Below are positions 1-64,000 of a DNA stretch of 64,000 nt, piece by piece. Numbering within the stretch: the first letter of the stretch is position 1; each line of letters begins with the position of its first letter. Position numbers and translations under genes: made by a program. The notes under the pieces are model-generated. The model made no database searches. It had not been told where the DNA came from and saw nothing but the letters and a program-made list of their open reading frames with translations. Origin of the DNA: Streptomyces sp. NBC_00250 (GTDB lineage Bacteria > Actinomycetota > Actinomycetes > Streptomycetales > Streptomycetaceae); contig NZ_CP108088.1 in NCBI RefSeq assembly GCF_036192275.1, forward strand, positions 3,783,501-3,847,500, written 5' to 3'.

Positions 1-1347
1 CGTCAGGGAGCCGTACCGGTTGAGGAGATGCTCGACCCTGACGACGTGGAGGCCGGTGCGCGCGGCGATTCTGGCCCGCGCGTTCCACAGGGCCCGGTAG
101 CCCTCGGCGCCGAGGAGCGGGACGTCCTCGGTGACGCAGGGGGCGACCCGCTGGTCGAGGGCGTGCACGGCCTCGTCGACGGCGTCCTTGGCCATGACCC
201 GGTACGTCGTGTACTTGCCGCCGGCCACCACGACCAGGCCGGGGACCGGGTGGGCGACGGTGTGTTCGCGCGAGAGCTTGCTCGTGGCGTCCGACTCGCC
301 GGCGAGCAGGGGGCGCAGGCCCGCGTAGACGCCCTCGACGTCGTCCCGGGTGAGCGGGGTGGCGAGCACGGTGTTCACATGCTCCAGGAGGTAGTCGATG
401 TCGGCGCTGGACGCGGCGGGATGGGCCTTGTCGAGGTCCCATTCGGTGTCGGTGGTGCCGACGATCCAGTGCCGGCCCCAGGGGATCACGAAGAGCACGG
501 ACTTCTCGGTGCGCAGGATGAGCCCGGTGGAGGAGTGGATGCGGTCCTTGGGGACGACGAGGTGGATGCCCTTGGAGGCGCGGACGTGGAACTGGCCGCG
601 CTCGCCGATGAGGGCCTGGGTGTCGTCGGTCCACACCCCGGTGGCGTTGACGATCTGCTTGGCCCGGATCTCGTACGCGACGCCGGCCTCGACGTCCTGG
701 ACGCGGGCGCCGACGACCCGCGCGCCCTCGCGCAGGAAGCCGACGACGCGGGCCCGGCTCGCGGCCAGGGCGCCGTAGGAGGCGGCGGTGCGCACGAGGG
801 TGGTGACGAAGCGGGCGTCGTCCATCTGGGCGTCGTAGTACTGCAGGGCGCCGACGAGGGCGTCCTTCTTCAGGCAGGGGGCGACCCGCAGGGCGCCCCG
901 CCGGGAGAGGTGCCGGTGGACGGGAAGGCCGCGGCCGTGCCCGGAGGAGAGGGACATCGCGTCGTAGAGCGCGACGCCCGAGCCCGCGTAGAACCGCTCC
1001 CAGCCCTTGTGCTGGAGCGGGTAGAGGAAGGGGACCGGCTTCACCAGGTGGGGTGCGAGCCGCTCCAGGAGCAGTCCGCGCTCCTTGAGGGCTTCGCGGA
1101 CCAGGGCGAAGTCCAGCATCTCCAGGTAGCGCAGGCCGCCGTGGATGAGCTTGCTGGACCGGCTGGAGGTGCCGGAGGCCCAGTCGCGGGCCTCGACGAT
1201 GCCGGTGGAGAGCCCTCTCGTGACGGCGTCCAGTGCCGTCCCGGCGCCGACCACTCCGGCGCCGACCACCAGCACGTCCAGCTCGCGCTCGGCCATGGCC
1301 GCGAGCGCTTCGGCGCGCTCGGCGGGTCCCAGTGTCGCTGTCCTCAC
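1..1347 (-). CDS. glpD: Aerobic glycerol-3-phosphate dehydrogenase (GlpD), C-terminus cut by window edge
   Basis: FAD enzyme that oxidises sn-glycerol 3-phosphate to dihydroxyacetone phosphate and passes electrons to quinone at the membrane. The GTG start at 1347 has GGGAGG seven bases upstream. 449 codons are present and the frame runs off the window, so the C-terminal part (family about 530-570 residues) is missing. Visible are the FAD-binding motif VVGAGVVGAGTALDAVTRG near residues 20-40, the family motif LIHGGLRYLE, and WIVGTTDTEWD in the substrate domain. An internal ATG about 18 codons in is possible, but the GTG has the better ribosome binding site. Transcription is divergent from the next gene. 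Confidence 0.95.
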   Translation of the reverse strand, partial: MRTATLGPAERAEALAAMAERELDVLVVGAGVVGAGTALDAVTRGLSTGIVEARDWASGTSSRSSKLIHGGLRYLEMLDFALVREALKERGLLLERLAPHLVKPVPFLYPLQHKGWERFYAGSGVALYDAMSLSSGHGRGLPVHRHLSRRGALRVAPCLKKDALVGALQYYDAQMDDARFVTTLVRTAASYGALAASRARVVGFLREGARVVGARVQDVEAGVAYEIRAKQIVNATGVWTDDTQALIGERGQFHVRASKGIHLVVPKDRIHSSTGLILRTEKSVLFVIPWGRHWIVGTTDTEWDLDKAHPAASSADIDYLLEHVNTVLATPLTRDDVEGVYAGLRPLLAGESDATSKLSREHTVAHPVPGLVVVAGGKYTTYRVMAKDAVDEAVHALDQRVAPCVTEDVPLLGAEGYRALWNARARIAARTGLHVVRVEHLLNRYGSLT

Positions 1348-1607
1348 GGTGCCTCCCGTCGTCCCCCGTCGTTCCGGCACGCGAACCGGGCCATGTGGTC
1401 CGGCTCACAGCTCGATTCTGGCCCTCCCCGGCGACTTCAGCCACCGCCTCGTCACGGACCTGTGGATAACACTCGGCGACCTTCGGTCGCACAATGCGGC
1501 ATATCGGTCATATTTACGCCTAGTCTGACATTGCGCCTGACCCGTTCTGTCCACCGGGCTTGCGCGTCGCGTTCCCTCCGGCTACTGGGAAGGACGGCCC
1601 ACCCTCC
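1348..1607. other. Divergent intergenic region glpD / nucleotide sugar dehydrogenase
   Basis: A 260-bp region between two divergent starts that must hold both promoters. It is less GC-rich around 1490-1540. I found no convincing TTGAC/TANNNT pair on either strand. It contains one perfect DnaA-box-like nonamer, listed separately. The long open frames crossing it are GC-driven artefacts. Confidence 0.6.
1461..1469 (-). promoter_or_regulatory. DnaA-box-like nonamer TTATCCACA
   Basis: The minus strand reads TTATCCACA, a perfect match to the classical DnaA box; the Streptomyces form is usually TTGTCCACA. It is a single copy in the glpD intergenic region, so this is not an origin. It could titrate DnaA or regulate glpD, or it could be chance. 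Confidence 0.3.
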
Positions 1608-2849
1608 ATGCCCGCTGATCTCGCCGTCATCGGCCTCGGCCACCACGGACTCCCCCTGGCCCAGGCCGCCACCGCCGCAGGCATCGACACCATCGGCTAC
1701 GACACCGACCCCCGCCCCGTCGCCGAACTCGCCGCCGGCCGCTCCCCGGTCGACGGCTCCCTCACCGTCCCGGAGATCCGCCGGATGCTCTCGGGGGGCT
1801 TCCGGCCGACCGCCAACCCCGCCGAACTCGGCCGGGTCCGCACCGCCGTCCTGTGCGCCCCGACCCCCCTCGGTCCGGAGGGCTCCCTCGACCTCACCGC
1901 CGTCACCGACGCCGCACGCGCGCTCGCCGCCCGGCTGCGCCCGCACACCACCGTCCTCCTGGAGTCCCAGGTCCCCCCGGGTACCACCGAGGGCCTGCTC
2001 CGCGACCTCCTCGAAGCGGGCTCCGGCCTGCGCGCCGGACGCGACTTCCACCTCGCGCACTCCCCCGGCCGCCTCGACCCCGGCAGCCGCACCCACGGCT
2101 TCGCCGGCACCCCCAAGGTCATCGGGGGCCTCACCCCGGCCTGCACCGAGGCGGCGGCCGCCTTCTACGGCCGGCTCACCGACAAGGTGGTACGCGCGCG
2201 TGGCCCCCGCGAGGCGGAGACGGTCAAGCTCCTGGAGACCAACTTCCGGCACGTCAACATCGCCCTGGTCAACGAGATGGCGGTGCTCTGCCACGAACTC
2301 GGCGTCGACCTGTGGGACGTCATCCGCTGCGCCGAGACCAAGCCCTTCGGCTTCCAGGCCTTCCGCCCGGGACCGGGTGTCGGCGGCCACGGCGTCCCCG
2401 TCGACACCGTCGGCGCCCACCGCCCGCTCCGCCTCGTCGAACTCGCCGGCCAGGTCAACGAACGCATGCCGCAGTACGTCGTCCAGCGCGCCGCCACCCT
2501 CCTCAACGAACACGGCAAGTCGGCCCGTGGCGCCCGGATCCTGCTCCTGGGCATCACGTACAAGCCCGACCTGCCCGACCGTCAGGGCTCCCCCGCCGAC
2601 GAGATCGCATGCCGTCTGATGGACCTCGGCGCGGCCGTCAGCTACCACGACCCGCACGTCCCCGACTGGCGCGTCCGCGAACTCCCCGTCCCCCGCGCGG
2701 ACTCCCTCTACGAGGCCGCCGCCCACGCCGACCTGACGATCCTGCTCCAGCACCACCGCACCTACGACCTCCAGGGCCTCGCGGTCAAGGCCCAGCTCCT
2801 CCTCGACACCCGGGGCGCCACCCCCACGGGTACGGCCCACCGCCTTTGA
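1608..2849 (+). CDS. Nucleotide sugar dehydrogenase homologue lacking catalytic residues
   Basis: 413 residues, similar throughout to the UDP-glucose/UDP-ManNAc dehydrogenase family (WecC/TviB type). It has an N-terminal Rossmann motif IGLGHHGLPLA (residues 8-18), ESQVPPGTTE (119-128), a central KLLETNFRHVNIALVNE helix (207-223), and a C-terminal LLLGITYKPDLPD segment. Key residues differ from the family pattern. The Glu of SPER is Gly154 (SPGR). The Asn four residues after Lys207 is Thr211. The nucleophilic Cys of GVGGHC is Gly262 (GVGGHGVPVD); Asp266 remains. I chose the ATG at 1608 over an upstream TTG at 1560 because homology begins there. It may be a pseudoenzyme, or it may use different chemistry. 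Confidence 0.85.
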   Translation: MPADLAVIGLGHHGLPLAQAATAAGIDTIGYDTDPRPVAELAAGRSPVDGSLTVPEIRRMLSGGFRPTANPAELGRVRTAVLCAPTPLGPEGSLDLTAVTDAARALAARLRPHTTVLLESQVPPGTTEGLLRDLLEAGSGLRAGRDFHLAHSPGRLDPGSRTHGFAGTPKVIGGLTPACTEAAAAFYGRLTDKVVRARGPREAETVKLLETNFRHVNIALVNEMAVLCHELGVDLWDVIRCAETKPFGFQAFRPGPGVGGHGVPVDTVGAHRPLRLVELAGQVNERMPQYVVQRAATLLNEHGKSARGARILLLGITYKPDLPDRQGSPADEIACRLMDLGAAVSYHDPHVPDWRVRELPVPRADSLYEAAAHADLTILLQHHRTYDLQGLAVKAQLLLDTRGATPTGTAHRL

Positions 2850-2874
2850 CCTGCGTGGCCACCGGGCAAATCTG

Positions 2875-2905
2875 TTGTGCCCCTGTCATAGGGGGGTGCT
2901 AATCT
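2875..2905 (+). promoter_or_regulatory. Possible promoter of the 2965 gene
   Basis: TTGTGC at 2875-2880 and TAATCT at 2900-2905 are separated by 19 bases and lie 60 bases upstream of the start at 2965. The -10 fits TANNNT; the -35 is weak and the spacer is long. Confidence 0.3.
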
Positions 2906-2964
2906 CCGGGCCTCTCGTCTGCACGTACGCGCGTGCTACTTCCGTCCCTGGGGGGATCCGCACC

Positions 2965-3453
2965 ATGAGCCAGCCCGTTCCGCCGCCCGGCAACCCGTTC
3001 GCCGGGGGCGCCGCGCCCGAGCAGTACCCGGTCGCGCCGCCGCCGGCGCCCGCCCGCGACAACGTCGCCCTCGGCCTGGTCGCCGCGCTCGTCGCCGCGC
3101 TGGTCTCCGCCGGTGTGTACGGCGCCGTCATCGGCGGCGTCGAGCGCGAGATCGGCTGGGCCGCCGTCGGCGTCGGCTTCCTCACCGGTTTCGCCGCCGG
3201 CAAGGTCGGCGGCCGCAACCCCCTCCTGCCGATCGCGAGCGCGGTGCTCGCCCTCGGCGCGGTCTACCTCGGCCAGCTCCTGGGCATCGCGATCCTCCTC
3301 TCCAAGGAGCTGAACGTCTCCGCGACGGAGCTCTTCTTCCAGGAGTTCGGTCTGCTCACCGAGGGCTGGAACGCGACCAAGGACGGGCTGACGTTCCTGT
3401 TCTTCGGCATCGCCGCCTTCGCCGCCTTCTCCGGCGCCAAGAAGGCCTCGTAA
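2965..3453 (+). CDS. Small four-helix membrane protein with proline-rich N-terminus
   Basis: 162 residues, function unknown. A proline-rich cytoplasmic head (residues 1-35, with PPPGNPF and VAPPPAPAR) is followed by four hydrophobic segments at about 38-62, 70-90, 92-118 and 140-158. The ATG at 2965 has a GGGGGGAT stretch upstream. The gene stands alone and ends at a strong bidirectional terminator shared with guaB3. Such Pro-rich-head membrane proteins are common in Streptomyces; nothing here identifies a partner or substrate. Confidence 0.8.
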   Translation: MSQPVPPPGNPFAGGAAPEQYPVAPPPAPARDNVALGLVAALVAALVSAGVYGAVIGGVEREIGWAAVGVGFLTGFAAGKVGGRNPLLPIASAVLALGAVYLGQLLGIAILLSKELNVSATELFFQEFGLLTEGWNATKDGLTFLFFGIAAFAAFSGAKKAS

Positions 3454-3467
3454 CCGTCGTCCTACGT

Positions 3468-3503
3468 GAAGGGGCCCCGCACCACCCGGTGCGGGGCCCC
3501 TTC
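3468..3503. terminator. Bidirectional terminator between membrane protein gene and guaB3
   Basis: A perfect 16-bp inverted repeat: arms GAAGGGGCCCCGCACC (3468-3483) and its complement (3488-3503) around a four-base loop. It sits between two convergent genes ending at 3453 and 3524. Confidence 0.85.
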
Positions 3504-3523
3504 GCGTACGGAACAGTCGGACG

Positions 3524-4648
3524 TCAGCGCTTGTGCTGGGAGTCCGCGACCGTGACCTCGACGCGCTGGAACTCCTTGAGCTCGCTGTAGCCCGTCGTGG
3601 CCATCGCGCGGCGCAGGGCGCCGAAGAAGTTCATCGAGCCGTCCGGGGTGTGCGACGGGCCCGCGAGGATCTCCTCGGTGGTGCCGACGATGCCCAGGTC
3701 GACCAGCTTGCCGCGCGGCACGTCCTCGTGGACGGCCTCCATGCCCCAGTGGTGGCCCTTGCCGGGCGCGTCCGTGGCGCGGGCCAGCGGGGAGCCGATC
3801 ATGACCGAGTCGGCGCCGCAGGCGATCGCCTTCGGCAGGTCGCCGGACCAGCCGACACCGCCGTCGGCGATGACGTGCACGTACCGGCCGCCGGACTCGT
3901 CCATGTAGTCGCGGCGGGCCGCGGCCACGTCGGCGACCGCGGTCGCCATCGGGACCTGGATGCCGAGGACGTTGCGCGTGGTGTGCGCGGCGCCGCCACC
4001 GAAGCCGACGAGGACACCCGCGGCGCCGGTGCGCATCAGGTGCAGGGCCGCGGTGTACGTGGCGCAGCCGCCGACGATGACCGGGACGTCGAGCTCGTAG
4101 ATGAACTGCTTCAGGTTCAGCGGCTCGGACGCGCCCGAGACGTGCTCGGCGGAGACCGTCGTACCGCGGATGACGAAGATATCCACGCCGGCGTCGACGA
4201 CCGCCTTGGAGAACTGCGCGGTGCGCTGCGGGGAGAGCGCCGCGGCGGTGACGACACCGGAGTCGCGCACCTCCTTGATGCGCTGCCCGATCAGCTCTTC
4301 CTTGATCGGGGCCGCGTAGATCTCCTGCAGACGACGGGTCGCGGTCGCCTCGTCCAGCTCGGCGATCTCGTCGAGCAGCGGCTGCGGGTCCTCGTACCGG
4401 GTCCAGAGACCCTCGAGGTTCAGAACTCCCAGGCCGCCCAGCTCGCCGATGCGGATGGCGGTCTGCGGCGACACGACCGAGTCCATCGGGGCGGCCAGGA
4501 ACGGGAGCTCGAACCGGTAGGCGTCGATCTGCCAGGCGATCGAGACCTCCTTCGGGTCCCGGGTGCGCCGGCTCGGAACGACGGCGATGTCGTCGAACGC
4601 GTACGCCCTGCGGCCGCGCTTGCCGCGCCCGATCTCGATCTCAGTCAC
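3524..4648 (-). CDS. guaB3: GuaB3 family IMP dehydrogenase-related protein
   Basis: 374 residues forming one IMPDH-type TIM barrel without the two CBS domains found in GuaB. Family motifs seen are LAAPMDSVV (51-59), VIVGGCATY (190-198), VIADGGVGWSGDLPKAIACG and the flap-like GTTEEILAGPSH. The loop that carries the catalytic Cys in IMPDH (GSICTTR) reads GGGAAHTTR here, with His222 in the Cys position. Ordinary IMP oxidation therefore looks unlikely, although some GuaB3 proteins elsewhere keep the Cys. It lies directly downstream of guaB on the same strand, behind a terminator, so it is probably transcribed from its own promoter. Confidence 0.92.
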   Translation of the reverse strand: MTEIEIGRGKRGRRAYAFDDIAVVPSRRTRDPKEVSIAWQIDAYRFELPFLAAPMDSVVSPQTAIRIGELGGLGVLNLEGLWTRYEDPQPLLDEIAELDEATATRRLQEIYAAPIKEELIGQRIKEVRDSGVVTAAALSPQRTAQFSKAVVDAGVDIFVIRGTTVSAEHVSGASEPLNLKQFIYELDVPVIVGGCATYTAALHLMRTGAAGVLVGFGGGAAHTTRNVLGIQVPMATAVADVAAARRDYMDESGGRYVHVIADGGVGWSGDLPKAIACGADSVMIGSPLARATDAPGKGHHWGMEAVHEDVPRGKLVDLGIVGTTEEILAGPSHTPDGSMNFFGALRRAMATTGYSELKEFQRVEVTVADSQHKR

Positions 4649-4705
4649 GATGTGTGGCCTTTCCCTCTACGTCTGCGCCTACCAGTATCCCCGACACAAG
4701 CGTGA

Positions 4706-4738
4706 GGGGCGGTTCCGGCCACATGCCGGAACCGCCCC
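4706..4738 (-). terminator. Terminator between guaB and guaB3
   Basis: A perfect 14-bp inverted repeat, GGGGCGGTTCCGGC (4706-4719) with its complement at 4725-4738 and a CACAT loop. It lies 17 bases beyond the guaB stop and upstream of guaB3. Confidence 0.8.
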
Positions 4739-4754
4739 CACGCGTCGCGCTGTG

Positions 4755-6299
<1,545 letters not shown>

Positions 6300-6435
6300 C
6301 TAACGGGCCGAAGCGGTGTCTCATTCCACGATCAAGATCAGCCGCAAGCTTTGGACGTTCGCACGTGTACGAAAGGGCCGAAAGGCCCCGGCAACACTTA
6401 CTGCCTGGCTACTTCCCGGCCGGACTCGCCACGGA

Positions 6436-7128
6436 TCACTGCTCCGCGAGCGCCCTGAGCCGGCTGAGCGCGCGGTGCTGCGCGACCCGGACGGCCCCCG
6501 GGGACATGCCGAGCATCTGCCCGGTCTCCTCGGCGGTCAGCCCGACCGCGACGCGGAGCACGAGCAGTTCGCGCTGGTTCTCCGGGAGGTTGGCGAGCAG
6601 CTTCTTGGCCCACTCGGCGTCGTCGCTGAGGAGCGCGCGCTCCTCGGGGCCGAGGGAGTCGTCGGGCCGCTCGGGCATCTCGTCGGAGGGAACGGCCGTC
6701 GACCCCGGGTGCCGCATGGCGGCCCGCTGGAGGTCGGCGACCTTGTGTCCGGCGATGGCGAAGACGAAGGCCTCGAAGGGCCTGCCCGTGTCCTTGTAGC
6801 GCGGCAGCGCCATCAGGACGGCGACGCAGACCTCCTGGGCCAGGTCCTCGACGAAGTGCCGGGCGTCGCCCGGCAGCCGGTTGAGGCGGGTGCGGCAGTA
6901 CCGCAGCGCGAGCGGGTGCACCCGCGCGAGCAGGTCGTGCGTCGCCTGGGCGTCGCCGTCGACCGCACGGTGGACGAGCGCGCCGATCTCCCCCTGCCCG
7001 GCAGGCATGGGGGAACCCACGGTCTCGTCGTCGCGCATCGCTCCATGGTGCCCCGACGCTTCCGCGTTCGTGGCACCGCGTCCGTAGTTGTGCACCGAAG
7101 CGTTATGAGTAGGTGCGCCGGAACTCAT
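6436..7128 (-). CDS. shbA: RNA polymerase sigma-70 family factor, probably ShbA
   Basis: 230 residues from the ATG at 7128, which has GGGAGGG about ten bases upstream; an in-frame GTG at 7179 would add 17 residues. A region-2-like segment with [18 protein letters not shown] lies in the middle. A region-4 helix-turn-helix ([20 protein letters not shown]) lies at the C-terminus, with no region 3. Its position between guaB and bldM matches, as I recall, the ECF-type sigma factor ShbA, which drives transcription of the principal sigma gene hrdB in S. griseus. No anti-sigma gene is adjacent. I am confident of the sigma factor call and moderately confident of the ShbA identity. Confidence 0.85.
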
Positions 7129-7281
7129 CTCCCGCGCCCTCCCCTCCCGCTCGATCGACTCGTCCCCGAGGAACTCCACACCTCAAGGATGCGGCATTCC
7201 GCGGGGAAGTGACACAAGCCCACCCCGTCCACCCCACGACGGACGCGGGCGAGGACGGGGATGTAGCCGGTGACCTGCGAC

Positions 7282-7893
7282 TCAGCGGACCAGGCCCCAG
7301 CGGAATCCGAGGGCGACGGCATGCGCCCGGTCCGAGGCGCCCAGCTTCTTGAAGAGACGCCGGGCGTGGGTCTTGACCGTGTCCTCGGAGAGGAAGAGCT
7401 CGCGCCCGATCTCCGCGTTGGACCGGCCGTGGCTCATGCCTTCGAGGACCTGGATCTCGCGTGCGGTGAGGGTGGGCGCTGCGCCCATCTCGGCCGAACG
7501 GAGCCGGCGCGGGGCGAGCCGCCAGGTCGGGTCGGCCAGCGCCTGGGTGACGGTGGCCCGCAGTTCGGCGCGCGAGGCGTCCTTGTGCAGATAGCCACGG
7601 GCACCCGCGGCGACCGCGAGGGCGACGCCGTCGAGGTCCTCGGCGACCGTGAGCATGATGATGCGGGCGCCGGGGTCCGCGGAGAGCAGCCGGCGGACGG
7701 TCTCCACGCCGCCCAGACCGGGCATGCGTACGTCCATCAGAATCAGGTCCGAGCGGTCCGCGCCCCAGCGGCGGAGGACTTCCTCGCCGTTGGCCGCGGT
7801 GGTCACGCGCTCGACACCGGGCACGGTCGCGACCGCGCGGCGGAGCGCCTCTCGGGCAAGCGGGGAGTCGTCGCAGACGAGAACGGATGTCAT
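7282..7893 (-). CDS. bldM: Response regulator BldM (developmental transcription factor)
   Basis: 203 residues: an N-terminal receiver domain (1-120) with acidic pocket CDDS (7-10), Asp54 in LILMDVRMPG and Lys104 in LHKDAS. The C-terminal LuxR/NarL-type helix-turn-helix (LTAREIQVLEGMSHGRSNAE followed by TVKTHARRLF) is at 142-190. No histidine kinase is adjacent. In Streptomyces BldM is an orphan regulator needed for aerial hyphae, acting as homodimer or as heterodimer with WhiI, apparently without canonical phosphorylation. Identity rests on motifs plus the adjacent divergent whiD gene, the S. coelicolor arrangement. Confidence 0.95.
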   Translation of the reverse strand: MTSVLVCDDSPLAREALRRAVATVPGVERVTTAANGEEVLRRWGADRSDLILMDVRMPGLGGVETVRRLLSADPGARIIMLTVAEDLDGVALAVAAGARGYLHKDASRAELRATVTQALADPTWRLAPRRLRSAEMGAAPTLTAREIQVLEGMSHGRSNAEIGRELFLSEDTVKTHARRLFKKLGASDRAHAVALGFRWGLVR

Positions 7894-8326
7894 GCCTGAC
7901 CTCCGCGGCTCTCGCAGCTGTAGCGCGTCACCTTGAGCCTCCAGGGCTGTACGTAATCGTCACCTGTGCGATTGACGCTCTCGGACACCTGCCCGATCGC
8001 TTGTTCCTTCAACCGCCTCCGCACTCTCAACGACGGTCACTCGAAAGAGTTACGGGTCGGACGGCGGCGTTCGGCACTCTACGTGAGGGAACGTGCGCGG
8101 AGGAGAGCGACGCGGCCCTTCTGTCCATCATCGAAAGCTATGCCCCATTTAGCGGGTTTTCTTCCCTTTTCGCAGTGTCTGTGGCTAGATTCGCAATGAG
8201 TCATATTTACATCTACTTAGACAGTAGGTGTACCGACCCGGAGCCGTCGGGGCCCCGAGGAGCCCCGGCCATAGCCATCCACCCGCCCACCTATCCGTTC
8301 GACACGGTTTCAAGGGGACAAGCGCA
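7894..8326. other. 433-bp divergent regulatory region bldM / whiD
   Basis: No gene is supported here; reading frames are short and poorly biased. The segment 8130-8230 is unusually AT-rich for this genome, as expected for developmentally controlled promoters. A TAGATT hexamer at 8186-8191 could be a -10 for whiD, but no matching -35 is visible. I could not recognise convincing WhiG (TAAA...GCCGATAA) or BldD sites. Promoters of both developmental genes must lie here. Confidence 0.6.
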
Positions 8327-8725
8327 ATGGCAGATTTCTCCCGCCTTCCCGGACCCAACGCCGATCTGTGGGACTGGCAACTGCTCGCGGCCTGCCGCGG
8401 AGTCGACAGCTCCCTGTTCTTCCACCCCGAGGGAGAGCGCGGCGCGGCACGGAGTGCGCGTGAGAACTCGGCGAAAGAGGTCTGCATGCGGTGCCCGGTG
8501 CGCGCGGAGTGCGCGGCACACGCACTCGCCGTGCGGGAGCCCTACGGCGTATGGGGCGGCCTCACCGAGGACGAACGCGAAGAGCTCATGGGACGCGCGC
8601 GCAATCGCCTGATCGCAGCGGCACCGACGGCGACGTCGGTTGCATCGGTCGCGTCCGCGGCTTCCGTGACATCCATGACGACAGCGGCGTCGGCATCCGG
8701 CCGGCCGATTGTGGAGCGCATGTGA
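8327..8725 (+). CDS. whiD: WhiB-family iron-sulfur protein WhiD
   Basis: 132 residues. The WhiB-type [4Fe-4S] ligands are Cys23, Cys53, Cys56 and Cys62 (CMRCPVRAEC), the same positions as in S. coelicolor WhiD. The turn GVWGGLTEDERE (74-85) is the WhiB signature that contacts the principal sigma factor. WhiD is needed for late sporulation. The start ATG at 8327 follows AAGGGG. After residue 97 comes a low-complexity tail of Ala/Ser/Thr/Val ending GRPIVERM, of unknown role. Divergent from bldM. Confidence 0.95.
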   Translation: MADFSRLPGPNADLWDWQLLAACRGVDSSLFFHPEGERGAARSARENSAKEVCMRCPVRAECAAHALAVREPYGVWGGLTEDEREELMGRARNRLIAAAPTATSVASVASAASVTSMTTAASASGRPIVERM

Positions 8726-8772
8726 AGGAACGTTTCCTCAACTAAGCAGCCCCAACGGAGCAGCACGGACGA

Positions 8773-8820
8773 CCAGGAACACGGAGGGCCAGGAGCACGG
8801 AGAGCCAGGAGCCCGGAGGA
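8773..8820. repeat. Three 16-bp tandem repeats downstream of whiD
   Basis: Three units of consensus CCAGGAGCACGGAGGG, in register at 8773-8788, 8789-8804 and 8805-8820, in the gap between whiD and the convergent LysR gene. No coding role is visible. Confidence 0.7.
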
Positions 8821-8852
8821 CCGGAGCCGCGCCCACGCGCGTGTCGCGACAC

Positions 8853-9782
8853 CTACGCGCGCGTGGCGGCCCGGGTCAGTTCGTCGAGCGTGGCGGCGAC
8901 GGCCGGGACCTGCGCCAGGTCGGGCAGCGTCAGGGCCACGATCTCCCGCTCCACGGCCGGCTCCACGGCCACGGTCCGCGCGCCCTTGGGCCGTACGGAC
9001 TCGATGGCCAGCTCCGGCAGGACGGCCACGCCGAGACCGGCGCCGACCAGGCCCACCACGGCCGGGTAGTCGTCGGTGGCGAAGTCGATGCGGGGGGTGA
9101 ATCCCGCCTCCTCGCACACGTCCACGAGCTGACGGCGGCAGCGCGGGCAGCCCGCGATCCAGGACTCGTCGGCGAGTTCGGCGATGCCGACGGACGCGGC
9201 CCCGGCGAGCCGGTGGCCCTCGGGGACGAGGCCCACCAGGCGGTCGGCGAGGATCGGCCGGACGACCAGGTCGTCCCACTCGGCCTGCCCGTCAGCCGGT
9301 CGACCGGTCTGCCCGGCTCCGTAGCGGAAGGCGAGGGCCACGTCGCAGTCGCCCCCGCGGAGCATCTCGATCGAGCGCGGCGGTTCGGCCTCGACGAGCG
9401 AGACGCGGGTGCCGGGGTGCGCGGCCCGCAGCGCGGCGAGCGCGGTGGGGACGAGGGTGGAGCTGCCGCTGGGGAAGGAGACCAGGCGGACCCGGCCCGC
9501 GCGGAGCCCGGCGATCGCGGCGACCTCCTCCTCCGCGGCGGTGAGCCCGGCGAGGATGCCGGAGGCGTGGCGGACCAGGACCTCACCGGCCTGGGTGAGG
9601 CGCATCTCGCGGGCCGTACGGATCAGCAGCGGCGTGCCGGCGGAGGCTTCGAGCGCCTTCATCTGCTGGCTGACGGCGGGCTGGGTGCAGCCGAGTTCGC
9701 GCGCGGCGGCCGAGAAGGAGCCGGTGGCGGCGACAGCGCGCAGGACGCGGAGATGACGTGCCTCGATCATGGACTCCATCAT
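8853..9782 (-). CDS. LysR family transcriptional regulator
   Basis: 309 residues. The N-terminal winged helix-turn-helix (residues 5-65) has FSAAARELGCTQPAVSQQMK typical of LysR. The effector-binding domain (about 90-300) has a periplasmic-binding fold. Two alternative starts (ATG at 9782 or the fifth codon) are nearly equivalent. It is divergent, 68 bases away, from the MOSC gene, so that promoter may be its target. The effector cannot be predicted. Confidence 0.92.
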   Translation of the reverse strand: MMESMIEARHLRVLRAVAATGSFSAAARELGCTQPAVSQQMKALEASAGTPLLIRTAREMRLTQAGEVLVRHASGILAGLTAAEEEVAAIAGLRAGRVRLVSFPSGSSTLVPTALAALRAAHPGTRVSLVEAEPPRSIEMLRGGDCDVALAFRYGAGQTGRPADGQAEWDDLVVRPILADRLVGLVPEGHRLAGAASVGIAELADESWIAGCPRCRRQLVDVCEEAGFTPRIDFATDDYPAVVGLVGAGLGVAVLPELAIESVRPKGARTVAVEPAVEREIVALTLPDLAQVPAVAATLDELTRAATRA

Positions 9783-9850
9783 AAGCGAGTCTTGGGTTGG
9801 ATGCTGAATATTCGCTCACGGCTTTGAGATGATGCCCGTAAAGTGCCTAC

Positions 9851-10525
9851 ATGACCTTGCTCAGTGTGAATGTGGGCCGCGCCAAGGCCGTGGACTACAC
9901 CGACGCCGCCTCCGGCCTCACCGCCATCGACAAGCGCCCCGTCGACGGGCCCGTGCGGATCGAGGCGCCGGGGGCGCCCGGTGTCGGGACGAGCGGGCTC
10001 GCCGGGGACACGGTCTGCGACCTGCGCTTCCACGGCGGCGACGACCGGGCCGCGTACGCCTTCGCCCGCGAGGACCTGGACCGGTGGGAGCGGGAGCTCG
10101 GCCGTCCGCTGGCCAACGGCTCCTTCGGCGAGAACCTCACCACCCTCGGCCTGGACGTGAACGGGGCCCTGATCGGCGAGCGATGGCGGATCGGCGAGGA
10201 GGTCGTCCTCGAAGTCACCGGCGGCCGCATCCCCTGCCGTACCTTCGCGGGCTTCGTGGAGGAGAAGGGCTGGGTCCGGCGCTTCACGCAGTCGGAGGCC
10301 GGACCCGGCGCGCTGCTGCGGGTGATCGTGCCGGGCGAGATCCGCGCCGGAGACCCGATGACGGTCGTCCACCGGCCCGACCACGACATCACCGTCGCGC
10401 TGCTGCATCGCGCCGCGACCGCCGAACGCACCCTGCTGCCCCGCACGTTGGCCGCCGCCGCGTGGATGGAGTCCGGACTCCTCGCGCTCGCACGCCAGTA
10501 CACGGAGAAGTACGCGCGCGCGTAG
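9851..10525 (+). CDS. MOSC domain-containing protein
   Basis: 224 residues, YiiM-like MOSC (molybdenum cofactor sulfurase C-terminal) protein. Motifs seen are GLAGDTVCDLRFHGGDDRA (a conserved HGG core), FGENLTT, IGERWRIGEEVVLEVTGGR and the conserved cysteine in RIPCRTF. Proteins of this type bind Mo cofactor and take part in reduction of N-hydroxylated compounds. The ATG at 9851 is the only good start. It may be regulated by the divergent LysR protein. Substrate unknown. Confidence 0.9.
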   Translation: MTLLSVNVGRAKAVDYTDAASGLTAIDKRPVDGPVRIEAPGAPGVGTSGLAGDTVCDLRFHGGDDRAAYAFAREDLDRWERELGRPLANGSFGENLTTLGLDVNGALIGERWRIGEEVVLEVTGGRIPCRTFAGFVEEKGWVRRFTQSEAGPGALLRVIVPGEIRAGDPMTVVHRPDHDITVALLHRAATAERTLLPRTLAAAAWMESGLLALARQYTEKYARA

Positions 10526-10575
10526 TCGCCGGTACGCGGACAAGAGCGTCCGCGGCGGGGCACTACCGTGCCCGT

Positions 10576-11349
10576 ATGACGACTGCACTGATTACGGGCG
10601 CCACCGCGGGCATCGGGGCCGCCTTCGCACGGAGGCTCGCGGCCGACGGCCACGATGTCGTGCTCGTGGCACGGGACGTGAAGCGGCTCCGGGAGCAGGC
10701 GACCGAGTTGCACGACCGGCACGGCATCGAGGCCGAGGTGCTCTCGGCGGACCTCGCCGAGGAGAAGGGCATCGCCGCCGTCGAGGCCCGGCTCTCGGAC
10801 CCGAAGCAGCCGGTGGACATGCTCGTGAACAACGCCGGCTTCGGCAACAAGGGCCGCTTCCTCGAAGTGTCCATGGCCGACGAGCTGAAGATGCTCACGG
10901 TGCACTGCGAGGCGGTGTTGCGGCTGACCTCGGCCGCCGCCGCCTCGATGAAGGAGCGCCACCGGGGCTCCGTGGTGAACGTCGCGTCGGTGGCGGCCTT
11001 CGTGCCCCGCGGCACGTACGGGGCGTCGAAGGCCTGGGTCGTGCAGTTCACCCAGGGCGCGGCCCGGGACCTGGCGGGCAGCGGGGTCCGGTTGATGGCG
11101 CTCTGCCCCGGCTTCGTACGGACCGAGTTCCACGAGCGGGCCGGGATGGGGACGGACAACATCCCGGGCTGGATGTGGCTCGACGCGGACAAGCTGGTGA
11201 CGGCGGCGATCGCGGACCTGGACCGGGGGAAGACGCTGTCGATCCCCGACCCCCGCTACAAGGCCCTCATGGGTGTGGTGAAGCTGGCGCCGCGCGGCCT
11301 GCTCGGCGGGGTCTCCTCCAAGGCGGGCCGCAAGTACGGGCCGAAGTAG
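10576..11349 (+). CDS. Short-chain dehydrogenase/reductase (SDR)
   Basis: 257 residues, classical SDR. The cofactor motif is TGATAGIGAAFA (residues 7-18), followed by NNAGFG. The catalytic Ser is in VNVASVAAF and the YxxxK is YGASKAW; PGFVRTEFH follows. It probably oxidises or reduces an acyl or alcohol substrate with NADP(H). The ATG at 10576 is 50 bases after the MOSC stop, so the two may be co-transcribed. Substrate not predictable. Confidence 0.93.
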   Translation: MTTALITGATAGIGAAFARRLAADGHDVVLVARDVKRLREQATELHDRHGIEAEVLSADLAEEKGIAAVEARLSDPKQPVDMLVNNAGFGNKGRFLEVSMADELKMLTVHCEAVLRLTSAAAASMKERHRGSVVNVASVAAFVPRGTYGASKAWVVQFTQGAARDLAGSGVRLMALCPGFVRTEFHERAGMGTDNIPGWMWLDADKLVTAAIADLDRGKTLSIPDPRYKALMGVVKLAPRGLLGGVSSKAGRKYGPK

Positions 11350-11354
11350 CGCGG

Positions 11355-13184
11355 TCACCGGTCGCGCGCGTCGAGGTCCAGTTCGACGGTGGTTCCGTTC
11401 CGCCAGGTCACGTGGAGCGTGTGGCCGGCGACCCGGACGGCCGCGAGGTCGGTGACGGGGGCCGGGGCGGGCTCGGCGGTGAGCGAGGCGAGGGCGACGA
11501 AGAGGGTGGCCGGGCCGCTCGTCGTGCCGTGCAGGGCGAGGGTGCGGCTGTCGGGACCCTGCAGGGTTTCCCCGGTGGGGAGTTCGGTGGGGAGTGCGGT
11601 GGCTCCGCGGTCCGTCGGATAGCCGTGGACCGGGTGGAGCTGCGCGTGCGGGCCCTCGGGAGTGGTGGCCCAGCCGGTCTGCCGTACAGGGGTCCCTTCC
11701 GGGGCACCGAGGACGAGATGGGCGCGGACCTCGGCGCGGCCGTGGGCGAGGGTCGCGGAGAGGATCCGTACGCCGGGGCACGGGGTGTGCCGGGAGGCGG
11801 CCCAGCCGGGGCCGGTACCGGCGGGGACGGCGGGGCCCCGGGTGGTGGTCCTCCCGTCTTCCGTCAGCAGGGCGAAGTGGTTGTCGGCGGGGGCCGGACC
11901 GGTGGTGGGTCCCGTACGGGTCGAGTAGGCGTGGCGGGCGTAGCCGGGGTCGTCCTCGGCCGCCTCGGCGCTCCCTACGTGGTTGCTGCCGTGGTTGTGG
12001 AGGCGTACGAGTCCGTCGGCGGCGGTGGTCTGGACGAGGAGTCCGGCCGGGGCGAAGGGGCGGACGGTGTCGGCGCGCTCGGCCGGCAGCGGTTCCTCGG
12101 GGTCGGTCCAGGCGGGGTGGTCCGCGGGCAGGAGGAGGCCGAGGAAGCCCTTGGACGCCCAGTAGGGGGAGCCGGGTCCCGAGTACTCCTGGACCAGGGG
12201 CGCGTACGGGCCGTGCCAGCCGAGGGTGAGGAGGCCGTTCGGGTCGGTGGCGCCCCGGTCGAGGAAGTACCTCAGGGTTCCGGAGGCGAGGCGGCGGGTG
12301 GCGCCGGGGGTGAGCGGGGTGTGCCCGGTGAGGGTGCCGAGCCAGGGGGCGGCGGCCGCGGCGAAGCGGTAGATCAGGGAGCGCCCGTACGGGAGCGGGG
12401 CGCCGTCGGCGTCGAAGAGGTGGACGTAGTCGTCGAGATGGGCGCGCAGGCGGGGCCCGTACCGGTCGAGGAGCTCCCGGTCGCCGGCGAGGTGGGCGTG
12501 GAGGACGGGGTAGAAGTGCAGGGCCCAGGCGTTGTAGTGGTCGAAGGCGCGGTTGTCGCCGTCGCTGTACCAGCCGTCGCCGAGGTACCAGTCCTCGATC
12601 CGGGCGAGTGAGCGGTCGACGGTGGCGGCGGCCCGGTCGGTGTCGGCGCCGACGTCCTGGAGGAAACCGGCGACGGTGAGGCCGAAGAGCCACCAGTTGT
12701 TGTCGACGGGGGACGGGCCGAGGGCGGGGCGGAGCCAGTCGGCGACCCGCTCGCGGGTGCGGTCGTCGAGCCGGTCCCAGAGCCAGGGGCGGGTGAGGCG
12801 GAGACCGAGGGCGACGGAGGCGGCTTCGACGATCGCCTGGCGGGTGTCGGTGGTGAGGGGCCAGGAGTCGGCGTCCGCACGTCCCGGCTGCGCGGTCCCG
12901 GCGGTGAGGCCTTCGGCGTACCGGGAGAGGTGGTCGTGCGGGTCGGCTCCCTGCCCGCCCGCGACCCTGAGTGCCGCGAGGAGGAAGGTGCGGGCCCAGC
13001 CCTCCAGGCCGTCGGAGCGGGCTCCGGACCAGCTGGGGCGGGGGCCCGGCAGATCGATCAGTCCGTGGTGGGGGGAGGCGAACGGGCGTACGGCCAGGAG
13101 GAGTCGATCGGCCGTGGTCTCCCAGTGGGCACGGGTCCAGCCGGTGTACGGGCTGAGCTCACGGTTCTCGGGCGGCGTGGGCAT
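11355..13184 (-). CDS. DUF2264 domain-containing protein, probable carbohydrate-active enzyme
   Basis: 609 residues with no signal peptide. The N-terminal two-thirds match the DUF2264 alpha/alpha-barrel family (motifs NNWWLFGLTVAGFL, DGWYSDGDNRAFDHYNAWALH, LPYGRSLIYRFA, WASKGFLGLLLP). The remainder is a beta-rich domain. I recall some members being placed in a glycoside hydrolase family with beta-glucuronidase activity, but cannot verify that for this protein. It is divergent from the sugar regulator and its operator, so it probably hydrolyses an imported oligosaccharide in the cytoplasm. Convergent with the SDR gene, five bases apart. Confidence 0.88.
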   Translation of the reverse strand: MPTPPENRELSPYTGWTRAHWETTADRLLLAVRPFASPHHGLIDLPGPRPSWSGARSDGLEGWARTFLLAALRVAGGQGADPHDHLSRYAEGLTAGTAQPGRADADSWPLTTDTRQAIVEAASVALGLRLTRPWLWDRLDDRTRERVADWLRPALGPSPVDNNWWLFGLTVAGFLQDVGADTDRAAATVDRSLARIEDWYLGDGWYSDGDNRAFDHYNAWALHFYPVLHAHLAGDRELLDRYGPRLRAHLDDYVHLFDADGAPLPYGRSLIYRFAAAAAPWLGTLTGHTPLTPGATRRLASGTLRYFLDRGATDPNGLLTLGWHGPYAPLVQEYSGPGSPYWASKGFLGLLLPADHPAWTDPEEPLPAERADTVRPFAPAGLLVQTTAADGLVRLHNHGSNHVGSAEAAEDDPGYARHAYSTRTGPTTGPAPADNHFALLTEDGRTTTRGPAVPAGTGPGWAASRHTPCPGVRILSATLAHGRAEVRAHLVLGAPEGTPVRQTGWATTPEGPHAQLHPVHGYPTDRGATALPTELPTGETLQGPDSRTLALHGTTSGPATLFVALASLTAEPAPAPVTDLAAVRVAGHTLHVTWRNGTTVELDLDARDR

Positions 13185-13278
13185 GATGCTCCCTGCGGCT
13201 TCCTGGGGCTCCCTGCGGTGACGACTGCGTCGCCGGGAATCCTGGACAGGCTCCGATCGAACGTCAAGAGATTCGGAG

Positions 13279-13312
13279 CGAATGATCGAAATTTCTTCCG
13301 TTCGATCATTCG
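13279..13312. promoter_or_regulatory. Palindromic operator for the DeoR/LacI-type regulator
   Basis: A perfect 12-bp inverted repeat, CGAATGATCGAA (13279-13290) and its complement TTCGATCATTCG (13301-13312), with a 10-base spacer. It sits in the 185-bp gap between DUF2264 and the regulator. Further GATCGAA and TTCGATC copies occur at 13254 and before the ABC operon. Two inverted halves one helical turn apart suit a dimeric regulator. Confidence 0.7.
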
Positions 13313-13369
13313 GGGCCGTGTGTGAACTAAGGTCGGGGAACCACCACCACCGCGAGGGGGAACTGCGCC

Positions 13370-14467
13370 GTGCGCGAGAGTGCTGCCGAACGACACGACC
13401 GACTGCTGGCCCTGGTGCGCGAGCGCGGCACCGCCCGCGTCGCCGAGCTGGCCGAGCGGCTCGGGGTCTCCCCCGTCACCGCCCGCCGGGACGTCGAACT
13501 CCTGGCGGGCCGGGGCCTGCTCGACCGGGTGCACGGCCAGGTGTCCTGGCCTCGGCGACAGGGCACCCAGGGCGCCGGACGTCCCGGTGAGGGCCTGGTC
13601 ATCGGCCTGCTCGCACCCTCCGCCACGTACTACTTCGCCGAGGTCATCCGGGGCGCGCACGAGGCCGCCGCCCGCGCCGGCGCCCGGCTCGTCCTGCGCG
13701 TCTCGGACTACCGGCCGGAGGAGGACCGGGCCCGCACCGAGGGACTGCTCGCGGCCGGCGCCGAGGGCGTGCTCGTCGCACCCGGCTGGCGCGGGCCCGA
13801 GGACCAGCGGGCGTACGGGGACTGGCTGACCGAACTCCCCGTGCCGGCGGTGCTCCTGGAGCGCCGGGCCGAACCCGGCAGCCCCCTCGACGGCCTCGAC
13901 CGGGTCGCCTCCGACCACGGCCACGGCGTCCTGCTCGCCCTGCGCCACCTGCTCTCCCTCGGCCATGCGACGCCCCTGCTCGTGGCGCGCCGGGACTCGC
14001 CCACCGCGCTCGCGGTGCGCGCCGGGTACGCCGAGGCGCTGGGCACCCTGGGCCTGGCGGAGCCGCGCCCGGTCATCGACTCCGTACCGGCGGAGGCGGA
14101 TCCGGAGGGCTTCGAGCGGGCGGTACGGGCGCTGCACGAGGCGGTCGCCTCCGGCCTGGCGAGCGCGGCCCTGGTGCACAACGACGTGGACGCGATCGAG
14201 ATCGTGCAGCGCCTGGCCGAGCTGGGCGTACGGGTACCGCAGGACCTGGCCCTGATCGCGTACGACGACGAGGTCGCGGCGCTCGCCGACACCCCGCTGA
14301 CGGCGGTCGCGCCGCCCAAGCGGCAGGTGGGGCGGCATGCCACCGAACTGCTCGTGGAGCGACTCGCCGAGCGGGACGAGGGCCCGGACGAGGACGCGGC
14401 ACGGCGTCATCTGGGGCTGCTGCCGAGGCTGCGGGTGCGGGAGTCGTGCGGGGCGCACACCCCGTAA
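13370..14467 (+). CDS. DeoR-type HTH / LacI-type sugar-binding transcriptional regulator
   Basis: 365 residues. The N-terminal DeoR-type winged helix (VAELAERLGVSPVTARRDVE, residues 23-42) is fused to a periplasmic-binding-like effector domain of LacI/RbsB type (about 70-360; VIGLLAPSATYYFAEVIRGA, ALVHNDVDAIEIVQRLAELG). The GTG at 13370 is the only start that keeps the whole helix. It probably represses the adjacent sugar ABC operon and the divergent DUF2264 gene through the palindrome at 13279-13312, and is released by a sugar. The DeoR-HTH plus LacI-domain hybrid is a known actinobacterial architecture. Confidence 0.92.
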   Translation: MRESAAERHDRLLALVRERGTARVAELAERLGVSPVTARRDVELLAGRGLLDRVHGQVSWPRRQGTQGAGRPGEGLVIGLLAPSATYYFAEVIRGAHEAAARAGARLVLRVSDYRPEEDRARTEGLLAAGAEGVLVAPGWRGPEDQRAYGDWLTELPVPAVLLERRAEPGSPLDGLDRVASDHGHGVLLALRHLLSLGHATPLLVARRDSPTALAVRAGYAEALGTLGLAEPRPVIDSVPAEADPEGFERAVRALHEAVASGLASAALVHNDVDAIEIVQRLAELGVRVPQDLALIAYDDEVAALADTPLTAVAPPKRQVGRHATELLVERLAERDEGPDEDAARRHLGLLPRLRVRESCGAHTP

Positions 14468-14481
14468 CCTTCTGATCTTTT

Positions 14482-14533
14482 TTCGATCAATCAATCTTTC
14501 GCTCTTGACTTCGGTCATGAACGGTCACAGGAT
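14482..14533 (+). promoter_or_regulatory. Promoter and operator-like site of the sugar ABC operon
   Basis: -35 TTGACT (14505-14510) and -10 CAGGAT (14528-14533) are separated by 17 bases, a good Streptomyces vegetative promoter. Directly upstream, TTCGATCAAT (14482-14491) repeats the half-site of the regulator palindrome at 13279-13312. Confidence 0.5.
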
Positions 14534-14576
14534 CACGGCCACAACCTCCCCGCCGCCGCCCTTCAGGAGTCGTGCC

Positions 14577-15893
14577 GTGACCCGTAGTTGGAGCAGAACG
14601 TCCCGTGTCATAGCCGGCACCGCCACCGCCCTCGCCGTACTCACGGCCTGCGGCGGCGGCGGTGACGACACCGCGAACAAGCCGAACGGGCCCGTGACCA
14701 TCACCTTCTGGGGCTGGGCCAAGGGCTCCAAGGACGTCGTCGACGCCTTCAACGCCTCCCACACCGACATCCAGGTGAAGTTCGAGGAGATCCCCTCCGG
14801 CACCGCCGGCGGCTACGCCAAGATCTCCAACGCCGTGAAGGCCGGCAACGCCCCCGACCTCGTCTCCATCGAGTACTCCTCGCTCCCCGAGTTCGTCAGC
14901 TCCGGCGCCCTCCAGGACATCGGCGGCCAGTTCACCGAGGCCGACCGCGCCAAGCTCCTCCCGCAGACCGTCGAACTCACCACCCTCGGCGGCAAGTCCT
15001 GGGCCGTCCCCTTCGACGCCGCCCCGCAGGCCTTCTTCTACCGCAAGGACCTCTTCGCGAAGTACAAGGTCCAGGTCCCCACCACCTGGGACGAGTTCAA
15101 GAAGGCCGCCGAGCAGGTCAAGAAGGCCGACGCCAAGGCCCGTATCGGCACCTTCTTCCCGGACGACCCGACCACCTTCGAGGCGATGGCCTGGCAGGCC
15201 GGCGCCCAGTGGTTCAAGGCCGAGAACGACACCTGGAAGATCGACACCACCGACGCCGCCACCACCAAGGTCGCCGCCTACTGGCAGGGCCTCCTCGACG
15301 CCGGACTCGTCCACAAGAACGCCTCCTTCAGCCCCGAGTGGACCGGCTCCCTCAAGAACGGCACCACCATCGGCTACCTCGGCGCCTCCTGGGGCGCGGG
15401 CGTCCTCAAGGGCACCCTCCCCGAGCAGGACGGCAAGTGGGCCGTCGCCCCGATGCCCAGCTGGGACGGCAAGCCCGCCAGCGGCATGCTCGGCGGCACC
15501 TCCTTCGCCGTGACCAAGGACAGCAAGCAGCAGGCCGCCGCCGTCACCTTCGCCGAGTGGATGTCCACCACCGAGGCCGGCGTGAAGGCCCGCATCGCCT
15601 CCGGCACCTCCTCCGCCTTCCCCGCCGCCACCGCGCTGCGCCCCGTCGCCAAGAAGGCCTTCGACGCGAGCTACTACGGCGGCCAGGACATCTACGCCCT
15701 CTTCGAGACGGCGGGTGCCTCCATCGGCCCGAGCTGGGCCTGGGGCCCGACGACCGGCACCACCAACACCACCATCAAGGACCACTTCGGCAAGATCACC
15801 CAGGGCGGCCCCGGCATCGCCGACGCCGTCAAGGCCGGTCACGACGCCACCGTCGCCGAACTCACCAAGCGCGGCCTGAAGGTCGAGGGCTGA
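14577..15893 (+). CDS. Sugar ABC transporter substrate-binding lipoprotein
   Basis: 438 residues. The lipoprotein signal ends in LTAC with Cys25 followed by a Gly run. The mature part is a cluster B (MalE/UgpB-like) binding protein: VTITFWGWAKGSKDVVDAFN, NAPDLVSIEYSSLPEF, GKSWAVPFDAAPQAFFYRKD. The GTG at 14577 is chosen over an ATG at 14517 because AGGAG lies eight bases upstream and the signal peptide starts there. It captures an oligosaccharide or sugar acid at the cell surface for the two permeases that follow. Ligand unknown. Confidence 0.93.
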   Translation: MTRSWSRTSRVIAGTATALAVLTACGGGGDDTANKPNGPVTITFWGWAKGSKDVVDAFNASHTDIQVKFEEIPSGTAGGYAKISNAVKAGNAPDLVSIEYSSLPEFVSSGALQDIGGQFTEADRAKLLPQTVELTTLGGKSWAVPFDAAPQAFFYRKDLFAKYKVQVPTTWDEFKKAAEQVKKADAKARIGTFFPDDPTTFEAMAWQAGAQWFKAENDTWKIDTTDAATTKVAAYWQGLLDAGLVHKNASFSPEWTGSLKNGTTIGYLGASWGAGVLKGTLPEQDGKWAVAPMPSWDGKPASGMLGGTSFAVTKDSKQQAAAVTFAEWMSTTEAGVKARIASGTSSAFPAATALRPVAKKAFDASYYGGQDIYALFETAGASIGPSWAWGPTTGTTNTTIKDHFGKITQGGPGIADAVKAGHDATVAELTKRGLKVEG

Positions 15894-15897
15894 CCGG

Positions 15898-16842
15898 ATG
15901 AAGGCCCGCACCCGCGCCGCCACGATCCTGCTGACCCCCTTCTTCCTGCTCTTCACCGCGGTGATGGTGGTGCCGATCGGATACGCGGTCTGGCTCAGCC
16001 TCTTCACCGAGAAGCAGTCCGGACTGGGCTTCGGCGGCACCGAGACCGTCTTCACCGGCCTCGACAACTACACCGCGGCGCTGGGTGACCGGGCCTTCCG
16101 CGAGGGCTTCGGCGTCCTGCTCGGATACTGCCTGCTCTACATCCCGCTGCTGCTCGCCGGAGCCCTCGGCCTCGCCCTCCTGCTCGACTCGGCACTCGCC
16201 CGTGCCCGCCGCTTCTTCCAGCTCGCGCTCTTCCTGCCGCACGCCGTCCCCGGCATCATCGCCGCGCTGATCTGGGTCTACCTCTACACGCCCCAGCTCA
16301 GCCCGGTCGTCCAGGCCATGGAGGCCGGCGGCATCGGCTTCGACTTCTTCTCCCCCGAAGGAGCCCTGCCCTCCGTCGTCAACATCGCGCTGTGGGAGTG
16401 GCTCGGCTACAACATGGTCATCTTCTACGCGGCCCTCCAGGCCATCGACCGCTCCGTCCTCGAAGCGGCCACCGTCGACGGGGCCGGCGCCTGGCGCATC
16501 GCCTTCTCCGTCAAGATCCCGCTGGTCAAGGCCTCACTCGCGATGGTCGGCCTCTTCACGATCATCGGCTCCCTCCAGCTCTTCACCGAGCCGCTGATCC
16601 TCAACAAGGGCACCGGCTCCGCCGTCACCTCCACCTGGACGCCGAACATGTACGCCTACACCGCGGCCTTCGACCGCAACGACTACGGGCTCGCCGCGGC
16701 GGCGTCCGTACTCCTCGCCCTGACGGCGGCGCTGCTCTCCTTCGCGGTGACCCGGGTGACGGGCCGCCGCAAGGCCGGCACGGCCCGGAAGCCCGCGCCG
16801 GCCCGCAAGCCCGCGACCGCGCGGAAGGAGCGCACGGCATGA
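15898..16842 (+). CDS. Sugar ABC transporter permease (MalF type)
   Basis: 314 residues with six transmembrane segments. The cytoplasmic EAA loop, EAATVDGAGAWRIAFSVKIP, near residues 195-215 docks the ATPase. The C-terminal 25 residues are a basic Ala/Pro/Lys/Arg tail built of repeated ARKPA units. It starts four bases after the binding-protein stop, and its stop overlaps the next start (ATGA), so the operon is translationally coupled. No ATP-binding gene is present; in Streptomyces such transporters normally share the ATPase MsiK encoded elsewhere. Confidence 0.93.
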   Translation: MKARTRAATILLTPFFLLFTAVMVVPIGYAVWLSLFTEKQSGLGFGGTETVFTGLDNYTAALGDRAFREGFGVLLGYCLLYIPLLLAGALGLALLLDSALARARRFFQLALFLPHAVPGIIAALIWVYLYTPQLSPVVQAMEAGGIGFDFFSPEGALPSVVNIALWEWLGYNMVIFYAALQAIDRSVLEAATVDGAGAWRIAFSVKIPLVKASLAMVGLFTIIGSLQLFTEPLILNKGTGSAVTSTWTPNMYAYTAAFDRNDYGLAAAASVLLALTAALLSFAVTRVTGRRKAGTARKPAPARKPATARKERTA

Positions 16843-17693
16843 GCGGCACCCGCACCCCCAACCGATGGCTCTCCAAGACGGCCGTCAACGGCGCCCTCGT
16901 CCTCGCCGTCGTCTACATGCTCTTCCCGCTGGTCTGGCTGCTGACCGCCGCCACCAAGGACGCTGGCGGTCTCCTCGCCGGAAACGCCTTCTCCTTCGAG
17001 GGCTTCGACCTCGGCGGCAACCTCTCCCGGCTCGCCGAGTACAACGACGGCATCTACTTCCACTGGTACGCCAACAGCCTGCTCTACGCCGGACTCGGCG
17101 CCCTCGCCTGCTCGTTCGTCAGCGTCGCCGCCGGATACGCCTTCCACGTCTACGACTTCCGCGGCAAGGAGAAGCTCTTCGGCCTGGTCCTCCTGGGCGT
17201 GCTCGTCCCCACCACCGCGCTCGCCCTGCCGATGTACCTCCTGGCCAGCGAGGTCGGCGTCGTCAACACCTACTGGGCCGTCCTGATCCCCGTCCTCGTC
17301 AACCCCTTCGGCGTCTACCTGTCCCGGGTCTTCTGCGGCGGCTACATCCCCGACGAGGCCCTGGAGGCAGCCCGTATCGACGGAGCGGGCGAACTGCGCG
17401 TCTTCTGGTCCATCGGTCTGCGCATGGTCATGCCCGGCTTCGTGACCGTCTTCCTCTTCCAGTTCACCGCCGTCTGGAACAACTTCTTCCTCCCCCTGGT
17501 GATGCTGTCGGACCAGAAGCTCTACCCGCTGAGCCTCGGCCTGTACGCGTGGAACAGCAACGCCCACGCCGAACCCGACTTCTACCCCCTCGTCGTCACC
17601 GGATCCCTGCTCGCCGTCGTCCCCCTCGTCGTCGCCTTCGTCTCCCTCCAGCGCCACTGGAAGGCCGGTCTGACGGCCGGCAGCGTCAAGTGA
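16839..17693 (+). CDS. Carbohydrate ABC transporter permease (MalG type)
   Basis: 284 residues with six predicted transmembrane segments. The EAA loop is EAARIDGAGELRVFWSIGLR, about 85 residues from the C-terminus. Start codon ATG at 16839 overlaps the TGA of the preceding permease. The two permeases form the heterodimeric channel for the binding protein at 14577. The next gene starts 17 bases after the stop and is probably in the same transcript. Confidence 0.93.
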   Translation: MSGTRTPNRWLSKTAVNGALVLAVVYMLFPLVWLLTAATKDAGGLLAGNAFSFEGFDLGGNLSRLAEYNDGIYFHWYANSLLYAGLGALACSFVSVAAGYAFHVYDFRGKEKLFGLVLLGVLVPTTALALPMYLLASEVGVVNTYWAVLIPVLVNPFGVYLSRVFCGGYIPDEALEAARIDGAGELRVFWSIGLRMVMPGFVTVFLFQFTAVWNNFFLPLVMLSDQKLYPLSLGLYAWNSNAHAEPDFYPLVVTGSLLAVVPLVVAFVSLQRHWKAGLTAGSVK

Positions 17694-17710
17694 GGAGCTC
17701 AGGTACAACG

Positions 17711-18733
17711 ATGCACCCGACCACCGACAACCGCCCCGCACTGCTCCTGGCCATGGGCGAGGGCGTGGCCGAACGCCTCTTCACCCCCGCCCACCGCACC
17801 CGCCTCGCGTCCCTCACCCGCACGGACCCGCACCTGGTCGCCCACGACCTGACGTCCCGGGACCCACGGATCACCACCGCCCTCGCCGAGGCCGAGATCC
17901 TCCTCACCTGCTGGGGAGCGACCCCGCTCACCGCCGAGGTCCTCGACCGCGCACCGCGCCTGCGGGCCGTCGTCCACGCGGCCGGCTCGGTCAAACACCA
18001 CATCACCGAGGCCTGCTGGCACCGGGGCCTGCGCGTCACCTCGGCCGCCGCCGCCAACGCGCTGCCGGTCGCCGAGTACACGCTCGCCGCGATCCTCTTC
18101 GCGGGGAAACGGGTCCTCGGCTCGGCCCAGCGGTACGCCGAACTCCGCGCCGACCACGCCTGGCTCACCGAGTCCGCCACCTGGGGCAACTACCGCCGCA
18201 CGGTCGGCATCGTGGGCGCGTCCCGCATCGGCCGCAGGGTGATCGACCTCCTGCGCCCCTTCGACATCGAGATCCTCCTGTACGACCCGTACGTCGACGT
18301 CCCGCCCCCCGGCGTGGAACTGGTGACGGACCTCGACGAACTGTGCGCCCGCAGCACGGTCGTCTCGGTCCACGCCCCCCAGCTCCCGTCCACGTACCGC
18401 ATGATCGGCGCGCCCCAGCTGGCGGCGATGCCGGACGGGGCGACCCTGATCAACACCTCCCGAGGCTCCCTGATCGACGAACAGGCCCTCCTCCCCCACC
18501 TCCTGGCAGGCCGCCTCCACGCCACCCTGGACGTCACGGACCCGGAACTCCCACCGCCGGACTCCCCCCTCTACACCCTCCCGAACGTCCTGCTCACCCC
18601 GCACGTGGCGGGCTCCCTGGGCAACGAACTCCACCGGATGACGGACCAGGCGCTGGAGGAGGTCGCGCGGTACGTCCGGGGCGAACCCTTCGCGGAGGAG
18701 GTCAGGGCGTCAGACCTCCAGCGCTCGGCGTAG
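17711..18733 (+). CDS. D-isomer-specific 2-hydroxyacid dehydrogenase family protein
   Basis: 340 residues. The NAD-binding motif is TVGIVGASRIGRRVIDLL, with Ser in place of the second Gly of GxGxxG. The catalytic set is Arg in LINTSRGSLID, Glu in LDVTDPELPP and His in LTPHVAGS. This type often accompanies sugar ABC operons in actinomycetes and probably handles a sugar-acid or 2-keto acid intermediate; the substrate is not identified. It is the last gene of the operon, and its final 24 bases overlap the convergent STAND gene. Confidence 0.92.
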   Translation: MHPTTDNRPALLLAMGEGVAERLFTPAHRTRLASLTRTDPHLVAHDLTSRDPRITTALAEAEILLTCWGATPLTAEVLDRAPRLRAVVHAAGSVKHHITEACWHRGLRVTSAAAANALPVAEYTLAAILFAGKRVLGSAQRYAELRADHAWLTESATWGNYRRTVGIVGASRIGRRVIDLLRPFDIEILLYDPYVDVPPPGVELVTDLDELCARSTVVSVHAPQLPSTYRMIGAPQLAAMPDGATLINTSRGSLIDEQALLPHLLAGRLHATLDVTDPELPPPDSPLYTLPNVLLTPHVAGSLGNELHRMTDQALEEVARYVRGEPFAEEVRASDLQRSA

Positions 18734-21700
18734 GCGGTCGGCCTCGGCGAGGACGAGGGGAACCGCCTCGGGCGCGACGGCGAGCACGGCCGGCAGCACG
18801 GACCGCCAGCCCCCGAGCCGCAGCGCGAGGACGGCCCAGCGCCGGGCCAGGGCGGGGTCGGGTCCTGCACGGGCCAGCAGGGCGTACGCCTCGCCGCACT
18901 CGCGCCCGATGTGGTGCATCCCGCCGAGCAGCGCGGCGGCACGGTCGCACTGACCGGCTCGGACGAGTTCGGTGACCAGCTCGGCGAGTGCGTGCTTCAC
19001 CCAGCCCGTCCTGGACCGGAAGAAGTCGACCGCCTCGTCGTACGCACCGATGAGGACCAGCGCGAGCTCCGTGACAGCGGGCTGCCTCCGCCGCACCAGG
19101 GACTCGGCCCCCGAGCGGGCCCGGCGGGTCTCTCCGAGTCCGTAGTCGGCCCGTACGGCGTCGAGCGGCAGATACCCGTCCTCCGCCGCCACCCCGTGTA
19201 CGACCTCGAGCAAGCGCCGGGCGTCGTCGAGGCGGCCCTGGCGTACGCACTCCAGGGCCAACCCCGCGGACACCTCCTTGACGTGCGGCGGCCAGGACCA
19301 CTTCGCCGCCAGCTCCGACGCACGCTCCCAGGCGCCCGCCGCGGCGAAGATCACGGCCGCCTCGCCGAGGAGGTTCGGCGGCGCGTCCCGATGGCCGACC
19401 AGGCTCAGGGCACGGTCGAAATCCCCCGCGGCCGCATGGGCCGCGACGACCCGGGGCAGCAGGGTCCGGCGCTCGTGCTCGGTCCCTTCCCGGGCGCGGG
19501 CCTCCGCCCACTCCACCCGGCCCACCGCGAGCGCGGCGGAGACGACGCTCTCGGAGTCCAGGCCCGGCTCGTCCTCCACGGCCCGGAAGAGGTCCGCCGC
19601 CTCGTCGCGCCGACCGGCCTCCCCGAGGGCCCGGACGAGCGCTGCCAGATCCCCGGCGAGGGCCTCACGGGGAAGGACCCGGCTCCGCTCCTCCTCGGCG
19701 GTGAGCAGACTCCGGGCCTCCACGGCACGACCGGCGCCGTACAGCGCCTCCGCGAACACGGCGCGAGCCTCCGTGTTCCCCTCGATCCCGTCGACCAGCG
19801 CGCGGGCACGGTCGGACGCGCCCTCGGTGACCAGTCGGCGCAGGAAGACGCCGAGCACCTGGAGTCGCTCGGAGCTTTCGCCCACCCTTCTCCACCACGC
19901 GCCCGGGTTCTCCACGAGCCTTCCGCAGAGCGTGGCGACCGTGTCCAGGTCTCCGCGCGCCAGCAGGGCCGACACGATGGCCGGCCAAGGATCGTTCCAG
20001 GGCATCTCCTCCCTCGGGGCGACGGCCATGGCCTGCTCGACGGCGCCGGTCAGAGCCAGTTCGCGAGCGGCATGCGCGCGTACGAGGATCCACTCGGTGC
20101 CTTCCATGGTCCCGGCGACGTCCCAGGCCTCGTCCCACCAGCCGTTCCTGAAGAGCGCGGAGGCGAACCCGGCGGCTCCCTCGTCTCCGCTGTCCGCACG
20201 CGCCGCCGCGACCTCCCCCGCGGCGACGAGTTCATCGACCAGGGACACCCTCAGGGCAGACTCCCGGGGCCCCAGGCTCAGCCGGTCCAGCATCGCCGCT
20301 TTCAGCGCGGCGTCCGCCGCGCCGGGATGCCCGGCCGCTCGCAGCGCGACCGACGCCCGGAGCAGCACCGCCGCACGCCCGCCGGGTGCCTGCTCCGGCC
20401 GGTACGCCTCCCGTTCCGCCTCGGTGACACGGCCCGCGTCGATCAGCGCCTCGACTATGCCGGCCCTGGTCCGGGCCCCGCTGCCGTCGTCCGGCTCGTC
20501 CCGCCCCACTCTGACGGCCTGCTCGTACCGTCCCGCGGAGAGCAGGCCGTCCAGCAGCGCACGACGGGGCCCGCGGGCTTCGTAGGAGCCGATCGTCGTC
20601 AGCCGCCGCTCGGCACGGTCGTACGCGCCGAGCCGGACGAGCAGCCGGGTGACCGCGGCGGCCGCCAGGTCGTACGAGTGAAAAGGACGGGTCGACAGGG
20701 CCTCCGTCAGCTCCTCGGCCTCGTCGACGAGCTCCATGGCCCGCTCCCGCGTCCCCCCGTCCAGCAGCTTGCCCGCCACCGTGCAGAGTCCCGCGACGGC
20801 GGCCACTCCCTCCATGCTCCGCGCGAGCGCCACGGCACGGTCCGGCATGCCCACGGCCGCCCAGCCGCTCAGCAACGCGAGGGGCACGCTTCCACTGACC
20901 CGGTCCAGCCTCGACCTGCGCATCGCCAGCCTCAGCGCCGCCGCCACCGAGCCTTCGCGCTCCGCCGCGCCCAGGACCACGTCCGCCGCCGCCCCGATCT
21001 CCGCCAGCGCCGCCGCGTCGCCCCCTGTCACGGCGAGGAGCCGGGCGTGCCGCCGCCCGTCCCCCACGCATCGCACCAGCCGCTCGACGTCCCCCTCCGC
21101 CCGCAGCATCGGCACGTACCCGTGCAGCAGGTAGTCCGGGGTCCCCTCCGGCCAGCCCCGTTCCCGCCAGTGGTCCGCCCACGCGTGCAGCACCGCCCGC
21201 CACCGGGCGAGTTCCCGCTCCCCCAGCATCTCCCGCGCTCCGGTGGCCAGTTCCTCGTGCGCGAGCAGGTACGTTTCGCCCCGGACCGCGAAGGTCCGCC
21301 CCGGGCCCGTCCGCAGCACGTCCCGCACCCGGTACGGCACTCCCTCCGTCAGCTCCGCGAGGTCGTCCGCCGTGAGGCCGCCCCCCGCCGCCGTGAGCAG
21401 GGCGAGCAGGTCGTACGGGAGACCGCCCGCCTCCAGGAGACGCTTCAGCTCGCGTTCCGCGTCCGTGCGGATCGCGTGGGCCCTCGGGGACGGTGTCAGG
21501 GTGCGGACGACCGCGGACCTGAGCGGATGGTCCTCGGGGACGTCGGCCGGGAGCGGCGGGTTCGGGCGGCCCGCGACGATCACCCGGAGGTCGTACGGCA
21601 GCAGGCTCGCGATCGAGTGGGCGTCCGCTCCCGTCGTCACACCCCGGTCCTCGTCCAGCCCGTCCACGAGGAGGACCAGTCGCTCGCCGCGCGCCGCGCA

Positions 21701-22174
21701 GGCCTCGGCGGCGGAGGCGTACAGGCGCAGGAGGTGGGCCTCCCTGGTCGCGGCCGTCAACAGGGCCGGCAGGCCCTCGCCCGCCAGTTCCGCGAGTTGT
21801 TCCAGGACCACGTCCGTGTACGCGGCGACGTCGTTGTGGGCGCCGAGTCGGGCGGTGACGAAGAAGGGGACGATCCGTACGCCCGGCGGCGGGTCGAGGG
21901 CGAACCACGCCATCAGCGCCGTCTTCCCCGCCCACGCGCCCGCGCGCCAATGCGCGTACGCCGGCCCCGAGTCGGCGCGGCAGAACTCGGCCAGCTCGGC
22001 CAACTCCTCCTCCCGGCCGACGAGTTCCGGCGGGGCGATCCGGCGGACCTGCTCCCGGTAGGCCGAGCGGACCGCCTCCCCGGCCCCGACCGTGATCCGG
22101 TTGTGGCTGCCGACCACCACGGTTCCCTCGCCGTTGTCGACCGTGACCGACCGTGCTCCCCCTGCCCGCTCCAT
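18710..22174 (-). CDS. Large STAND-type ATPase with C-terminal helical (TPR-like) repeats
   Basis: 1,154 residues. N-terminal 45 residues of uncertain role (VTVDNGEGTVVVGSHNRITV) are followed by a VGREEEL box (52-58). The Walker A is AGAWAGKT (78-85, an AxxxxGKT form) and the Walker B is [11 protein letters not shown] (166-176). A sensor-like Arg203 lies in VIVAGRPNPP. Winged-helix-like sequence continues to about 330. Residues 330-1150 are Ala/Leu/Arg-rich repeats of about 33 residues, recalling TPR or PPR-type solenoids. This layout is that of STAND (NACHT/AP-ATPase) switches, in which the repeats sense a ligand. No effector domain is obvious at the N-terminus. It could be regulatory or defensive. 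A TAGGTT six bases before the ATG suggests leaderless transcription. Confidence 0.82.
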   Translation of the reverse strand: MERAGGARSVTVDNGEGTVVVGSHNRITVGAGEAVRSAYREQVRRIAPPELVGREEELAELAEFCRADSGPAYAHWRAGAWAGKTALMAWFALDPPPGVRIVPFFVTARLGAHNDVAAYTDVVLEQLAELAGEGLPALLTAATREAHLLRLYASAAEACAARGERLVLLVDGLDEDRGVTTGADAHSIASLLPYDLRVIVAGRPNPPLPADVPEDHPLRSAVVRTLTPSPRAHAIRTDAERELKRLLEAGGLPYDLLALLTAAGGGLTADDLAELTEGVPYRVRDVLRTGPGRTFAVRGETYLLAHEELATGAREMLGERELARWRAVLHAWADHWRERGWPEGTPDYLLHGYVPMLRAEGDVERLVRCVGDGRRHARLLAVTGGDAAALAEIGAAADVVLGAAEREGSVAAALRLAMRRSRLDRVSGSVPLALLSGWAAVGMPDRAVALARSMEGVAAVAGLCTVAGKLLDGGTRERAMELVDEAEELTEALSTRPFHSYDLAAAAVTRLLVRLGAYDRAERRLTTIGSYEARGPRRALLDGLLSAGRYEQAVRVGRDEPDDGSGARTRAGIVEALIDAGRVTEAEREAYRPEQAPGGRAAVLLRASVALRAAGHPGAADAALKAAMLDRLSLGPRESALRVSLVDELVAAGEVAAARADSGDEGAAGFASALFRNGWWDEAWDVAGTMEGTEWILVRAHAARELALTGAVEQAMAVAPREEMPWNDPWPAIVSALLARGDLDTVATLCGRLVENPGAWWRRVGESSERLQVLGVFLRRLVTEGASDRARALVDGIEGNTEARAVFAEALYGAGRAVEARSLLTAEEERSRVLPREALAGDLAALVRALGEAGRRDEAADLFRAVEDEPGLDSESVVSAALAVGRVEWAEARAREGTEHERRTLLPRVVAAHAAAGDFDRALSLVGHRDAPPNLLGEAAVIFAAAGAWERASELAAKWSWPPHVKEVSAGLALECVRQGRLDDARRLLEVVHGVAAEDGYLPLDAVRADYGLGETRRARSGAESLVRRRQPAVTELALVLIGAYDEAVDFFRSRTGWVKHALAELVTELVRAGQCDRAAALLGGMHHIGRECGEAYALLARAGPDPALARRWAVLALRLGGWRSVLPAVLAVAPEAVPLVLAEADRLRRALEV

Positions 22175-22226
22175 GCGTCCAACCTAGACTGGAGGGGTCC
22201 CACCTGGGTCGGGATCGGGAGGCGTC

Positions 22227-22925
22227 ATGACGTTCACGCAGATCATCGACTTCAAGACCAGCCGGGTCGACGACATGAACCGGCTCATGGACCGGTGGAT
22301 CGAGCAGACCAAGGGCAAGCGGACCGCCACCCACAGCGTCCTCGGCAGAGACCGGGCCGATTCCACGCATCTCGTGGAGATCATCGAGTTCCCGTCGTAC
22401 GACGTGGCCATGCGGAACTCGCAGCTTCCCGAGACCGATCGGATCTTCCGGGAGATGGTCGCGCTCTGTGACGAGATGCCGACCTTCACCGACCTGGACG
22501 TGGTCCGGGACGAGGCCCTGTACAAGAACAACGCCCGGCGTTTCCTGGAGATGATCGCGACCGAGCCGGAGCTCGCGCTGCTCGACGAGCTGCTCGCCGA
22601 GGGGTGCCACTTCCGCAATCCGGCCAACGCCCAGGACACCATCGGCATGGACGCGTTCCGGCGCGAGGTGGAGATGTGGCGGGGCGGCTTCGACTTCGCC
22701 TTCACCGTGGACGACCAGATCGCCGAGGGCGACCGGGTCTGCACCCGCTGGACGTGGAAGGCCACCCACAACGGCGACTTCATGGGGCTCCAGCCCACCG
22801 GTATGGACGTGACCATGACCGGGGTGATCATCCACCGCTTCCGGGACGACGGGAAGATCGTCGAGGCGTGGTGGCATTACGACATGCTCGGGCTGATGGC
22901 GCAGCTCGGCGCCGTGGAGGGATAG
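22227..22925 (+). CDS. SnoaL-like (NTF2-fold) ester cyclase family protein
   Basis: 232 residues in two domains. Residues 1-95 resemble a dimeric alpha/beta-barrel (TFTQIIDFKTSRVDDMNRLM). Residues 100-230 form a SnoaL/NTF2-like fold with YKNNARRFLEMI, DDQIAEGDRVCTRWTWKATH and the C-terminal GKIVEAWWHYDMLGLMAQLG typical of ester cyclase proteins. No polyketide cluster is nearby, so a polyketide cyclase role is not implied. It is divergent from the STAND gene, with a TAGACT hexamer at 22195-22200, and ends at a strong terminator. Confidence 0.88.
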   Translation: MTFTQIIDFKTSRVDDMNRLMDRWIEQTKGKRTATHSVLGRDRADSTHLVEIIEFPSYDVAMRNSQLPETDRIFREMVALCDEMPTFTDLDVVRDEALYKNNARRFLEMIATEPELALLDELLAEGCHFRNPANAQDTIGMDAFRREVEMWRGGFDFAFTVDDQIAEGDRVCTRWTWKATHNGDFMGLQPTGMDVTMTGVIIHRFRDDGKIVEAWWHYDMLGLMAQLGAVEG

Positions 22926-22938
22926 CGGGAGAAACGCC

Positions 22939-22975
22939 GAGGCCCGGTGCCCCCGCGACGGGGGCACCGGGCCTC
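22939..22975. terminator. Bidirectional terminator between SnoaL-like gene and groEL
   Basis: A perfect 16-bp stem, GAGGCCCGGTGCCCCC (22939-22954) with its complement at 22960-22975 and a GCGAC loop, between convergent genes. Confidence 0.88.
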
Positions 22976-22996
22976 AGTGATCAGTTACGACACGCG

Positions 22997-24634
<1,638 letters not shown>

Positions 24635-24758
24635 TCAGCCCTCTCGGAATCGGGGTGGAACGAACCGCGCCCCGGGGCGCCTGGAAGGGGCCTCGGGGCG
24701 CAGCTCTGAGCATCTGCTTCAGTGCTCGGTACTTCAGGTACTTCGGTACGTCGGTGAA

Positions 24759-25067
24759 TTACTTCTCGACGATCGCGAGCACGTCGCGAGCCGAGAGGAC
24801 GAGGTACTCCTCGCCGTTGTACTTCACCTCGGTGCCGCCGTACTTGCTGTACAGCACGATGTCGCCGGTCTTGACGTCGAGCGGCAGACGCTCGCCGTTC
24901 TCGAAGCGGCCCGGGCCCACGGCCAGGACGACGCCCTCCTGGGGCTTCTCCTTGGCGGTGTCCGGAATGACCAGGCCAGAGGCGGTGGTCTGCTCGGCGT
25001 CGAGCGGCTGGACCACAATGCGGTCCTCGAGCGGCTTGATGGCAACCTTGGAGCTGGTGGTCGTCAC
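24759..25067 (-). CDS. groES: Co-chaperonin GroES
   Basis: 102 residues, heptameric lid of GroEL. Conserved [11 protein letters not shown] (9-19), mobile-loop region around [20 protein letters not shown] and [20 protein letters not shown] are present. The GTG start at 25067 has GGAGG about seven bases upstream. First gene of the groES-groEL1 operon; the promoter and two CIRCE elements lie 98-171 bases upstream. Confidence 0.97.
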
Positions 25068-25164
25068 GATCCGACCTCCCCCTTCGGAGATCTCGGGGTT
25101 AACTGTCTGAGGTGGCGACCAGGTGGATCCGTCGTCGCGGGTGCCGGACCTGCCCGTCGCTCTG

Positions 25165-25191
25165 TTGGCACTCTCCAGTGGTGAGTGCCAG
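25165..25191 (-). promoter_or_regulatory. CIRCE operator (downstream copy)
   Basis: TTGGCACTC (25165-25173), nine bases, GAGTGCCAG (25183-25191). It matches the HrcA operator TTAGCACTC-N9-GAGTGCTAA with a few changes and lies in the groES leader, downstream of the -10. Confidence 0.85.
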
Positions 25192-25196
25192 AGCCG

Positions 25197-25226
25197 AGAC
25201 TATGACCGCGATTAGCACTCGGTCAA
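25197..25226 (-). promoter_or_regulatory. groES-groEL1 promoter
   Basis: On the minus strand, -35 TTGACC (25226-25221) and -10 TAGTCT (25202-25197) have an 18-base spacer, a near-consensus vegetative promoter. The -35 lies inside the upstream CIRCE, so bound HrcA would block RNA polymerase. Confidence 0.8.
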
Positions 25227-25238
25227 GCGGAGTGCCAA
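25212..25238 (-). promoter_or_regulatory. CIRCE operator (upstream copy)
   Basis: TTAGCACTC (25212-25220), nine bases, GAGTGCCAA (25230-25238): 17 of 18 arm positions match the HrcA/CIRCE consensus. It overlaps the -35 of the groES promoter. Confidence 0.93.
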
Positions 25239-25278
25239 TTCCTCACTCGTGGCGGTGTCCTCGCGGCGCGGAGGGGCC

Positions 25279-25551
25279 TCAGTGACCCCGGCCGCCCGGC
25301 ACCGGCGGCAGCTCCGTCGACGCGTGGTCGGCCGCCGGCGCCGGCTTCGCGTCGCGGGGGCCGACGCGTTCCACCGCCTTCCGGCCGAGCCGCTCGATCG
25401 AGTCCACGGTCGAGGCGCAGCCGGTGAGACCCAGCACGAGCACCGCGGCCAGCAGCGCCGGCACCCGCCGCCCGGTCGCGGAGGACCCCTGCCGTCCGGT
25501 CGCGGATGCCCCCCGTCGTCCGGTCACGCGTGGTCCCCGTCGTCCGGTCAC
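25279..25551 (-). CDS. Small lipoprotein with TGRR-repeat N-terminus
   Basis: 90 residues, function unknown. The GTG start at 25551 overlaps the TGA stop of the deacetylase upstream, indicating translational coupling. The first 30 residues are four copies of a TGRRG-like unit encoded by a 24-base tandem DNA repeat, giving an unusually long basic n-region. A hydrophobic segment VPALLAAVLVLGLTGC follows, with a lipobox ending at Cys45. The mature part is only about 45 residues. A later in-frame GTG (nine codons in) would give a shorter n-region. It may assist the deacetylase at the cell surface. Confidence 0.7.
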   Translation of the reverse strand: MTGRRGPRVTGRRGASATGRQGSSATGRRVPALLAAVLVLGLTGCASTVDSIERLGRKAVERVGPRDAKPAPAADHASTELPPVPGGRGH

Positions 25552-25554
25552 ACG
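25483..25554. repeat. 24-bp tandem repeat in the small lipoprotein gene
   Basis: About three degenerate copies of a unit close to CGTCGTCCGGTCACGCGTGG, encoding the repeated TGRRG motif. Copy number could vary between strains by slippage. Confidence 0.6.
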
Positions 25555-26480
25555 TAGTCCTCGAGCTTCGCGACCGCGTACCCCTTGGCCGTGATCACGT
25601 TCATCACCCGGCGGATCATGTCGGGCATGGAGCCCTTCCAGTCCTGCTTGCCCCGGAAGTGGGTGAGGACGATGTCGCCGGGGTGCAGGTCCCGGTCCCA
25701 CTCGCGCCACTCCATGTGGTCGGGGAACGCCTCGGAGGCCCACAGCGGGACGGCCTCGACCCCGCAGGACTTGGCGGCGCGCAGGGTGTCCTCGTTGTAG
25801 TTGCCGTACGGCGGGCGGAAGAGCGGGGGCCGCTTGCCGAATCGTTTCTCGATGACGTCCTGCATGCCGCAGATCTCGCGCTTCTGCTGCTTGTACGAGA
25901 GTCCGGGCAGGTAGCGGTGGTTGAGGGTGTGGTTGTGGAGGGAGACCCCGGACTCCTGCGACTTCTGCATCCGGGCGAAGTAGCCGTAGTCGTCCTTGAC
26001 GACGTAGTCGCTGAGGAAGGCGCTGTAGGGGATCCGCAGTTCGTTCATCATCCGCAGCAGCGCCGGGTCCTTCTCCGCGCCGTCGTCGATCGTCAGGAAG
26101 ACGACCTTCTGCTTGGTCGGCACGGTGGTGAAGACGGGCGGGAGTCCTTCGCCGTCCGTCTCGAAGCCCTTGCGGGTGGTGATCTTCGGCTTGACGGCGG
26201 GCGGGGCGGGCGCTTCGAGCGGGGGCTTGGCGAGGCCCCACTTCTTGGCGGCGAGCACGCGGGCGGTCCGCCGCTTGTGGACCTTCTCGACGTACGCGTC
26301 GAGCGCGCGGGCCGCACTCTGGCCCTGCACCTGCCTCTGGGCCTGCTGCCCGGCGGCGGGGGCGGGCGCGCCGCGGTCCGGCTCGGCGCCGTCGGAGCAG
26401 GCCGTGGCGGCGGAGGCGAGAGCGGCGACGACGAGCACCGCCCCGAGCGCCCGAGTGGAACCGTGCACACCTTTTGCCAT
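25548..26480 (-). CDS. Polysaccharide deacetylase (NodB family) lipoprotein, paralogue 1
   Basis: 310 residues. The lipoprotein signal (LASAATAC, Cys28) is followed by a Pro/Ala/Gln-rich linker and a NodB domain. Metal and catalytic motifs are TIDDGAEKD, HNHTLNH, RPPYGNYNE and LHPGDIVLTHF. It probably removes acetyl groups from an N-acetylated surface glycan such as peptidoglycan. The stop overlaps the small lipoprotein start downstream. It resembles the deacetylase at 30336 over the whole catalytic domain, sharing the unusual spacer WGL...P-APPA-KP. Confidence 0.93.
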   Translation of the reverse strand: MAKGVHGSTRALGAVLVVAALASAATACSDGAEPDRGAPAPAAGQQAQRQVQGQSAARALDAYVEKVHKRRTARVLAAKKWGLAKPPLEAPAPPAVKPKITTRKGFETDGEGLPPVFTTVPTKQKVVFLTIDDGAEKDPALLRMMNELRIPYSAFLSDYVVKDDYGYFARMQKSQESGVSLHNHTLNHRYLPGLSYKQQKREICGMQDVIEKRFGKRPPLFRPPYGNYNEDTLRAAKSCGVEAVPLWASEAFPDHMEWREWDRDLHPGDIVLTHFRGKQDWKGSMPDMIRRVMNVITAKGYAVAKLEDYV

Positions 26481-26609
26481 CGTTTATTCCTTTTGTCGTA
26501 CGAGTCGTATGGCGCCGCATCCTGTCAGCGCGGGAGCCCCTCGCGGGGTACGACACCGCCGTACGTGCCCTCGGTCCCCCGGCCGGCCCACAGCATCACA
26601 GGGCCCACA

Positions 26610-27797
26610 ATGGGACGGGTGACCGACCTCGCCTCCTTCGCCCCTCTGCTCGGCCCCGAGGGCCAGACGCTCCTCACCGCCCTGCGCGACTACGACCCCG
26701 CCCAGGAGCTGGCGGTCGCCTCCCGGCTGCGCCGTGACCACCCCGCCGAGCTGGTCACGGCGGCCATCGGGCAGGCGCGGCTGCGGCAGCGGGCGGTGGC
26801 GAAGTTCGGCGCGGAGGACGCGTACCGGATGTACTTCACCCCGAACGGCGTCGAGCAGTCGACGCGCGCCTCGGTCGGCACCTACCGGGCGGCCCGCATG
26901 AAGGCGCTCGGGGTACGGAGCGTCGCGGACCTCTGCTCCGGGATCGGCGGCGACGCGATCGCGCTCGCCCGTGCCGGGATCTCCGTGCTCGCCGTCGACC
27001 GCGACCCGCTCACCGCCGAGGTGGCCCGCGCCAACGCCGAGGCCCTCGGCCTCGCGGAGCTGATCGAGGTGCGGTGCGCGGACGTCACCGACATCGACAC
27101 CGCCCCGTACGACGCGGTCTTCGTCGACCCGGCGCGGCGCGGCGGCCGGGGCCGGATCTTCGACCCGGAGGCGTACTCCCCGCCGCTCTCCTGGGCGGTC
27201 GAGGCGGCCCGCAGGGCCCCGCACGCGGCGCTCAAGGTGGCCCCGGGCATCCCGCACGAGGCGGTTCCCGACGAGGCCGAGGCCGAGTGGATCTCGGACG
27301 GCGGGGACGTCAAGGAGGCCGTCCTCTGGTTCGGTACGGAACCGGGCGCCCGCCGGGCCACCCTGCTGCCCTCGGGCGCGGGCCTCACCGGCCGCGGCCT
27401 CCCCGACCCGGCGGTCCGCCCGGTCGGCCGCTACCTCTACGAGCCGGACGGCGCCGTCATCCGCGCCCACCTGGTCGCCGAGGTGGCGGAGGACCTGGCC
27501 GGTGGCCTGATCGACGAGACGATCGCGTACATCACGGCGGACGCGCTCGTCCCGACCCCGTACGCCGCCGCGTACGAGATCACCGACGAACTCCCCTTCA
27601 ACCTGAAGAAGCTGAAGGCCCTGCTGCGGGAGCGCGAGGTCGGCACCCTGACGGTGAAGAAGCGCGGCTCCGCGGTCGAGCCCGAGGAGATCCGCCGCAA
27701 GGTGAAGCCGAAGGGCCCCCACTCGGCGACGGTCCTGCTCACCCGGGTGGCGGGAGCGCCGACGATGCTGATCGGGAGGCCGGCGGGGGGTCGGTGA
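26610..27797 (+). CDS. Class I SAM-dependent methyltransferase with THUMP-like C-terminal domain
   Basis: 395 residues. The SAM-binding motif is VADLCSGIGGDAIALARAG (about 108-126), followed by AVDRDPLTAEVARANA and the DPAR-type motif FVDPARRGGRGRIFDP. The C-terminal 90 residues (LPFNLKKLKALLREREVGTL, VKKRGSAVEPEEIRRK) form the THUMP-like domain of this family. It probably modifies RNA, but the target is not established. The ATG at 26610 is chosen because homology begins at TDLASFAPLL; an adjacent GTG is also possible. Divergent from the deacetylase. Confidence 0.9.
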   Translation: MGRVTDLASFAPLLGPEGQTLLTALRDYDPAQELAVASRLRRDHPAELVTAAIGQARLRQRAVAKFGAEDAYRMYFTPNGVEQSTRASVGTYRAARMKALGVRSVADLCSGIGGDAIALARAGISVLAVDRDPLTAEVARANAEALGLAELIEVRCADVTDIDTAPYDAVFVDPARRGGRGRIFDPEAYSPPLSWAVEAARRAPHAALKVAPGIPHEAVPDEAEAEWISDGGDVKEAVLWFGTEPGARRATLLPSGAGLTGRGLPDPAVRPVGRYLYEPDGAVIRAHLVAEVAEDLAGGLIDETIAYITADALVPTPYAAAYEITDELPFNLKKLKALLREREVGTLTVKKRGSAVEPEEIRRKVKPKGPHSATVLLTRVAGAPTMLIGRPAGGR

Positions 27798-27799
27798 AC

Positions 27800-27868
27800 C
27801 GGCGGAGGCGGCGGTGAGCCGCGGAGGCGGTGAGCCGCGGAGGCGGTGAGGCGGCGGTGAGCCGGTGG
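27800..27868. repeat. GC-rich tandem repeats after the methyltransferase gene
   Basis: Degenerate copies of a 16-base unit CGGTGAGCCGCGGAGG, two of them perfect and adjacent, in the short gap between two convergent genes. Probably slippage-derived; no function visible. Confidence 0.6.
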
Positions 27869-27878
27869 ACCCCGCCGC

Positions 27879-28523
27879 TCAGGCGGCCGTGCTCGCCTCG
27901 GACCGCCGCCGGCCCGTCAGCCGTACCGCCAGGCGGTAGTGCCCGATGGCCTTGACCAGGCCCGTCAGGCCGGTGACCCAGAGGATCAGGGCGACTCCCA
28001 TGCCGTAGGCGACCAGTCCGTAGCCGTCGTCCCGGCTGACGCCGGCCGGGACCGCGAAGCCCATCCAGAGGCCGAGTCCGCACATCGCGAAGGACATCAG
28101 CAGCCAGTTGACGCTGAGGCCGGGCGCACGCAGCCGGGCGTCCGTCGGGCCGTGCCGGTCCAGGGCCGCCCACTGGACGAGGCGCTCGCGGATGATCCGG
28201 TCGCGGCGCAGGCTGCGGATCGTCAGCCACACGGCGGGGACGAGGACGCCGATGCCGAGGGCCGCCGCGAAGAGGTCCATCATCATCATGATCGGGTCGA
28301 AGACGGGTCCGCCCAGCGAGGTGAGCAGGACGCCGATCAGGGACCAGCCCAGCTGGAGCAGGAGGAACCAGAGCAGGAACAGCGCGAGCCGCCCGGCGCC
28401 GAGCAGCCGTCGGGCCAGCTCGTCCAGCGCCCGCGCCCGGTCGGCGAGGCGCGCGTCCCGGTCGGGCCAGCTCTGGATCTCGGCGGGCGGGGGCGGTGGA
28501 GGCAGCGGATTGCGCGGGGACAT
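27879..28523 (-). CDS. Four-helix membrane protein, function unknown
   Basis: 214 residues. A Pro-rich N-terminus (PPPPPPAEIQSW) precedes a charged helix, then four hydrophobic segments at about 50-78, 88-112, 145-165 and 175-198. The ATG at 28523 is chosen over a GTG three codons upstream. It lies 21 bases downstream of the ECF42 sigma gene start-to-stop junction on the same strand, so it may be co-transcribed. I do not recognise the family. Confidence 0.78.
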   Translation of the reverse strand: MSPRNPLPPPPPPAEIQSWPDRDARLADRARALDELARRLLGAGRLALFLLWFLLLQLGWSLIGVLLTSLGGPVFDPIMMMMDLFAAALGIGVLVPAVWLTIRSLRRDRIIRERLVQWAALDRHGPTDARLRAPGLSVNWLLMSFAMCGLGLWMGFAVPAGVSRDDGYGLVAYGMGVALILWVTGLTGLVKAIGHYRLAVRLTGRRRSEASTAA

Positions 28524-28544
28524 GCCAAGCACCCTACGGGCGCG

Positions 28545-29795
28545 TCACGAAGCCTCCAACTCCCGCGCCCTCCCCCGCAGCAGCTCCCGCTCGCTCTCGT
28601 TGCGGGTGAGTTCCGCCGCCGCCTCGAACTCCGCCCGCGCCTCCTCCGTCCGGCCGAGCCGGGCCAGCAGGTCGCCCCGCACGCTCGGCAGCAAGTGGTA
28701 GCGCGCCAGGCCCGGTTCGGCGGCCAGGGCGTCGACGATCGGGAGCGCCGCCGCGGGGCCCTCGGCCATCGACACGGCGACCGCGCGGTTCAGCTCGACG
28801 ACCGGTGAGGGGGTCAGGGCGCCCAACTTCCCGTAGAGCGCGGCGATCGTCGCCCAGTCCGTCTCCTCGTACGAGGCGGCCCGCGCGTGGAGGGCGGCGA
28901 TCGCGGCCTGGAGGGCGTACGGCCCGTAGGAGCGCCCGTCCCCGGCGCGTTCGAGCGCGGCGTATCCGCGCCGGATGAGGAGCCGGTTCCAGCGCCGCCG
29001 GTCCTGCGCGGCGAGCAGCACCGGCCGCCCGTCGGGTCCGGTCCTGGCCGCCGTCCGCGAGGCCTGGAGCTCCAACAGGGCGGCCAGACCCTGCGCTTCG
29101 CCCTCCTGGGGCACGAGCGCGGCGAGGACCCGGGCGAGCCTCAGCGCGTCCTCGCACAGGCCCGGCCGCAGCAGGTCGCCGCCGGCGGTCGCCGCGTACC
29201 CCTCGTTGAAGATCAGGTAGATCACTTCCAGGACGGAGCCGAGCCGGGCCGCCCGCGCCTCCCCGTACGGCACCTCGAACTCCACGCCCGCCTTCGCGAG
29301 CGTCCGCTTGGCGCGGGTGATCCGCGCCGCGACGGTCGCCTCCGGTACGAGGAAGGCGCGGGCGATCTCGTCCGTCCGGAGCCCGCCGACGAGCCGCAGC
29401 GTGAGAGCCGCGCGGGCCTCGGCGGAGAGCACCGGGTGGCAGGCGGTGAAGATCAGCCGCAGCACGTCGTCGTCGATGTCCCCGGGGCCCGAGGGCTCCG
29501 GGTCGTACGACTCCTCGTCGAGCGTCCTGCCCACCTCGGCGAGCTTCCGGGCGTACGTCTCGCGGCGCCGCACGAGGTCGACGGCGCGGTGCTTGGCGGT
29601 GGCCGTCAGCCAGGCTCCCGGCCGCTCCGGGACCCCTGTCCGCGGCCACTGCTCAAGGGCGGCGACGAGCGCGTCCTGCGCGATCTCCTCGGCGATGCCG
29701 ACATCGCGGACGATCCGCGCCGCGGTGGCGACGATCCGCGCCGACTCCATCCGGAAGACCGTCTCCAGCGTCTCCTCGACCGTCTGTGCCGTCAC
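28545..29795 (-). CDS. ECF42-type RNA polymerase sigma factor with C-terminal extension
   Basis: 416 residues. Sigma region 2 is at 10-80 (GIAEEIAQDALVAALEQWP, PGAWLTATAKHRAVDLVRRR) and region 4 at about 115-175 (LRTDEIARAFLVPEATVAAR). A C-terminal domain of about 220 residues with TPR-like helices (EVIYLIFNEGYAATAG, VELNRAVAVSMAEGPAAALP, FEAAAELTRNESERELLR) is typical of ECF42. No anti-sigma gene is present; the extension probably controls activity. The gene for a DGPF protein lies immediately upstream, the usual partner. Confidence 0.94.
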   Translation of the reverse strand: MTAQTVEETLETVFRMESARIVATAARIVRDVGIAEEIAQDALVAALEQWPRTGVPERPGAWLTATAKHRAVDLVRRRETYARKLAEVGRTLDEESYDPEPSGPGDIDDDVLRLIFTACHPVLSAEARAALTLRLVGGLRTDEIARAFLVPEATVAARITRAKRTLAKAGVEFEVPYGEARAARLGSVLEVIYLIFNEGYAATAGGDLLRPGLCEDALRLARVLAALVPQEGEAQGLAALLELQASRTAARTGPDGRPVLLAAQDRRRWNRLLIRRGYAALERAGDGRSYGPYALQAAIAALHARAASYEETDWATIAALYGKLGALTPSPVVELNRAVAVSMAEGPAAALPIVDALAAEPGLARYHLLPSVRGDLLARLGRTEEARAEFEAAAELTRNESERELLRGRARELEAS

Positions 29796-29832
29796 GTCTC
29801 ACATGACAGCACACGACGGGCTCGGGGACCGG

Positions 29833-30198
29833 TCAGCCTTCCGGCATCTCCTCGACCTCGCGGACCTCCAGGCCCACCTTCCAGTGCGGCGGGTGGACGG
29901 CCAGGAACCGCTTCCCCCACTCGACGGCCTCGGCCATGTCCTTGCACTGGAGCATCGCGTAGCCGCCGACGACCTCCTTGGTCTCGGTGAACGGTCCGTC
30001 GGTGTACGACAGCTTCCCGTCCGACCAGGTGATCCGGGTGGCCTCGGCGGTCGGCCTGAGCCCGGCGGTGTCCACCATGGCACCTGCCTTGGTGATCTCC
30101 TCGAAGAGCGCGCCCATCCGCTCCTCGAAGCCGGGGTCGGCGCTCTCCATGTCGATGGTGTTCTCCTCGATGCGGACGAGGGACAGGAAGCGGGGCAT
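29833..30198 (-). CDS. YCII-related DGPF-domain protein
   Basis: 121 residues, ferredoxin-like dimeric fold. The signature YTDGPFTETKEVVGGYAML is intact. DGPF proteins are encoded beside ECF42 sigma factors and are thought to be co-regulated with them. It is 37 bases upstream of the sigma gene on the same strand. Enzymatic role unknown. Confidence 0.92.
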   Translation of the reverse strand: MPRFLSLVRIEENTIDMESADPGFEERMGALFEEITKAGAMVDTAGLRPTAEATRITWSDGKLSYTDGPFTETKEVVGGYAMLQCKDMAEAVEWGKRFLAVHPPHWKVGLEVREVEEMPEG

Positions 30199-30335
30199 GA
30201 CGACTCCTCGATGGTGCGGCGGCGGGGCCGTTCCCCGCCTTCCACACATACGTCGAACGGGCGGGCCCCGCATCGACGACCCGCGGAAGGTTTTTTCGGC
30301 CGCGGTCTCCGGAGGCGGTCTTCGGACCCGGGCTT

Positions 30336-31184
30336 CTAGACGTAGTCCTCCAGGCGCGCCACCGTGAAGCCCTGTTCCTGGATGCGGCGCAGCATCGTCG
30401 CCGTCATCTCGGTCATCGTGCGGCCCTTGAGCTCGGACGGGCCGCGGAAGTGGGCCAGGATGATGTCGCCGGGGTGCAGTTTCCTGTCGCCGCGCTGGTA
30501 CTGCATGTTCTTGATCTGCATGGATTCGCGCCACAGCACGATCGCGTCGACGTCGCACTCCCCCGCCGCCGCGCGGGTGGCCTCGTTCCAGTTGCCGTAG
30601 GGCGGGCGGAAGAGGCGAGGGGCGGTGCCGTACCGCTTCGCCAGCTTCGTCTGCTGGCCGCATATCTCCCGGCGCTGGGCGTCCTTGGGGAGGGTGCGCA
30701 GGTTGGGGTGGGTGAGGGTGTGGTTGGCGAGGCCGTGGCCCTGGGCGACGAGCGGGGCGAAGTACCCGTAGTCGGCGCGGATGGCGGAGTCGGTGAGGAA
30801 CATCGTGACCGGGACCTTGAGGTCCTTCATCATCGTGACGAACTCGGGGTCCTTCTCCGCCCCGTCGTCGATCGTGATGAAGACGATCTTCTCGGTGGTG
30901 GGGATGTCACTGATGACGGGGACCGGGCCGCCCGGCTCGCGGGTCACCGGCTTGGTCGCCGGCGGGGCGGGCGGGGCGGCGAAGGGCTTGAGGCCCCAGC
31001 GGCGGTACGCGGCGGCAGTGGCGCCCCCGGGGGCCTCGGGCGCCTTGTGCCCGGCGGACGGCTCGACCGCGGGTGCGGTCGTCTTCGCCGGGGCGGGAGC
31101 GGCCTCGGGCTCCTCCGCCGCGCAGCCGGTCACCAGGAGGGCGACGGCGGTCAGCGCCGCCCACAGCGCGATCGTCTTCTTCAC
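30336..31184 (-). CDS. Polysaccharide deacetylase (NodB family) lipoprotein, paralogue 2
   Basis: 282 residues. The lipobox LVTGC puts the lipidated cysteine at residue 21. An Ala/Pro-rich linker is followed by a NodB domain with TIDDGAEKD, ANHTLTH, RPPYGNWNE and LHPGDIILAHF. The catalytic domain closely parallels the paralogue at 25548, down to the C-terminal LEDYV. The GTG start at 31184 has only a weak ribosome binding site. A 9-bp inverted repeat at 31206-31232 lies just upstream and may regulate the gene. Confidence 0.93.
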   Translation of the reverse strand: MKKTIALWAALTAVALLVTGCAAEEPEAAPAPAKTTAPAVEPSAGHKAPEAPGGATAAAYRRWGLKPFAAPPAPPATKPVTREPGGPVPVISDIPTTEKIVFITIDDGAEKDPEFVTMMKDLKVPVTMFLTDSAIRADYGYFAPLVAQGHGLANHTLTHPNLRTLPKDAQRREICGQQTKLAKRYGTAPRLFRPPYGNWNEATRAAAGECDVDAIVLWRESMQIKNMQYQRGDRKLHPGDIILAHFRGPSELKGRTMTEMTATMLRRIQEQGFTVARLEDYV

Positions 31185-31205
31185 GCGCTGTGGGATGCCC
31201 GATTC

Positions 31206-31232
31206 GATCGAAAGGTTGCTCTACTTTCGATC
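31206..31232. promoter_or_regulatory. Operator-like inverted repeat upstream of deacetylase 2
   Basis: A perfect 9-bp inverted repeat, GATCGAAAG (31206-31214) and CTTTCGATC (31224-31232), with a nine-base spacer, 22 bases from the deacetylase start. It is too AT-rich for a typical Streptomyces terminator. The GATCGAA core also occurs in the sugar operator at 13279-13312, but with different spacing. Confidence 0.5.
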
Positions 31233-31240
31233 CGGTGTGC

Positions 31241-31495
31241 TTATTCGACCGATTCGAAGCGCCAGCGGTGGACCGGACGGGTGATCAGCTCCGCGTCCGG
31301 CTCCGGCAGCTCGGGCAGCTCGACGTCGAAGGTCTCCGCCTCCCACCAGGTGAGGACGAGGACCCGGTCCTGCGGGGCGCGCAGGATCTCCCGCCGCAGC
31401 GGCTCGTGCGCGAGGACCTGGGACCGGGCCCACTCCAGGAGCTCGGCGCCCCGGCCCTGCGCGGCCCGTGCCTCCCACATGAGGGCGAGCCTCAT
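31241..31495 (-). CDS. Small protein coupled to tsaD, possibly ABM-like
   Basis: 84 residues. The ATG at 31495 overlaps the tsaD stop (ATGA), so it is translated by coupling. The N-terminus ([20 protein letters not shown]) and the strand [10 protein letters not shown] suggest a dimeric alpha/beta-barrel like antibiotic-biosynthesis monooxygenases, but the match is weak. No catalytic residues can be assigned. Confidence 0.78.
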
Positions 31496-32607
31496 GAGTA
31501 CAGGTTCTCCTTGCTGACCTCGTGCACGTGATCGTGGTCGTGGGAGTGGCCGTGCGCGTGCGCACCCGGCACGTGCGGGTCCGTCACCGGCAGCGAGGAG
31601 TCCGCCGACAGCTCCAGGTCGGAGGCGGGCCGGTTGCGGGCGACCATCTCGGAGCCGAGGGCCGCGACCATCGCGCCGTTGTCCGTGCACAGGCCCGGCC
31701 GGGGCACCCGCAGTCGGATGCCGGCCCGCTCGCAGCGCTCCTCGGCGAGGGCCCGGAGCCGCGAGTTGGCCGCGACGCCGCCGCCGATCATCAGGTGGTC
31801 TACGCCCTCGTCCTTGCAGGCCCGGACGGCCTTGCGGGTGAGGACGTCGACGACCGCCTCCTGGAAGGACGCGGCGACGTCCCGCACCGGCACGTCCTCG
31901 CCGGCCGCCCGCTTGGCCTCGATCCACCGGGCCACGGCGGTCTTGAGGCCGGAGAAGGAGAAGTCGTACGCGGGGTCCCGGGAGCCGCTCAGACCGCGCG
32001 GGAACGCGATGGCGGCCGGGTCGCCCTCCCTGGCGAGCCGGTCGATGACCGGTCCGCCGGGGAAGCCGAGGTCGAGCACGCGGGCGATCTTGTCGAAGGC
32101 CTCGCCGGCGGCGTCGTCGATGGTGGCGCCCAGCGGACGCACGTCGGAGGTGATGTCGGCGGAGAGCAGCAGCGAGGAGTGGCCGCCGGAGACCAGCAGG
32201 GCCATCGTCGGCTCGGGCAGCTTGCCGTGCTCCAGCTGGTCGACGCAGATGTGCGAGGCGAGGTGGTTGACGCCGTAGAGCGGCTTGCCGAGGGCGTACG
32301 CGTACGCCTTGGCCGCCGAGACGCCGACGAGCAGCGCGCCCGCGAGGCCGGGTCCTGCGGTGACCGCGATGCCGTCGAGGTCCTTCGCGGAGATGCCGGC
32401 CGTCTTCAGGGCGCGCTCGATCGTCGGGACCATCGCCTCCAGATGGGCGCGGGAGGCGATCTCGGGCACGACGCCGCCGAAGCGCGCGTGGGTGTCGACG
32501 CTGGACGCGACGGCGTCCGCGAGGAGCGTGGTCCCGTGGACGATGCCGACGCCGGTCTCGTCGCAGGAGGTCTCGATGCCGAGTACGAGCGGTTCGTCAG
32601 CAGCCAT
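31492..32607 (-). CDS. tsaD: tRNA N6-adenosine threonylcarbamoyltransferase TsaD
   Basis: 371 residues. Transfers threonylcarbamoyl to A37 of ANN-decoding tRNAs together with TsaB and TsaE. Kinase-like ASKHA fold: [14 protein letters not shown] (5-18), metal ligands in [28 protein letters not shown] and [11 protein letters not shown]. The family ends near residue 340; here a histidine-rich extension follows ([13 protein letters not shown]). The gene sits after rimI, overlapping its stop by 11 bases. Confidence 0.97.
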
Positions 32608-33094
32608 CAGAATCAGTCTCAGTTCCTTGAACGGTCAGTCGCATCACGAGCGCGTCCACGTTTCCGGGCTGGTAGTAGCCGCGCCGGAAACCGATGGGCT
32701 CGAAGCCGAAGCGCTCGTAGAGCTTCTGGGCCCGGGTGTTGTCCACGCGCACTTCGAGGAGGACCTCTTCGCACTCGAAGGCGGTGGCGTGGTGGAGCAG
32801 GTCGGTGAGGAGCCGGGCGCCGAGGCCGGTGCCCCACTGGTCGCGGGCGACGGCGATGGTCTGCACGTCACCGAGTCCGCCGGCGGCGGCGAGCCCGGCG
32901 TACCCGACGATCTTCCCCTCACCGGTCTCCGCGACGACGTAGCGGCGGGTGGCCCGGGGCCCGCGCGCGTGCGCCAGCTCCGACCAGAACATGCCCGCCG
33001 ACCAGGCGTCCTCGGGGAACAGCTCGTTCTCCAGGGCGAGCACCGGTGCGAGGTCCCACCAGCGCATCTCGCGCAGTTCCACGGCGCCGGTCAC
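32597..33094 (-). CDS. rimI: Ribosomal protein S18-alanine N-acetyltransferase RimI
   Basis: 165 residues, GNAT fold. The acetyl-CoA motif A is [19 protein letters not shown], followed by [20 protein letters not shown] and [17 protein letters not shown] typical of RimI. The GTG start at 33094 overlaps the tsaB stop (GTGA). The tsaB-rimI-tsaD order with overlapping ends indicates one translationally coupled operon. It may acetylate S18 or other N-termini. Confidence 0.95.
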
Positions 33095-33747
33095 TTGGGG
33101 GTGACCACCTTGTAGTTCTTCGGCACCTGCGCGTCGGGGCGGCGCAGATACATCGGCAGCGGGTCGAGGAACCCGTCCCCGCCGGCCGCGAGCTTCTCCG
33201 CCGCGAGTGCGCCGAGCGCGGCCGCCGACTGGTGCTCGGGGTCGCGGGCGTCGGGGAAGGCCTCGGGGTAGAGGCGGGCGCCCGCGCCGACGACGGGGAG
33301 ACCGGCGAGCCGCTCGGCGATCTCGGCGGGCCGGTCGACGGCCGCGTCGGTCACGCGCGTGCGGGAGTCCTCGTAGCGCGCCCAGTAGACCTCCTTGCGG
33401 CGCGCGTCCGTGGCGACGGCGAAGGGCTCGTCGATCCCGGAGGCGTACGCGAGGCCGTCGAGGGTGCACAGGCCGTGCACGGGCACGCCGAGCGCGGAGG
33501 AGAAGGCCGCGGCCGTGACGAGACCGACCCGGAGGCCCGTGTACGGCCCGGGGCCGACGCCGACGACGATCCCGGTGACCGCGTCGAGCGTGAGCCCGGC
33601 TTCCTTGAGGACCCGGTCGACGGCGGGCAGCAGGAGCTCCCCGTGGCGGCGGGCGTCGACCTGGCTCGACGAGGCGACGACGGCCTCGCCGTCGTGGAGG
33701 GCGACGGTGACGGCGGGGGTGGCGGTATCCATGGCGAGCAACAGCAC
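33091..33747 (-). CDS. tsaB: tRNA threonylcarbamoyladenosine biosynthesis protein TsaB
   Basis: 218 residues, ASKHA-fold partner that forms a heterodimer with TsaD. Motifs LLLAMDTATPAVTVAL (2-17) and VGVGPGPYTGLRVGLVTA are characteristic; the metal-binding histidines of TsaD are absent, as expected. First gene of tsaB-rimI-tsaD on the minus strand, overlapping rimI by four bases. Divergent from the exported protein gene at 33844. Confidence 0.96.
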   Translation of the reverse strand: MLLLAMDTATPAVTVALHDGEAVVASSSQVDARRHGELLLPAVDRVLKEAGLTLDAVTGIVVGVGPGPYTGLRVGLVTAAAFSSALGVPVHGLCTLDGLAYASGIDEPFAVATDARRKEVYWARYEDSRTRVTDAAVDRPAEIAERLAGLPVVGAGARLYPEAFPDARDPEHQSAAALGALAAEKLAAGGDGFLDPLPMYLRRPDAQVPKNYKVVTPK

Positions 33748-33843
33748 GCGAACAGCCTACGGCTCCCGGGCACGGTGCCCCGCCCCTCGCTCGCCCGGCT
33801 GCTACCGTCACCCTTCGATACGTTCGTACGAGAGGTGGGCACG

Positions 33844-34410
33844 GTGGCACGGAGCAGCTCGGGAATCGTGGCCGGGCTCACGGCGGCGGCCGTCGCCGCG
33901 GTCTGCTTCCTGGCGTACCAGGCCTCGGCGAACGCTCCCGCAGATGTCTCCGTGAAGCCCCGGACGCCCGGCACCGCCGCCCCCTCGATCTCGCCGAGCG
34001 GCGGCCCGAAGCAGCCGCCGAAGAACCCCCTCGCCGTGCCGGCGAGCTCCGGCAGCGGTGAGCGGGTCGTGTACGGGCTCTCCGACCGCCGGGTGTGGCT
34101 GGTCGACGCGAAGGGCAAGGCCACCCGGACGTTCACGGTGATGCCGAGCACGGTGGACCCGGCGCCGGGGGCGTACAGCGTGACGTCCCGCTCGGGCTCG
34201 GTCCGCGGCTCGGACGGCGTGCGGATCGAGCACGTGGTGCGGTTCGCGACCGCCCAGGACGTGGTGATCGGCTTCAGCGCGGCGGTCGACGGCTCGACGC
34301 CGAAGCCGGACCCGTCGAAGAAGACCGGCGGCATCCGCATGAAGCGGGCCGACGGGGACGCGCTGTGGACGTTCGCGGTGATCGGCGCGAAGGTCGTCGT
34401 CGTCGCCTAG
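33844..34410 (+). CDS. Exported or membrane-anchored protein, function unknown
   Basis: 188 residues. An N-terminal hydrophobic segment (about 8-28) serves as signal or anchor, followed by a Pro/Ser/Thr linker and a small beta-rich domain (VVYGLSDRRVWLVDAKGKAT, ALWTFAVIGAKVVVVA). GTG at 33844 has GAGAGG eight bases upstream; another GTG lies three codons before. The Pro-rich linker and compact C-terminal domain suggest a cell-wall-facing role. I do not recognise the family. Confidence 0.8.
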   Translation: MARSSSGIVAGLTAAAVAAVCFLAYQASANAPADVSVKPRTPGTAAPSISPSGGPKQPPKNPLAVPASSGSGERVVYGLSDRRVWLVDAKGKATRTFTVMPSTVDPAPGAYSVTSRSGSVRGSDGVRIEHVVRFATAQDVVIGFSAAVDGSTPKPDPSKKTGGIRMKRADGDALWTFAVIGAKVVVVA

Positions 34411-34514
34411 GTCGTGTCGCGGGCCGGGCGTCGCGGGCCAGGCGGGACTTTCCGGACACGGCCCTAGGGCGGGACCGACCCTGAGGCGGGACTCTCCGGA
34501 CCCGCCCCCGGGGG
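34411..34514. other. Convergent gap with short GC-rich repeats
   Basis: Contains repeated GGCGGGAC-TTTCCGGAC-like words (around 34440-34505). No clean terminator hairpin or gene is visible. Confidence 0.4.
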
Positions 34515-34706
34515 CTACGCGGCTCTGCCGCGAACGACCCGCACGATCCGCTCGACCTGCCCGGCCCTCGCCCCGTGCTCCTCGTCCGTCCGGTCGGGGC
34601 GCCCGCCCGGCGGGGTCGACACGGCGCGGGCGGCCGCGCAGGATGCCAGCAGCTCACTCATCGAGACGTGGTCCCGGACGGGTTCCGCGCGCTTCGGCGT
34701 CGCCAT
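34515..34706 (-). CDS. Small protein under a predicted iron box
   Basis: 63 residues, Arg- and Ala-rich, no signal or membrane segment. It contains one cysteine (LLASCAAARAVSTPPGGRP) and ends RVVRGRAA. The ATG at 34706 has a good GGGAGG about six bases upstream. Its short leader holds a DmdR/DtxR-type iron box at 34718-34736, so expression is probably raised when iron is scarce. It stands alone between tsaE and the convergent exported protein gene. It is not an MbtH protein. Function unknown. Confidence 0.72.
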   Translation of the reverse strand: MATPKRAEPVRDHVSMSELLASCAAARAVSTPPGGRPDRTDEEHGARAGQVERIVRVVRGRAA

Positions 34707-34717
34707 GCATGCCTCCC

Positions 34718-34736
34718 GTAGGTTAGGTTCACCTAA
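34718..34736 (-). promoter_or_regulatory. Iron box (DmdR/DtxR-type operator) before the 63-residue gene
   Basis: The plus strand reads GTAGGTTAGGTTCACCTAA, 17 of 19 matching the Streptomyces iron-box consensus TTAGGTTAGGCTCACCTAA. It contains a perfect TTAGGT/ACCTAA pair. It lies 12 bases upstream of the start codon. Confidence 0.8.
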
Positions 34737-34877
34737 CCAGCTTGTGCATCCATGTCACCACGGCACGTACGAACGACGCAACACCTTCCCGACACGTTGT
34801 CGGAAACTACGTACGTCCGGGCGGCCCCGCGTACGGCCGGTCGGAGCACGCCCTCGGAGCACGCCGGGAGCACGGCC

Positions 34878-35378
34878 TCAGAGCGCGCCCAGGTCCTCGT
34901 CCGCCCAGCGCGAGCCGATCCCGCGCAGCACGACCGAGCGCCGGTCGTCGTCCGTGTCGCCGGTCACCCGGTGGATCAGCAGGTGCAACCGGTCGTCGGT
35001 CAGCTCCTCGACCTTGCCGTCACCCCACTCGACGACCACCACCGACTCGGGCAGTGACACGTCCAGGTCGAGGTCCTCCATCTCGTCGAGACCGCCGCCC
35101 AGGCGGTACGCGTCGACGTGCACCAGGGCCGGGCCGCCGACCAGGGACGGGTGGACGCGGGCGATGACGAAGGTCGGGGAGGTGACGGCGCCGCGCACGC
35201 CGAGGCCCTCGCCGAGGCCCCGGGTGAGGGTGGTCTTCCCGGCGCCGAGCTCACCGGTGAGCATGACGAGGTCGCCGGGACGGAGGATCTTCGCGAGGCG
35301 ACGGCCGAGCTCCTGCATCTGCTGGGGGGAGTCGACGGAGAGGGTCGCGCCGGAGACGGGCGGGTGCGCTGCTTCCAT
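34878..35378 (-). CDS. tsaE: tRNA threonylcarbamoyladenosine biosynthesis ATPase TsaE
   Basis: 166 residues. P-loop ATPase that supports t6A formation by TsaB/TsaD. The Walker A is GELGAGKTTLTRG, followed by VTSPTFVIARVH, VHVDAYRLGG and VVVVEWGDGKVEEL, all family-typical. The ATG at 35378 is preferred over an upstream TTG. It follows the hydrolase gene with an 11-base gap, so alr-hydrolase-tsaE are probably one operon. The rest of the t6A genes lie 1.1 kb further on. Confidence 0.96.
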   Translation of the reverse strand: MEAAHPPVSGATLSVDSPQQMQELGRRLAKILRPGDLVMLTGELGAGKTTLTRGLGEGLGVRGAVTSPTFVIARVHPSLVGGPALVHVDAYRLGGGLDEMEDLDLDVSLPESVVVVEWGDGKVEELTDDRLHLLIHRVTGDTDDDRRSVVLRGIGSRWADEDLGAL

Positions 35379-35388
35379 ACCCGCCAAC

Positions 35389-36579
35389 TTAGCCGTTGCG
35401 GGTCTCCGGCTTCGCCGTGACGGTCGCCGCCGCCGCCTCCGGGACGGCCCCCGCCCGGACGAGCAGATCGGCGAGGCGGTCGGTGACCGCCTCCGGATGC
35501 TCCAGCATCACCAGATGGCCGGCGTCCGGGACGATGACCAGCTCCGCGTCCGGGAGCAGATCGGCGATGGCCTCGGTGTGGGAGCTGGGCGTCACCAGGT
35601 CGTTGTCCCCGGCGAGCGCGAGCACCGGCATGTCGCGGAAGACGGGCAGGGCGGCGGCCATGTCGTGCTCGGCGAAGGCCGGGTAGAAGGCGGCGACCAC
35701 GTCGATCGGGGTCGACTCGATCATCCGCTCGGCGAAGCGGGCGACCGCCGGGTCCACGTCCTTCGACGCGAACGAGTACTTCTTGATCAGCCCGGCGAAC
35801 AGGTCCGCCGTCGCCCGGCGGCCGCGCTCGACCAGCTCCGCCTGGGAGCCGAGCGCCCGGAGGACCCCCGGCAGGACCCGCCGGACGGCGTTGACGCCGG
35901 CGATCGGCAGCCCGTACGACACCTCGGCGAGGTTTCCGGCGGAGGTGCCGACGAACGCGACGCCGACGACCCGGTCACGGACGAACTCCGGGTACCGGTC
36001 CGCGAGCGCCATGACCGTCATGCCGCCCATCGAATGCCCGACCAGGACGAGCGGCCCCTCGGGGGCGGCGACGTCGAGGACGGCCTTGAGGTCGCGGCCC
36101 AGCCGGTCGATGCTGACGGGCACCCCGTCGGAGCCGGCCTGGGCGACGCCCTGACCCGACCGGCCGTGACTGCGCTGGTCCCAGTGGACGGTACGGACGA
36201 GACCGCGCAGCGCGGCCCGCTGGAAGTGCCAGGAATCCTGGTTGAGGCAGTAGCCGTGGCTGAAGACGACGGTGACGGGGGCGGGTTCCTTGCGCCCGAA
36301 GAGCCGGCGCCGGCGGGCGGGCGGAGCGTCGTCCTCGACCTCGTCGACCTCGTAGTACAGGACGGTCGAGTCGTCGGCGAGGGCCCGGCCGGGGGTCCCG
36401 CGCAGCCCGCCGTACGGGTCGGTGGCGTCGAGGGCGAGCCGCGCCTTCTGCCGTACGGAACGGCCCACGGTGAGCCGCTCGACGGCGACCCCGGCGGCGG
36501 CTCCGGCCGCGAGGACACCTATCGCGGCTCCGGCGAATCCGGCGCGCCGCCAGGTACCGGTGCTGCTGGACTCGCCCAT
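35389..36579 (-). CDS. Alpha/beta hydrolase
   Basis: 396 residues. An N-terminal membrane-spanning or signal-like segment (14-33, AGFAGAAIGVLAAGAAAG) and a linker precede an alpha/beta-hydrolase fold. Key features are the oxyanion-region motif SHGYCLNQDSWHFQ, the nucleophile elbow GHSMGG, Asp in LALAGDNDLVTP and His in IVPDAGHLVMLEHPE, so the catalytic triad is complete. It probably acts on a lipid or ester at the membrane; the substrate is unknown. Ten bases downstream of alr, eleven upstream of tsaE. Confidence 0.93.
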   Translation of the reverse strand: MGESSSTGTWRRAGFAGAAIGVLAAGAAAGVAVERLTVGRSVRQKARLALDATDPYGGLRGTPGRALADDSTVLYYEVDEVEDDAPPARRRRLFGRKEPAPVTVVFSHGYCLNQDSWHFQRAALRGLVRTVHWDQRSHGRSGQGVAQAGSDGVPVSIDRLGRDLKAVLDVAAPEGPLVLVGHSMGGMTVMALADRYPEFVRDRVVGVAFVGTSAGNLAEVSYGLPIAGVNAVRRVLPGVLRALGSQAELVERGRRATADLFAGLIKKYSFASKDVDPAVARFAERMIESTPIDVVAAFYPAFAEHDMAAALPVFRDMPVLALAGDNDLVTPSSHTEAIADLLPDAELVIVPDAGHLVMLEHPEAVTDRLADLLVRAGAVPEAAAATVTAKPETRNG

Positions 36580-36589
36580 GGGCCCCCCT

Positions 36590-37738
36590 CTATTCGCCCA
36601 GGTACACGCGCGGGACGCGCGCGCCGATCCGGGTGACGATCTCGTACGCGATGGTGTCGGCGGCCACCGCCCAGTCCTCGGCGGTCGGTTCGCCCCGGTC
36701 GCCGGGCCCGAAGAGCACGGCCTCGGTGCCCGGCGCGGGGACGTCCCCGCCCAGGTCGACGACGAACTGGTCCATGGCGACCCGCCCGGCGACGGTGCGG
36801 ACGGTGCCGTCGACGAGGACGGGGCCGCGGCCCGAGGCGTGCCGGGGAACGCCGTCGGCGTAGCCGAGCGGGACGAGACCGAGGGTCGTCTCCGCGCCGG
36901 TGACGTAGTGGTGGCCGTAGCTGACGCCGTGCCCGGCCGGGACCCGCTTCACGAGGGCGACGCTCGCCTTGAGCGACATCACCGGCCGGAGCCCCAGCTC
37001 GGCGGAGGTGCCGAGCTCGGGGCTCGGCGAAATGCCGTACATGGCGATACCGGGACGGACCAGGTCGAAGTGGGCCTCGGGGAGAGTGAGGGTGGCCGGC
37101 GAGTTGGCGATGTGCCGGACCTCGGGCCGGACGCCGGCCTTCTCGGCGTGGTCGAGCATCGAGCGGAAGACGTCGAGCTGGGCGGCGATGGAGGGGTGGT
37201 GGGGCTCGTCGGCGCACGCGAAGTGCGACCAGAGCCCGGTGACCTTGACGAGCCCGTCGGCCTCGGCCTTGAGCGCCGCCCCGACGAGCTCCGGCCAGTC
37301 GGCGGGCTGGCAGCCGTTGCGCCCGAGGCCGGTGTCGGCCTTGAGCTGTACGCGCGCGGTGCCGCCGGTCCTCCTGGCCGCCTCGACGACCTCCTCCAGG
37401 GCCCACATCCCGCTCACGGCCATGTCGAGACCGGCCTCGATGCCCTGGTCCCAGGGGTCGCCGGGGGTCCAGAGCCAGCACATGACGGGAACGTCCGTGA
37501 TCCCGGCGGCCCGCAGCGCGAGCGCCTCGTGCGGGGTGGCCGTGCCGAGCCAGTCCGCGCCCGCGTCCAGCGCGGCGCGGGCACAGCGCACCGCGCCGTG
37601 TCCGTACGCGTCGGCCTTGACCACGGCCATGATCCGGACGTGGGGGGCGACGCGGGCGCGCAGCGTGCGGACGTTCGCACGCAGCGCACCGAGGTCGATC
37701 TCGGCGCGGGCTCTGCGGGGCGGCGGTGTCTCAGTCAT
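36590..37738 (-). CDS. alr: Alanine racemase
   Basis: 382 residues. PLP enzyme making D-alanine for peptidoglycan. The PLP lysine is Lys41 in VVKADAYGHGAV. The C-terminal beta-domain has the catalytic tyrosine region VSYGHHYVT and AGRVAMDQFVVDLG. Length and motifs are normal. It lies 20 bases after the L,D-transpeptidase stop on the same strand and is followed closely by the hydrolase and tsaE. Confidence 0.97.
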   Translation of the reverse strand: MTETPPPRRARAEIDLGALRANVRTLRARVAPHVRIMAVVKADAYGHGAVRCARAALDAGADWLGTATPHEALALRAAGITDVPVMCWLWTPGDPWDQGIEAGLDMAVSGMWALEEVVEAARRTGGTARVQLKADTGLGRNGCQPADWPELVGAALKAEADGLVKVTGLWSHFACADEPHHPSIAAQLDVFRSMLDHAEKAGVRPEVRHIANSPATLTLPEAHFDLVRPGIAMYGISPSPELGTSAELGLRPVMSLKASVALVKRVPAGHGVSYGHHYVTGAETTLGLVPLGYADGVPRHASGRGPVLVDGTVRTVAGRVAMDQFVVDLGGDVPAPGTEAVLFGPGDRGEPTAEDWAVAADTIAYEIVTRIGARVPRVYLGE

Positions 37739-37758
37739 CGCGCCCAGTCTCTCAGGTG

Positions 37759-38613
37759 TCAGCTGCCGGGCCGCTTTCCCCAGATGTAGACCCGGTCACC
37801 CTTGCGCAGGACGTCCCAGAGTTTCCGGGCGTGGGCGTAGCCGAGATTGACGCAGCCGCGGCTGCCGGTGGGCGTGGCGAGCTGCCCGTAGACGGCGTGG
37901 AAGGCCTGACCGCCGCTGAAGAACTGGGAGTAGGGCATGGGGGTGTTGTAGATGGAGGACCAGTGGTCCTTGTGACGCCAGTAGACGGAGTGCCACCCGG
38001 TACGGGTCGCATACCCCGCCCGGCCACTCCGCATGGTGACGACGGGGAAGGTGACCTTCTTGTCCTTCCGGACCCACATGAGCTGCCGATCGAGATCGAC
38101 GCAGGCCACGGCGTACTTCTTCACGGGACAGCGCCGCCCCGGGTCGAGGTTCTTCCGGGCGGCGAGCAGTTCGGCCCGCGCCCAGGTGACGGGCCCGGCG
38201 TACCCGTTGGCGGGCTTGATCTTCTCCCGGACCTGGAAGGCGCGGATGGCCCGGCAGTCGGCGGCGGACTGCCTGCCGTCGACCTTCAGCTTGAGCAGCC
38301 GCTCGACCTTCCGCTGATGGGTCCCGGCGGCAGCGGTGCAGGAGGCGCCCACGACGCTCCGGGGCATGTACTCGATCGACTCGTCGGCATCCCCCTCGGG
38401 CGCGGGCACGGGCACGTCACCCTCGGGCTGCAGGGGTGGCAGCACCTGATCGGGCGTATCCATCGGGTACTCGGGCCGCCCACCTCCGACGACACCCGGC
38501 ACGAGCACGTCCCCGGACGGCTCGGGCACCTCGGCGAACGCCCCGGCCCCGGGAGCGAGCAGGCCCACAAGAAGCAACGACAACAACACGCAACGCCTTC
38601 TCCGTCTGATCAC
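37759..38613 (-). CDS. Exported L,D-transpeptidase
   Basis: 284 residues from the GTG at 38613, chosen because a classic Arg-rich signal peptide starts there (IRRRRRCVLLSLLLVGLL). A Pro-rich linker is followed by a peptidoglycan-binding-like helical region (about 115-180), then a YkuD domain with SRGCVNL holding the catalytic Cys254 and an upstream His in FHAVYGQLATPTG. It makes 3-3 crosslinks in peptidoglycan or attaches surface structures. It precedes alr, another wall gene. Confidence 0.9.
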   Translation of the reverse strand: MIRRRRRCVLLSLLLVGLLAPGAGAFAEVPEPSGDVLVPGVVGGGRPEYPMDTPDQVLPPLQPEGDVPVPAPEGDADESIEYMPRSVVGASCTAAAGTHQRKVERLLKLKVDGRQSAADCRAIRAFQVREKIKPANGYAGPVTWARAELLAARKNLDPGRRCPVKKYAVACVDLDRQLMWVRKDKKVTFPVVTMRSGRAGYATRTGWHSVYWRHKDHWSSIYNTPMPYSQFFSGGQAFHAVYGQLATPTGSRGCVNLGYAHARKLWDVLRKGDRVYIWGKRPGS

Positions 38614-38770
38614 CCACCCACCCAATCCCCGAGCGGACGAGGCAGCGCGCCGAGAGAGGCGGGCGGGGCAACGGGTTGGGCCGAGTGGGGGTGGTGACGG
38701 GGCGGGGCCGTGGACGAGACCCGGGGCGCGGCCGCATGGCGGATCCCGCCCCGGCACGGTTGTCCGAAGG

Positions 38771-38830
38771 GACGGGGCGAGGTGGGATGAGGTGGGATGA
38801 GGTGGGGCGAGCTGGGGTCAGGTGGGGTCA
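38771..38830. repeat. Six in-register 10-bp tandem repeats
   Basis: Consensus GGTGGGATGA: units at 38771, 38781, 38791, 38801, 38811 and 38821, two of them identical. They lie just past the end of nnr, in the 235-bp gap before the L,D-transpeptidase gene. The period matches one helical turn. The rest of the gap (38614-38770) shows nothing else. Confidence 0.8.
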
Positions 38831-38848
38831 GGGGAATCCGGGCCGCCC

Positions 38849-40297
38849 CTACGGCCCCGCCGTCACATCCCGCCACGCACCACCCAACGCCCCCGCCACC
38901 TCCCCCGCCGTGACCGGCCCCCGCCCCTCCGACACCCGCCGCGCCGCCAGCCCGTGCAGGTACGCCGCGCACGACGCCGCGTCCACCGGGCGCAGCCCCG
39001 CCGCGAGCAGCGACCCCGCGAGCCCCGACAGGACGTCGCCGCTTCCCGCGGTCGCCAGCCACCCCGTCCCCGTCGGGTTCACCCGCACCGCGCCACCCTC
39101 CGGCCCCGCCCCGCACACCAGCGTCGTCGAGCCCTTGAGCAGCACCGTCGCCCCGAACCGCCCCGCCAGTTCCCGTACGGCGGCGAGCCGTCCCGCCTCG
39201 ACTTCCTCCCGGGAGGCGCCCAGCAGCGCCGCCGCCTCCCCCGCGTGCGGGGTGAGCAGGGTCGGCGCGCTGCGGGCCCGTACGAGCGAAGGGTCGAGGC
39301 CCCGCAGCCCGTCCGCGTCCACGAGCACCGGCACGTCCGAGGCGAGGACCTCCGCGACGCCCGGGTCGTCGCCGAGGCCGGGCCCGACCACCCAGGCCTG
39401 CACCCGCCCGGCGCGGTCCGGCGGCCCCGCGTGGACGAGCGTCTCCGGGTGCCGCGCGATCACGGCGTCGGCCGCGGGTCCGACGTACCGCACCGCCCCG
39501 GCCCCGCCCCGCAGCGCACCCTCGACGGCGAGGACCGCCGCCCCCGGATACCGCGCGGATCCGGCCACCACCCCCAGCACCCCGCGCCGGTACTTGTCGC
39601 TCTCGGCGCCCGGTACGGGCAGCAGCCGCGCCACGTCCTGGTGCTGGAGCGCCTCCAGGTCGGGCACGCCCGGCAGTTCGTCGCCGAGCCCGATGTCGAC
39701 GAGCCGCAGCGCGCCCGCGTACGACCGGGCCGGGTCGACGAGCAGTCCGGGCTTGTACGTCCCGAAGGTCACCGTCACGTCCGCCCGCAGCGCCTCGCCC
39801 GCCACCTCCCCCGTGTCCGCGTCGACGCCGCTGGGCAGGTCGACGGCGACGACGACGGCGTCGGAGCCGCGTGCGGCCCGGGCGACGGGCACGGCGGCGG
39901 GCCGGAGCCCGCCGCGCCCGCCGATGCCGGTGATGCCGTCGAGGACGAGGTCGGCGGTGGCGAGCGGTTCGAACGGGTCGTCGGCCTCGACGCGGCCTCC
40001 CGCCGCCCGCAGCGCCGCGAGCCCGCCCTCGTGGGCGCGGTCGCCGAGCAGGACGGCGGTGACTCCGGCGCCGCGCCGGGCGAGCCGGGCTCCGGCGTAG
40101 AGGGCGTCGCCGCCGTTGTCGCCGCTGCCGACGAGGAGGACGACCCTGGCGCCGTACACCCGTCCCTTCCCGAGGAGGGAGAAGCAGGCGGTGGCGAGTC
40201 CGGCGGCGGCGCGCTGCATGAGCGCGCCTTCGGGCAGACGGGCCATGAGGGCGGTCTCGGCGGCCCGTACGGTCTCCACGCGGTAAGCGGTACGCAT
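38849..40297 (-). CDS. nnr: Bifunctional NAD(P)H-hydrate epimerase / ADP-dependent dehydratase
   Basis: 482 residues. Repairs hydrated NAD(P)H. The N-terminal YjeF_N epimerase domain (1-210) has VVLLVGSGDNGGDALYAG and VAVDLPSGVDADTGE. The C-terminal ribokinase-like dehydratase domain has VLTPHAGEAAALLG-like sequence (LLTPHAGEAAALLG), VLLKGSTTLV and the GTGWLATAGSGDVLSGLAG catalytic loop. The fusion is the usual bacterial form. The next gene upstream is on the opposite strand, under the iron box. Confidence 0.96.
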   Translation of the reverse strand: MRTAYRVETVRAAETALMARLPEGALMQRAAAGLATACFSLLGKGRVYGARVVLLVGSGDNGGDALYAGARLARRGAGVTAVLLGDRAHEGGLAALRAAGGRVEADDPFEPLATADLVLDGITGIGGRGGLRPAAVPVARAARGSDAVVVAVDLPSGVDADTGEVAGEALRADVTVTFGTYKPGLLVDPARSYAGALRLVDIGLGDELPGVPDLEALQHQDVARLLPVPGAESDKYRRGVLGVVAGSARYPGAAVLAVEGALRGGAGAVRYVGPAADAVIARHPETLVHAGPPDRAGRVQAWVVGPGLGDDPGVAEVLASDVPVLVDADGLRGLDPSLVRARSAPTLLTPHAGEAAALLGASREEVEAGRLAAVRELAGRFGATVLLKGSTTLVCGAGPEGGAVRVNPTGTGWLATAGSGDVLSGLAGSLLAAGLRPVDAASCAAYLHGLAARRVSEGRGPVTAGEVAGALGGAWRDVTAGP

Positions 40298-40343
40298 GGT
40301 CGCAGTCTGCCGCAGTCCCCAAGCCCCCGCTCGGGGGCGTGGG

Positions 40344-40373
40344 TTGACGCCCCCTCATCGATCAACTTAGGTT
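40344..40373 (+). promoter_or_regulatory. Promoter of the iron-controlled exported pair
   Basis: -35 TTGACG (40344-40349) and -10 TAGGTT (40368-40373), spacer 18 bases, 41 bases upstream of the ATG at 40414. The -10 is embedded in the iron box, so a bound repressor would block initiation. Confidence 0.7.
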
Positions 40374-40385
40374 TGCCTTACCTAA
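40367..40385 (+). promoter_or_regulatory. Iron box (DmdR/DtxR-type operator)
   Basis: TTAGGTTTGCCTTACCTAA, 16 of 19 matching TTAGGTTAGGCTCACCTAA, with both TTAGGT/ACCTAA ends intact. It overlaps the -10 of the promoter at 40344-40373. Confidence 0.82.
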
Positions 40386-40413
40386 GTAACCGCTCGGGAA
40401 GGCCCTCTTCGCC

Positions 40414-40971
40414 ATGCGCACCGTCACCCGCTCCGCCCTCACCCTCGCCTCCGCCGCCGCCCTCACCCTCGGCCTCGCCTCCACGGCCTCCGCCGCCACC
40501 GCGAACCGCACCGTCACCGACGGCACCCGCACCTACAACCTCTCCCTCACCGCCCCGAACACCGCCTCCGCCGCCGGCACCAACGTCACCGTGACCGGCT
40601 CCGGCTACAACCCCGACCAGGGGGTCTACGTGGGCCTCTGTGCGATACCCGCGGGGGTGAACACCGCCGACCCCAGCACCTGGAACAGCAAGCCCACCCC
40701 CTGCCTCGGCGGCCAGGACGAGACCGGCACGACCGGCGCCTCCCACTGGGTGAACAGCGACTGGTACTGGATGTCCCCGTCGAACTCCTCCCCGTTCACG
40801 GAGTCCGGCGGCCTCGGCTCCTTCTCCGTCCAGATCCACGTCAAGGCGAAGCTCTCCGACACCGTCACCTGCGGCCAGTCGGGTGTGACCTGCGCGATCG
40901 TCACCCGCGCGGACCACTTCGACAGCTCCGACCGGAAGTACGACGTGTACGTGCCGGTGACCTTCCAGTGA
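40414..40971 (+). CDS. Secreted Ig-like (neocarzinostatin-like) protein under an iron box
   Basis: 185 residues. A clear Sec signal peptide (LTLASAAALTLGLAST) is cleaved near residue 28 after ASA. The mature part looks like a single Ig-like beta-sandwich: VTVTGSGYNPDQGVYVGLCA and two likely disulfides, one joining GLCA with PTPC and one inside TCGQSGVTC. That cysteine layout recalls neocarzinostatin apoproteins; binding of a small ligand such as a chelate or haem is conceivable but unproven. The stop overlaps the next start (GTGA), so the two are co-translated. Repressed by iron if the operator works. Confidence 0.82.
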   Translation: MRTVTRSALTLASAAALTLGLASTASAATANRTVTDGTRTYNLSLTAPNTASAAGTNVTVTGSGYNPDQGVYVGLCAIPAGVNTADPSTWNSKPTPCLGGQDETGTTGASHWVNSDWYWMSPSNSSPFTESGGLGSFSVQIHVKAKLSDTVTCGQSGVTCAIVTRADHFDSSDRKYDVYVPVTFQ

Positions 40972-42443
40972 GAACCGCCCTCCTGACGACGGCCGCCGTG
41001 CTCGCCCTCACGGGCACGGCGGCCGTGCGGGCCACCACCCCGCCCCCCGCTCCGTTCCACGAGAACCTGCGCACGATCACCCCGGCCACCGGCAGCGCCC
41101 TGGACGCCGAGGTCGACCCGGTCACGGACCGGCTGTACGTCAGCAGCAGCGACGGCACGGCCCACCGCCTCACGGTGTACGACACGGCCACCGGCGCCCC
41201 GGTCGGAGACCCGGTCGAACTCCCGGCCCCGGCCACGGTGATGGCCCTCGGCGCCCCCGGCACCCTCTACCTCGGCCTGTCCACCCGCATCGCCGTCTAC
41301 GACACCGCGAGCCGCACCGTCGCCGACCACCGGCTGCCCGTCGAGGGCAGCGTGAGCCTCCTCGCCGCCGACCCGGGGCAGGGACGGCTGTACGTCGGCA
41401 ACCAGGCCGCCAGATCCGTCACCGTCTACGACACCGGGACCGGTACGGCCGTCGGCGCGCCCGTCGTCCTCCCCTTCCACCCGGCCGGACTCGCCGTGGA
41501 CCCCACCGGCCACACGGGGTACGCGACCTACGTCGGCGGCGCCGTCGAGAACGGCTCCGTCGTCTACCGGAACATCCTCAACGCCGTCGACGGCACCACC
41601 GGCCGCCTCACCGGCACCGTCAGCCTGGGCACGACCGCCCTCGGCAGCATGGGAGTCACCGTCGACCCCGCCGACCGCACGGGATACGTGGCCAACCTCG
41701 CCGCCGGTACGGTCTCGGTCGTCGACCTGGCCGAACTGAAGGTCACCGGCAGCCTCGCCGTCGACGGCAACCCGAAGGCCCTCGCGTACGACCCGGGGAC
41801 CACGACCCTGTACGCGGCCCGGACCGGCGCCTCGTCCGTAGCGGTCGTCGACCCGGGATCGGGCACGGTGACGGAGACCGTCGCGACGGGCGAACGCCCG
41901 GCGGCACTGGCCCTGGACCCGACGGACCACACGCTCTTCACGGTGGCGGGCGGCGCGGTGACCCAGACGGTACGGAAGACCCCGACGCCGCCGGAGCCGA
42001 CACCGACCCAGGAGCCGACGAGCCCGACCACGGGACCGACGGACCCGACACCCACCGCGACCACGACCACGCCGGTGCCCCCGACCCAGGAGCCGACGGA
42101 CCCGGCTCCGAGCCCGACGGACACGTCACCGACACCCACACCCACCTCGACGTCCGTCGCACCGGCGACGACCGCCCCGACCCCGACGGACCCGGCTTCG
42201 CCGGACTCGACGTCGCCGGCCCCCACCTCGGGAGGCACCACCGGCGACGGCGACAGCCCGGGAGGCACCGGCACCGGCCCGATCACCACCGACGGCACCA
42301 GCCCCACCGGCGGCCTCGCCGCCACCGGCAGCCGCACCCTCCCCCTCGCCCTCACCGCGGCGAGCCTCGCCGCCCTGGGCGGCACGGCCCTGGTCCTGAC
42401 CCGCCGCCGCGCGGCACAGGCGGAAGCGGCCACCACCCCCTAG
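40968..42443 (+). CDS. Surface beta-propeller protein with LAATG sorting signal, iron-box operon
   Basis: 491 residues from GTG at 40968. Signal peptide (1-22). Residues 35-330 are repeats of the YVTN beta-propeller type (GRLYVGNQAARSVTVYDT, RTGYVANLAAGTVSVVD, TTLYAARTGASSVAVVDPG). Residues 335-440 are a Thr/Pro/Ser-rich wall-spanning linker. The C-terminus is a sorting signal: LAATG, a hydrophobic helix, then RRRAA. LAXTG is the motif used by class E sortases in Streptomyces, so the protein is probably anchored to the cell wall. Translationally coupled to the exported protein upstream. No sortase or permease gene is adjacent. Confidence 0.87.
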   Translation: MRTALLTTAAVLALTGTAAVRATTPPPAPFHENLRTITPATGSALDAEVDPVTDRLYVSSSDGTAHRLTVYDTATGAPVGDPVELPAPATVMALGAPGTLYLGLSTRIAVYDTASRTVADHRLPVEGSVSLLAADPGQGRLYVGNQAARSVTVYDTGTGTAVGAPVVLPFHPAGLAVDPTGHTGYATYVGGAVENGSVVYRNILNAVDGTTGRLTGTVSLGTTALGSMGVTVDPADRTGYVANLAAGTVSVVDLAELKVTGSLAVDGNPKALAYDPGTTTLYAARTGASSVAVVDPGSGTVTETVATGERPAALALDPTDHTLFTVAGGAVTQTVRKTPTPPEPTPTQEPTSPTTGPTDPTPTATTTTPVPPTQEPTDPAPSPTDTSPTPTPTSTSVAPATTAPTPTDPASPDSTSPAPTSGGTTGDGDSPGGTGTGPITTDGTSPTGGLAATGSRTLPLALTAASLAALGGTALVLTRRRAAQAEAATTP

Positions 42444-42493
42444 ACGCGCGCGGCACTCACACCCGACGCCGGCCCTGGCAGTCGCGCGCACAC

Positions 42494-42534
42494 GACCACG
42501 GGCCCGACCGTTCCTAACGGCCGGGCCCGTGGTC
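42494..42534. terminator. Convergent terminator between surface protein gene and acpS
   Basis: A 13-bp perfect stem, GACCACGGGCCCG (42494-42506) with its complement (42522-42534), and an inner 5-bp CCGTT/AACGG stem. It lies between convergent genes. Confidence 0.85.
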
Positions 42535-42551
42535 CGTACGACTGCGGCGGC

Positions 42552-42920
42552 TCACGCCTCCGCGATCACCACCGCGGATGCCACCCCCGCGTCATGGCTC
42601 AGCGACACGTGCCAGTGCTTCACGCCCAGCTCCTCCGCCCGCGCCGCCACGGTCCCGCTCACCCGCAGCCGCGGCTGACCGGTGCCCTCGACGTACACCT
42701 CGGCGTCCGTCCAGTGCAGCCCGCCCGGCGCACCGAGCGCCTTGGCGAGGGCCTCCTTCGCGGCGAACCGCACCGCGAGGGAGGCGGGCCCACGCCGCTC
42801 GCCGCTGGGGAGCAGCAGCTCCCGTTCGACGAAGAGGCGCTGGAGGAGCCCCGGCGTCCTTTCGATCGACGCGGCGAACCGGTCGATCTCCGCCACGTCG
42901 ATCCCCACCCCAATGATCAT
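42552..42920 (-). CDS. acpS: Holo-[acyl-carrier-protein] synthase AcpS
   Basis: 122 residues. Transfers 4'-phosphopantetheine from CoA to acyl carrier proteins. Mg-binding [12 protein letters not shown] (4-15) and [13 protein letters not shown] (53-65) are intact, and the length is typical. Followed convergently by the terminator at 42494; upstream on the same strand is glmS, 38 bases away, so the two may be co-transcribed. Confidence 0.97.
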
Positions 42921-42958
42921 CTGTTCACACTCACCGATTCACGCTCATCTGGACACAC

Positions 42959-44806
42959 TCACTCCACGGTCACGGACTTTGCCAGGTTGCGCGGCTGGTC
43001 CACCTCGTTGCCCCGCGCGGTGGCCAGCTCGCAGGCGAAGACCTGGAGCGGCACCGTGGAGACCAGCGGCTGGAGCAGCGTAGGCGTGGCCGGGATGCGG
43101 ACGAGGTGGTCGGCGTACGGGACGACGGCCTCGTCGCCCTCCTCCGCGATCACGATGGTCCGGGCTCCGCGGGCCCGGATCTCCTGGATGTTGGAGACGA
43201 TCTTGTCGTGGAGGACGGAGCGGCCCTTGGGCGAGGGGACCACGACGACGACCGGCAGGTCCTCCTCGATGAGCGCGATCGGCCCGTGCTTCAGCTCACC
43301 GGCCGCGAAGCCCTCGGCGTGCATGTACGCGAGTTCCTTGAGCTTCAGGGCGCCTTCGAGGGCGACCGGATAGCCGACGTGCCGGCCGAGGAAGAGGACG
43401 GTGTTCTTGTGGGCGAGGGAGCGGGCGAGGGCCCGGACGGGCTCCATGGTCTCCAGGACGCGCTCGACCTCGTCGCCGATCCTGGCCAGCTCGCGGACGA
43501 CGGCGTGGATCTCGTCGCCCCACTTGGTGCCGCGTACCTGCCCGAGGTAGAGCGCGAGGAGGTAGCAGGCCACCAGCTGCGTCAGGAAGGCCTTGGTGGA
43601 GGCGACGGCGACCTCGGGCCCGGCGTGGGTGTACAGCACGGCGTCGGACTCACGCGGAATCGTCGACCCGTTCGTGTTGCAGACGGCGAGGACCTTCGCG
43701 CCCTGCTCACGGGCGTGCCGGAGCGCCATCAGGGTGTCCATGGTCTCGCCGGACTGGGAGATCGCGACGACCAGGGTGCGCTGGTTGAGGATCGGGTCGC
43801 GGTAGCGGAACTCGCTGGCGAGCTCGACCTCGCAGGGGATCCGGGTCCAGTGCTCGATGGCGTACTTGGCGATGAGCCCGGCGTGGAAGGCGGTGCCGCA
43901 GGCGATGATGACGACCTTGTCGGCCTCGCGGAGCACGGCATCGGGGATGCGCACCTCGTCGAGGCTGAGCCGGCCGGAGCCGTCGATCCGGCCGAGGAGG
44001 GTGTCGGCGACGGCCTTGGGCTGCTCGGCGATCTCCTTGAGCATGAAGTAGTCGTAGCCGCCCTTCTCGGCGGCCGAGGCGTCCCAGTCCACGTGGAAGG
44101 CCCGTACGTCGGCGGGCACCCCGTCGAAGTCGGTGACGGTGACGCCGTCCCTGGTCAGCTCGACGACCTGGTCCTGGCCGAGTTCGATCGCCGAACGGGT
44201 GTGGGCGATGAAGGCGGACACGTCGGAGGCGAGGAAGTTCTCGCCCTCGCCGACACCGACGACGAGCGGCGAGTTCCGGCGGGCGCCGACGACCACGTCC
44301 GGCTGGTCGGCGTGCACGGCGACCAGGGTGAACGCCCCGTCGAGTCGTCGGCACACGAGCCGCATGGCCTCCGCGAGGTCCCCGGCGGAGGAGAACTCCT
44401 CGGCGAGCAGGTGGGCCACGACCTCGGTGTCCGTCTCGGAGACCAGGTCGTGGCCGCGCTCGGCGAGCTCCTCGCGCAGGGCGGCGAAGTTCTCGATGAT
44501 GCCGTTGTGGACGACGGCGACCCGCCCGGCGTTGTCCAGATGCGGGTGCGCGTTGGCATCCGTCGGGCCGCCGTGGGTGGCCCAGCGGGTGTGTCCGATG
44601 CCCACGGACCCGCCGACCAGCGGCCGGTCCACGAGCTCCTTCTCCAGGTTGACGAGCTTGCCCGCCTTCTTGGCCGCGGCCAGCCCTCCGTCGGAGAGCA
44701 CCGCGACACCGGCCGAGTCGTAGCCCCGGTATTCGAGCCTCTTGAGGCCCGCGACGACCACATCAAGCGCCGACTGCCCGCCGACGTATCCCACGATTCC
44801 GCACAT
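42959..44806 (-). CDS. glmS: Glutamine-fructose-6-phosphate aminotransferase (isomerizing) GlmS
   Basis: 615 residues. Makes glucosamine 6-phosphate, the first step toward UDP-GlcNAc. N-terminal glutaminase with Cys2 nucleophile (CGIVGYVG) and HTRWATHG; two SIS domains carry VIIACGTAFHAG and AISQSGETMDTLMALRHA; the C-terminus NLAKSVTVE is conserved. No glmS ribozyme-like leader is visible. glmM, the next enzyme, is 3 kb away. Confidence 0.98.
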   Translation of the reverse strand: MCGIVGYVGGQSALDVVVAGLKRLEYRGYDSAGVAVLSDGGLAAAKKAGKLVNLEKELVDRPLVGGSVGIGHTRWATHGGPTDANAHPHLDNAGRVAVVHNGIIENFAALREELAERGHDLVSETDTEVVAHLLAEEFSSAGDLAEAMRLVCRRLDGAFTLVAVHADQPDVVVGARRNSPLVVGVGEGENFLASDVSAFIAHTRSAIELGQDQVVELTRDGVTVTDFDGVPADVRAFHVDWDASAAEKGGYDYFMLKEIAEQPKAVADTLLGRIDGSGRLSLDEVRIPDAVLREADKVVIIACGTAFHAGLIAKYAIEHWTRIPCEVELASEFRYRDPILNQRTLVVAISQSGETMDTLMALRHAREQGAKVLAVCNTNGSTIPRESDAVLYTHAGPEVAVASTKAFLTQLVACYLLALYLGQVRGTKWGDEIHAVVRELARIGDEVERVLETMEPVRALARSLAHKNTVLFLGRHVGYPVALEGALKLKELAYMHAEGFAAGELKHGPIALIEEDLPVVVVVPSPKGRSVLHDKIVSNIQEIRARGARTIVIAEEGDEAVVPYADHLVRIPATPTLLQPLVSTVPLQVFACELATARGNEVDQPRNLAKSVTVE

Positions 44807-44845
44807 GGCGGCAGCCTACGGCGGAAGGTGCCCGGAGGGCCGGAG

Positions 44846-45601
44846 TCAGGACAGCTTGGCGGCCTGCGCGTCGATGATGGCCTGCGGCAGCGCCTTGACG
44901 GCGCCGCCGAAGCTGAGGGTGTGGAACGAGGCCAGGGTGTTGCCCTTGCGGAAGACGACCAGCTTGGTGAGGAACGGCTTCCCGTCCACGTCGGTGGTGA
45001 TCGTCCAGGCGAGCGCCTCGTCGCCGGCGGACGCGGTCTCGGGCGCGATCTTGACGATCTTCGTCTTCTCGCCACCGCCGAGCAGCGTGAAGCCGCCCGC
45101 GCAGTCGGTGCCCGCCGTCTTCAGCGAGGCGAAGGCCTCCTGGGCGCCCTGACCCTCGTACGCGCCGAGCGTCACGCCCGTCACCGGGGCGGCCAGCGCC
45201 CCGAGGGCCTCCTCCGGCGAGGCCGTCCCTTCGGTCTTCGGCATCTCGATGGCCTTGCGCTGCGCGCTCGCCGCCGGCTTGCCGATGGCGATGGACGACA
45301 TGCCGTCGGCGATCGGCTTGCAGGCGGGCTTGTCGGTGGAGACGGCGTCGGCCGCGAGGATGTCCGCGGGCTTGGCCTTCTGCACCTGGTAGCCCTTGAG
45401 ATCGGCCTGCTCGACGATCGCCTTCTCCAGCTCGGCGGCGGACAGCGTCTCGGCGGCGGGCGCGCTCGTGGCGGAGGCGCTGGGCGCACCGGTGGCCCCG
45501 CCCTTGTCGCCGCTCTTCTCCCCGCCACCGCAGGCGGAGACGAGCAGGGCGAAGGAGACGGCGGTGGCGGCGACCGCGGCGCTTCTCAGGGACGTACGCA
45601 T
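44846..45601 (-). CDS. Lipoprotein, function unknown
   Basis: 251 residues from the ATG at 45601. Lipobox LVSAC with Cys24, then a Gly/Ser/Ala linker and one folded domain of about 200 residues (LEKAIVEQADLKGYQVQKA, PVTGVTLGAYEGQGAQEAF, FLTKLVVFRKGNTLASFHTL). It resembles other actinobacterial lipoproteins in which the soluble domain follows a low-complexity stalk; no enzymatic motif is visible. 39 bases upstream of glmS. Divergent from coaA. Confidence 0.85.
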   Translation of the reverse strand: MRTSLRSAAVAATAVSFALLVSACGGGEKSGDKGGATGAPSASATSAPAAETLSAAELEKAIVEQADLKGYQVQKAKPADILAADAVSTDKPACKPIADGMSSIAIGKPAASAQRKAIEMPKTEGTASPEEALGALAAPVTGVTLGAYEGQGAQEAFASLKTAGTDCAGGFTLLGGGEKTKIVKIAPETASAGDEALAWTITTDVDGKPFLTKLVVFRKGNTLASFHTLSFGGAVKALPQAIIDAQAAKLS

Positions 45602-45784
45602 GGGTGGTGGCTCTCTGTTCTCTTCGTGATCACTTCGCGCCGCCCGGAGGCGGCTCCCCCCGCGTGAAGGACGGAAGCCCACGCGGCATCAGAAGGATCA
45701 CCCTAGAGCAGCGGTCCGACAACGCCTGGGGCGCGTGACCGACCCCACGGCCCACGAACCCCTTCGACCCCCGACAATGGCGGG

Positions 45785-46753
45785 GTGATCACTTCGCCGC
45801 CACGAAGCGCCAACGGGGCGACTCCCTACGTCGACCTCACCCGGGCCGAGTGGAGCGCCCTGCGCGACAAGACGCCGCTGCCCCTCACCGCCGAGGAGGT
45901 CGAGCGGCTCCGCGGGCTCGGGGACGTCATCGACCTCGACGAGGTACGGGACATCTACCTGCCCCTGTCCAGGCTGCTCAACCTGTACGTGAACGCCACC
46001 AGCGGTCTGCGCGGCGCCCTCAACACCTTCCTCGGCGAGAGCGCGGAGCAGCGCGGCACGCCCTTCGTCATAGGGGTCGCCGGTTCGGTCGCCGTCGGCA
46101 AGTCGACGGTCTCCCGCCTCCTCCAGGCCCTCCTCGCCCGCTGGCCGGAGCACCCGCGCGTGGAGCTGGTCACCACGGACGCCTTCCTCTACCCGATGGA
46201 GGAGCTGAAGGCCCGCGGACTCATGTCCCGCAAGGGCTTCCCCGAGTCGTACGACCGCCGGGCCCTGACCCGGTTCGTCGCGGACATCAAGGCGGGGAAG
46301 GAGGAGGTCACGGCCCCGGTCTACTCGCACCTCATCTACGACCGCGTGCCCGGCGAGCGGCTCGTCGTCCGCCGCCCCGACATCCTCATCGTGGAGGGGC
46401 TGAACGTCCTCCAGCCGGCCCTCCCCGGCAAGGACGGCCGCACCCGCGTCGGCCTCGCCGACTACTTCGACTTCTCGGTGTACGTGGACGCGCGCGCGGA
46501 GGACATCGAGCGCTGGTACCTCAACCGCTTCCGCAAGCTCCGCGACACCGCCTTCCAGAACCCCTCCTCGTACTTCCAGCGCTACACCCAGGTCTCCGAG
46601 GACGAGGCCCTCGACTACGCCCGCACCATGTGGCGGACCATCAACAAGGTGAATCTCCTGGAGAACGTGGCCCCGACCCGCGGCCGGGCGACGCTCGTCG
46701 TCCGCAAGGGCCCGGACCACAAGGTGCAGCGGCTGAGCCTCCGCAAGCTCTGA
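45785..46753 (+). CDS. coaA: Type I pantothenate kinase CoaA
   Basis: 322 residues. Phosphorylates pantothenate, the committed step of coenzyme A synthesis. The P-loop is [20 protein letters not shown] (about 92-111), with [23 protein letters not shown] and [19 protein letters not shown]. The GTG start at 45785 fits the homology start (SPYVDL-type [11 protein letters not shown]). The next gene starts 18 bases after the stop. Confidence 0.97.
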
Positions 46754-46771
46754 GCTCCGTAAGCTCGGGGG

Positions 46772-47722
46772 ATGTTGCATCTGCGCATGATCGTCCCGTC
46801 GGACCGCACCACGGCTGCGGTGGAACTGATCGAGTCGACGGTCGGGACCACGCATCTCGTGGTGCTGCCCGGCGTGGCCAGGGACCCCGCCGGCGACGTG
46901 GTCATGTGCGACATGGCGCGTGAGTCGGCCGACGAACTGCTGCACGGACTGCGCGAGATGAGGATCGATCAGGACGGGTCGATCGCGGTGGAGTCCATCG
47001 ACCTGTCGATGTCCACCCGGGCGGACGCGGCGGAGGAGGACGCGCCGGGCGAGGGCGCGGACGCCGTGATCTGGGAGCAGCTGGCGGAGGCGACCCACGA
47101 GGAGTCGACGCTCTCCTTCACCTATCTCTCCTTCATGGGCCTGGCGACGATGATCGCGGCCTGCGGTGTCGTCCTGGACAACGCGATCCTGATCGTGGGC
47201 GCCATGGCGGTCGGCCCGGAGTTCGGCCCGCTCGCCGGCGTGTGCACGGCGATCGTGCAGCGGGCCCCTCGACTGGCGGCACGGTCCCTGACCGCGCTGC
47301 TCATCGGCTTCGTGACGGCGATCCTGGCGACGACCCTGTTCAGCCTGGTCATGACCTTGCTGAACCAGTTCAGCAAGGACATGCTGGACGCGGCGCGCCC
47401 GCAGACCAGCTTCATCTGGCAGCCGGACCTGTTCTCCTTCGTGGTGGCGCTGCTGGCGGGCGCGGCCGGAACCCTCTCCCTCACCTCGTCCAAGTCGGGC
47501 GCCCTGGTGGGTGTCGCGATCTCGGTGACCACGGTCCCGGCGGCGGCGAACGCGGCGGTGGCGCTCAGCTACGGCGAGGTCGGCCAGATGTGGGGATCGA
47601 TCTGGCAGCTGCTGCTCAACCTGCTGGGCATCATCCTGGCGGGCACGGCGACCCTGGCCCTCCAGCAGCGACTGTGGCGGACCCAGCGCGGGCGCCTGAA
47701 GCGGCGCCTGCGGCGCGGCTGA
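46772..47722 (+). CDS. DUF389 family membrane protein
   Basis: 316 residues. A cytoplasmic N-terminal domain (1-110) is followed by about six transmembrane segments with DUF389 motifs: YLSFMGLATMIAACGVVLDN, ILIVGAMAVGPEFGPLAGV and VGVAISVTTVPAAANAAVAL. Family function is unclear; I know of no proven substrate. It lies 18 bases after coaA, so probably co-transcribed, and ends at a strong terminator. Confidence 0.92.
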   Translation: MLHLRMIVPSDRTTAAVELIESTVGTTHLVVLPGVARDPAGDVVMCDMARESADELLHGLREMRIDQDGSIAVESIDLSMSTRADAAEEDAPGEGADAVIWEQLAEATHEESTLSFTYLSFMGLATMIAACGVVLDNAILIVGAMAVGPEFGPLAGVCTAIVQRAPRLAARSLTALLIGFVTAILATTLFSLVMTLLNQFSKDMLDAARPQTSFIWQPDLFSFVVALLAGAAGTLSLTSSKSGALVGVAISVTTVPAAANAAVALSYGEVGQMWGSIWQLLLNLLGIILAGTATLALQQRLWRTQRGRLKRRLRRG

Positions 47723-47748
47723 CTCCGGAAGGGCCCCGTACACGGAAG

Positions 47749-47785
47749 AGGCCCCGCCGTACCGGAATCCGGTACGGCGGGGCCT
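47749..47785. terminator. Bidirectional terminator between DUF389 gene and glmM
   Basis: A perfect 17-bp stem, AGGCCCCGCCGTACCGG (47749-47765) with its complement at 47769-47785 and an AAT loop, between convergent genes. Confidence 0.92.
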
Positions 47786-47816
47786 CCCGCGCAAGCATGA
47801 CGGTGCCTCAGAAAGA

Positions 47817-49175
47817 CTAGCCCAGCGCCGACTTCACGACGTCCGCGAGGCGCTGCGCCACCGCGCGCGCCTGCTCGATGTCGGCGGCCTCGACCATGAC
47901 GCGGACCAGCGGCTCGGTGCCGGAGGGGCGCAGCAGGACGCGGCCGGTGGAGCCGAGCTCCGTCTCGGCGGCGGTGACCGCGGCGGCGAGGTCGCCGGAG
48001 GTCTTCACCCGGGACTTGTCGACGTCGGGGACGTTGATGAGGATCTGCGGCAGCCGCTCCATCACGCCGGCCAGGTCCGCGAGCGACTTGCCGGTGGCGG
48101 CGACCCGGGCGGCCAGCATGAGACCGGTGAGGGTGCCGTCGCCGGTGGTGGCGTGGTCGAGCACGATGACGTGCCCGGACTGCTCGCCGCCGAGCGCGAA
48201 GCCGTGCTCCTTCATGGACTCCAGGACGTAGCGGTCGCCGACCGCCGTCTGGACGAGGTTCAGGCCCTCGCGCTCCATGGCGAGCTTGAAGCCCAGGTTG
48301 GACATGACCGTCGCGACGACGGTGTCCCCGCGCAGGGCGCCGGACTCGCGCATGGCGAGGGCGAGCACGGCGAGGATCTGGTCGCCGTCGACCTCGTTGC
48401 CCGCGGCGTCCACCGCGAGGCAGCGGTCGGCGTCGCCGTCGTGGGCGATGCCCAGGTCGGCGCCGTGCTCGACGACGGCGGCCTTGAGCAGCCCGAGGTG
48501 GGTGGAGCCGCAGCCGTCGTTGATGTTGAGGCCGTCCGGCTCGGCGCCGATGGTGACGACCTGGGCGCCGGCCCGGGTGAAGGCCTCGGGCGAGACACGG
48601 GCGGCGGCGCCGTGGGCCTCGTCGAGGACGACCTTCAGACCTTCGAGACGGTTGGGGAGGACGGCCATGAGGTGGGACACATAGGTCTCGAAGCCCTCGT
48701 CGTAGTCACGGACGCGGCCGACGCCGGCACCGGTCGGGCGCTCCCAGGGGGCGCCGGTGCGGTGCTCCTCGTAGACGGACTCGATCTTGTCCTCGAGGTC
48801 GTCGGCGAGCTTGTGGCCACCGCGCGCGAAGAACTTGATGCCGTTGTCGGGCATGGCGTTGTGGCTGGCGGAGAGCATCACGCCGAGGTCGGCGCCGAGG
48901 ACGCCGGTGAGGTGGGCCACGGCCGGGGTGGGGAGCACGCCGACGCGCAGGACGTCGACACCGGCGCTGGCGAGCCCCGCCACGACGGCGGCTTCGAGGA
49001 ACTCTCCGGACGCGCGGGGGTCACGCCCGACCACGGCGGTCGGCCGATGGCCCTCGAAGGTGCCCGCCTCGGCGAGCACGTGCGCCGCCGCGACCGACAG
49101 GCCGAGCGCGAGCTCCGCCGTCAGGTCCGCGTTGGCCACACCGCGTACGCCGTCCGTGCCGAAGAGTCGTCCCAC
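47817..49175 (-). CDS. glmM: Phosphoglucosamine mutase GlmM
   Basis: 452 residues. Converts glucosamine 6-phosphate to glucosamine 1-phosphate for UDP-GlcNAc. [14 protein letters not shown] at the N-terminus, phosphoserine loop [16 protein letters not shown] (about 100-115), metal loop DGDADRC and sugar loop GGEQSGH are present. The GTG start at 49175 has GGAGGA six bases upstream; longer frames upstream lack homology. Downstream of rpsI on the same strand, separated by a hairpin. Confidence 0.97.
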
Positions 49176-49250
49176 AGCTGTCCTCCGAGAAATACGTGCC
49201 CAAGCTGATGAAAGAAGAAAGTGGTGAAGAAGAAAGAGGTTATGAAAAAA

Positions 49251-49291
49251 CGTACGCCCCGACGGCACGGGCAGTGCCGCCGGGGCGTACG
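49251..49291 (-). terminator. Terminator between rpsI and glmM
   Basis: 18-bp arms, 49251-49268 and 49274-49291, beginning CGTACGCCCCG, with one mismatch that becomes a G-U wobble only in minus-strand RNA. It lies 21 bases after the rpsI stop. Confidence 0.8.
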
Positions 49292-49311
49292 AAAGCAGAC
49301 CGAGCAGGCGA

Positions 49312-49824
49312 TTAACGCTTGCTGTACTGCGGAGCCTTACGGGCCTTCTTGAGACCGGCCTTCTTGCGCTCGACCGCACGGTCGTCGCGGGAGAGGAAGC
49401 CGGCCTTCTTCAGCGCCGGGCGGTTGTTCTCGACGTCCGCCTCGTTCAGCGCACGGGCCACACCGAGGCGCAGGGCGCCGGCCTGGCCGGAGACACCGCC
49501 ACCCGCGATGCGGGCGATGACGTCGTAGCGGTTGTCGAGCTCGAGCACCTTGAAGGGCTCGTTGACTTCCTGCTGGTGCACCTTGTTGGGGAAGTAGTCC
49601 TCAAGGGTGCGACCGTTGATCTTCCACTTGCCGGTGCCCGGAACGATCCGGACGCGGGCGATGGCGTTCTTGCGACGGCCCAGGCCGGCGGCCGGCTGCG
49701 GGTCGCCGAAGCGGGACGCGAGCGACTCGGAGGTGTACTCACCCTCGACGAGCTCGGTCTCGGTGGTGTACTCCTCAACGCCCTCGAACTCGTCGACGGG
49801 GGTCTCGGGGGTGGTCTCGGCCAC
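49312..49824 (-). CDS. rpsI: 30S ribosomal protein S9
   Basis: 170 residues. Small-subunit protein whose C-terminal tail reaches the P-site tRNA; the tail [12 protein letters not shown] is present. An acidic N-terminal extension of about 40 residues ([18 protein letters not shown]) precedes the conserved [19 protein letters not shown], as in other actinobacteria. 44 bases downstream of rplM in the same operon. Confidence 0.98.
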
Positions 49825-49868
49825 GATGCTCCTCAGATTTCTTTCGTTCTTAGGGGGTGTGGCCGGAA

Positions 49869-50312
49869 CTACTGCGCGACCTGGGTGATCTCGAACGGAA
49901 CCGGCTGCTGCGCAGCGTGCGGGTGGTTCTCGCCCGCGTAGACCTTCAGCTTCGAGATCATCTGACGGCCCAGGGTGTTCTTGGGGATCATGCCCTTGAT
50001 GGCCTTCTCGACGGCCTTCTCGGGGTTCTTGGAGAGCAGCTCGTCGTAACGGACGGAGCGCAGACCACCCGGGAAGCCGGAGTGGCGGTAAGCCAGCTTC
50101 TGGGTCTTCTTGTTGCCGGACAGGTGGACCTTGTCAGCATTGATGATGATGACGAAGTCGCCCATGTCCATGTGGGGGGCGTAGACCGGCTTGTGCTTGC
50201 CTCGGAGGAGGTTCGCAGCCGTGGTCGCCAGACGGCCCAGGACGATGTCCTGCGCGTCGATGATGTGCCACTGGCGAGTGACATCGCCGGGCTTGGGGCT
50301 GTACGTACGCAC
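49869..50312 (-). CDS. rplM: 50S ribosomal protein L13
   Basis: 147 residues, standard length. Early assembly protein of the large subunit. Conserved [37 protein letters not shown] and [19 protein letters not shown] are present. First gene of rplM-rpsI; promoter at 50491-50520. Confidence 0.98.
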
Positions 50313-50619
50313 TTCGTAGCCTTCGCTTCTTCAGTGGATGGAGTCCAGACACACCTGAAGCGATCATGCAGCTGGGGCCTGCACTGCCGGGAACATCGCC
50401 CGTATGCGAGCCACTGGTAACTGCTCCAGGGAACCTGCGCAAAGGCCCTTCGCGTGAAAACGACGAAGCCAATACGCATAACAAACCGCAACACTACCCG
50501 CGCTCCCCCCGACGGGTCAAAACGCCGCGATACACCAGGTCACCGCACCCGCTCGCCCCACACCGGCTCCGACCCGAACCCGAGGCGCACACCCACACCG
50601 GACCGCCGACCGCCCAAGG
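50313..50619. other. Upstream region of rplM-rpsI
   Basis: 307 bp between rplM and the end of the ABC-F gene. It holds the rplM promoter (50491-50520) and about 180 bases of leader, which may fold; I could not recognise a known ribosomal-protein leader. No gene is supported. Confidence 0.6.
50491..50520 (-). promoter_or_regulatory. rplM-rpsI promoter
   Basis: Minus strand: -35 TTGACC (50520-50515), 18-base spacer, -10 TAGTGT (50496-50491). A near-consensus vegetative promoter about 180 bases upstream of rplM. Confidence 0.65.
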
Positions 50620-52251
50620 TCAGCGCGCCCGCTCGACCCGCCGCTCGTCCCACACCGGCTCCGTCGTCTCGCGCACCACGCCGTCGGAGCCGAACACCAG
50701 GAACCGGTCGAAGCTCTTCGCGAACCACCGGTCGTGGGTCACGGCCAGCACCGTCCCGTCGTACGACTCCAGACCGTCCTGCAGAGCCTCCGCCGACTCC
50801 AGGTCCAGGTTGTCCGTCGGCTCGTCGAGGAGCAGCGCCGTGGTGCCCTGCAGCTCCATGAGCAGGATCTGGAACCGCGCCTGCTGCCCGCCCGAGAGCT
50901 TGTCGAAGGGCTGGTCGCCCTGCCGCTCCAGCTCGTAGCGCCGCAGCATCGACATCGCCCCGCCCCGGTCCTTGGCGTGCTCGGTCCACAGGATGTCGAC
51001 GAGCGGCCGGCCGGTCAGCTCCGGGTGCGCGTGGGTCTGGGCGAAGTGCCCCGGCACCACCCGGGCGCCCAGCTTCCACGCACCGGTGTGGGCGACGGAG
51101 GGGTCCCCCGCGAGCAGGCGCAGGAAGTGCGACTTCCCCGACCCGTTCGAGCCGAGGACTCCGACCCGCTCCCCGTAGAAGATCTCCAGCGAGAACGGCT
51201 TCATCAGCCCGGTCAGCTCAAGGTTCTCGCAGGTCACAGCACGCACACCGGTACGGCCGCCGCGCAGCCGCATCTTGATGTCCTGCTCGCGCGGCGGCTC
51301 CGGCGGGGGCCCCGCCTCCTCGAACTTCCGCAGCCGGGTCTGCGCCGCCGCGTACCGCGAGGCCATGTCGTGGCTGACCGCGGCCGCCTGCCGCAGGTTG
51401 AGGACGAGCTTCTTCAGCTGGGCGTGCTTCTCCTCCCAGCGCCGCTTCAGCTCCTCGAAGCGCGCGAACCGCTCCCGCCGCGCCTCGTGGAAGGTGTCGA
51501 AACCGCCACCGTGCACCCACACGTCCGAGCCGGCCGGGCCGGGCTCGACCGCGACGATCTTCTGCGCGCCCCGGGAGAGCAGCTCCCGGTCGTGAGAGAT
51601 GAACAACACGGTCTTACGGGTCTCCCGCAGCCGCTCCTCCAGCCACCGCTTGCCGGGGACGTCGAGATAGTTGTCCGGCTCGTCGAGGAGCAGCACCTCG
51701 TCGGCGCCGCGCAGCAGCGACTCCAGGACGAGCCGCTTCTGCTCACCGCCGGAGAGCGTCCTGACCTCCCGGAACTGCGCCTTCTCGTACGGGACGCCGA
51801 GCGCGGCCATCGTGCAGACGTCCCAGAGGGTCTCGGCCTCGTACCCCTGCACGTCGGCCCAGTCGCTGAGGGCCTGCGCGTACTTCATCTGCGCGGCCTC
51901 GTCGTCGACGGTCATGATCAGGTGCTCGGCCTCGTCGACGGCCTTCGCGGCCTCCCTGATCCGGGGCTGCGCCACCGAGACCAGCAGGTCACGGACGGTG
52001 GACTCGTCCCGTACGGAGCCGACGAACTGCGGCATCACGCCGAGCCCGCCGCTGACGGTGACGGAGCCGCCGTGCGGCTGGAGCTCTCCGGAGATCAGCC
52101 GGAGCAGTGTGGTCTTTCCGGCGCCGTTGGCCCCGACGAGGGCGACGACGGCGCCCTCCCCGACCCGGAAGGAGGCGTCCCCGAGCAGGATCCTCCCGTC
52201 GGGCAGGTAGTACTCAAGATGCGCGGCCTCGACATGTCCCATGAGGTGCAT
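50620..52251 (-). CDS. ABC-F family ATP-binding protein
   Basis: 543 residues with two ABC ATPase domains and no membrane segments. First P-loop GANGAGKTTLLRL, signature LSGGEQKRL; second P-loop GSNGSGKSHFLRL, signature LSGGQQARF, each followed by LDEP. The interdomain linker (about 240-315) is charged and helical, as in ribosome-acting ABC-F proteins that eject antibiotics or rescue stalled ribosomes. Which of these roles applies cannot be told. Start ATG 52251 or 52242. Confidence 0.93.
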   Translation of the reverse strand: MHLMGHVEAAHLEYYLPDGRILLGDASFRVGEGAVVALVGANGAGKTTLLRLISGELQPHGGSVTVSGGLGVMPQFVGSVRDESTVRDLLVSVAQPRIREAAKAVDEAEHLIMTVDDEAAQMKYAQALSDWADVQGYEAETLWDVCTMAALGVPYEKAQFREVRTLSGGEQKRLVLESLLRGADEVLLLDEPDNYLDVPGKRWLEERLRETRKTVLFISHDRELLSRGAQKIVAVEPGPAGSDVWVHGGGFDTFHEARRERFARFEELKRRWEEKHAQLKKLVLNLRQAAAVSHDMASRYAAAQTRLRKFEEAGPPPEPPREQDIKMRLRGGRTGVRAVTCENLELTGLMKPFSLEIFYGERVGVLGSNGSGKSHFLRLLAGDPSVAHTGAWKLGARVVPGHFAQTHAHPELTGRPLVDILWTEHAKDRGGAMSMLRRYELERQGDQPFDKLSGGQQARFQILLMELQGTTALLLDEPTDNLDLESAEALQDGLESYDGTVLAVTHDRWFAKSFDRFLVFGSDGVVRETTEPVWDERRVERAR

Positions 52252-52298
52252 TGTCGCCGCCCGCGTCCGTACGGCCCAACCGGTTTAGGATGCGCGGC

Positions 52299-53297
52299 AT
52301 GAGCTTTGGGGGACCGCAGTGGCCGCAAGAGCCGCAGCAGGGCGGGCAGCAGGGGTACGGACAGCAGCCGGGGCAGCAGGGATACGGGCAGCAGCCCGGC
52401 CACGGACAGCAGGGCTACGGACAGCAGGGCTACGGCGAGCAGCCGAGCCCCTTCCCGGGCGCGCAGGCACCCCAGGACCCCTTCCCGGGGGCCCAGGGCA
52501 CCGGCACCCCCGACTGGGGCGCCCTGGCCGACGCCTCGGCCTCCCGTAACCGGCGCAAGCGCTGGCTGATGATCGGCGGCGGAGCCGTGGCCGCCCTGGT
52601 CGTCGGCGCGATCGTCGCCACCGCCGTGGTCGCGAGCGGCAAGAAGGACGACGAGGCCAAGAACGGCGGGGTGCCGACCGGCACGGTCTCCCCCACCGCG
52701 ACGCCGACCCCCGAGCCGACCTTCTCCTCGGTGGCGCCGCCGCCCCCGCCGAACCCGAAGGACTACATCTCGGACCCGAAGAAGGACAAGGCCCCGCTCT
52801 CCGCGGAGGGCCTCTTCCCGGGCAAGAAGCTGACGATGAACAAGCGCCCGTACAAGAAGGGCGCGACCTCGGCGACCACGAACTGCGCGGCCGTCACCCA
52901 GGGCGGCCTCGGCGCCGTCCTGAAGAAGAACGGCTGCCAGAAGGTGCTCCGCGCCACTTATGTGAAGGACGGCGTGGCGATCACCGTCGGCGTCGCCGTC
53001 TTCCCCTCGGAGGCCGCCGCCCTCAAGGCGAAGAGTCAGGCCACCGGCGGCATCGCCCCGCTGACCGGCGCGGGCGTGCGTGACTTCTGCCACGCCACGG
53101 TCTGCCTGCGCCGCTCGAACTCCATCGGCCGGTACGCCTACTTCACCCAGGCCGGCTTCGCCGACGGCAAGAAGGTCACCAAGGCCGACAAGCCGATCTT
53201 CCAGGCCAGCGACGACCTCGGCACCTTCGCCTTCAACCAGATCTACGCCCGCGGCCGCGCCCAGGCCTCAGCAGCAGCCGGCGCTCCCGGGGAGTGA
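52299..53297 (+). CDS. Membrane-anchored protein with GYGQQ-repeat head
   Basis: 332 residues. Residues 8-55 are Gln/Gly/Tyr/Pro repeats ([16 protein letters not shown]). One transmembrane helix follows at about 90-112 ([20 protein letters not shown]), then a Pro/Thr-rich linker and an extracellular domain of about 180 residues with three cysteines. The layout is common in Streptomyces envelope proteins. The last 30 bases overlap the convergent truA. Function unknown. Confidence 0.85.
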
Positions 53298-54125
53298 CCG
53301 CTTGTTCCTGGCCTCCAGATTGCGGGCGGCCAGGAGCTCGTCGGCCGGGTAGCCGACCTCTTCGAGCGTGAGCCCGTGCGGCCGTACGACGTGCACGGCG
53401 GAGTCCCGGACGCCGGCCGCGAGGACCTTGCCCGGCCAGTCCACCGGCCGGTGGCCGTCGCCGACGAAGAGCATGGCGCCGACCAGCGAGCGGACCATGT
53501 TGTGGCAGAAGGCGTCCGCCTTCACGGTGGCTTCCATCACGCCGTCGGGGCGGCGCTCCCAGCGCAGCTCCTGGAGCGTGCGGATGGTGGTGGCGCCCTC
53601 GCGCTTCTTGCAGTACGCGGCGAAGTCGTGCTCGCCGACGAGCGCGGCGGCGGCCTCGTTCATGGCGTCCATGTCGAGGGCCCAGTCGTGCCACAGGACG
53701 TGTCCGCGCTGCAGCGGGTCGACCCCGCCGGGGTTGTCGGTGACGCGGTAGGCGTAACGGCGCCAGATGGCGGAGAAACGGGCGTTGAAGCCGCTGGGGG
53801 CCTCGGTCAGGGACCAGACCCGCACATCGTGCGAGAGGCGCCCCGCGAGCCGCCTGAGCAGCTTGTCGCGGTGCTCGGCCCACAGCTCGACGGGCAGGTC
53901 GACATGCGCGACCTGGCCGCGTGCGTGCACCCCGGAGTCGGTCCGGCCGGCCACGGTCAGCTCGTACGTCTCCTGGGACCGGGTCACGGTCCGCAGGGCG
54001 GCCTCGATGTCCCCCTGCACCGTCCGCTGCCCCTGGGACTGCTTGGCCCAGCCGGAGAAGTCCTTGCCGTCGTACGACAGGTCGAGCCGAACCCGTACGA
54101 AACCGTCCTGCACGTCATCGCTCAC
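53268..54125 (-). CDS. truA: tRNA pseudouridine synthase A (TruA)
   Basis: 285 residues. Makes pseudouridine at tRNA positions 38-40. The catalytic Asp is in [20 protein letters not shown], with [25 protein letters not shown] and [11 protein letters not shown]. Full length. Lies downstream of rplQ behind a hairpin and overlaps the convergent gene at its 3' end. Confidence 0.97.
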
Positions 54126-54152
54126 GCGGAGATCCTCTCAAACACACGGGAA

Positions 54153-54182
54153 CGGGCCCGCACCCCAGGGGGTACGGGCCCG
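54153..54182 (-). terminator. Hairpin between rplQ and truA
   Basis: 14-base arms CGGGCCCGCACCCC (54153-54166) and 54169-54182; the single mismatch is a G-U wobble in minus-strand RNA. It probably ends or attenuates the alpha operon before truA. Confidence 0.7.
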
Positions 54183-54207
54183 CACACGAGAAACGTCGGA
54201 AAAACGC

Positions 54208-54672
54208 TTACGCGTCCTTCGACTCCTCGGCCGGAGCCTCGGCGGCCGCGTCGGCCTCCTTGACGGCGCGCACGGTGGCGGCCTCGGCCTCGGCGACGGT
54301 CGCCTTCTTGGCGATCTCGCCCTCGACCAGCTCGATCACGGCCATCGGGGCGTTGTCGCCACGACGGTTGCCGATCTTGGTGATGCGGGTGTAGCCACCG
54401 GGGCGCTCCGTGTAACGCGGGGCGATCTCGGTGAAGAGGGTGTGGACGATGCCCTTGTCGGTGATCGTCTGCAGCACCAGGCGACGGTTGTGGATGTCGC
54501 CCTTCTTCGCCTTGGTGATCAGGCGCTCGGCGACCGGACGCAGGCGACGGGCCTTGGCCTCGGTGGTGGTGATGCGGCCGTGCTCGAAGAGCGACTTCGC
54601 CAGGTTGGCGAGGAGCAGCTTCTCGTGCGCGGCGGAACCGCCGAGGCGGGCACCCTTCGCGGGACGCGGCAT
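54208..54672 (-). CDS. rplQ: 50S ribosomal protein L17
   Basis: 154 residues. Core L17 fold ([40 protein letters not shown]) plus an Ala/Glu-rich C-terminal extension of about 35 residues ([11 protein letters not shown]) usual in actinobacteria. Lies downstream of rpoA across a 162-base gap that contains a Streptomyces-type repeat. Confidence 0.97.
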
Positions 54673-54749
54673 GGTGTTTCTCCTTGATGTCTGCCTCGGC
54701 CGTGTCAGGTACCGAGGTCAGTATCCGAGCGGGCGGTCGCCCGTCGAAG

Positions 54750-54810
54750 ACCCGCGCCCCGTAAGGGGCGCGGGGAACTGCGCGACCAGCCGAAACTGGC
54801 CCGCAGAAGC
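54750..54810 (-). repeat. Streptomyces intergenic repeat with hairpin, rpoA-rplQ gap
   Basis: A perfect 10-bp stem, CCCGCGCCCC (54751-54760) and GGGGCGCGGG (54765-54774), loop GTAA, followed by GAACTGCGCGACCAGCC and CCCGCAG. From memory this hairpin-plus-tail is a family repeated many times in Streptomyces genomes, usually just after genes. Confidence 0.6.
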
Positions 54811-54834
54811 AATCAAACAGTCGGTCCCGAGGGA

Positions 54835-55857
54835 CTAGTACTGCTCGGTCTCCACGAAACCGGCATCCGCGTCGTCATCGGCGCCGAAGGCGTCCGCGGC
54901 GGCGGTCGGGTCGAAGCCGGGAGGCGAGTCCTTCAGCGCGAGGCCCATACCGGCCAGCTTCGCCTTGACCTCGTCGATCGACTTCGCACCGAAGTTGCGG
55001 ATGTCGAGCAGGTCCGCCTCGGAGCGGGCGACAAGCTCACCCACGGAGTGGATGCCCTCGCGCTTGAGGCAGTTGTACGAACGAACGGTGAGCTCGAGCT
55101 CCTCGATCGGCAGCGCCAGGTCGGCGGCAAGGGCGGCGTCCGTGGGGGACGGGCCCATGTCGATGCCCTCGGCGTCGATGTTGAGCTCGCGCGCCAGGCC
55201 GAACAGCTCGACCAGGGTCTTACCGGCGGACGCCATGGCGTCACGCGGGCGCATGGCCTGCTTGGTCTCGACGTCGACGATCAGCTTGTCGAAGTCGGTG
55301 CGCTGCTCGACACGGGTCGCCTCGACCTTGTACGTGACCTTGAGCACCGGGGAGTAGATGGAGTCGACCGGAATGCGACCGATCTCCTGGCCCACCTGCT
55401 TGTTCTGCACGGCGGAGACGTAGCCGCGACCGCGCTCGACGGTCAGCTCCATCTCCAGCTTGCCCTTGCCGTTGAGCGTGGCGAGGACGAGGTCGGGGTT
55501 GTGCACCTCGACACCGGCCGGGGGCGCGATGTCGGCGGCGGTGACCAGACCCGGGCCCTGCTTGCGCAGGTACATCACGACCGGCTCGTCGTGCTCCGAG
55601 GAGACGACCAGCTGCTTGATGTTGAGGATGAGGTCGGTCACGTCCTCCTTGACGCCCGGCACGGTGGTGAACTCGTGCAGGACACCGTCGATGCGGATGC
55701 TGGTGACAGCGGCACCCGGGATCGAGGAGAGGAGGGTACGGCGGAGCGAGTTGCCGAGGGTGTAGCCGAAGCCGGGCTCCAGCGGCTCGATGACGAACCG
55801 GGAGCGGAACTCGTCGACGACCTCTTCGGTCAGCGACGGACGCTGAGCGATAAGCAT
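54835..55857 (-). CDS. rpoA: DNA-directed RNA polymerase alpha subunit
   Basis: 340 residues. N-terminal dimerisation/assembly domain (1-235; [33 protein letters not shown]) and C-terminal domain (about 250-320; [39 protein letters not shown]) that contacts UP elements and activators. Normal length for actinobacteria. Part of the alpha operon rpsM-rpsK-rpoA-rplQ. Confidence 0.99.
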
Positions 55858-55991
55858 GTGTTCAATCCTTCAGTCGTGGACGCCCACTATTTGACGCCCG
55901 ACGGAGTGCTGCGTACTGCGTACTGCAAGGGTACGGGCGGCACGGTCCGAAGAGCCGTACCGCCCGAAGTCCTGAGTCAAGCAGCCGTGCG

Positions 55992-56396
55992 TCAGACGCG
56001 GCGGCGCTTGGGGGGACGGCAGCCGTTGTGCGGCGTGGGGGTGACGTCCTGGATCGAACCGACCTCGAGGCCCGTGGCCTGGAGGGAGCGGATCGCGGTC
56101 TCGCGGCCGGAGCCCGGACCCTTGACGAAGACGTCAACCTTGCGCATGCCGTGCTCCTGCGCGCGGCGAGCGGCCGACTCGGCGGCCATCTGCGCGGCGA
56201 ACGGGGTCGACTTGCGCGAGCCCTTGAAGCCGACGTGGCCGGCGGAGGCCCAGGAGATCACGTTGCCCGCGGGGTCCGTGATCGAGACGATCGTGTTGTT
56301 GAACGTGCTCTTGATGTGAGCGTGCCCGTGAGCGACGTTCTTCTTTTCCTTGCGGCGCACCTTCTTGGCAGCGCCCTGACGACCCTTGGGGGGCAT
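55992..56396 (-). CDS. rpsK: 30S ribosomal protein S11
   Basis: 134 residues. Platform protein of the small subunit. Conserved [38 protein letters not shown] and [11 protein letters not shown] are intact. ATG at 56396 preceded by GGAG. 66 bases after rpsM. Confidence 0.98.
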
Positions 56397-56462
56397 CTAT
56401 AACTCCTACGGGAGGTGGTCGGTCCTACAGCGAAGACCGCTTGGTCAAGCGTCCGCTGAGGA

Positions 56463-56843
56463 CTACTTCTTGCCCGGCTTCTTCTTGCCGGCGATGGCGC
56501 GACGCGGGCCCTTGCGGGTACGAGCGTTCGTGCTGGTGCGCTGGCCGCGGACGGGCAGGCCACGACGGTGGCGCAGACCCTGGTAGCAGCCGATCTCGAC
56601 CTTGCGGCGGATGTCGGCGGCGATCTCGCGGCGGAGGTCACCCTCGGTCTGGAGGTTGGCGTCCACGTACTCGCGGATCTTGACGAGGTCTTCCTCGGCA
56701 AGGTCGCGGACACGGGTGGACGGGTTCACGCCGGTCGCGGCGAGGATCTCCTCGGACCGGGTACGCCCGATACCGAAGACGTAGGTGAGTGCGACCACCA
56801 CACGCTTTTCGCGCGGGATGTCAACACCGGAAACGCGTGCCAT
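56463..56843 (-). CDS. rpsM: 30S ribosomal protein S13
   Basis: 126 residues, normal length. Head protein that contacts tRNA and the large subunit. Conserved [40 protein letters not shown] and the basic C-terminal tail are present. First main gene of the alpha operon after rpmJ; 190 bases separate the two. Confidence 0.98.
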
Positions 56844-57033
56844 TCAATGGCTCCTGTGTTCTCGGGGGTCTGCTGCAGAACCGTTCCCGGCTGCCGTATG
56901 AGGTACAGGTCGGGTCCCCGGCCCCCGCCGGAGGTGCCGTCAACCGTGAATCACGGCCCGACGGGCTCTGCGTATGTACGTATTGCTATGCGTCGCGCGA
57001 AGAACTGCGAAATTGCAGGTCGGTCGGCGTGCG

Positions 57034-57147
57034 TCAGCCCTGGCGCTGCTTGTGGCGCAGGTTGTCGCAGATGACCATGACCCGACCGTGACGGCGGATC
57101 ACCTTGCACTTGTCGCAGATCTTCTTGACGCTCGGCTTGACCTTCAT
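57034..57147 (-). CDS. rpmJ: 50S ribosomal protein L36, zinc-ribbon type
   Basis: 37 residues, starting [17 protein letters not shown] and ending LRHKQRQG. Cys11, Cys14, Cys27 and His32 form the zinc site, so this is the zinc-containing (C+) form; Streptomyces also carry zinc-free paralogues under Zur control elsewhere. ATG at 57147, stop TGA at 57034-57036. Lies between infA and rpsM, the usual place. Confidence 0.97.
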
Positions 57148-57209
57148 GGGTGTGAGGTTCTCCGGGTCAGTGCCACCACCCGCGCGTGAAGGCGGGGTGC
57201 GGGCAAGAT

Positions 57210-57431
57210 CTACTTGTACCGGTAGACGATCCGGCCACGCGTCAGGTCGTACGGAGAGAGCTCCACCACGACCCGGTCGTCCGGAAGGATTCGGATGTAG
57301 TGCATCCGCATCTTGCCGGAGATGTGCGCGAGGACCTTGTGACCGTTCTGGAGCTCCACCTTGAACATGGCGTTCGGGAGGGACTCGATCACGGTGCCCT
57401 CGATTTCGATGGCACCTTGCTTCTTGGCCAC
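57210..57431 (-). CDS. infA: Translation initiation factor IF-1
   Basis: 73 residues from the GTG at 57431. OB-fold protein that blocks the ribosomal A site during initiation. Sequence [20 protein letters not shown] ... [12 protein letters not shown] is near-invariant. The 206 bases upstream (57432-57637) hold no gene; a minus-strand TAGACT (57517-57512) could be a -10, without a clear -35. Confidence 0.98.
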
Positions 57432-57637
57432 GCTTCGCCTTTCGAATCGGCTACCTTGATCGACTCTCGCCGCCGTATGCGGACACACGGGTACACGAGA
57501 GCCGACGCATCAGTCTACGTCAGGCCCCAGGAAAAGACGAATCGGGAAGTCTGCCCACCCGAACTGATCCTTACGCAAGGCACCACGCCGTAGAAACTTC
57601 AAAGCTACTCCTGAGCGGACGAAAGCGCTCCGACCCG

Positions 57638-58489
57638 CTACGCCAGCGGGTCCGGCGCCGCCGTGACGCCCAGTTCCGCCAGCTTCGCCTTGCCACCGTC
57701 GACCGCGGTCAGGACCAGGGGGCCCTCTTCGGTCAGGGCGATCGAGTGCTCCCAGTGGGAGGACCAGGTGCCGTCCGTGGTGATGACGGTCCAGTCGTCC
57801 TTCAGGACCTCCGTCTGGGGGGTGCCCAGGGAGACCATCGGCTCGATCGCCAGGCAGAGGCCGGGGACCAGCTTCGGGCCCTTGCCGCGCTTGCGGGAGA
57901 CGTAGTTCAGCAGGTGCGGGTCCATGTGCATCTCGGTGCCGATGCCGTGGCCGCCGTAGTCCTCGATGATCCCGTACCGGCCGAGGCTGTGGTCGCCGAC
58001 GGCGGGGCGCGGCTGGCGCTTGATGTACGTCTCGATGGCCTTCGAGATGTCGACCAGACGGTTGCCGAGCTTCATGGCCGCGATACCGGCCCACATCGAC
58101 TCCTCCGTGACCCGGGAGAGCTCGACGAGCTCCGGCGCGTGCCCGGTGCCCACGAAGGCCGTGTAGGCCGCGTCACCGTGCCAGCCGTCGACGATGGCGC
58201 CCGCGTCGATGGAGATGATGTCGCCGTCCTTGAGGACGGTCTTGTCGTCGGGGATGCCGTGGACGACGACCTCGTTCACCGAGGTGCAGATCGTCGCGGG
58301 GAACCCGCCGTACCCGAGGAAGTTCGACTTCGCGCCGTGGTCGGCGATGACCTTCCGCGCGACCTCGTCGAGATCACGGGTCGTGGCGCCCGGCACGGCC
58401 GCCTCACGGGTCGCCGAGTGAATGGCGGCGACGACCAGCCCCGCCTCGCGCATCTTCGCGATCTGCTCGGGGGTCTTGATCTGCACCAT
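57638..58489 (-). CDS. map: Methionine aminopeptidase, type I
   Basis: 283 residues. Removes N-terminal methionine from nascent proteins. Metal ligands lie in SIDAGAIVDGWHGDAAYTAF (two Asp), GGHGIGTEMHMDPH (His), LAIEPMV (Glu) and SSHWEHSIALTEEG (Glu). A cysteine-rich zinc-finger N-terminus is absent, as in other short type I enzymes. 96 bases downstream of adk, behind a hairpin. Confidence 0.98.
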   Translation of the reverse strand: MVQIKTPEQIAKMREAGLVVAAIHSATREAAVPGATTRDLDEVARKVIADHGAKSNFLGYGGFPATICTSVNEVVVHGIPDDKTVLKDGDIISIDAGAIVDGWHGDAAYTAFVGTGHAPELVELSRVTEESMWAGIAAMKLGNRLVDISKAIETYIKRQPRPAVGDHSLGRYGIIEDYGGHGIGTEMHMDPHLLNYVSRKRGKGPKLVPGLCLAIEPMVSLGTPQTEVLKDDWTVITTDGTWSSHWEHSIALTEEGPLVLTAVDGGKAKLAELGVTAAPDPLA

Positions 58490-58530
58490 CGTGGCCGCGG
58501 CCTTTCCATCGAGTACGGGGAACAGAACAA

Positions 58531-58573
58531 CGATACGGCCGCGGCACCCCCGAGGGGCACCGCGGCCGTATCG
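58531..58573 (-). terminator. Hairpin between adk and map
   Basis: 20-base arms, 58531-58550 and 58554-58573, beginning CGATACGGCCGCGG. Two mismatches become G-U wobbles in minus-strand RNA. It probably ends secY-adk transcription, partially or fully, before map. Confidence 0.75.
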
Positions 58574-58585
58574 AACGAACCAGGG

Positions 58586-59233
58586 CTACTTCTTGAGCGC
58601 GGCCATCGCCTTCGCGGTGACCTCGTCCACCTTGCCGAGCGCCGAGATCGTCACGACCAGGTTCTGCGCCCGGTAGTAGTCGATGATCGGCTCGGTCTGC
58701 GTGTGGTAGACCTCCAGGCGCCGGCGGACGGTCTCCTCGGAGTCGTCGTCGCGCTGGAAGAGCTCGCCGCCGCAGACGTCGCAGACGCCCTCGGTCTTCG
58801 GGGCGTTGTACGTCAGGTGGAACACGTGCGCCGAGTCGTTACGGCAGATGCGGCGACCCGCGATCCGCTTCACGACCTCGTCCTCGGGGACCTCCAGGTC
58901 CAGGACCGCGTCGAGCTGCATGTCCTCGGCCTTCAGGACGACGTCCAGAGCCTCGGCCTGAGCCACGTTGCGGGGGAACCCGTCCAGCAGGAAGCCGTTG
59001 GCGGCGTCCGGCTGCTCCATCCGGTCCTTGGCCATCCCGATGGTCACCTCGTCGGGTACCAGGTCACCGGCGTCCATGAACGCCTTGGCCTTCAGACCCA
59101 GCTCCGTGCCCTGAGAGATGTTGGCGCGGAACAGGTCGCCCGTGGAGATGTGCGGGATGTCCAGGTTCTTGGCAAGGAACGCAGCCTGCGTTCCCTTGCC
59201 GGCACCGGGCGGTCCGACGAGGACGATTCGCAT
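58586..59233 (-). CDS. adk: Adenylate kinase
   Basis: 215 residues. Interconverts ATP, ADP and AMP. P-loop GPPGAGKGTQ (7-16), ISTGDLFRANI, GFLLDGFPRN, and a LID domain with zinc-type CRNDSAHVFH...CDVCGGELFQRDDD. The ATG at 59233 shares one base with the secY stop (TGATG), so it is translationally coupled. Confidence 0.98.
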   Translation of the reverse strand: MRIVLVGPPGAGKGTQAAFLAKNLDIPHISTGDLFRANISQGTELGLKAKAFMDAGDLVPDEVTIGMAKDRMEQPDAANGFLLDGFPRNVAQAEALDVVLKAEDMQLDAVLDLEVPEDEVVKRIAGRRICRNDSAHVFHLTYNAPKTEGVCDVCGGELFQRDDDSEETVRRRLEVYHTQTEPIIDYYRAQNLVVTISALGKVDEVTAKAMAALKK

Positions 59234-60552
59234 CAGCGGAGGAACCCTTCGTAATTGCGCTGCTGGAGCTGGCTCTCGATCTGCTTCACGGTCTCCAGCC
59301 CCACACCCACGATGATGAGGATGCTCGTCCCACCGAAGGGGAAGTTGGCATTGGCGCCACCGAAGCCTGCCAACGCCATCGTCGGCACAAGAGCGATCAG
59401 ACCCAAGTACAGCGAGCCCGGCCAAGTGATCCGGTTGAGCACGTAGCTCAGATACTCGGCAGTAGGTCGACCAGCCCGGATACCCGGGATGAAGCCACCA
59501 TACTTCTTCATGTTGTCCGCGACTTCCTCGGGGTTGAACGAGATCGCCACATAGAAGAAGGCGAAGAACACGATCAGGAGGAAGTACGTAGCGATGTAGT
59601 AGGGGTGGTCACCCTTGACGAAGTGGGCTTCGATCCAGGTCTTCCACCCTGCGGTGGAGTTCGAGAACTGGGCGATCAAGGCCGGGATGTAGAGCAGCGA
59701 CGACGCGAAGATGACAGGAATCACACCTGCCTGGTTCACCTTCAGCGGGATGTACGTGGACGTACCGCCGTAGGAGCGCCGGCCGATCATGCGCTTCGCG
59801 TACTGCACCGGGATGCGGCGCTGGGCCTGCTCGACGAAGACCACGAGGGCCACCATCACGAAGCCGATGAGGATGACGGTGCCGAACTCGATCCAGCCCT
59901 TGGCGAGCTTGCCGCTCTCCTTGATGGCCCAGAGGGCACCCGGGAAGCCGGCGGCGATCGAGATGAACATCAGGATCGACATGCCGTTGCCGATGCCGCG
60001 GTCGGTGATGAGCTCACCGAGCCACATGACGATGCAGGTGCCGGCGGTCATCGTGATGACCATCGTGGCGATGGTGAAGATCGACGGGTCGGGGACGACC
60101 TGGTCGGCGACACGGCAGCCACTGAAGAGAGCACCGCTCTTGGCGGTGGCCACGAGACCGGTGCCCTGAAGGATGGCGAGGGCGACCGTCAGGTACCGGG
60201 TGTACTGCGTGATCTTGGCGGTACCGGACTGACCCTCCTTCTTGAGGGCCTCGAGTCGCGGGATCACGACGGTCAGCAGCTGCAGGATGATGCTCGCCGT
60301 GATGTACGGCATGATGCCGAGCGCGAAGATGGTGATCTGCAGCAGCGCGCCGCCACTGAACATGTTGACCAGGCCGAACAGGCTGTTGTTGCCCTCGCTG
60401 GCCTGCTTCACACACTGCTGGACGGCCTCGTAGCTGACGCCGGGGACCGGGATGTGGGCCCCGAGGCGGTACAGCACGATGATGGCGAGCGTGAAGAACA
60501 GCTTCTTGCGCAGGTCGGGCGTCTTGAACGCCCGGGCGAACGCGGTAAGCAC
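59233..60552 (-). CDS. secY: Preprotein translocase subunit SecY
   Basis: 439 residues with ten transmembrane helices; the channel of the Sec translocon. GTG at 60552 has GGAGG six bases upstream; longer frames lack homology. Conserved LTAFARAFKTPDLRKKL, ALGIMPYITASIILQLLTVV (plug region near residues 60-80) and NRITWPGSLYLGLIALVP are present. Separated from rplO by 213 bases with hairpins, so it may have its own promoter. Confidence 0.98.
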   Translation of the reverse strand: MLTAFARAFKTPDLRKKLFFTLAIIVLYRLGAHIPVPGVSYEAVQQCVKQASEGNNSLFGLVNMFSGGALLQITIFALGIMPYITASIILQLLTVVIPRLEALKKEGQSGTAKITQYTRYLTVALAILQGTGLVATAKSGALFSGCRVADQVVPDPSIFTIATMVITMTAGTCIVMWLGELITDRGIGNGMSILMFISIAAGFPGALWAIKESGKLAKGWIEFGTVILIGFVMVALVVFVEQAQRRIPVQYAKRMIGRRSYGGTSTYIPLKVNQAGVIPVIFASSLLYIPALIAQFSNSTAGWKTWIEAHFVKGDHPYYIATYFLLIVFFAFFYVAISFNPEEVADNMKKYGGFIPGIRAGRPTAEYLSYVLNRITWPGSLYLGLIALVPTMALAGFGGANANFPFGGTSILIIVGVGLETVKQIESQLQQRNYEGFLR

Positions 60553-60630
60553 GGTGCCTCCTGCGACCCCCGCGCTATGCGTCAAGGGTGACGGTCTTGA
60601 GGTTCGACGATTAGGTATCGGTCATCAATC

Positions 60631-60651
60631 CCGTGCGGGCATACCGCACGG
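60631..60651. other. Small perfect hairpin in the secY leader
   Basis: CCGTGCGG (60631-60638) and CCGCACGG (60644-60651) with a five-base loop, about 80 bases upstream of the secY start. Possibly a leader or regulatory structure. Confidence 0.45.
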
Positions 60652-60706
60652 AGCCTAGACAGTGCACGCCACCTTACCGGCGAGCATGCCCCCCTAGGAA
60701 CGACCA

Positions 60707-60740
60707 ATCGGGGATGCCCCTTTTGGGAGGCATCCCCGAT
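60707..60740 (-). terminator. Hairpin between rplO and secY
   Basis: ATCGGGGATGCC (60707-60718) and its complement (60729-60740) with a ten-base loop containing TTTT. It lies 26 bases after the rplO stop. Confidence 0.75.
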
Positions 60741-60765
60741 CGGATGTTCAAGCCATCGAGTCGTC

Positions 60766-61221
60766 TTAGACGAGCTCGGTGACGGTGCCGCCGGCAGCGG
60801 CGATCTTCTCCTTGGCGGAGCCGGAGACGGCGTCAACCGTCACCTGCAGCGCCACGGTGATCTCGCCGGTGCCGAGCACCTTGACGAGCTGGTTCTTGCG
60901 AACCGCACCCTTGGCGACCAGATCGGCCACCGTGACCTCGCCACCCTGCGGGTAGAGCGCGGTGAGCTTGTCCAGGTTCACGACCTGGTACTCGGTGCGG
61001 AACGGGTTCTTGAAGCCCTTGAGCTTCGGCAGACGCATGTGGAGGGGCATCTGCCCACCCTCGAAGCGCTGCGGAACCTGGTAACGGGCCTTCGTGCCCT
61101 TGGTACCACGACCGGCCGTCTTACCCTTCGACGCCTCACCACGACCCACACGGGTCTTCGCGGTCTTGGCGCCGGGGGCGGGACGGAGGTTGTGGGCCTT
61201 CAGCGGGTTGGTCTCCGCCAT
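60766..61221 (-). CDS. rplO: 50S ribosomal protein L15
   Basis: 151 residues. Conserved [40 protein letters not shown] and [18 protein letters not shown] at 61221, one base after the rpmD stop. Last ribosomal gene of the spc operon before secY. Confidence 0.98.
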
Positions 61222-61222
61222 G

Positions 61223-61405
61223 TCAGTCAACCTCCTCGACCGTCACGAGGTGGCGGACGGTGTGCACCATGCCGCGGAACTCGGGGCGGTCCTCCTTGAC
61301 AACCACGTCGTTGACCTTCTTGAGGCCAAGCGAGCGCAGGGTGTCGCGGTGGTTCTGCTTGCTGCCGATGTACGACTTCGTCTGCGTGACCTTGAGGCGA
61401 GCCAT
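61223..61405 (-). CDS. rpmD: 50S ribosomal protein L30
   Basis: 60 residues: [20 protein letters not shown] ... [11 protein letters not shown], normal length. The ATG at 61405 shares one base with the rpsE stop (TAATG), indicating coupled translation. Confidence 0.97.
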
Positions 61406-62007
61406 TAGGCACCCGCCCCAGCACGCGCACGGAGCAGAGCCGCGGGGGCGACGTCCTCGAGGGGCAGACCACGGCGAGCCGCGATCTCCTCGGGACGCTG
61501 CAGGCCCTGAAGGGCCGCCACGGTCGCGTGCACGATGTTGATCGCGTTGTCGGAGCCGAGCGACTTCGACAGGATGTCGTGAACGCCGGCGCACTCGAGC
61601 ACGGCGCGCACCGGGCCACCGGCGATAACACCGGTACCGGGGGAAGCCGGCTTGAGCAGGACGACGCCCGCGGCCTTCTCGCCCTGGATCGGGTGAGGGA
61701 TGGTGCCCTGGATGCGCGGAACCTTGAAGAAGTTCTTCTTGGCTTCCTCGACACCCTTGGCGATGGCCGCGGGAACTTCCTTGGCCTTGCCGTAACCGAC
61801 ACCTACGGTGCCGTCACCGTCGCCCACCACGACCAGCGCGGTGAAGCTGAAGCGGCGACCACCCTTGACAACCTTGGCGACGCGGTTGATCGCGACAACG
61901 CGCTCAACGTACGCGGTCTTCTCGGCGGCAGCGCCACCGTCGCGGCCCTTCCGGTCCCGCCGCTCGCCGCCACCGGCACCGCTTCCGCGGCGCTGGGGTC
62001 CAGCCAT
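61405..62007 (-). CDS. rpsE: 30S ribosomal protein S5
   Basis: 200 residues. Decoding-accuracy protein. Core [40 protein letters not shown], plus a Gly/Arg-rich N-terminal extension of about 30 residues ([18 protein letters not shown]) seen in actinobacteria. 46 bases after rplR. Confidence 0.98.
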
Positions 62008-62053
62008 TGGATTTACCTCTCTCTGTTACGTCCGTTAGTCCCGGAACCGGGGC

Positions 62054-62437
62054 TTAGAACTTCAGCCCGGCTTCGCGGGCGGCGTCAGCCAGAGCGGCAA
62101 TGCGCCCGGCGTACCTGTTGCCACCACGGTCGAACACGACAGCCTCGACGCCAGCGGCCTTGGCGCGCTCGGCGACGAGAGCTCCGACCTGCTTGGCCTG
62201 CGCGGACTTGTCACCCTCGCCACCGCGGATCGACGCGTCCAGGTTCGACGCCGACGCAAGGGTGTGACCCTTGAGGTCGTCGATGACCTGAGCGGTGATA
62301 CCACGGTTCGAACGCGTCACGACGAGGCGCGGACGCTCCGCCGTACCCGACACGTTCTTGCGGATGCGGATGTGGCGGCGCGCCTTGGCGGCACGCTTGT
62401 AAGCGTCGCCCTTGGCGATCTTCACACCGTATGCCAT
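62054..62437 (-). CDS. rplR: 50S ribosomal protein L18
   Basis: 127 residues. Binds 5S rRNA with L5 and L25. Conserved [40 protein letters not shown] and AAREAGLKF. Starts three bases after the rplF stop. Confidence 0.98.
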
Positions 62438-62440
62438 GGC

Positions 62441-62980
62441 TTACTTACCAGCCTTTCCGACCTTGCGGCGGATGACCTCGCCGGCGTACTTGACGCCCTT
62501 GGCCTTGTACGGGTCGGGCTTCCGCAGCTTGCGGATGTTCGCCGCGACCTCGCCGACCTTCTGCTTGTCGATGCCCTCGACCGAGAACTTGGTCGGCGAC
62601 TCGACCTTGAACGAGATGCCCTCGGGCGCCTCGACCAGGATCGGGTGGCTGTAGCCGAGCTGGAACTCCAGGTTGGAGCCCTTCGCGGCCACGCGGTAAC
62701 CGACACCGCTGATCTCGAGCGCCTTCACGTAACCCTGGGTCACACCGGTGATCATGTTGGCCACCAGCGTGCGGGACAGGCCGTGAAGGGCCTTGTTCTG
62801 ACGCTCGTCGTTCGGACGGTTGACGTTCAGCACGCCATCCTCGCCCTTAACGATCTCGATCGGAGCGGCGACGGTGTGGCTCAGGGTGCCCTTGGAACCC
62901 TTCACCGTGACCGTGCGGCCATCGATGGTGACGTCCACGCCGGCGGGAACCTGGATAGGCAGCTTGCCAATACGCGACAT
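62441..62980 (-). CDS. rplF: 50S ribosomal protein L6
   Basis: 179 residues. Conserved [38 protein letters not shown] and [20 protein letters not shown]. Located near the factor-binding site of the large subunit. 21 bases after rpsH. Confidence 0.98.
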
Positions 62981-63001
62981 GAGCTTTCCTTCCTTTCCCG
63001 A

Positions 63002-63400
63002 CTACCAGACGTAGGCGAGGACTTCCCCACCTACGCCCTTCTTGCCTGCCTGCTGGCCGGTCAGGAGACCGTGGGACGTGGAGATGATCGCCACGCCCAG
63101 GCCGCCGAGAACCTTCGGCAGGTTGGTGGACTTCGCGTAAACCCGGAGACCGGGCTTCGAGATCCGCTTGATGCCCGCGATGGAGCGCTCACGGTTCGGA
63201 CCGAACTTGAGCTCGAGGACGAGGTTCTTGCCGACCTCGGCGTCCTCGACCTTCCAGCCCGTGATGAAGCCCTCCTGCTGGAGGATTTCCGCGATGTGAG
63301 ACTTGATCTTGCTGTGCGGCATCGTCACGGAGTCGTGGTATGCCGAGTTCGCGTTACGCAGACGAGTCAGCATGTCCGCGATCGGATCAGTCATGGTCAT
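63002..63400 (-). CDS. rpsH: 30S ribosomal protein S8
   Basis: 132 residues. Binds 16S rRNA and, in other bacteria, represses its own spc operon mRNA. Conserved [40 protein letters not shown] and [11 protein letters not shown]. Separated from rpsN by 206 bases that contain a long RNA hairpin. Confidence 0.98.
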
Positions 63401-63511
63401 GAATTGGCCTTCGGCCTCTCTCGCCGGGGTTTCCAGTGCGCCATCCCTCTCCCCACACAGGGGCGGGACGGGTGCGGCGCGGGGACCTACGGCGTAGTAA
63501 GTCGTACGGGC

Positions 63512-63562
63512 GTCGGACGCCCAACCCTCCTAGCCTAAGCCATGGAGGGCTGGGCATCCGAC
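63512..63562 (-). other. Long RNA hairpin between rpsN and rpsH
   Basis: 19-base arms (63512-63530 and 63544-63562) with a 13-base loop. The two mismatches become G-U pairs only in minus-strand RNA, so the structure forms in the spc operon transcript. Possible attenuator, processing site or S8-type control site. Confidence 0.65.
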
Positions 63563-63606
63563 AACCCAGTGCTTACCGAGAGACTCCGGTCATCCCAACT
63601 AAGGGA

Positions 63607-63792
63607 TTACCAGGAGCTCTTGGTCACGCCCGGCAGCTCGCCACGGTGAGCCATCTCACGAAGGCACACGCGGCACAGGCCGAACTTGCGGTACACGGAG
63701 TGGGGACGACCACAGCGCTGGCAGCGCGTGTAGCCACGCACGCCGAACTTGGGCTTGCGAGCAGCCTTCGCGATGAGAGCCTTCTTCGCCAT
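63607..63792 (-). CDS. rpsN: 30S ribosomal protein S14 type Z (zinc-binding)
   Basis: 61 residues. The short zinc-binding form: [20 protein letters not shown] supplies four cysteines. Streptomyces also have a zinc-free S14 elsewhere, used when zinc is low. ATG at 63792, five bases after the rplE stop. Confidence 0.98.
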
Positions 63793-63797
63793 CTCGC

Positions 63798-64000
63798 TTA
63801 CGCCTCCTTGAAGGGGAAGCCGAGGTGACGCAGAAGGGCACGGCCCTCGTCGTCGTTGGTCGCCGTGGTCACCACGGTGATGTCCATACCCCGGACACGG
63901 TCGATCTTGTCCTGGTCGATCTCGTGGAACATGACCTGCTCCGTGAGACCGAAGGTGTAGTTGCCACGCCCGTCGAACTGCTTGGGGGACAGACCACGGA
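63798..64000 (-). CDS. rplE: 50S ribosomal protein L5, N-terminus cut by window edge
   Basis: The last 66 residues are present: [40 protein letters not shown] and [13 protein letters not shown]5 binds 5S rRNA and contacts P-site tRNA. The stop TAA is at 63798-63800. The N-terminal two-thirds and the start lie outside the window. Confidence 0.97.

Follow-up and report, generated by a model that had tools for sequence, protein, structure and literature searches.

What do two exported proteins accomplish when they are encoded by a coupled gene pair behind a predicted iron-controlled promoter? The pair lies between an NAD(P)HX-repair gene and acpS in the window, the whole 64,000-nt stretch of Streptomyces sp. 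NBC_00250 that was analysed (NZ_CP108088.1, positions 3,783,501-3,847,500, forward strand), and all coordinates below are positions in it. The features needed for the argument are as follows.

40344..40349, + strand: TTGACG, -35 element of the promoter predicted here, read from the sequence
40367..40385, + strand: iron box TTAGGTTTGCCTTACCTAA, found by consensus search and covering the -10 element (TAGGTT, 40368-40373)
40414..40971, + strand: ORF1, exported 185-aa protein with predicted neocarzinostatin fold
40537..40968, + strand: neocarzinostatin-fold domain of ORF1, residues 42-185
40627..40629, + strand: Tyr72, candidate haem ligand, near-invariant in the family (alignment of relatives)
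40915..40917, + strand: His168 of the TR-x-DH motif, candidate helper or ligand, near-invariant (alignment of relatives)
40968..42443, + strand: ORF2, 491-aa predicted wall-anchored beta-propeller, whose GTG start overlaps the ORF1 stop (GTGA)
41055..41978, + strand: residues 30-337, a seven-bladed propeller in the predicted model, with E. coli YncE as its best fold match
42000..42317, + strand: Thr/Pro-rich disordered stalk, residues 345-450 (sequence; pLDDT mostly under 55)
42315..42329, + strand: LAATG sortase sorting signal (sequence)
42348..42431, + strand: C-terminal membrane helix and RRR tail, residues 461-488 (helix in the model, pLDDT about 48-63)

Iron box in front of the pair

The initial annotation had read here a TTGACG-N18-TAGGTT promoter, a 16/19 iron box enclosing its -10 element and two genes joined by a GTGA overlap, and all three readings withstood checking. 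The spacer comprises 18 bases, and TTAGGTTTGCCTTACCTAA agrees with the iron-box consensus at 16 of 19 positions on the + strand and at 17 of 19 on the other. A 19-bp iron box, as expected of a member of the DmdR/DtxR iron regulon, is present at the promoter, and shuffles of the window gave zero expected chance matches of this grade. Scanning of the complete genome with up to 3 mismatches allowed returned 26 strand-wise matches at 17 places versus none for the reversed pattern, and boxes of the same quality were registered at the host's own hmu/hta locus and at transporter-like genes (named by eye).

Orthologues were used to see how stably the box accompanies the pair, its absence from them having been named at the outset as grounds for giving up the proposal, which withstood this check. 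ORF1 found a match in 29 of the 150 genomes of the genus sample. With fragments and paralogues counted, 22 of these 29 loci have a box of no more than 3 mismatches within 400 bases upstream, and where the orthologue is full-length, 21 of 23 loci keep it; the two others are L028, where the sole box stands upstream of the first gene of the cluster, and L042, which is a 4.1-kb contig. All nine named loci have it as well (L073 among them duplicates the assembly of L024). TTGAC occurs in the 35 bases preceding the box at 28 of the 30 box sites listed (the misses are L035 and L041), and in the aligned sites flanking bases vary while the box and the -35 element stay conserved. Since ORF1 orthologues occupy several different chromosomal sites, a shared neighbourhood does not explain this conservation. 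Based on the box, one can assume that the pair would be subject to DmdR-type repression when iron is plentiful and to induction in its shortage; the host genome has one gene with a DtxR-type C-domain.

A second box of 3 mismatches, GTAGGTTAGGTTCACCTAA, is situated in the window at 34718-34736 (- strand); an ORF of 63 aa on the reverse strand (34515-34706), which adjoins the gene at 34878-35378, follows 12 bases downstream of it. In the counterpart region of L073, L074, L075, L077 and L079 a box of 3-4 mismatches recurs, and this ORF possibly encodes a small iron-controlled protein.

Two exported proteins and their families

The signal peptide of ORF1 was assigned by eye, with cleavage at ASA-A. 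The first gene had been thought to encode a secreted protein resembling neocarzinostatin apoproteins, and structure prediction agrees: the model matches the chromoprotein fold of neocarzinostatin and macromomycin, the enediyne apoproteins (PF00960). This fold is known mainly as an antibiotic carrier. ORF1 might be viewed as a carrier or shield for some small toxic molecule under iron control, with the propeller as an unrelated surface decoration. The fold and the fact that NF040680 is the sole NCBIfam match favour such a role. However, ORF1 falls below both curated cut-offs (15.4 bits versus 25 for PF00960; 20.8 bits versus 86 for NF040680) and its relatives outside Streptomyces adjoin haem transport genes; on this latter ground assignment to antibiotic chromoproteins was set aside, and we consider the toxic-molecule role very improbable. 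To our knowledge, neither the Tyr72/TR-x-DH signature nor a haem-transport context is a trait of enediyne carriers.

An assignment to HtaA was rejected too, because a Pfam search at E up to 10 matched no PF04213 (HtaA/CR) domain to ORF1; the absence of CR domains among the fold-search matches listed bears neither way. PADLOC returned no matches. Two columns of the family alignment are almost fixed: Tyr72 is Tyr in 145 of 146 distinct relatives (E 1e-25), and His168 is His in 143 of the 144 letters found among the 146. Tyr72 is a candidate haem ligand and His168 a candidate helper or ligand. In the phylogeny of the family, which relies on few columns and has weak deep forks, two groupings were used: the one that unites the ORF1 orthologues (98/88, 24 rows) and the one formed by the six acpS-site rows (97/99).

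A search of PDB with the single ORF1 sequence gave two matches, the best with E 0.25. The domain profile A3, built for the ORF1-like domain, had a sole PDB sequence match, C. glutamicum ThiX (7qhm chain M, E 4.7e-10), which profile A1 meets at E 5.8e-4. We know of no link of ThiX to haem uptake. Its residues aligned to Tyr72 and Asp167-His168 are likewise Tyr and Asp-His. Since this match belongs to a respiratory supercomplex, the ORF1 family is not confined to haem loci. The relation to ThiX speaks against the haem reading: either the family serves further purposes or the aligned residues have a structural role. PMC8795186 describes ThiX as a supercomplex lipoprotein linked to thiamine, whose soluble portion is unresolved.

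For the second gene, sequence and model agree with the initially proposed YVTN propeller, Thr/Pro stalk and LAATG-helix-RRR ending. ORF2 is predicted to form a YVTN seven-bladed propeller, and its 48.3 bits in the NCBIfam YncE equivalog are below the cut-off of 400. Residues 450-488 hold all the parts of a class E sortase substrate signal, namely LAxTG, a hydrophobic helix and a basic tail. Class E sortases recognise LAXTG, the host genome has 13 sortase-domain matches, and LAxTG is kept in 55 of 57 ORF2 homologues. Attachment to the wall is predicted for ORF2, the only one of the two with a sorting signal; ORF1 lacks one and is expected to be either free or retained non-covalently. ORF2 is best read, from its sequence, as the wall-anchored partner of ORF1; a role of the propeller as receptor, be it of ORF1 or of some haem source, is a guess.

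Alternatively, the box might be a relic, with the pair serving as a general wall adhesin or as a ThiX-like envelope protein. The isolated position of the locus and the distant relation to ThiX agree with this, and adhesins often contain propellers and Ig domains. A relic, however, accords poorly with a box and a -35 element that stay conserved amid varying flanks at several chromosomal sites, and we give this explanation hardly any credence.

Haem genes beside the relatives

Profile A3 matches 12 of 396 genomes in the phylum sample and 71 of 393 in the class sample of Actinomycetota, where they represent 26 of 130 genera. The class-sample loci examined were those of all 64 non-Streptomyces genomes with a match except G334 and G348, which were examined separately. 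Gene context was followed with purpose-built profiles, each derived from four to six seeds, and with A3 for the ORF1-like domain; a curated model was used in the 64 genomes for haem oxygenase only. A haem-type binding protein is encoded in the same stretch as the ORF1-like gene in 59 of 64 loci, and a FecCD permease is too in 59 of 64; the two usually form an adjacent divergent unit. Haem oxygenase is in the stretch in 24 and HtaA in 27 of the 64. In 16 loci HtaA and the ORF1-like domain share one stop-free frame, and the same fusion is found in G334 (L100:8634-10142) and G348 (L106:6324-9704). Curated Pfam models applied to phylum-sample loci detected haem oxygenase in L100-L103 (4e-51 to 1.4e-39), Peripla_BP_2 in L101-L103 and L105, FecCD in L101, L102 and L104, and HtaA in L100, L105 and L106. 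At L133 (G495:C1:1210000-1228000), five ORF1-like domains in three frames adjoin a haem oxygenase gene.

Genomes G299, G369 and G422 have no HtaA match anywhere despite their ORF1-like domain; in G299 and G422 it stands beside a haem-type binding protein and haem oxygenase, and in G369 haem oxygenase gave no match. The ORF1-like protein may stand in for HtaA in these three. Around the weak match in G419 no haem gene was seen by eye on its 4.7-kb contig, and the genome gave no haem oxygenase match.

Haem oxygenase is mostly single-copy (one match in 33 of 34 class-set genomes having it and one in each of 7 from the phylum set), and its distance to the ORF1-like domain is therefore a fair test. 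According to match coordinates, it lies no more than 5 kb from the domain in 24 of those 34 genomes, while 30 of the 64 lack it. In the phylum set it is present in 7 of 9 non-Streptomyces genomes, within 4 kb of the domain in 6 of the 7. When both sets are pooled, 30 of the 41 non-Streptomyces genomes that have the gene carry it inside 5 kb, where random placement is estimated to give under 1%, though relatedness of genomes lowers the effective number. Of the 11 misses, seven have haem oxygenase on another contig (G619, G565, G884, G827, G877, G687, G793), and four have it on the same one, about 1 Mb away in G348 and about 50-95 kb away in G660, G748 and G864.

The initial proposal of an iron, siderophore or haem capture device can thus be kept in its direction and narrowed to haem by the context of relatives: haem is preferred to siderophore or iron because in many actinobacterial lineages the domain adjoins haem-type binding proteins, FecCD permeases, haem oxygenase and HtaA. 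Capture of a ferric siderophore or other iron chelate would also suit the iron box; other boxes of the host adjoin the transporter-like genes, and the FecCD and Peripla_BP_2 families, which also serve siderophores and cobalamin, are not exclusive to haem. It is, however, opposed by the ligands of the neighbouring binding proteins and by the haem oxygenase and HtaA genes that adjoin them. In CgHmuT, according to PMC4926363, the axial ligands are His141 and Tyr240, and Arg242 is bonded to the Tyr. When frames from the 95 loci scanned were aligned to CgHmuT (published numbering was related to the chain index by an offset of 23, deduced from the alignment), His was kept in 74 of 75, Tyr in 75 of 75 and Arg in 75 of 75. 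The best PDB matches of these neighbours are 5gj3 and 5az3, together with several chains named hemin-binding. Judged by sequence, the binding proteins next to ORF1 relatives are of haem type, and siderophore capture appears unlikely.

Outside Streptomyces an iron box of up to 4 mismatches was registered in 33 of 72 stretches versus 1 of 72 for the reversed pattern. Within the class set a box is in the stretch in 30 of 34 genomes with haem oxygenase and in 1 of 30 without, a difference confounded by lineage and G+C content. Twenty-nine of these 30 genomes without the enzyme measure 1.3-3.1 Mb. In 26 loci (L198-L203, L205, L207-L221, L223-L226) from genomes of about 1.3-3.1 Mb, the ORF1-like gene is accompanied by a haem-type binding protein and a permease; haem oxygenase was not found in these genomes, nor a box of up to 4 mismatches in any of the stretches. 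Our guess is that many of the 1.3-3.1 Mb genomes belong to streamlined freshwater actinobacteria, among which haem auxotrophy has reportedly been encountered.

Such loci, which keep the domain and the importer without haem oxygenase, so that haem is not obviously an iron source there, lend some weight to the idea that ORF1 acts at the envelope as a haem buffer or chaperone, serving toxicity control or cofactor supply, rather than feeding uptake. Induction in iron shortage, as predicted for the pair, suits scavenging, and the association of boxes with haem oxygenase, with the confounding just mentioned, points the same way. Haem management without uptake seems to us as improbable as siderophore capture, and acquisition of haem remains the preferred reading.

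In Streptomyces the picture is more dispersed. In L057 and several other members of the genus, the ORF1 orthologue is inside an iron-box cluster. Besides a divergent binding lipoprotein (PF01497 at 3.9e-34), this cluster contains genes A to D: the product of A joins an ORF1-like domain to an LAxTG anchor, B encodes HtaA (3.6e-6), C is orthologous to ORF1, and the product of D, also with an LAxTG anchor, has a propeller region bordered on either side by ORF1-like domains. The lipoprotein is matched best in PDB by 5gj3 (1.1e-59) and 5az3 (9.1e-50), both of which we take to be haem binders, and then by chains named hemin-binding. According to the profiles built here, 9 of 20 Streptomyces 16-kb loci have a haem-type binding protein and 11 do not, and 6 of the 20 have an HtaA-like gene. 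Haem oxygenase is not near the ORF1-like domain in any of the 8 Streptomyces genomes tested.

The five profiles gave no further match in the window, and the pair's own locus contains no haem gene. This lack of haem neighbours in the pair's own lineage speaks against a haem role, which for this particular pair rests on homology and on the iron box. At a distance of 2.6 Mb the host has two hta genes, haem oxygenase, and hmuT-like and permease genes (named by similarity), with an iron box at 6455365. The pair would supply this hmu/hta importer from a second iron-box unit, unlinked to the importer's own. According to PMC12161575, the S. coelicolor homologues of hmuO, htaA and hmuTUV (SCO2267, SCO2270-2274) are assigned to the regulon predicted for DmdR1, though SCO2267 expression is uncorrelated with dmdR1.

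Proposed route of haem and known systems

Taken as a whole, the pair is very probably an accessory of haem acquisition. The complete reading, in which it is induced by iron shortage and operates as described here, we hold to be probable, with some reserve. When iron is plentiful, an iron-loaded DtxR-family repressor, DmdR, would block the promoter through the conserved box over its -10 element. In shortage both proteins are predicted to be exported, ORF1 being released and ORF2 joined to the wall by sortase via LAATG. ORF1, best read as a secreted haem protein of neocarzinostatin fold, would hold haem in its cleft, where Tyr72 is the likely ligand, assisted by His168, in a manner similar to HtaA domains; that ORF1 itself binds haem is a view we favour by a small measure. 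The wall-anchored propeller may be a docking site close to the surface for haem sources or for ORF1 loaded with haem, from where haem would pass to HtaA, HmuT, the HmuU-type permease and haem oxygenase, all four of which are encoded elsewhere in the genome under another iron box.

For the family as a whole, we give even odds that the ORF1 domain is a natural haem-binding family with the neocarzinostatin fold, widespread in Actinomycetota including small genomes without haem oxygenase, which would form the front end of HmuT-type import, replacing or aiding HtaA, and of which enediyne carriers are perhaps a side branch.

Surface haem capture in Gram-positive bacteria is known via NEAT and HtaA domains. 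The NEAT/Isd relay of Bacillota consists of Ig-like haem domains that are sortase-anchored, iron-repressed and hand haem over to an ABC importer. The pair is alike in outline, but its relay is a proposal, and Pfam gave no NEAT family rows for ORF1 or ORF2 at E up to 10. The CR domains (PF04213) of HtaA and ChtA from Corynebacterium are exported or surface haem scavengers of actinobacteria, and in many loci they are fused to ORF1-like domains or stand beside them. Haem binding has been demonstrated for CR domains, whereas ORF1, which lacks a PF04213 match, is modelled with the fold of enediyne apoproteins. The axial ligand of CR domains is Tyr, assisted by a helper His in those characterised previously and by a helper Tyr in ChtA, according to PMC12494546. 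By the tests run, the pair is not a member of the HtaA/ChtA or NEAT systems, though it would work alike. The searches made of open-licence PMC articles gave no description of the pair or of a haem domain with the neocarzinostatin fold, and we know of no natural haem capture by this fold. If the proposal is true, a further widespread haem domain fills the gap in genomes without HtaA (G299, G422), and the neocarzinostatin fold gains a physiological root.

Compared with YncE/YVTN propellers, ORF2 adds a sortase anchor signal and the Thr/Pro stalk, and some of its relatives have an ORF1-like domain before the propeller and Ig domains after it. Longer relatives (P0154, P0157-P0167) carry the public name "endoglucanase", yet they match the propeller, several of them with Ig domains, and this label is probably wrong.
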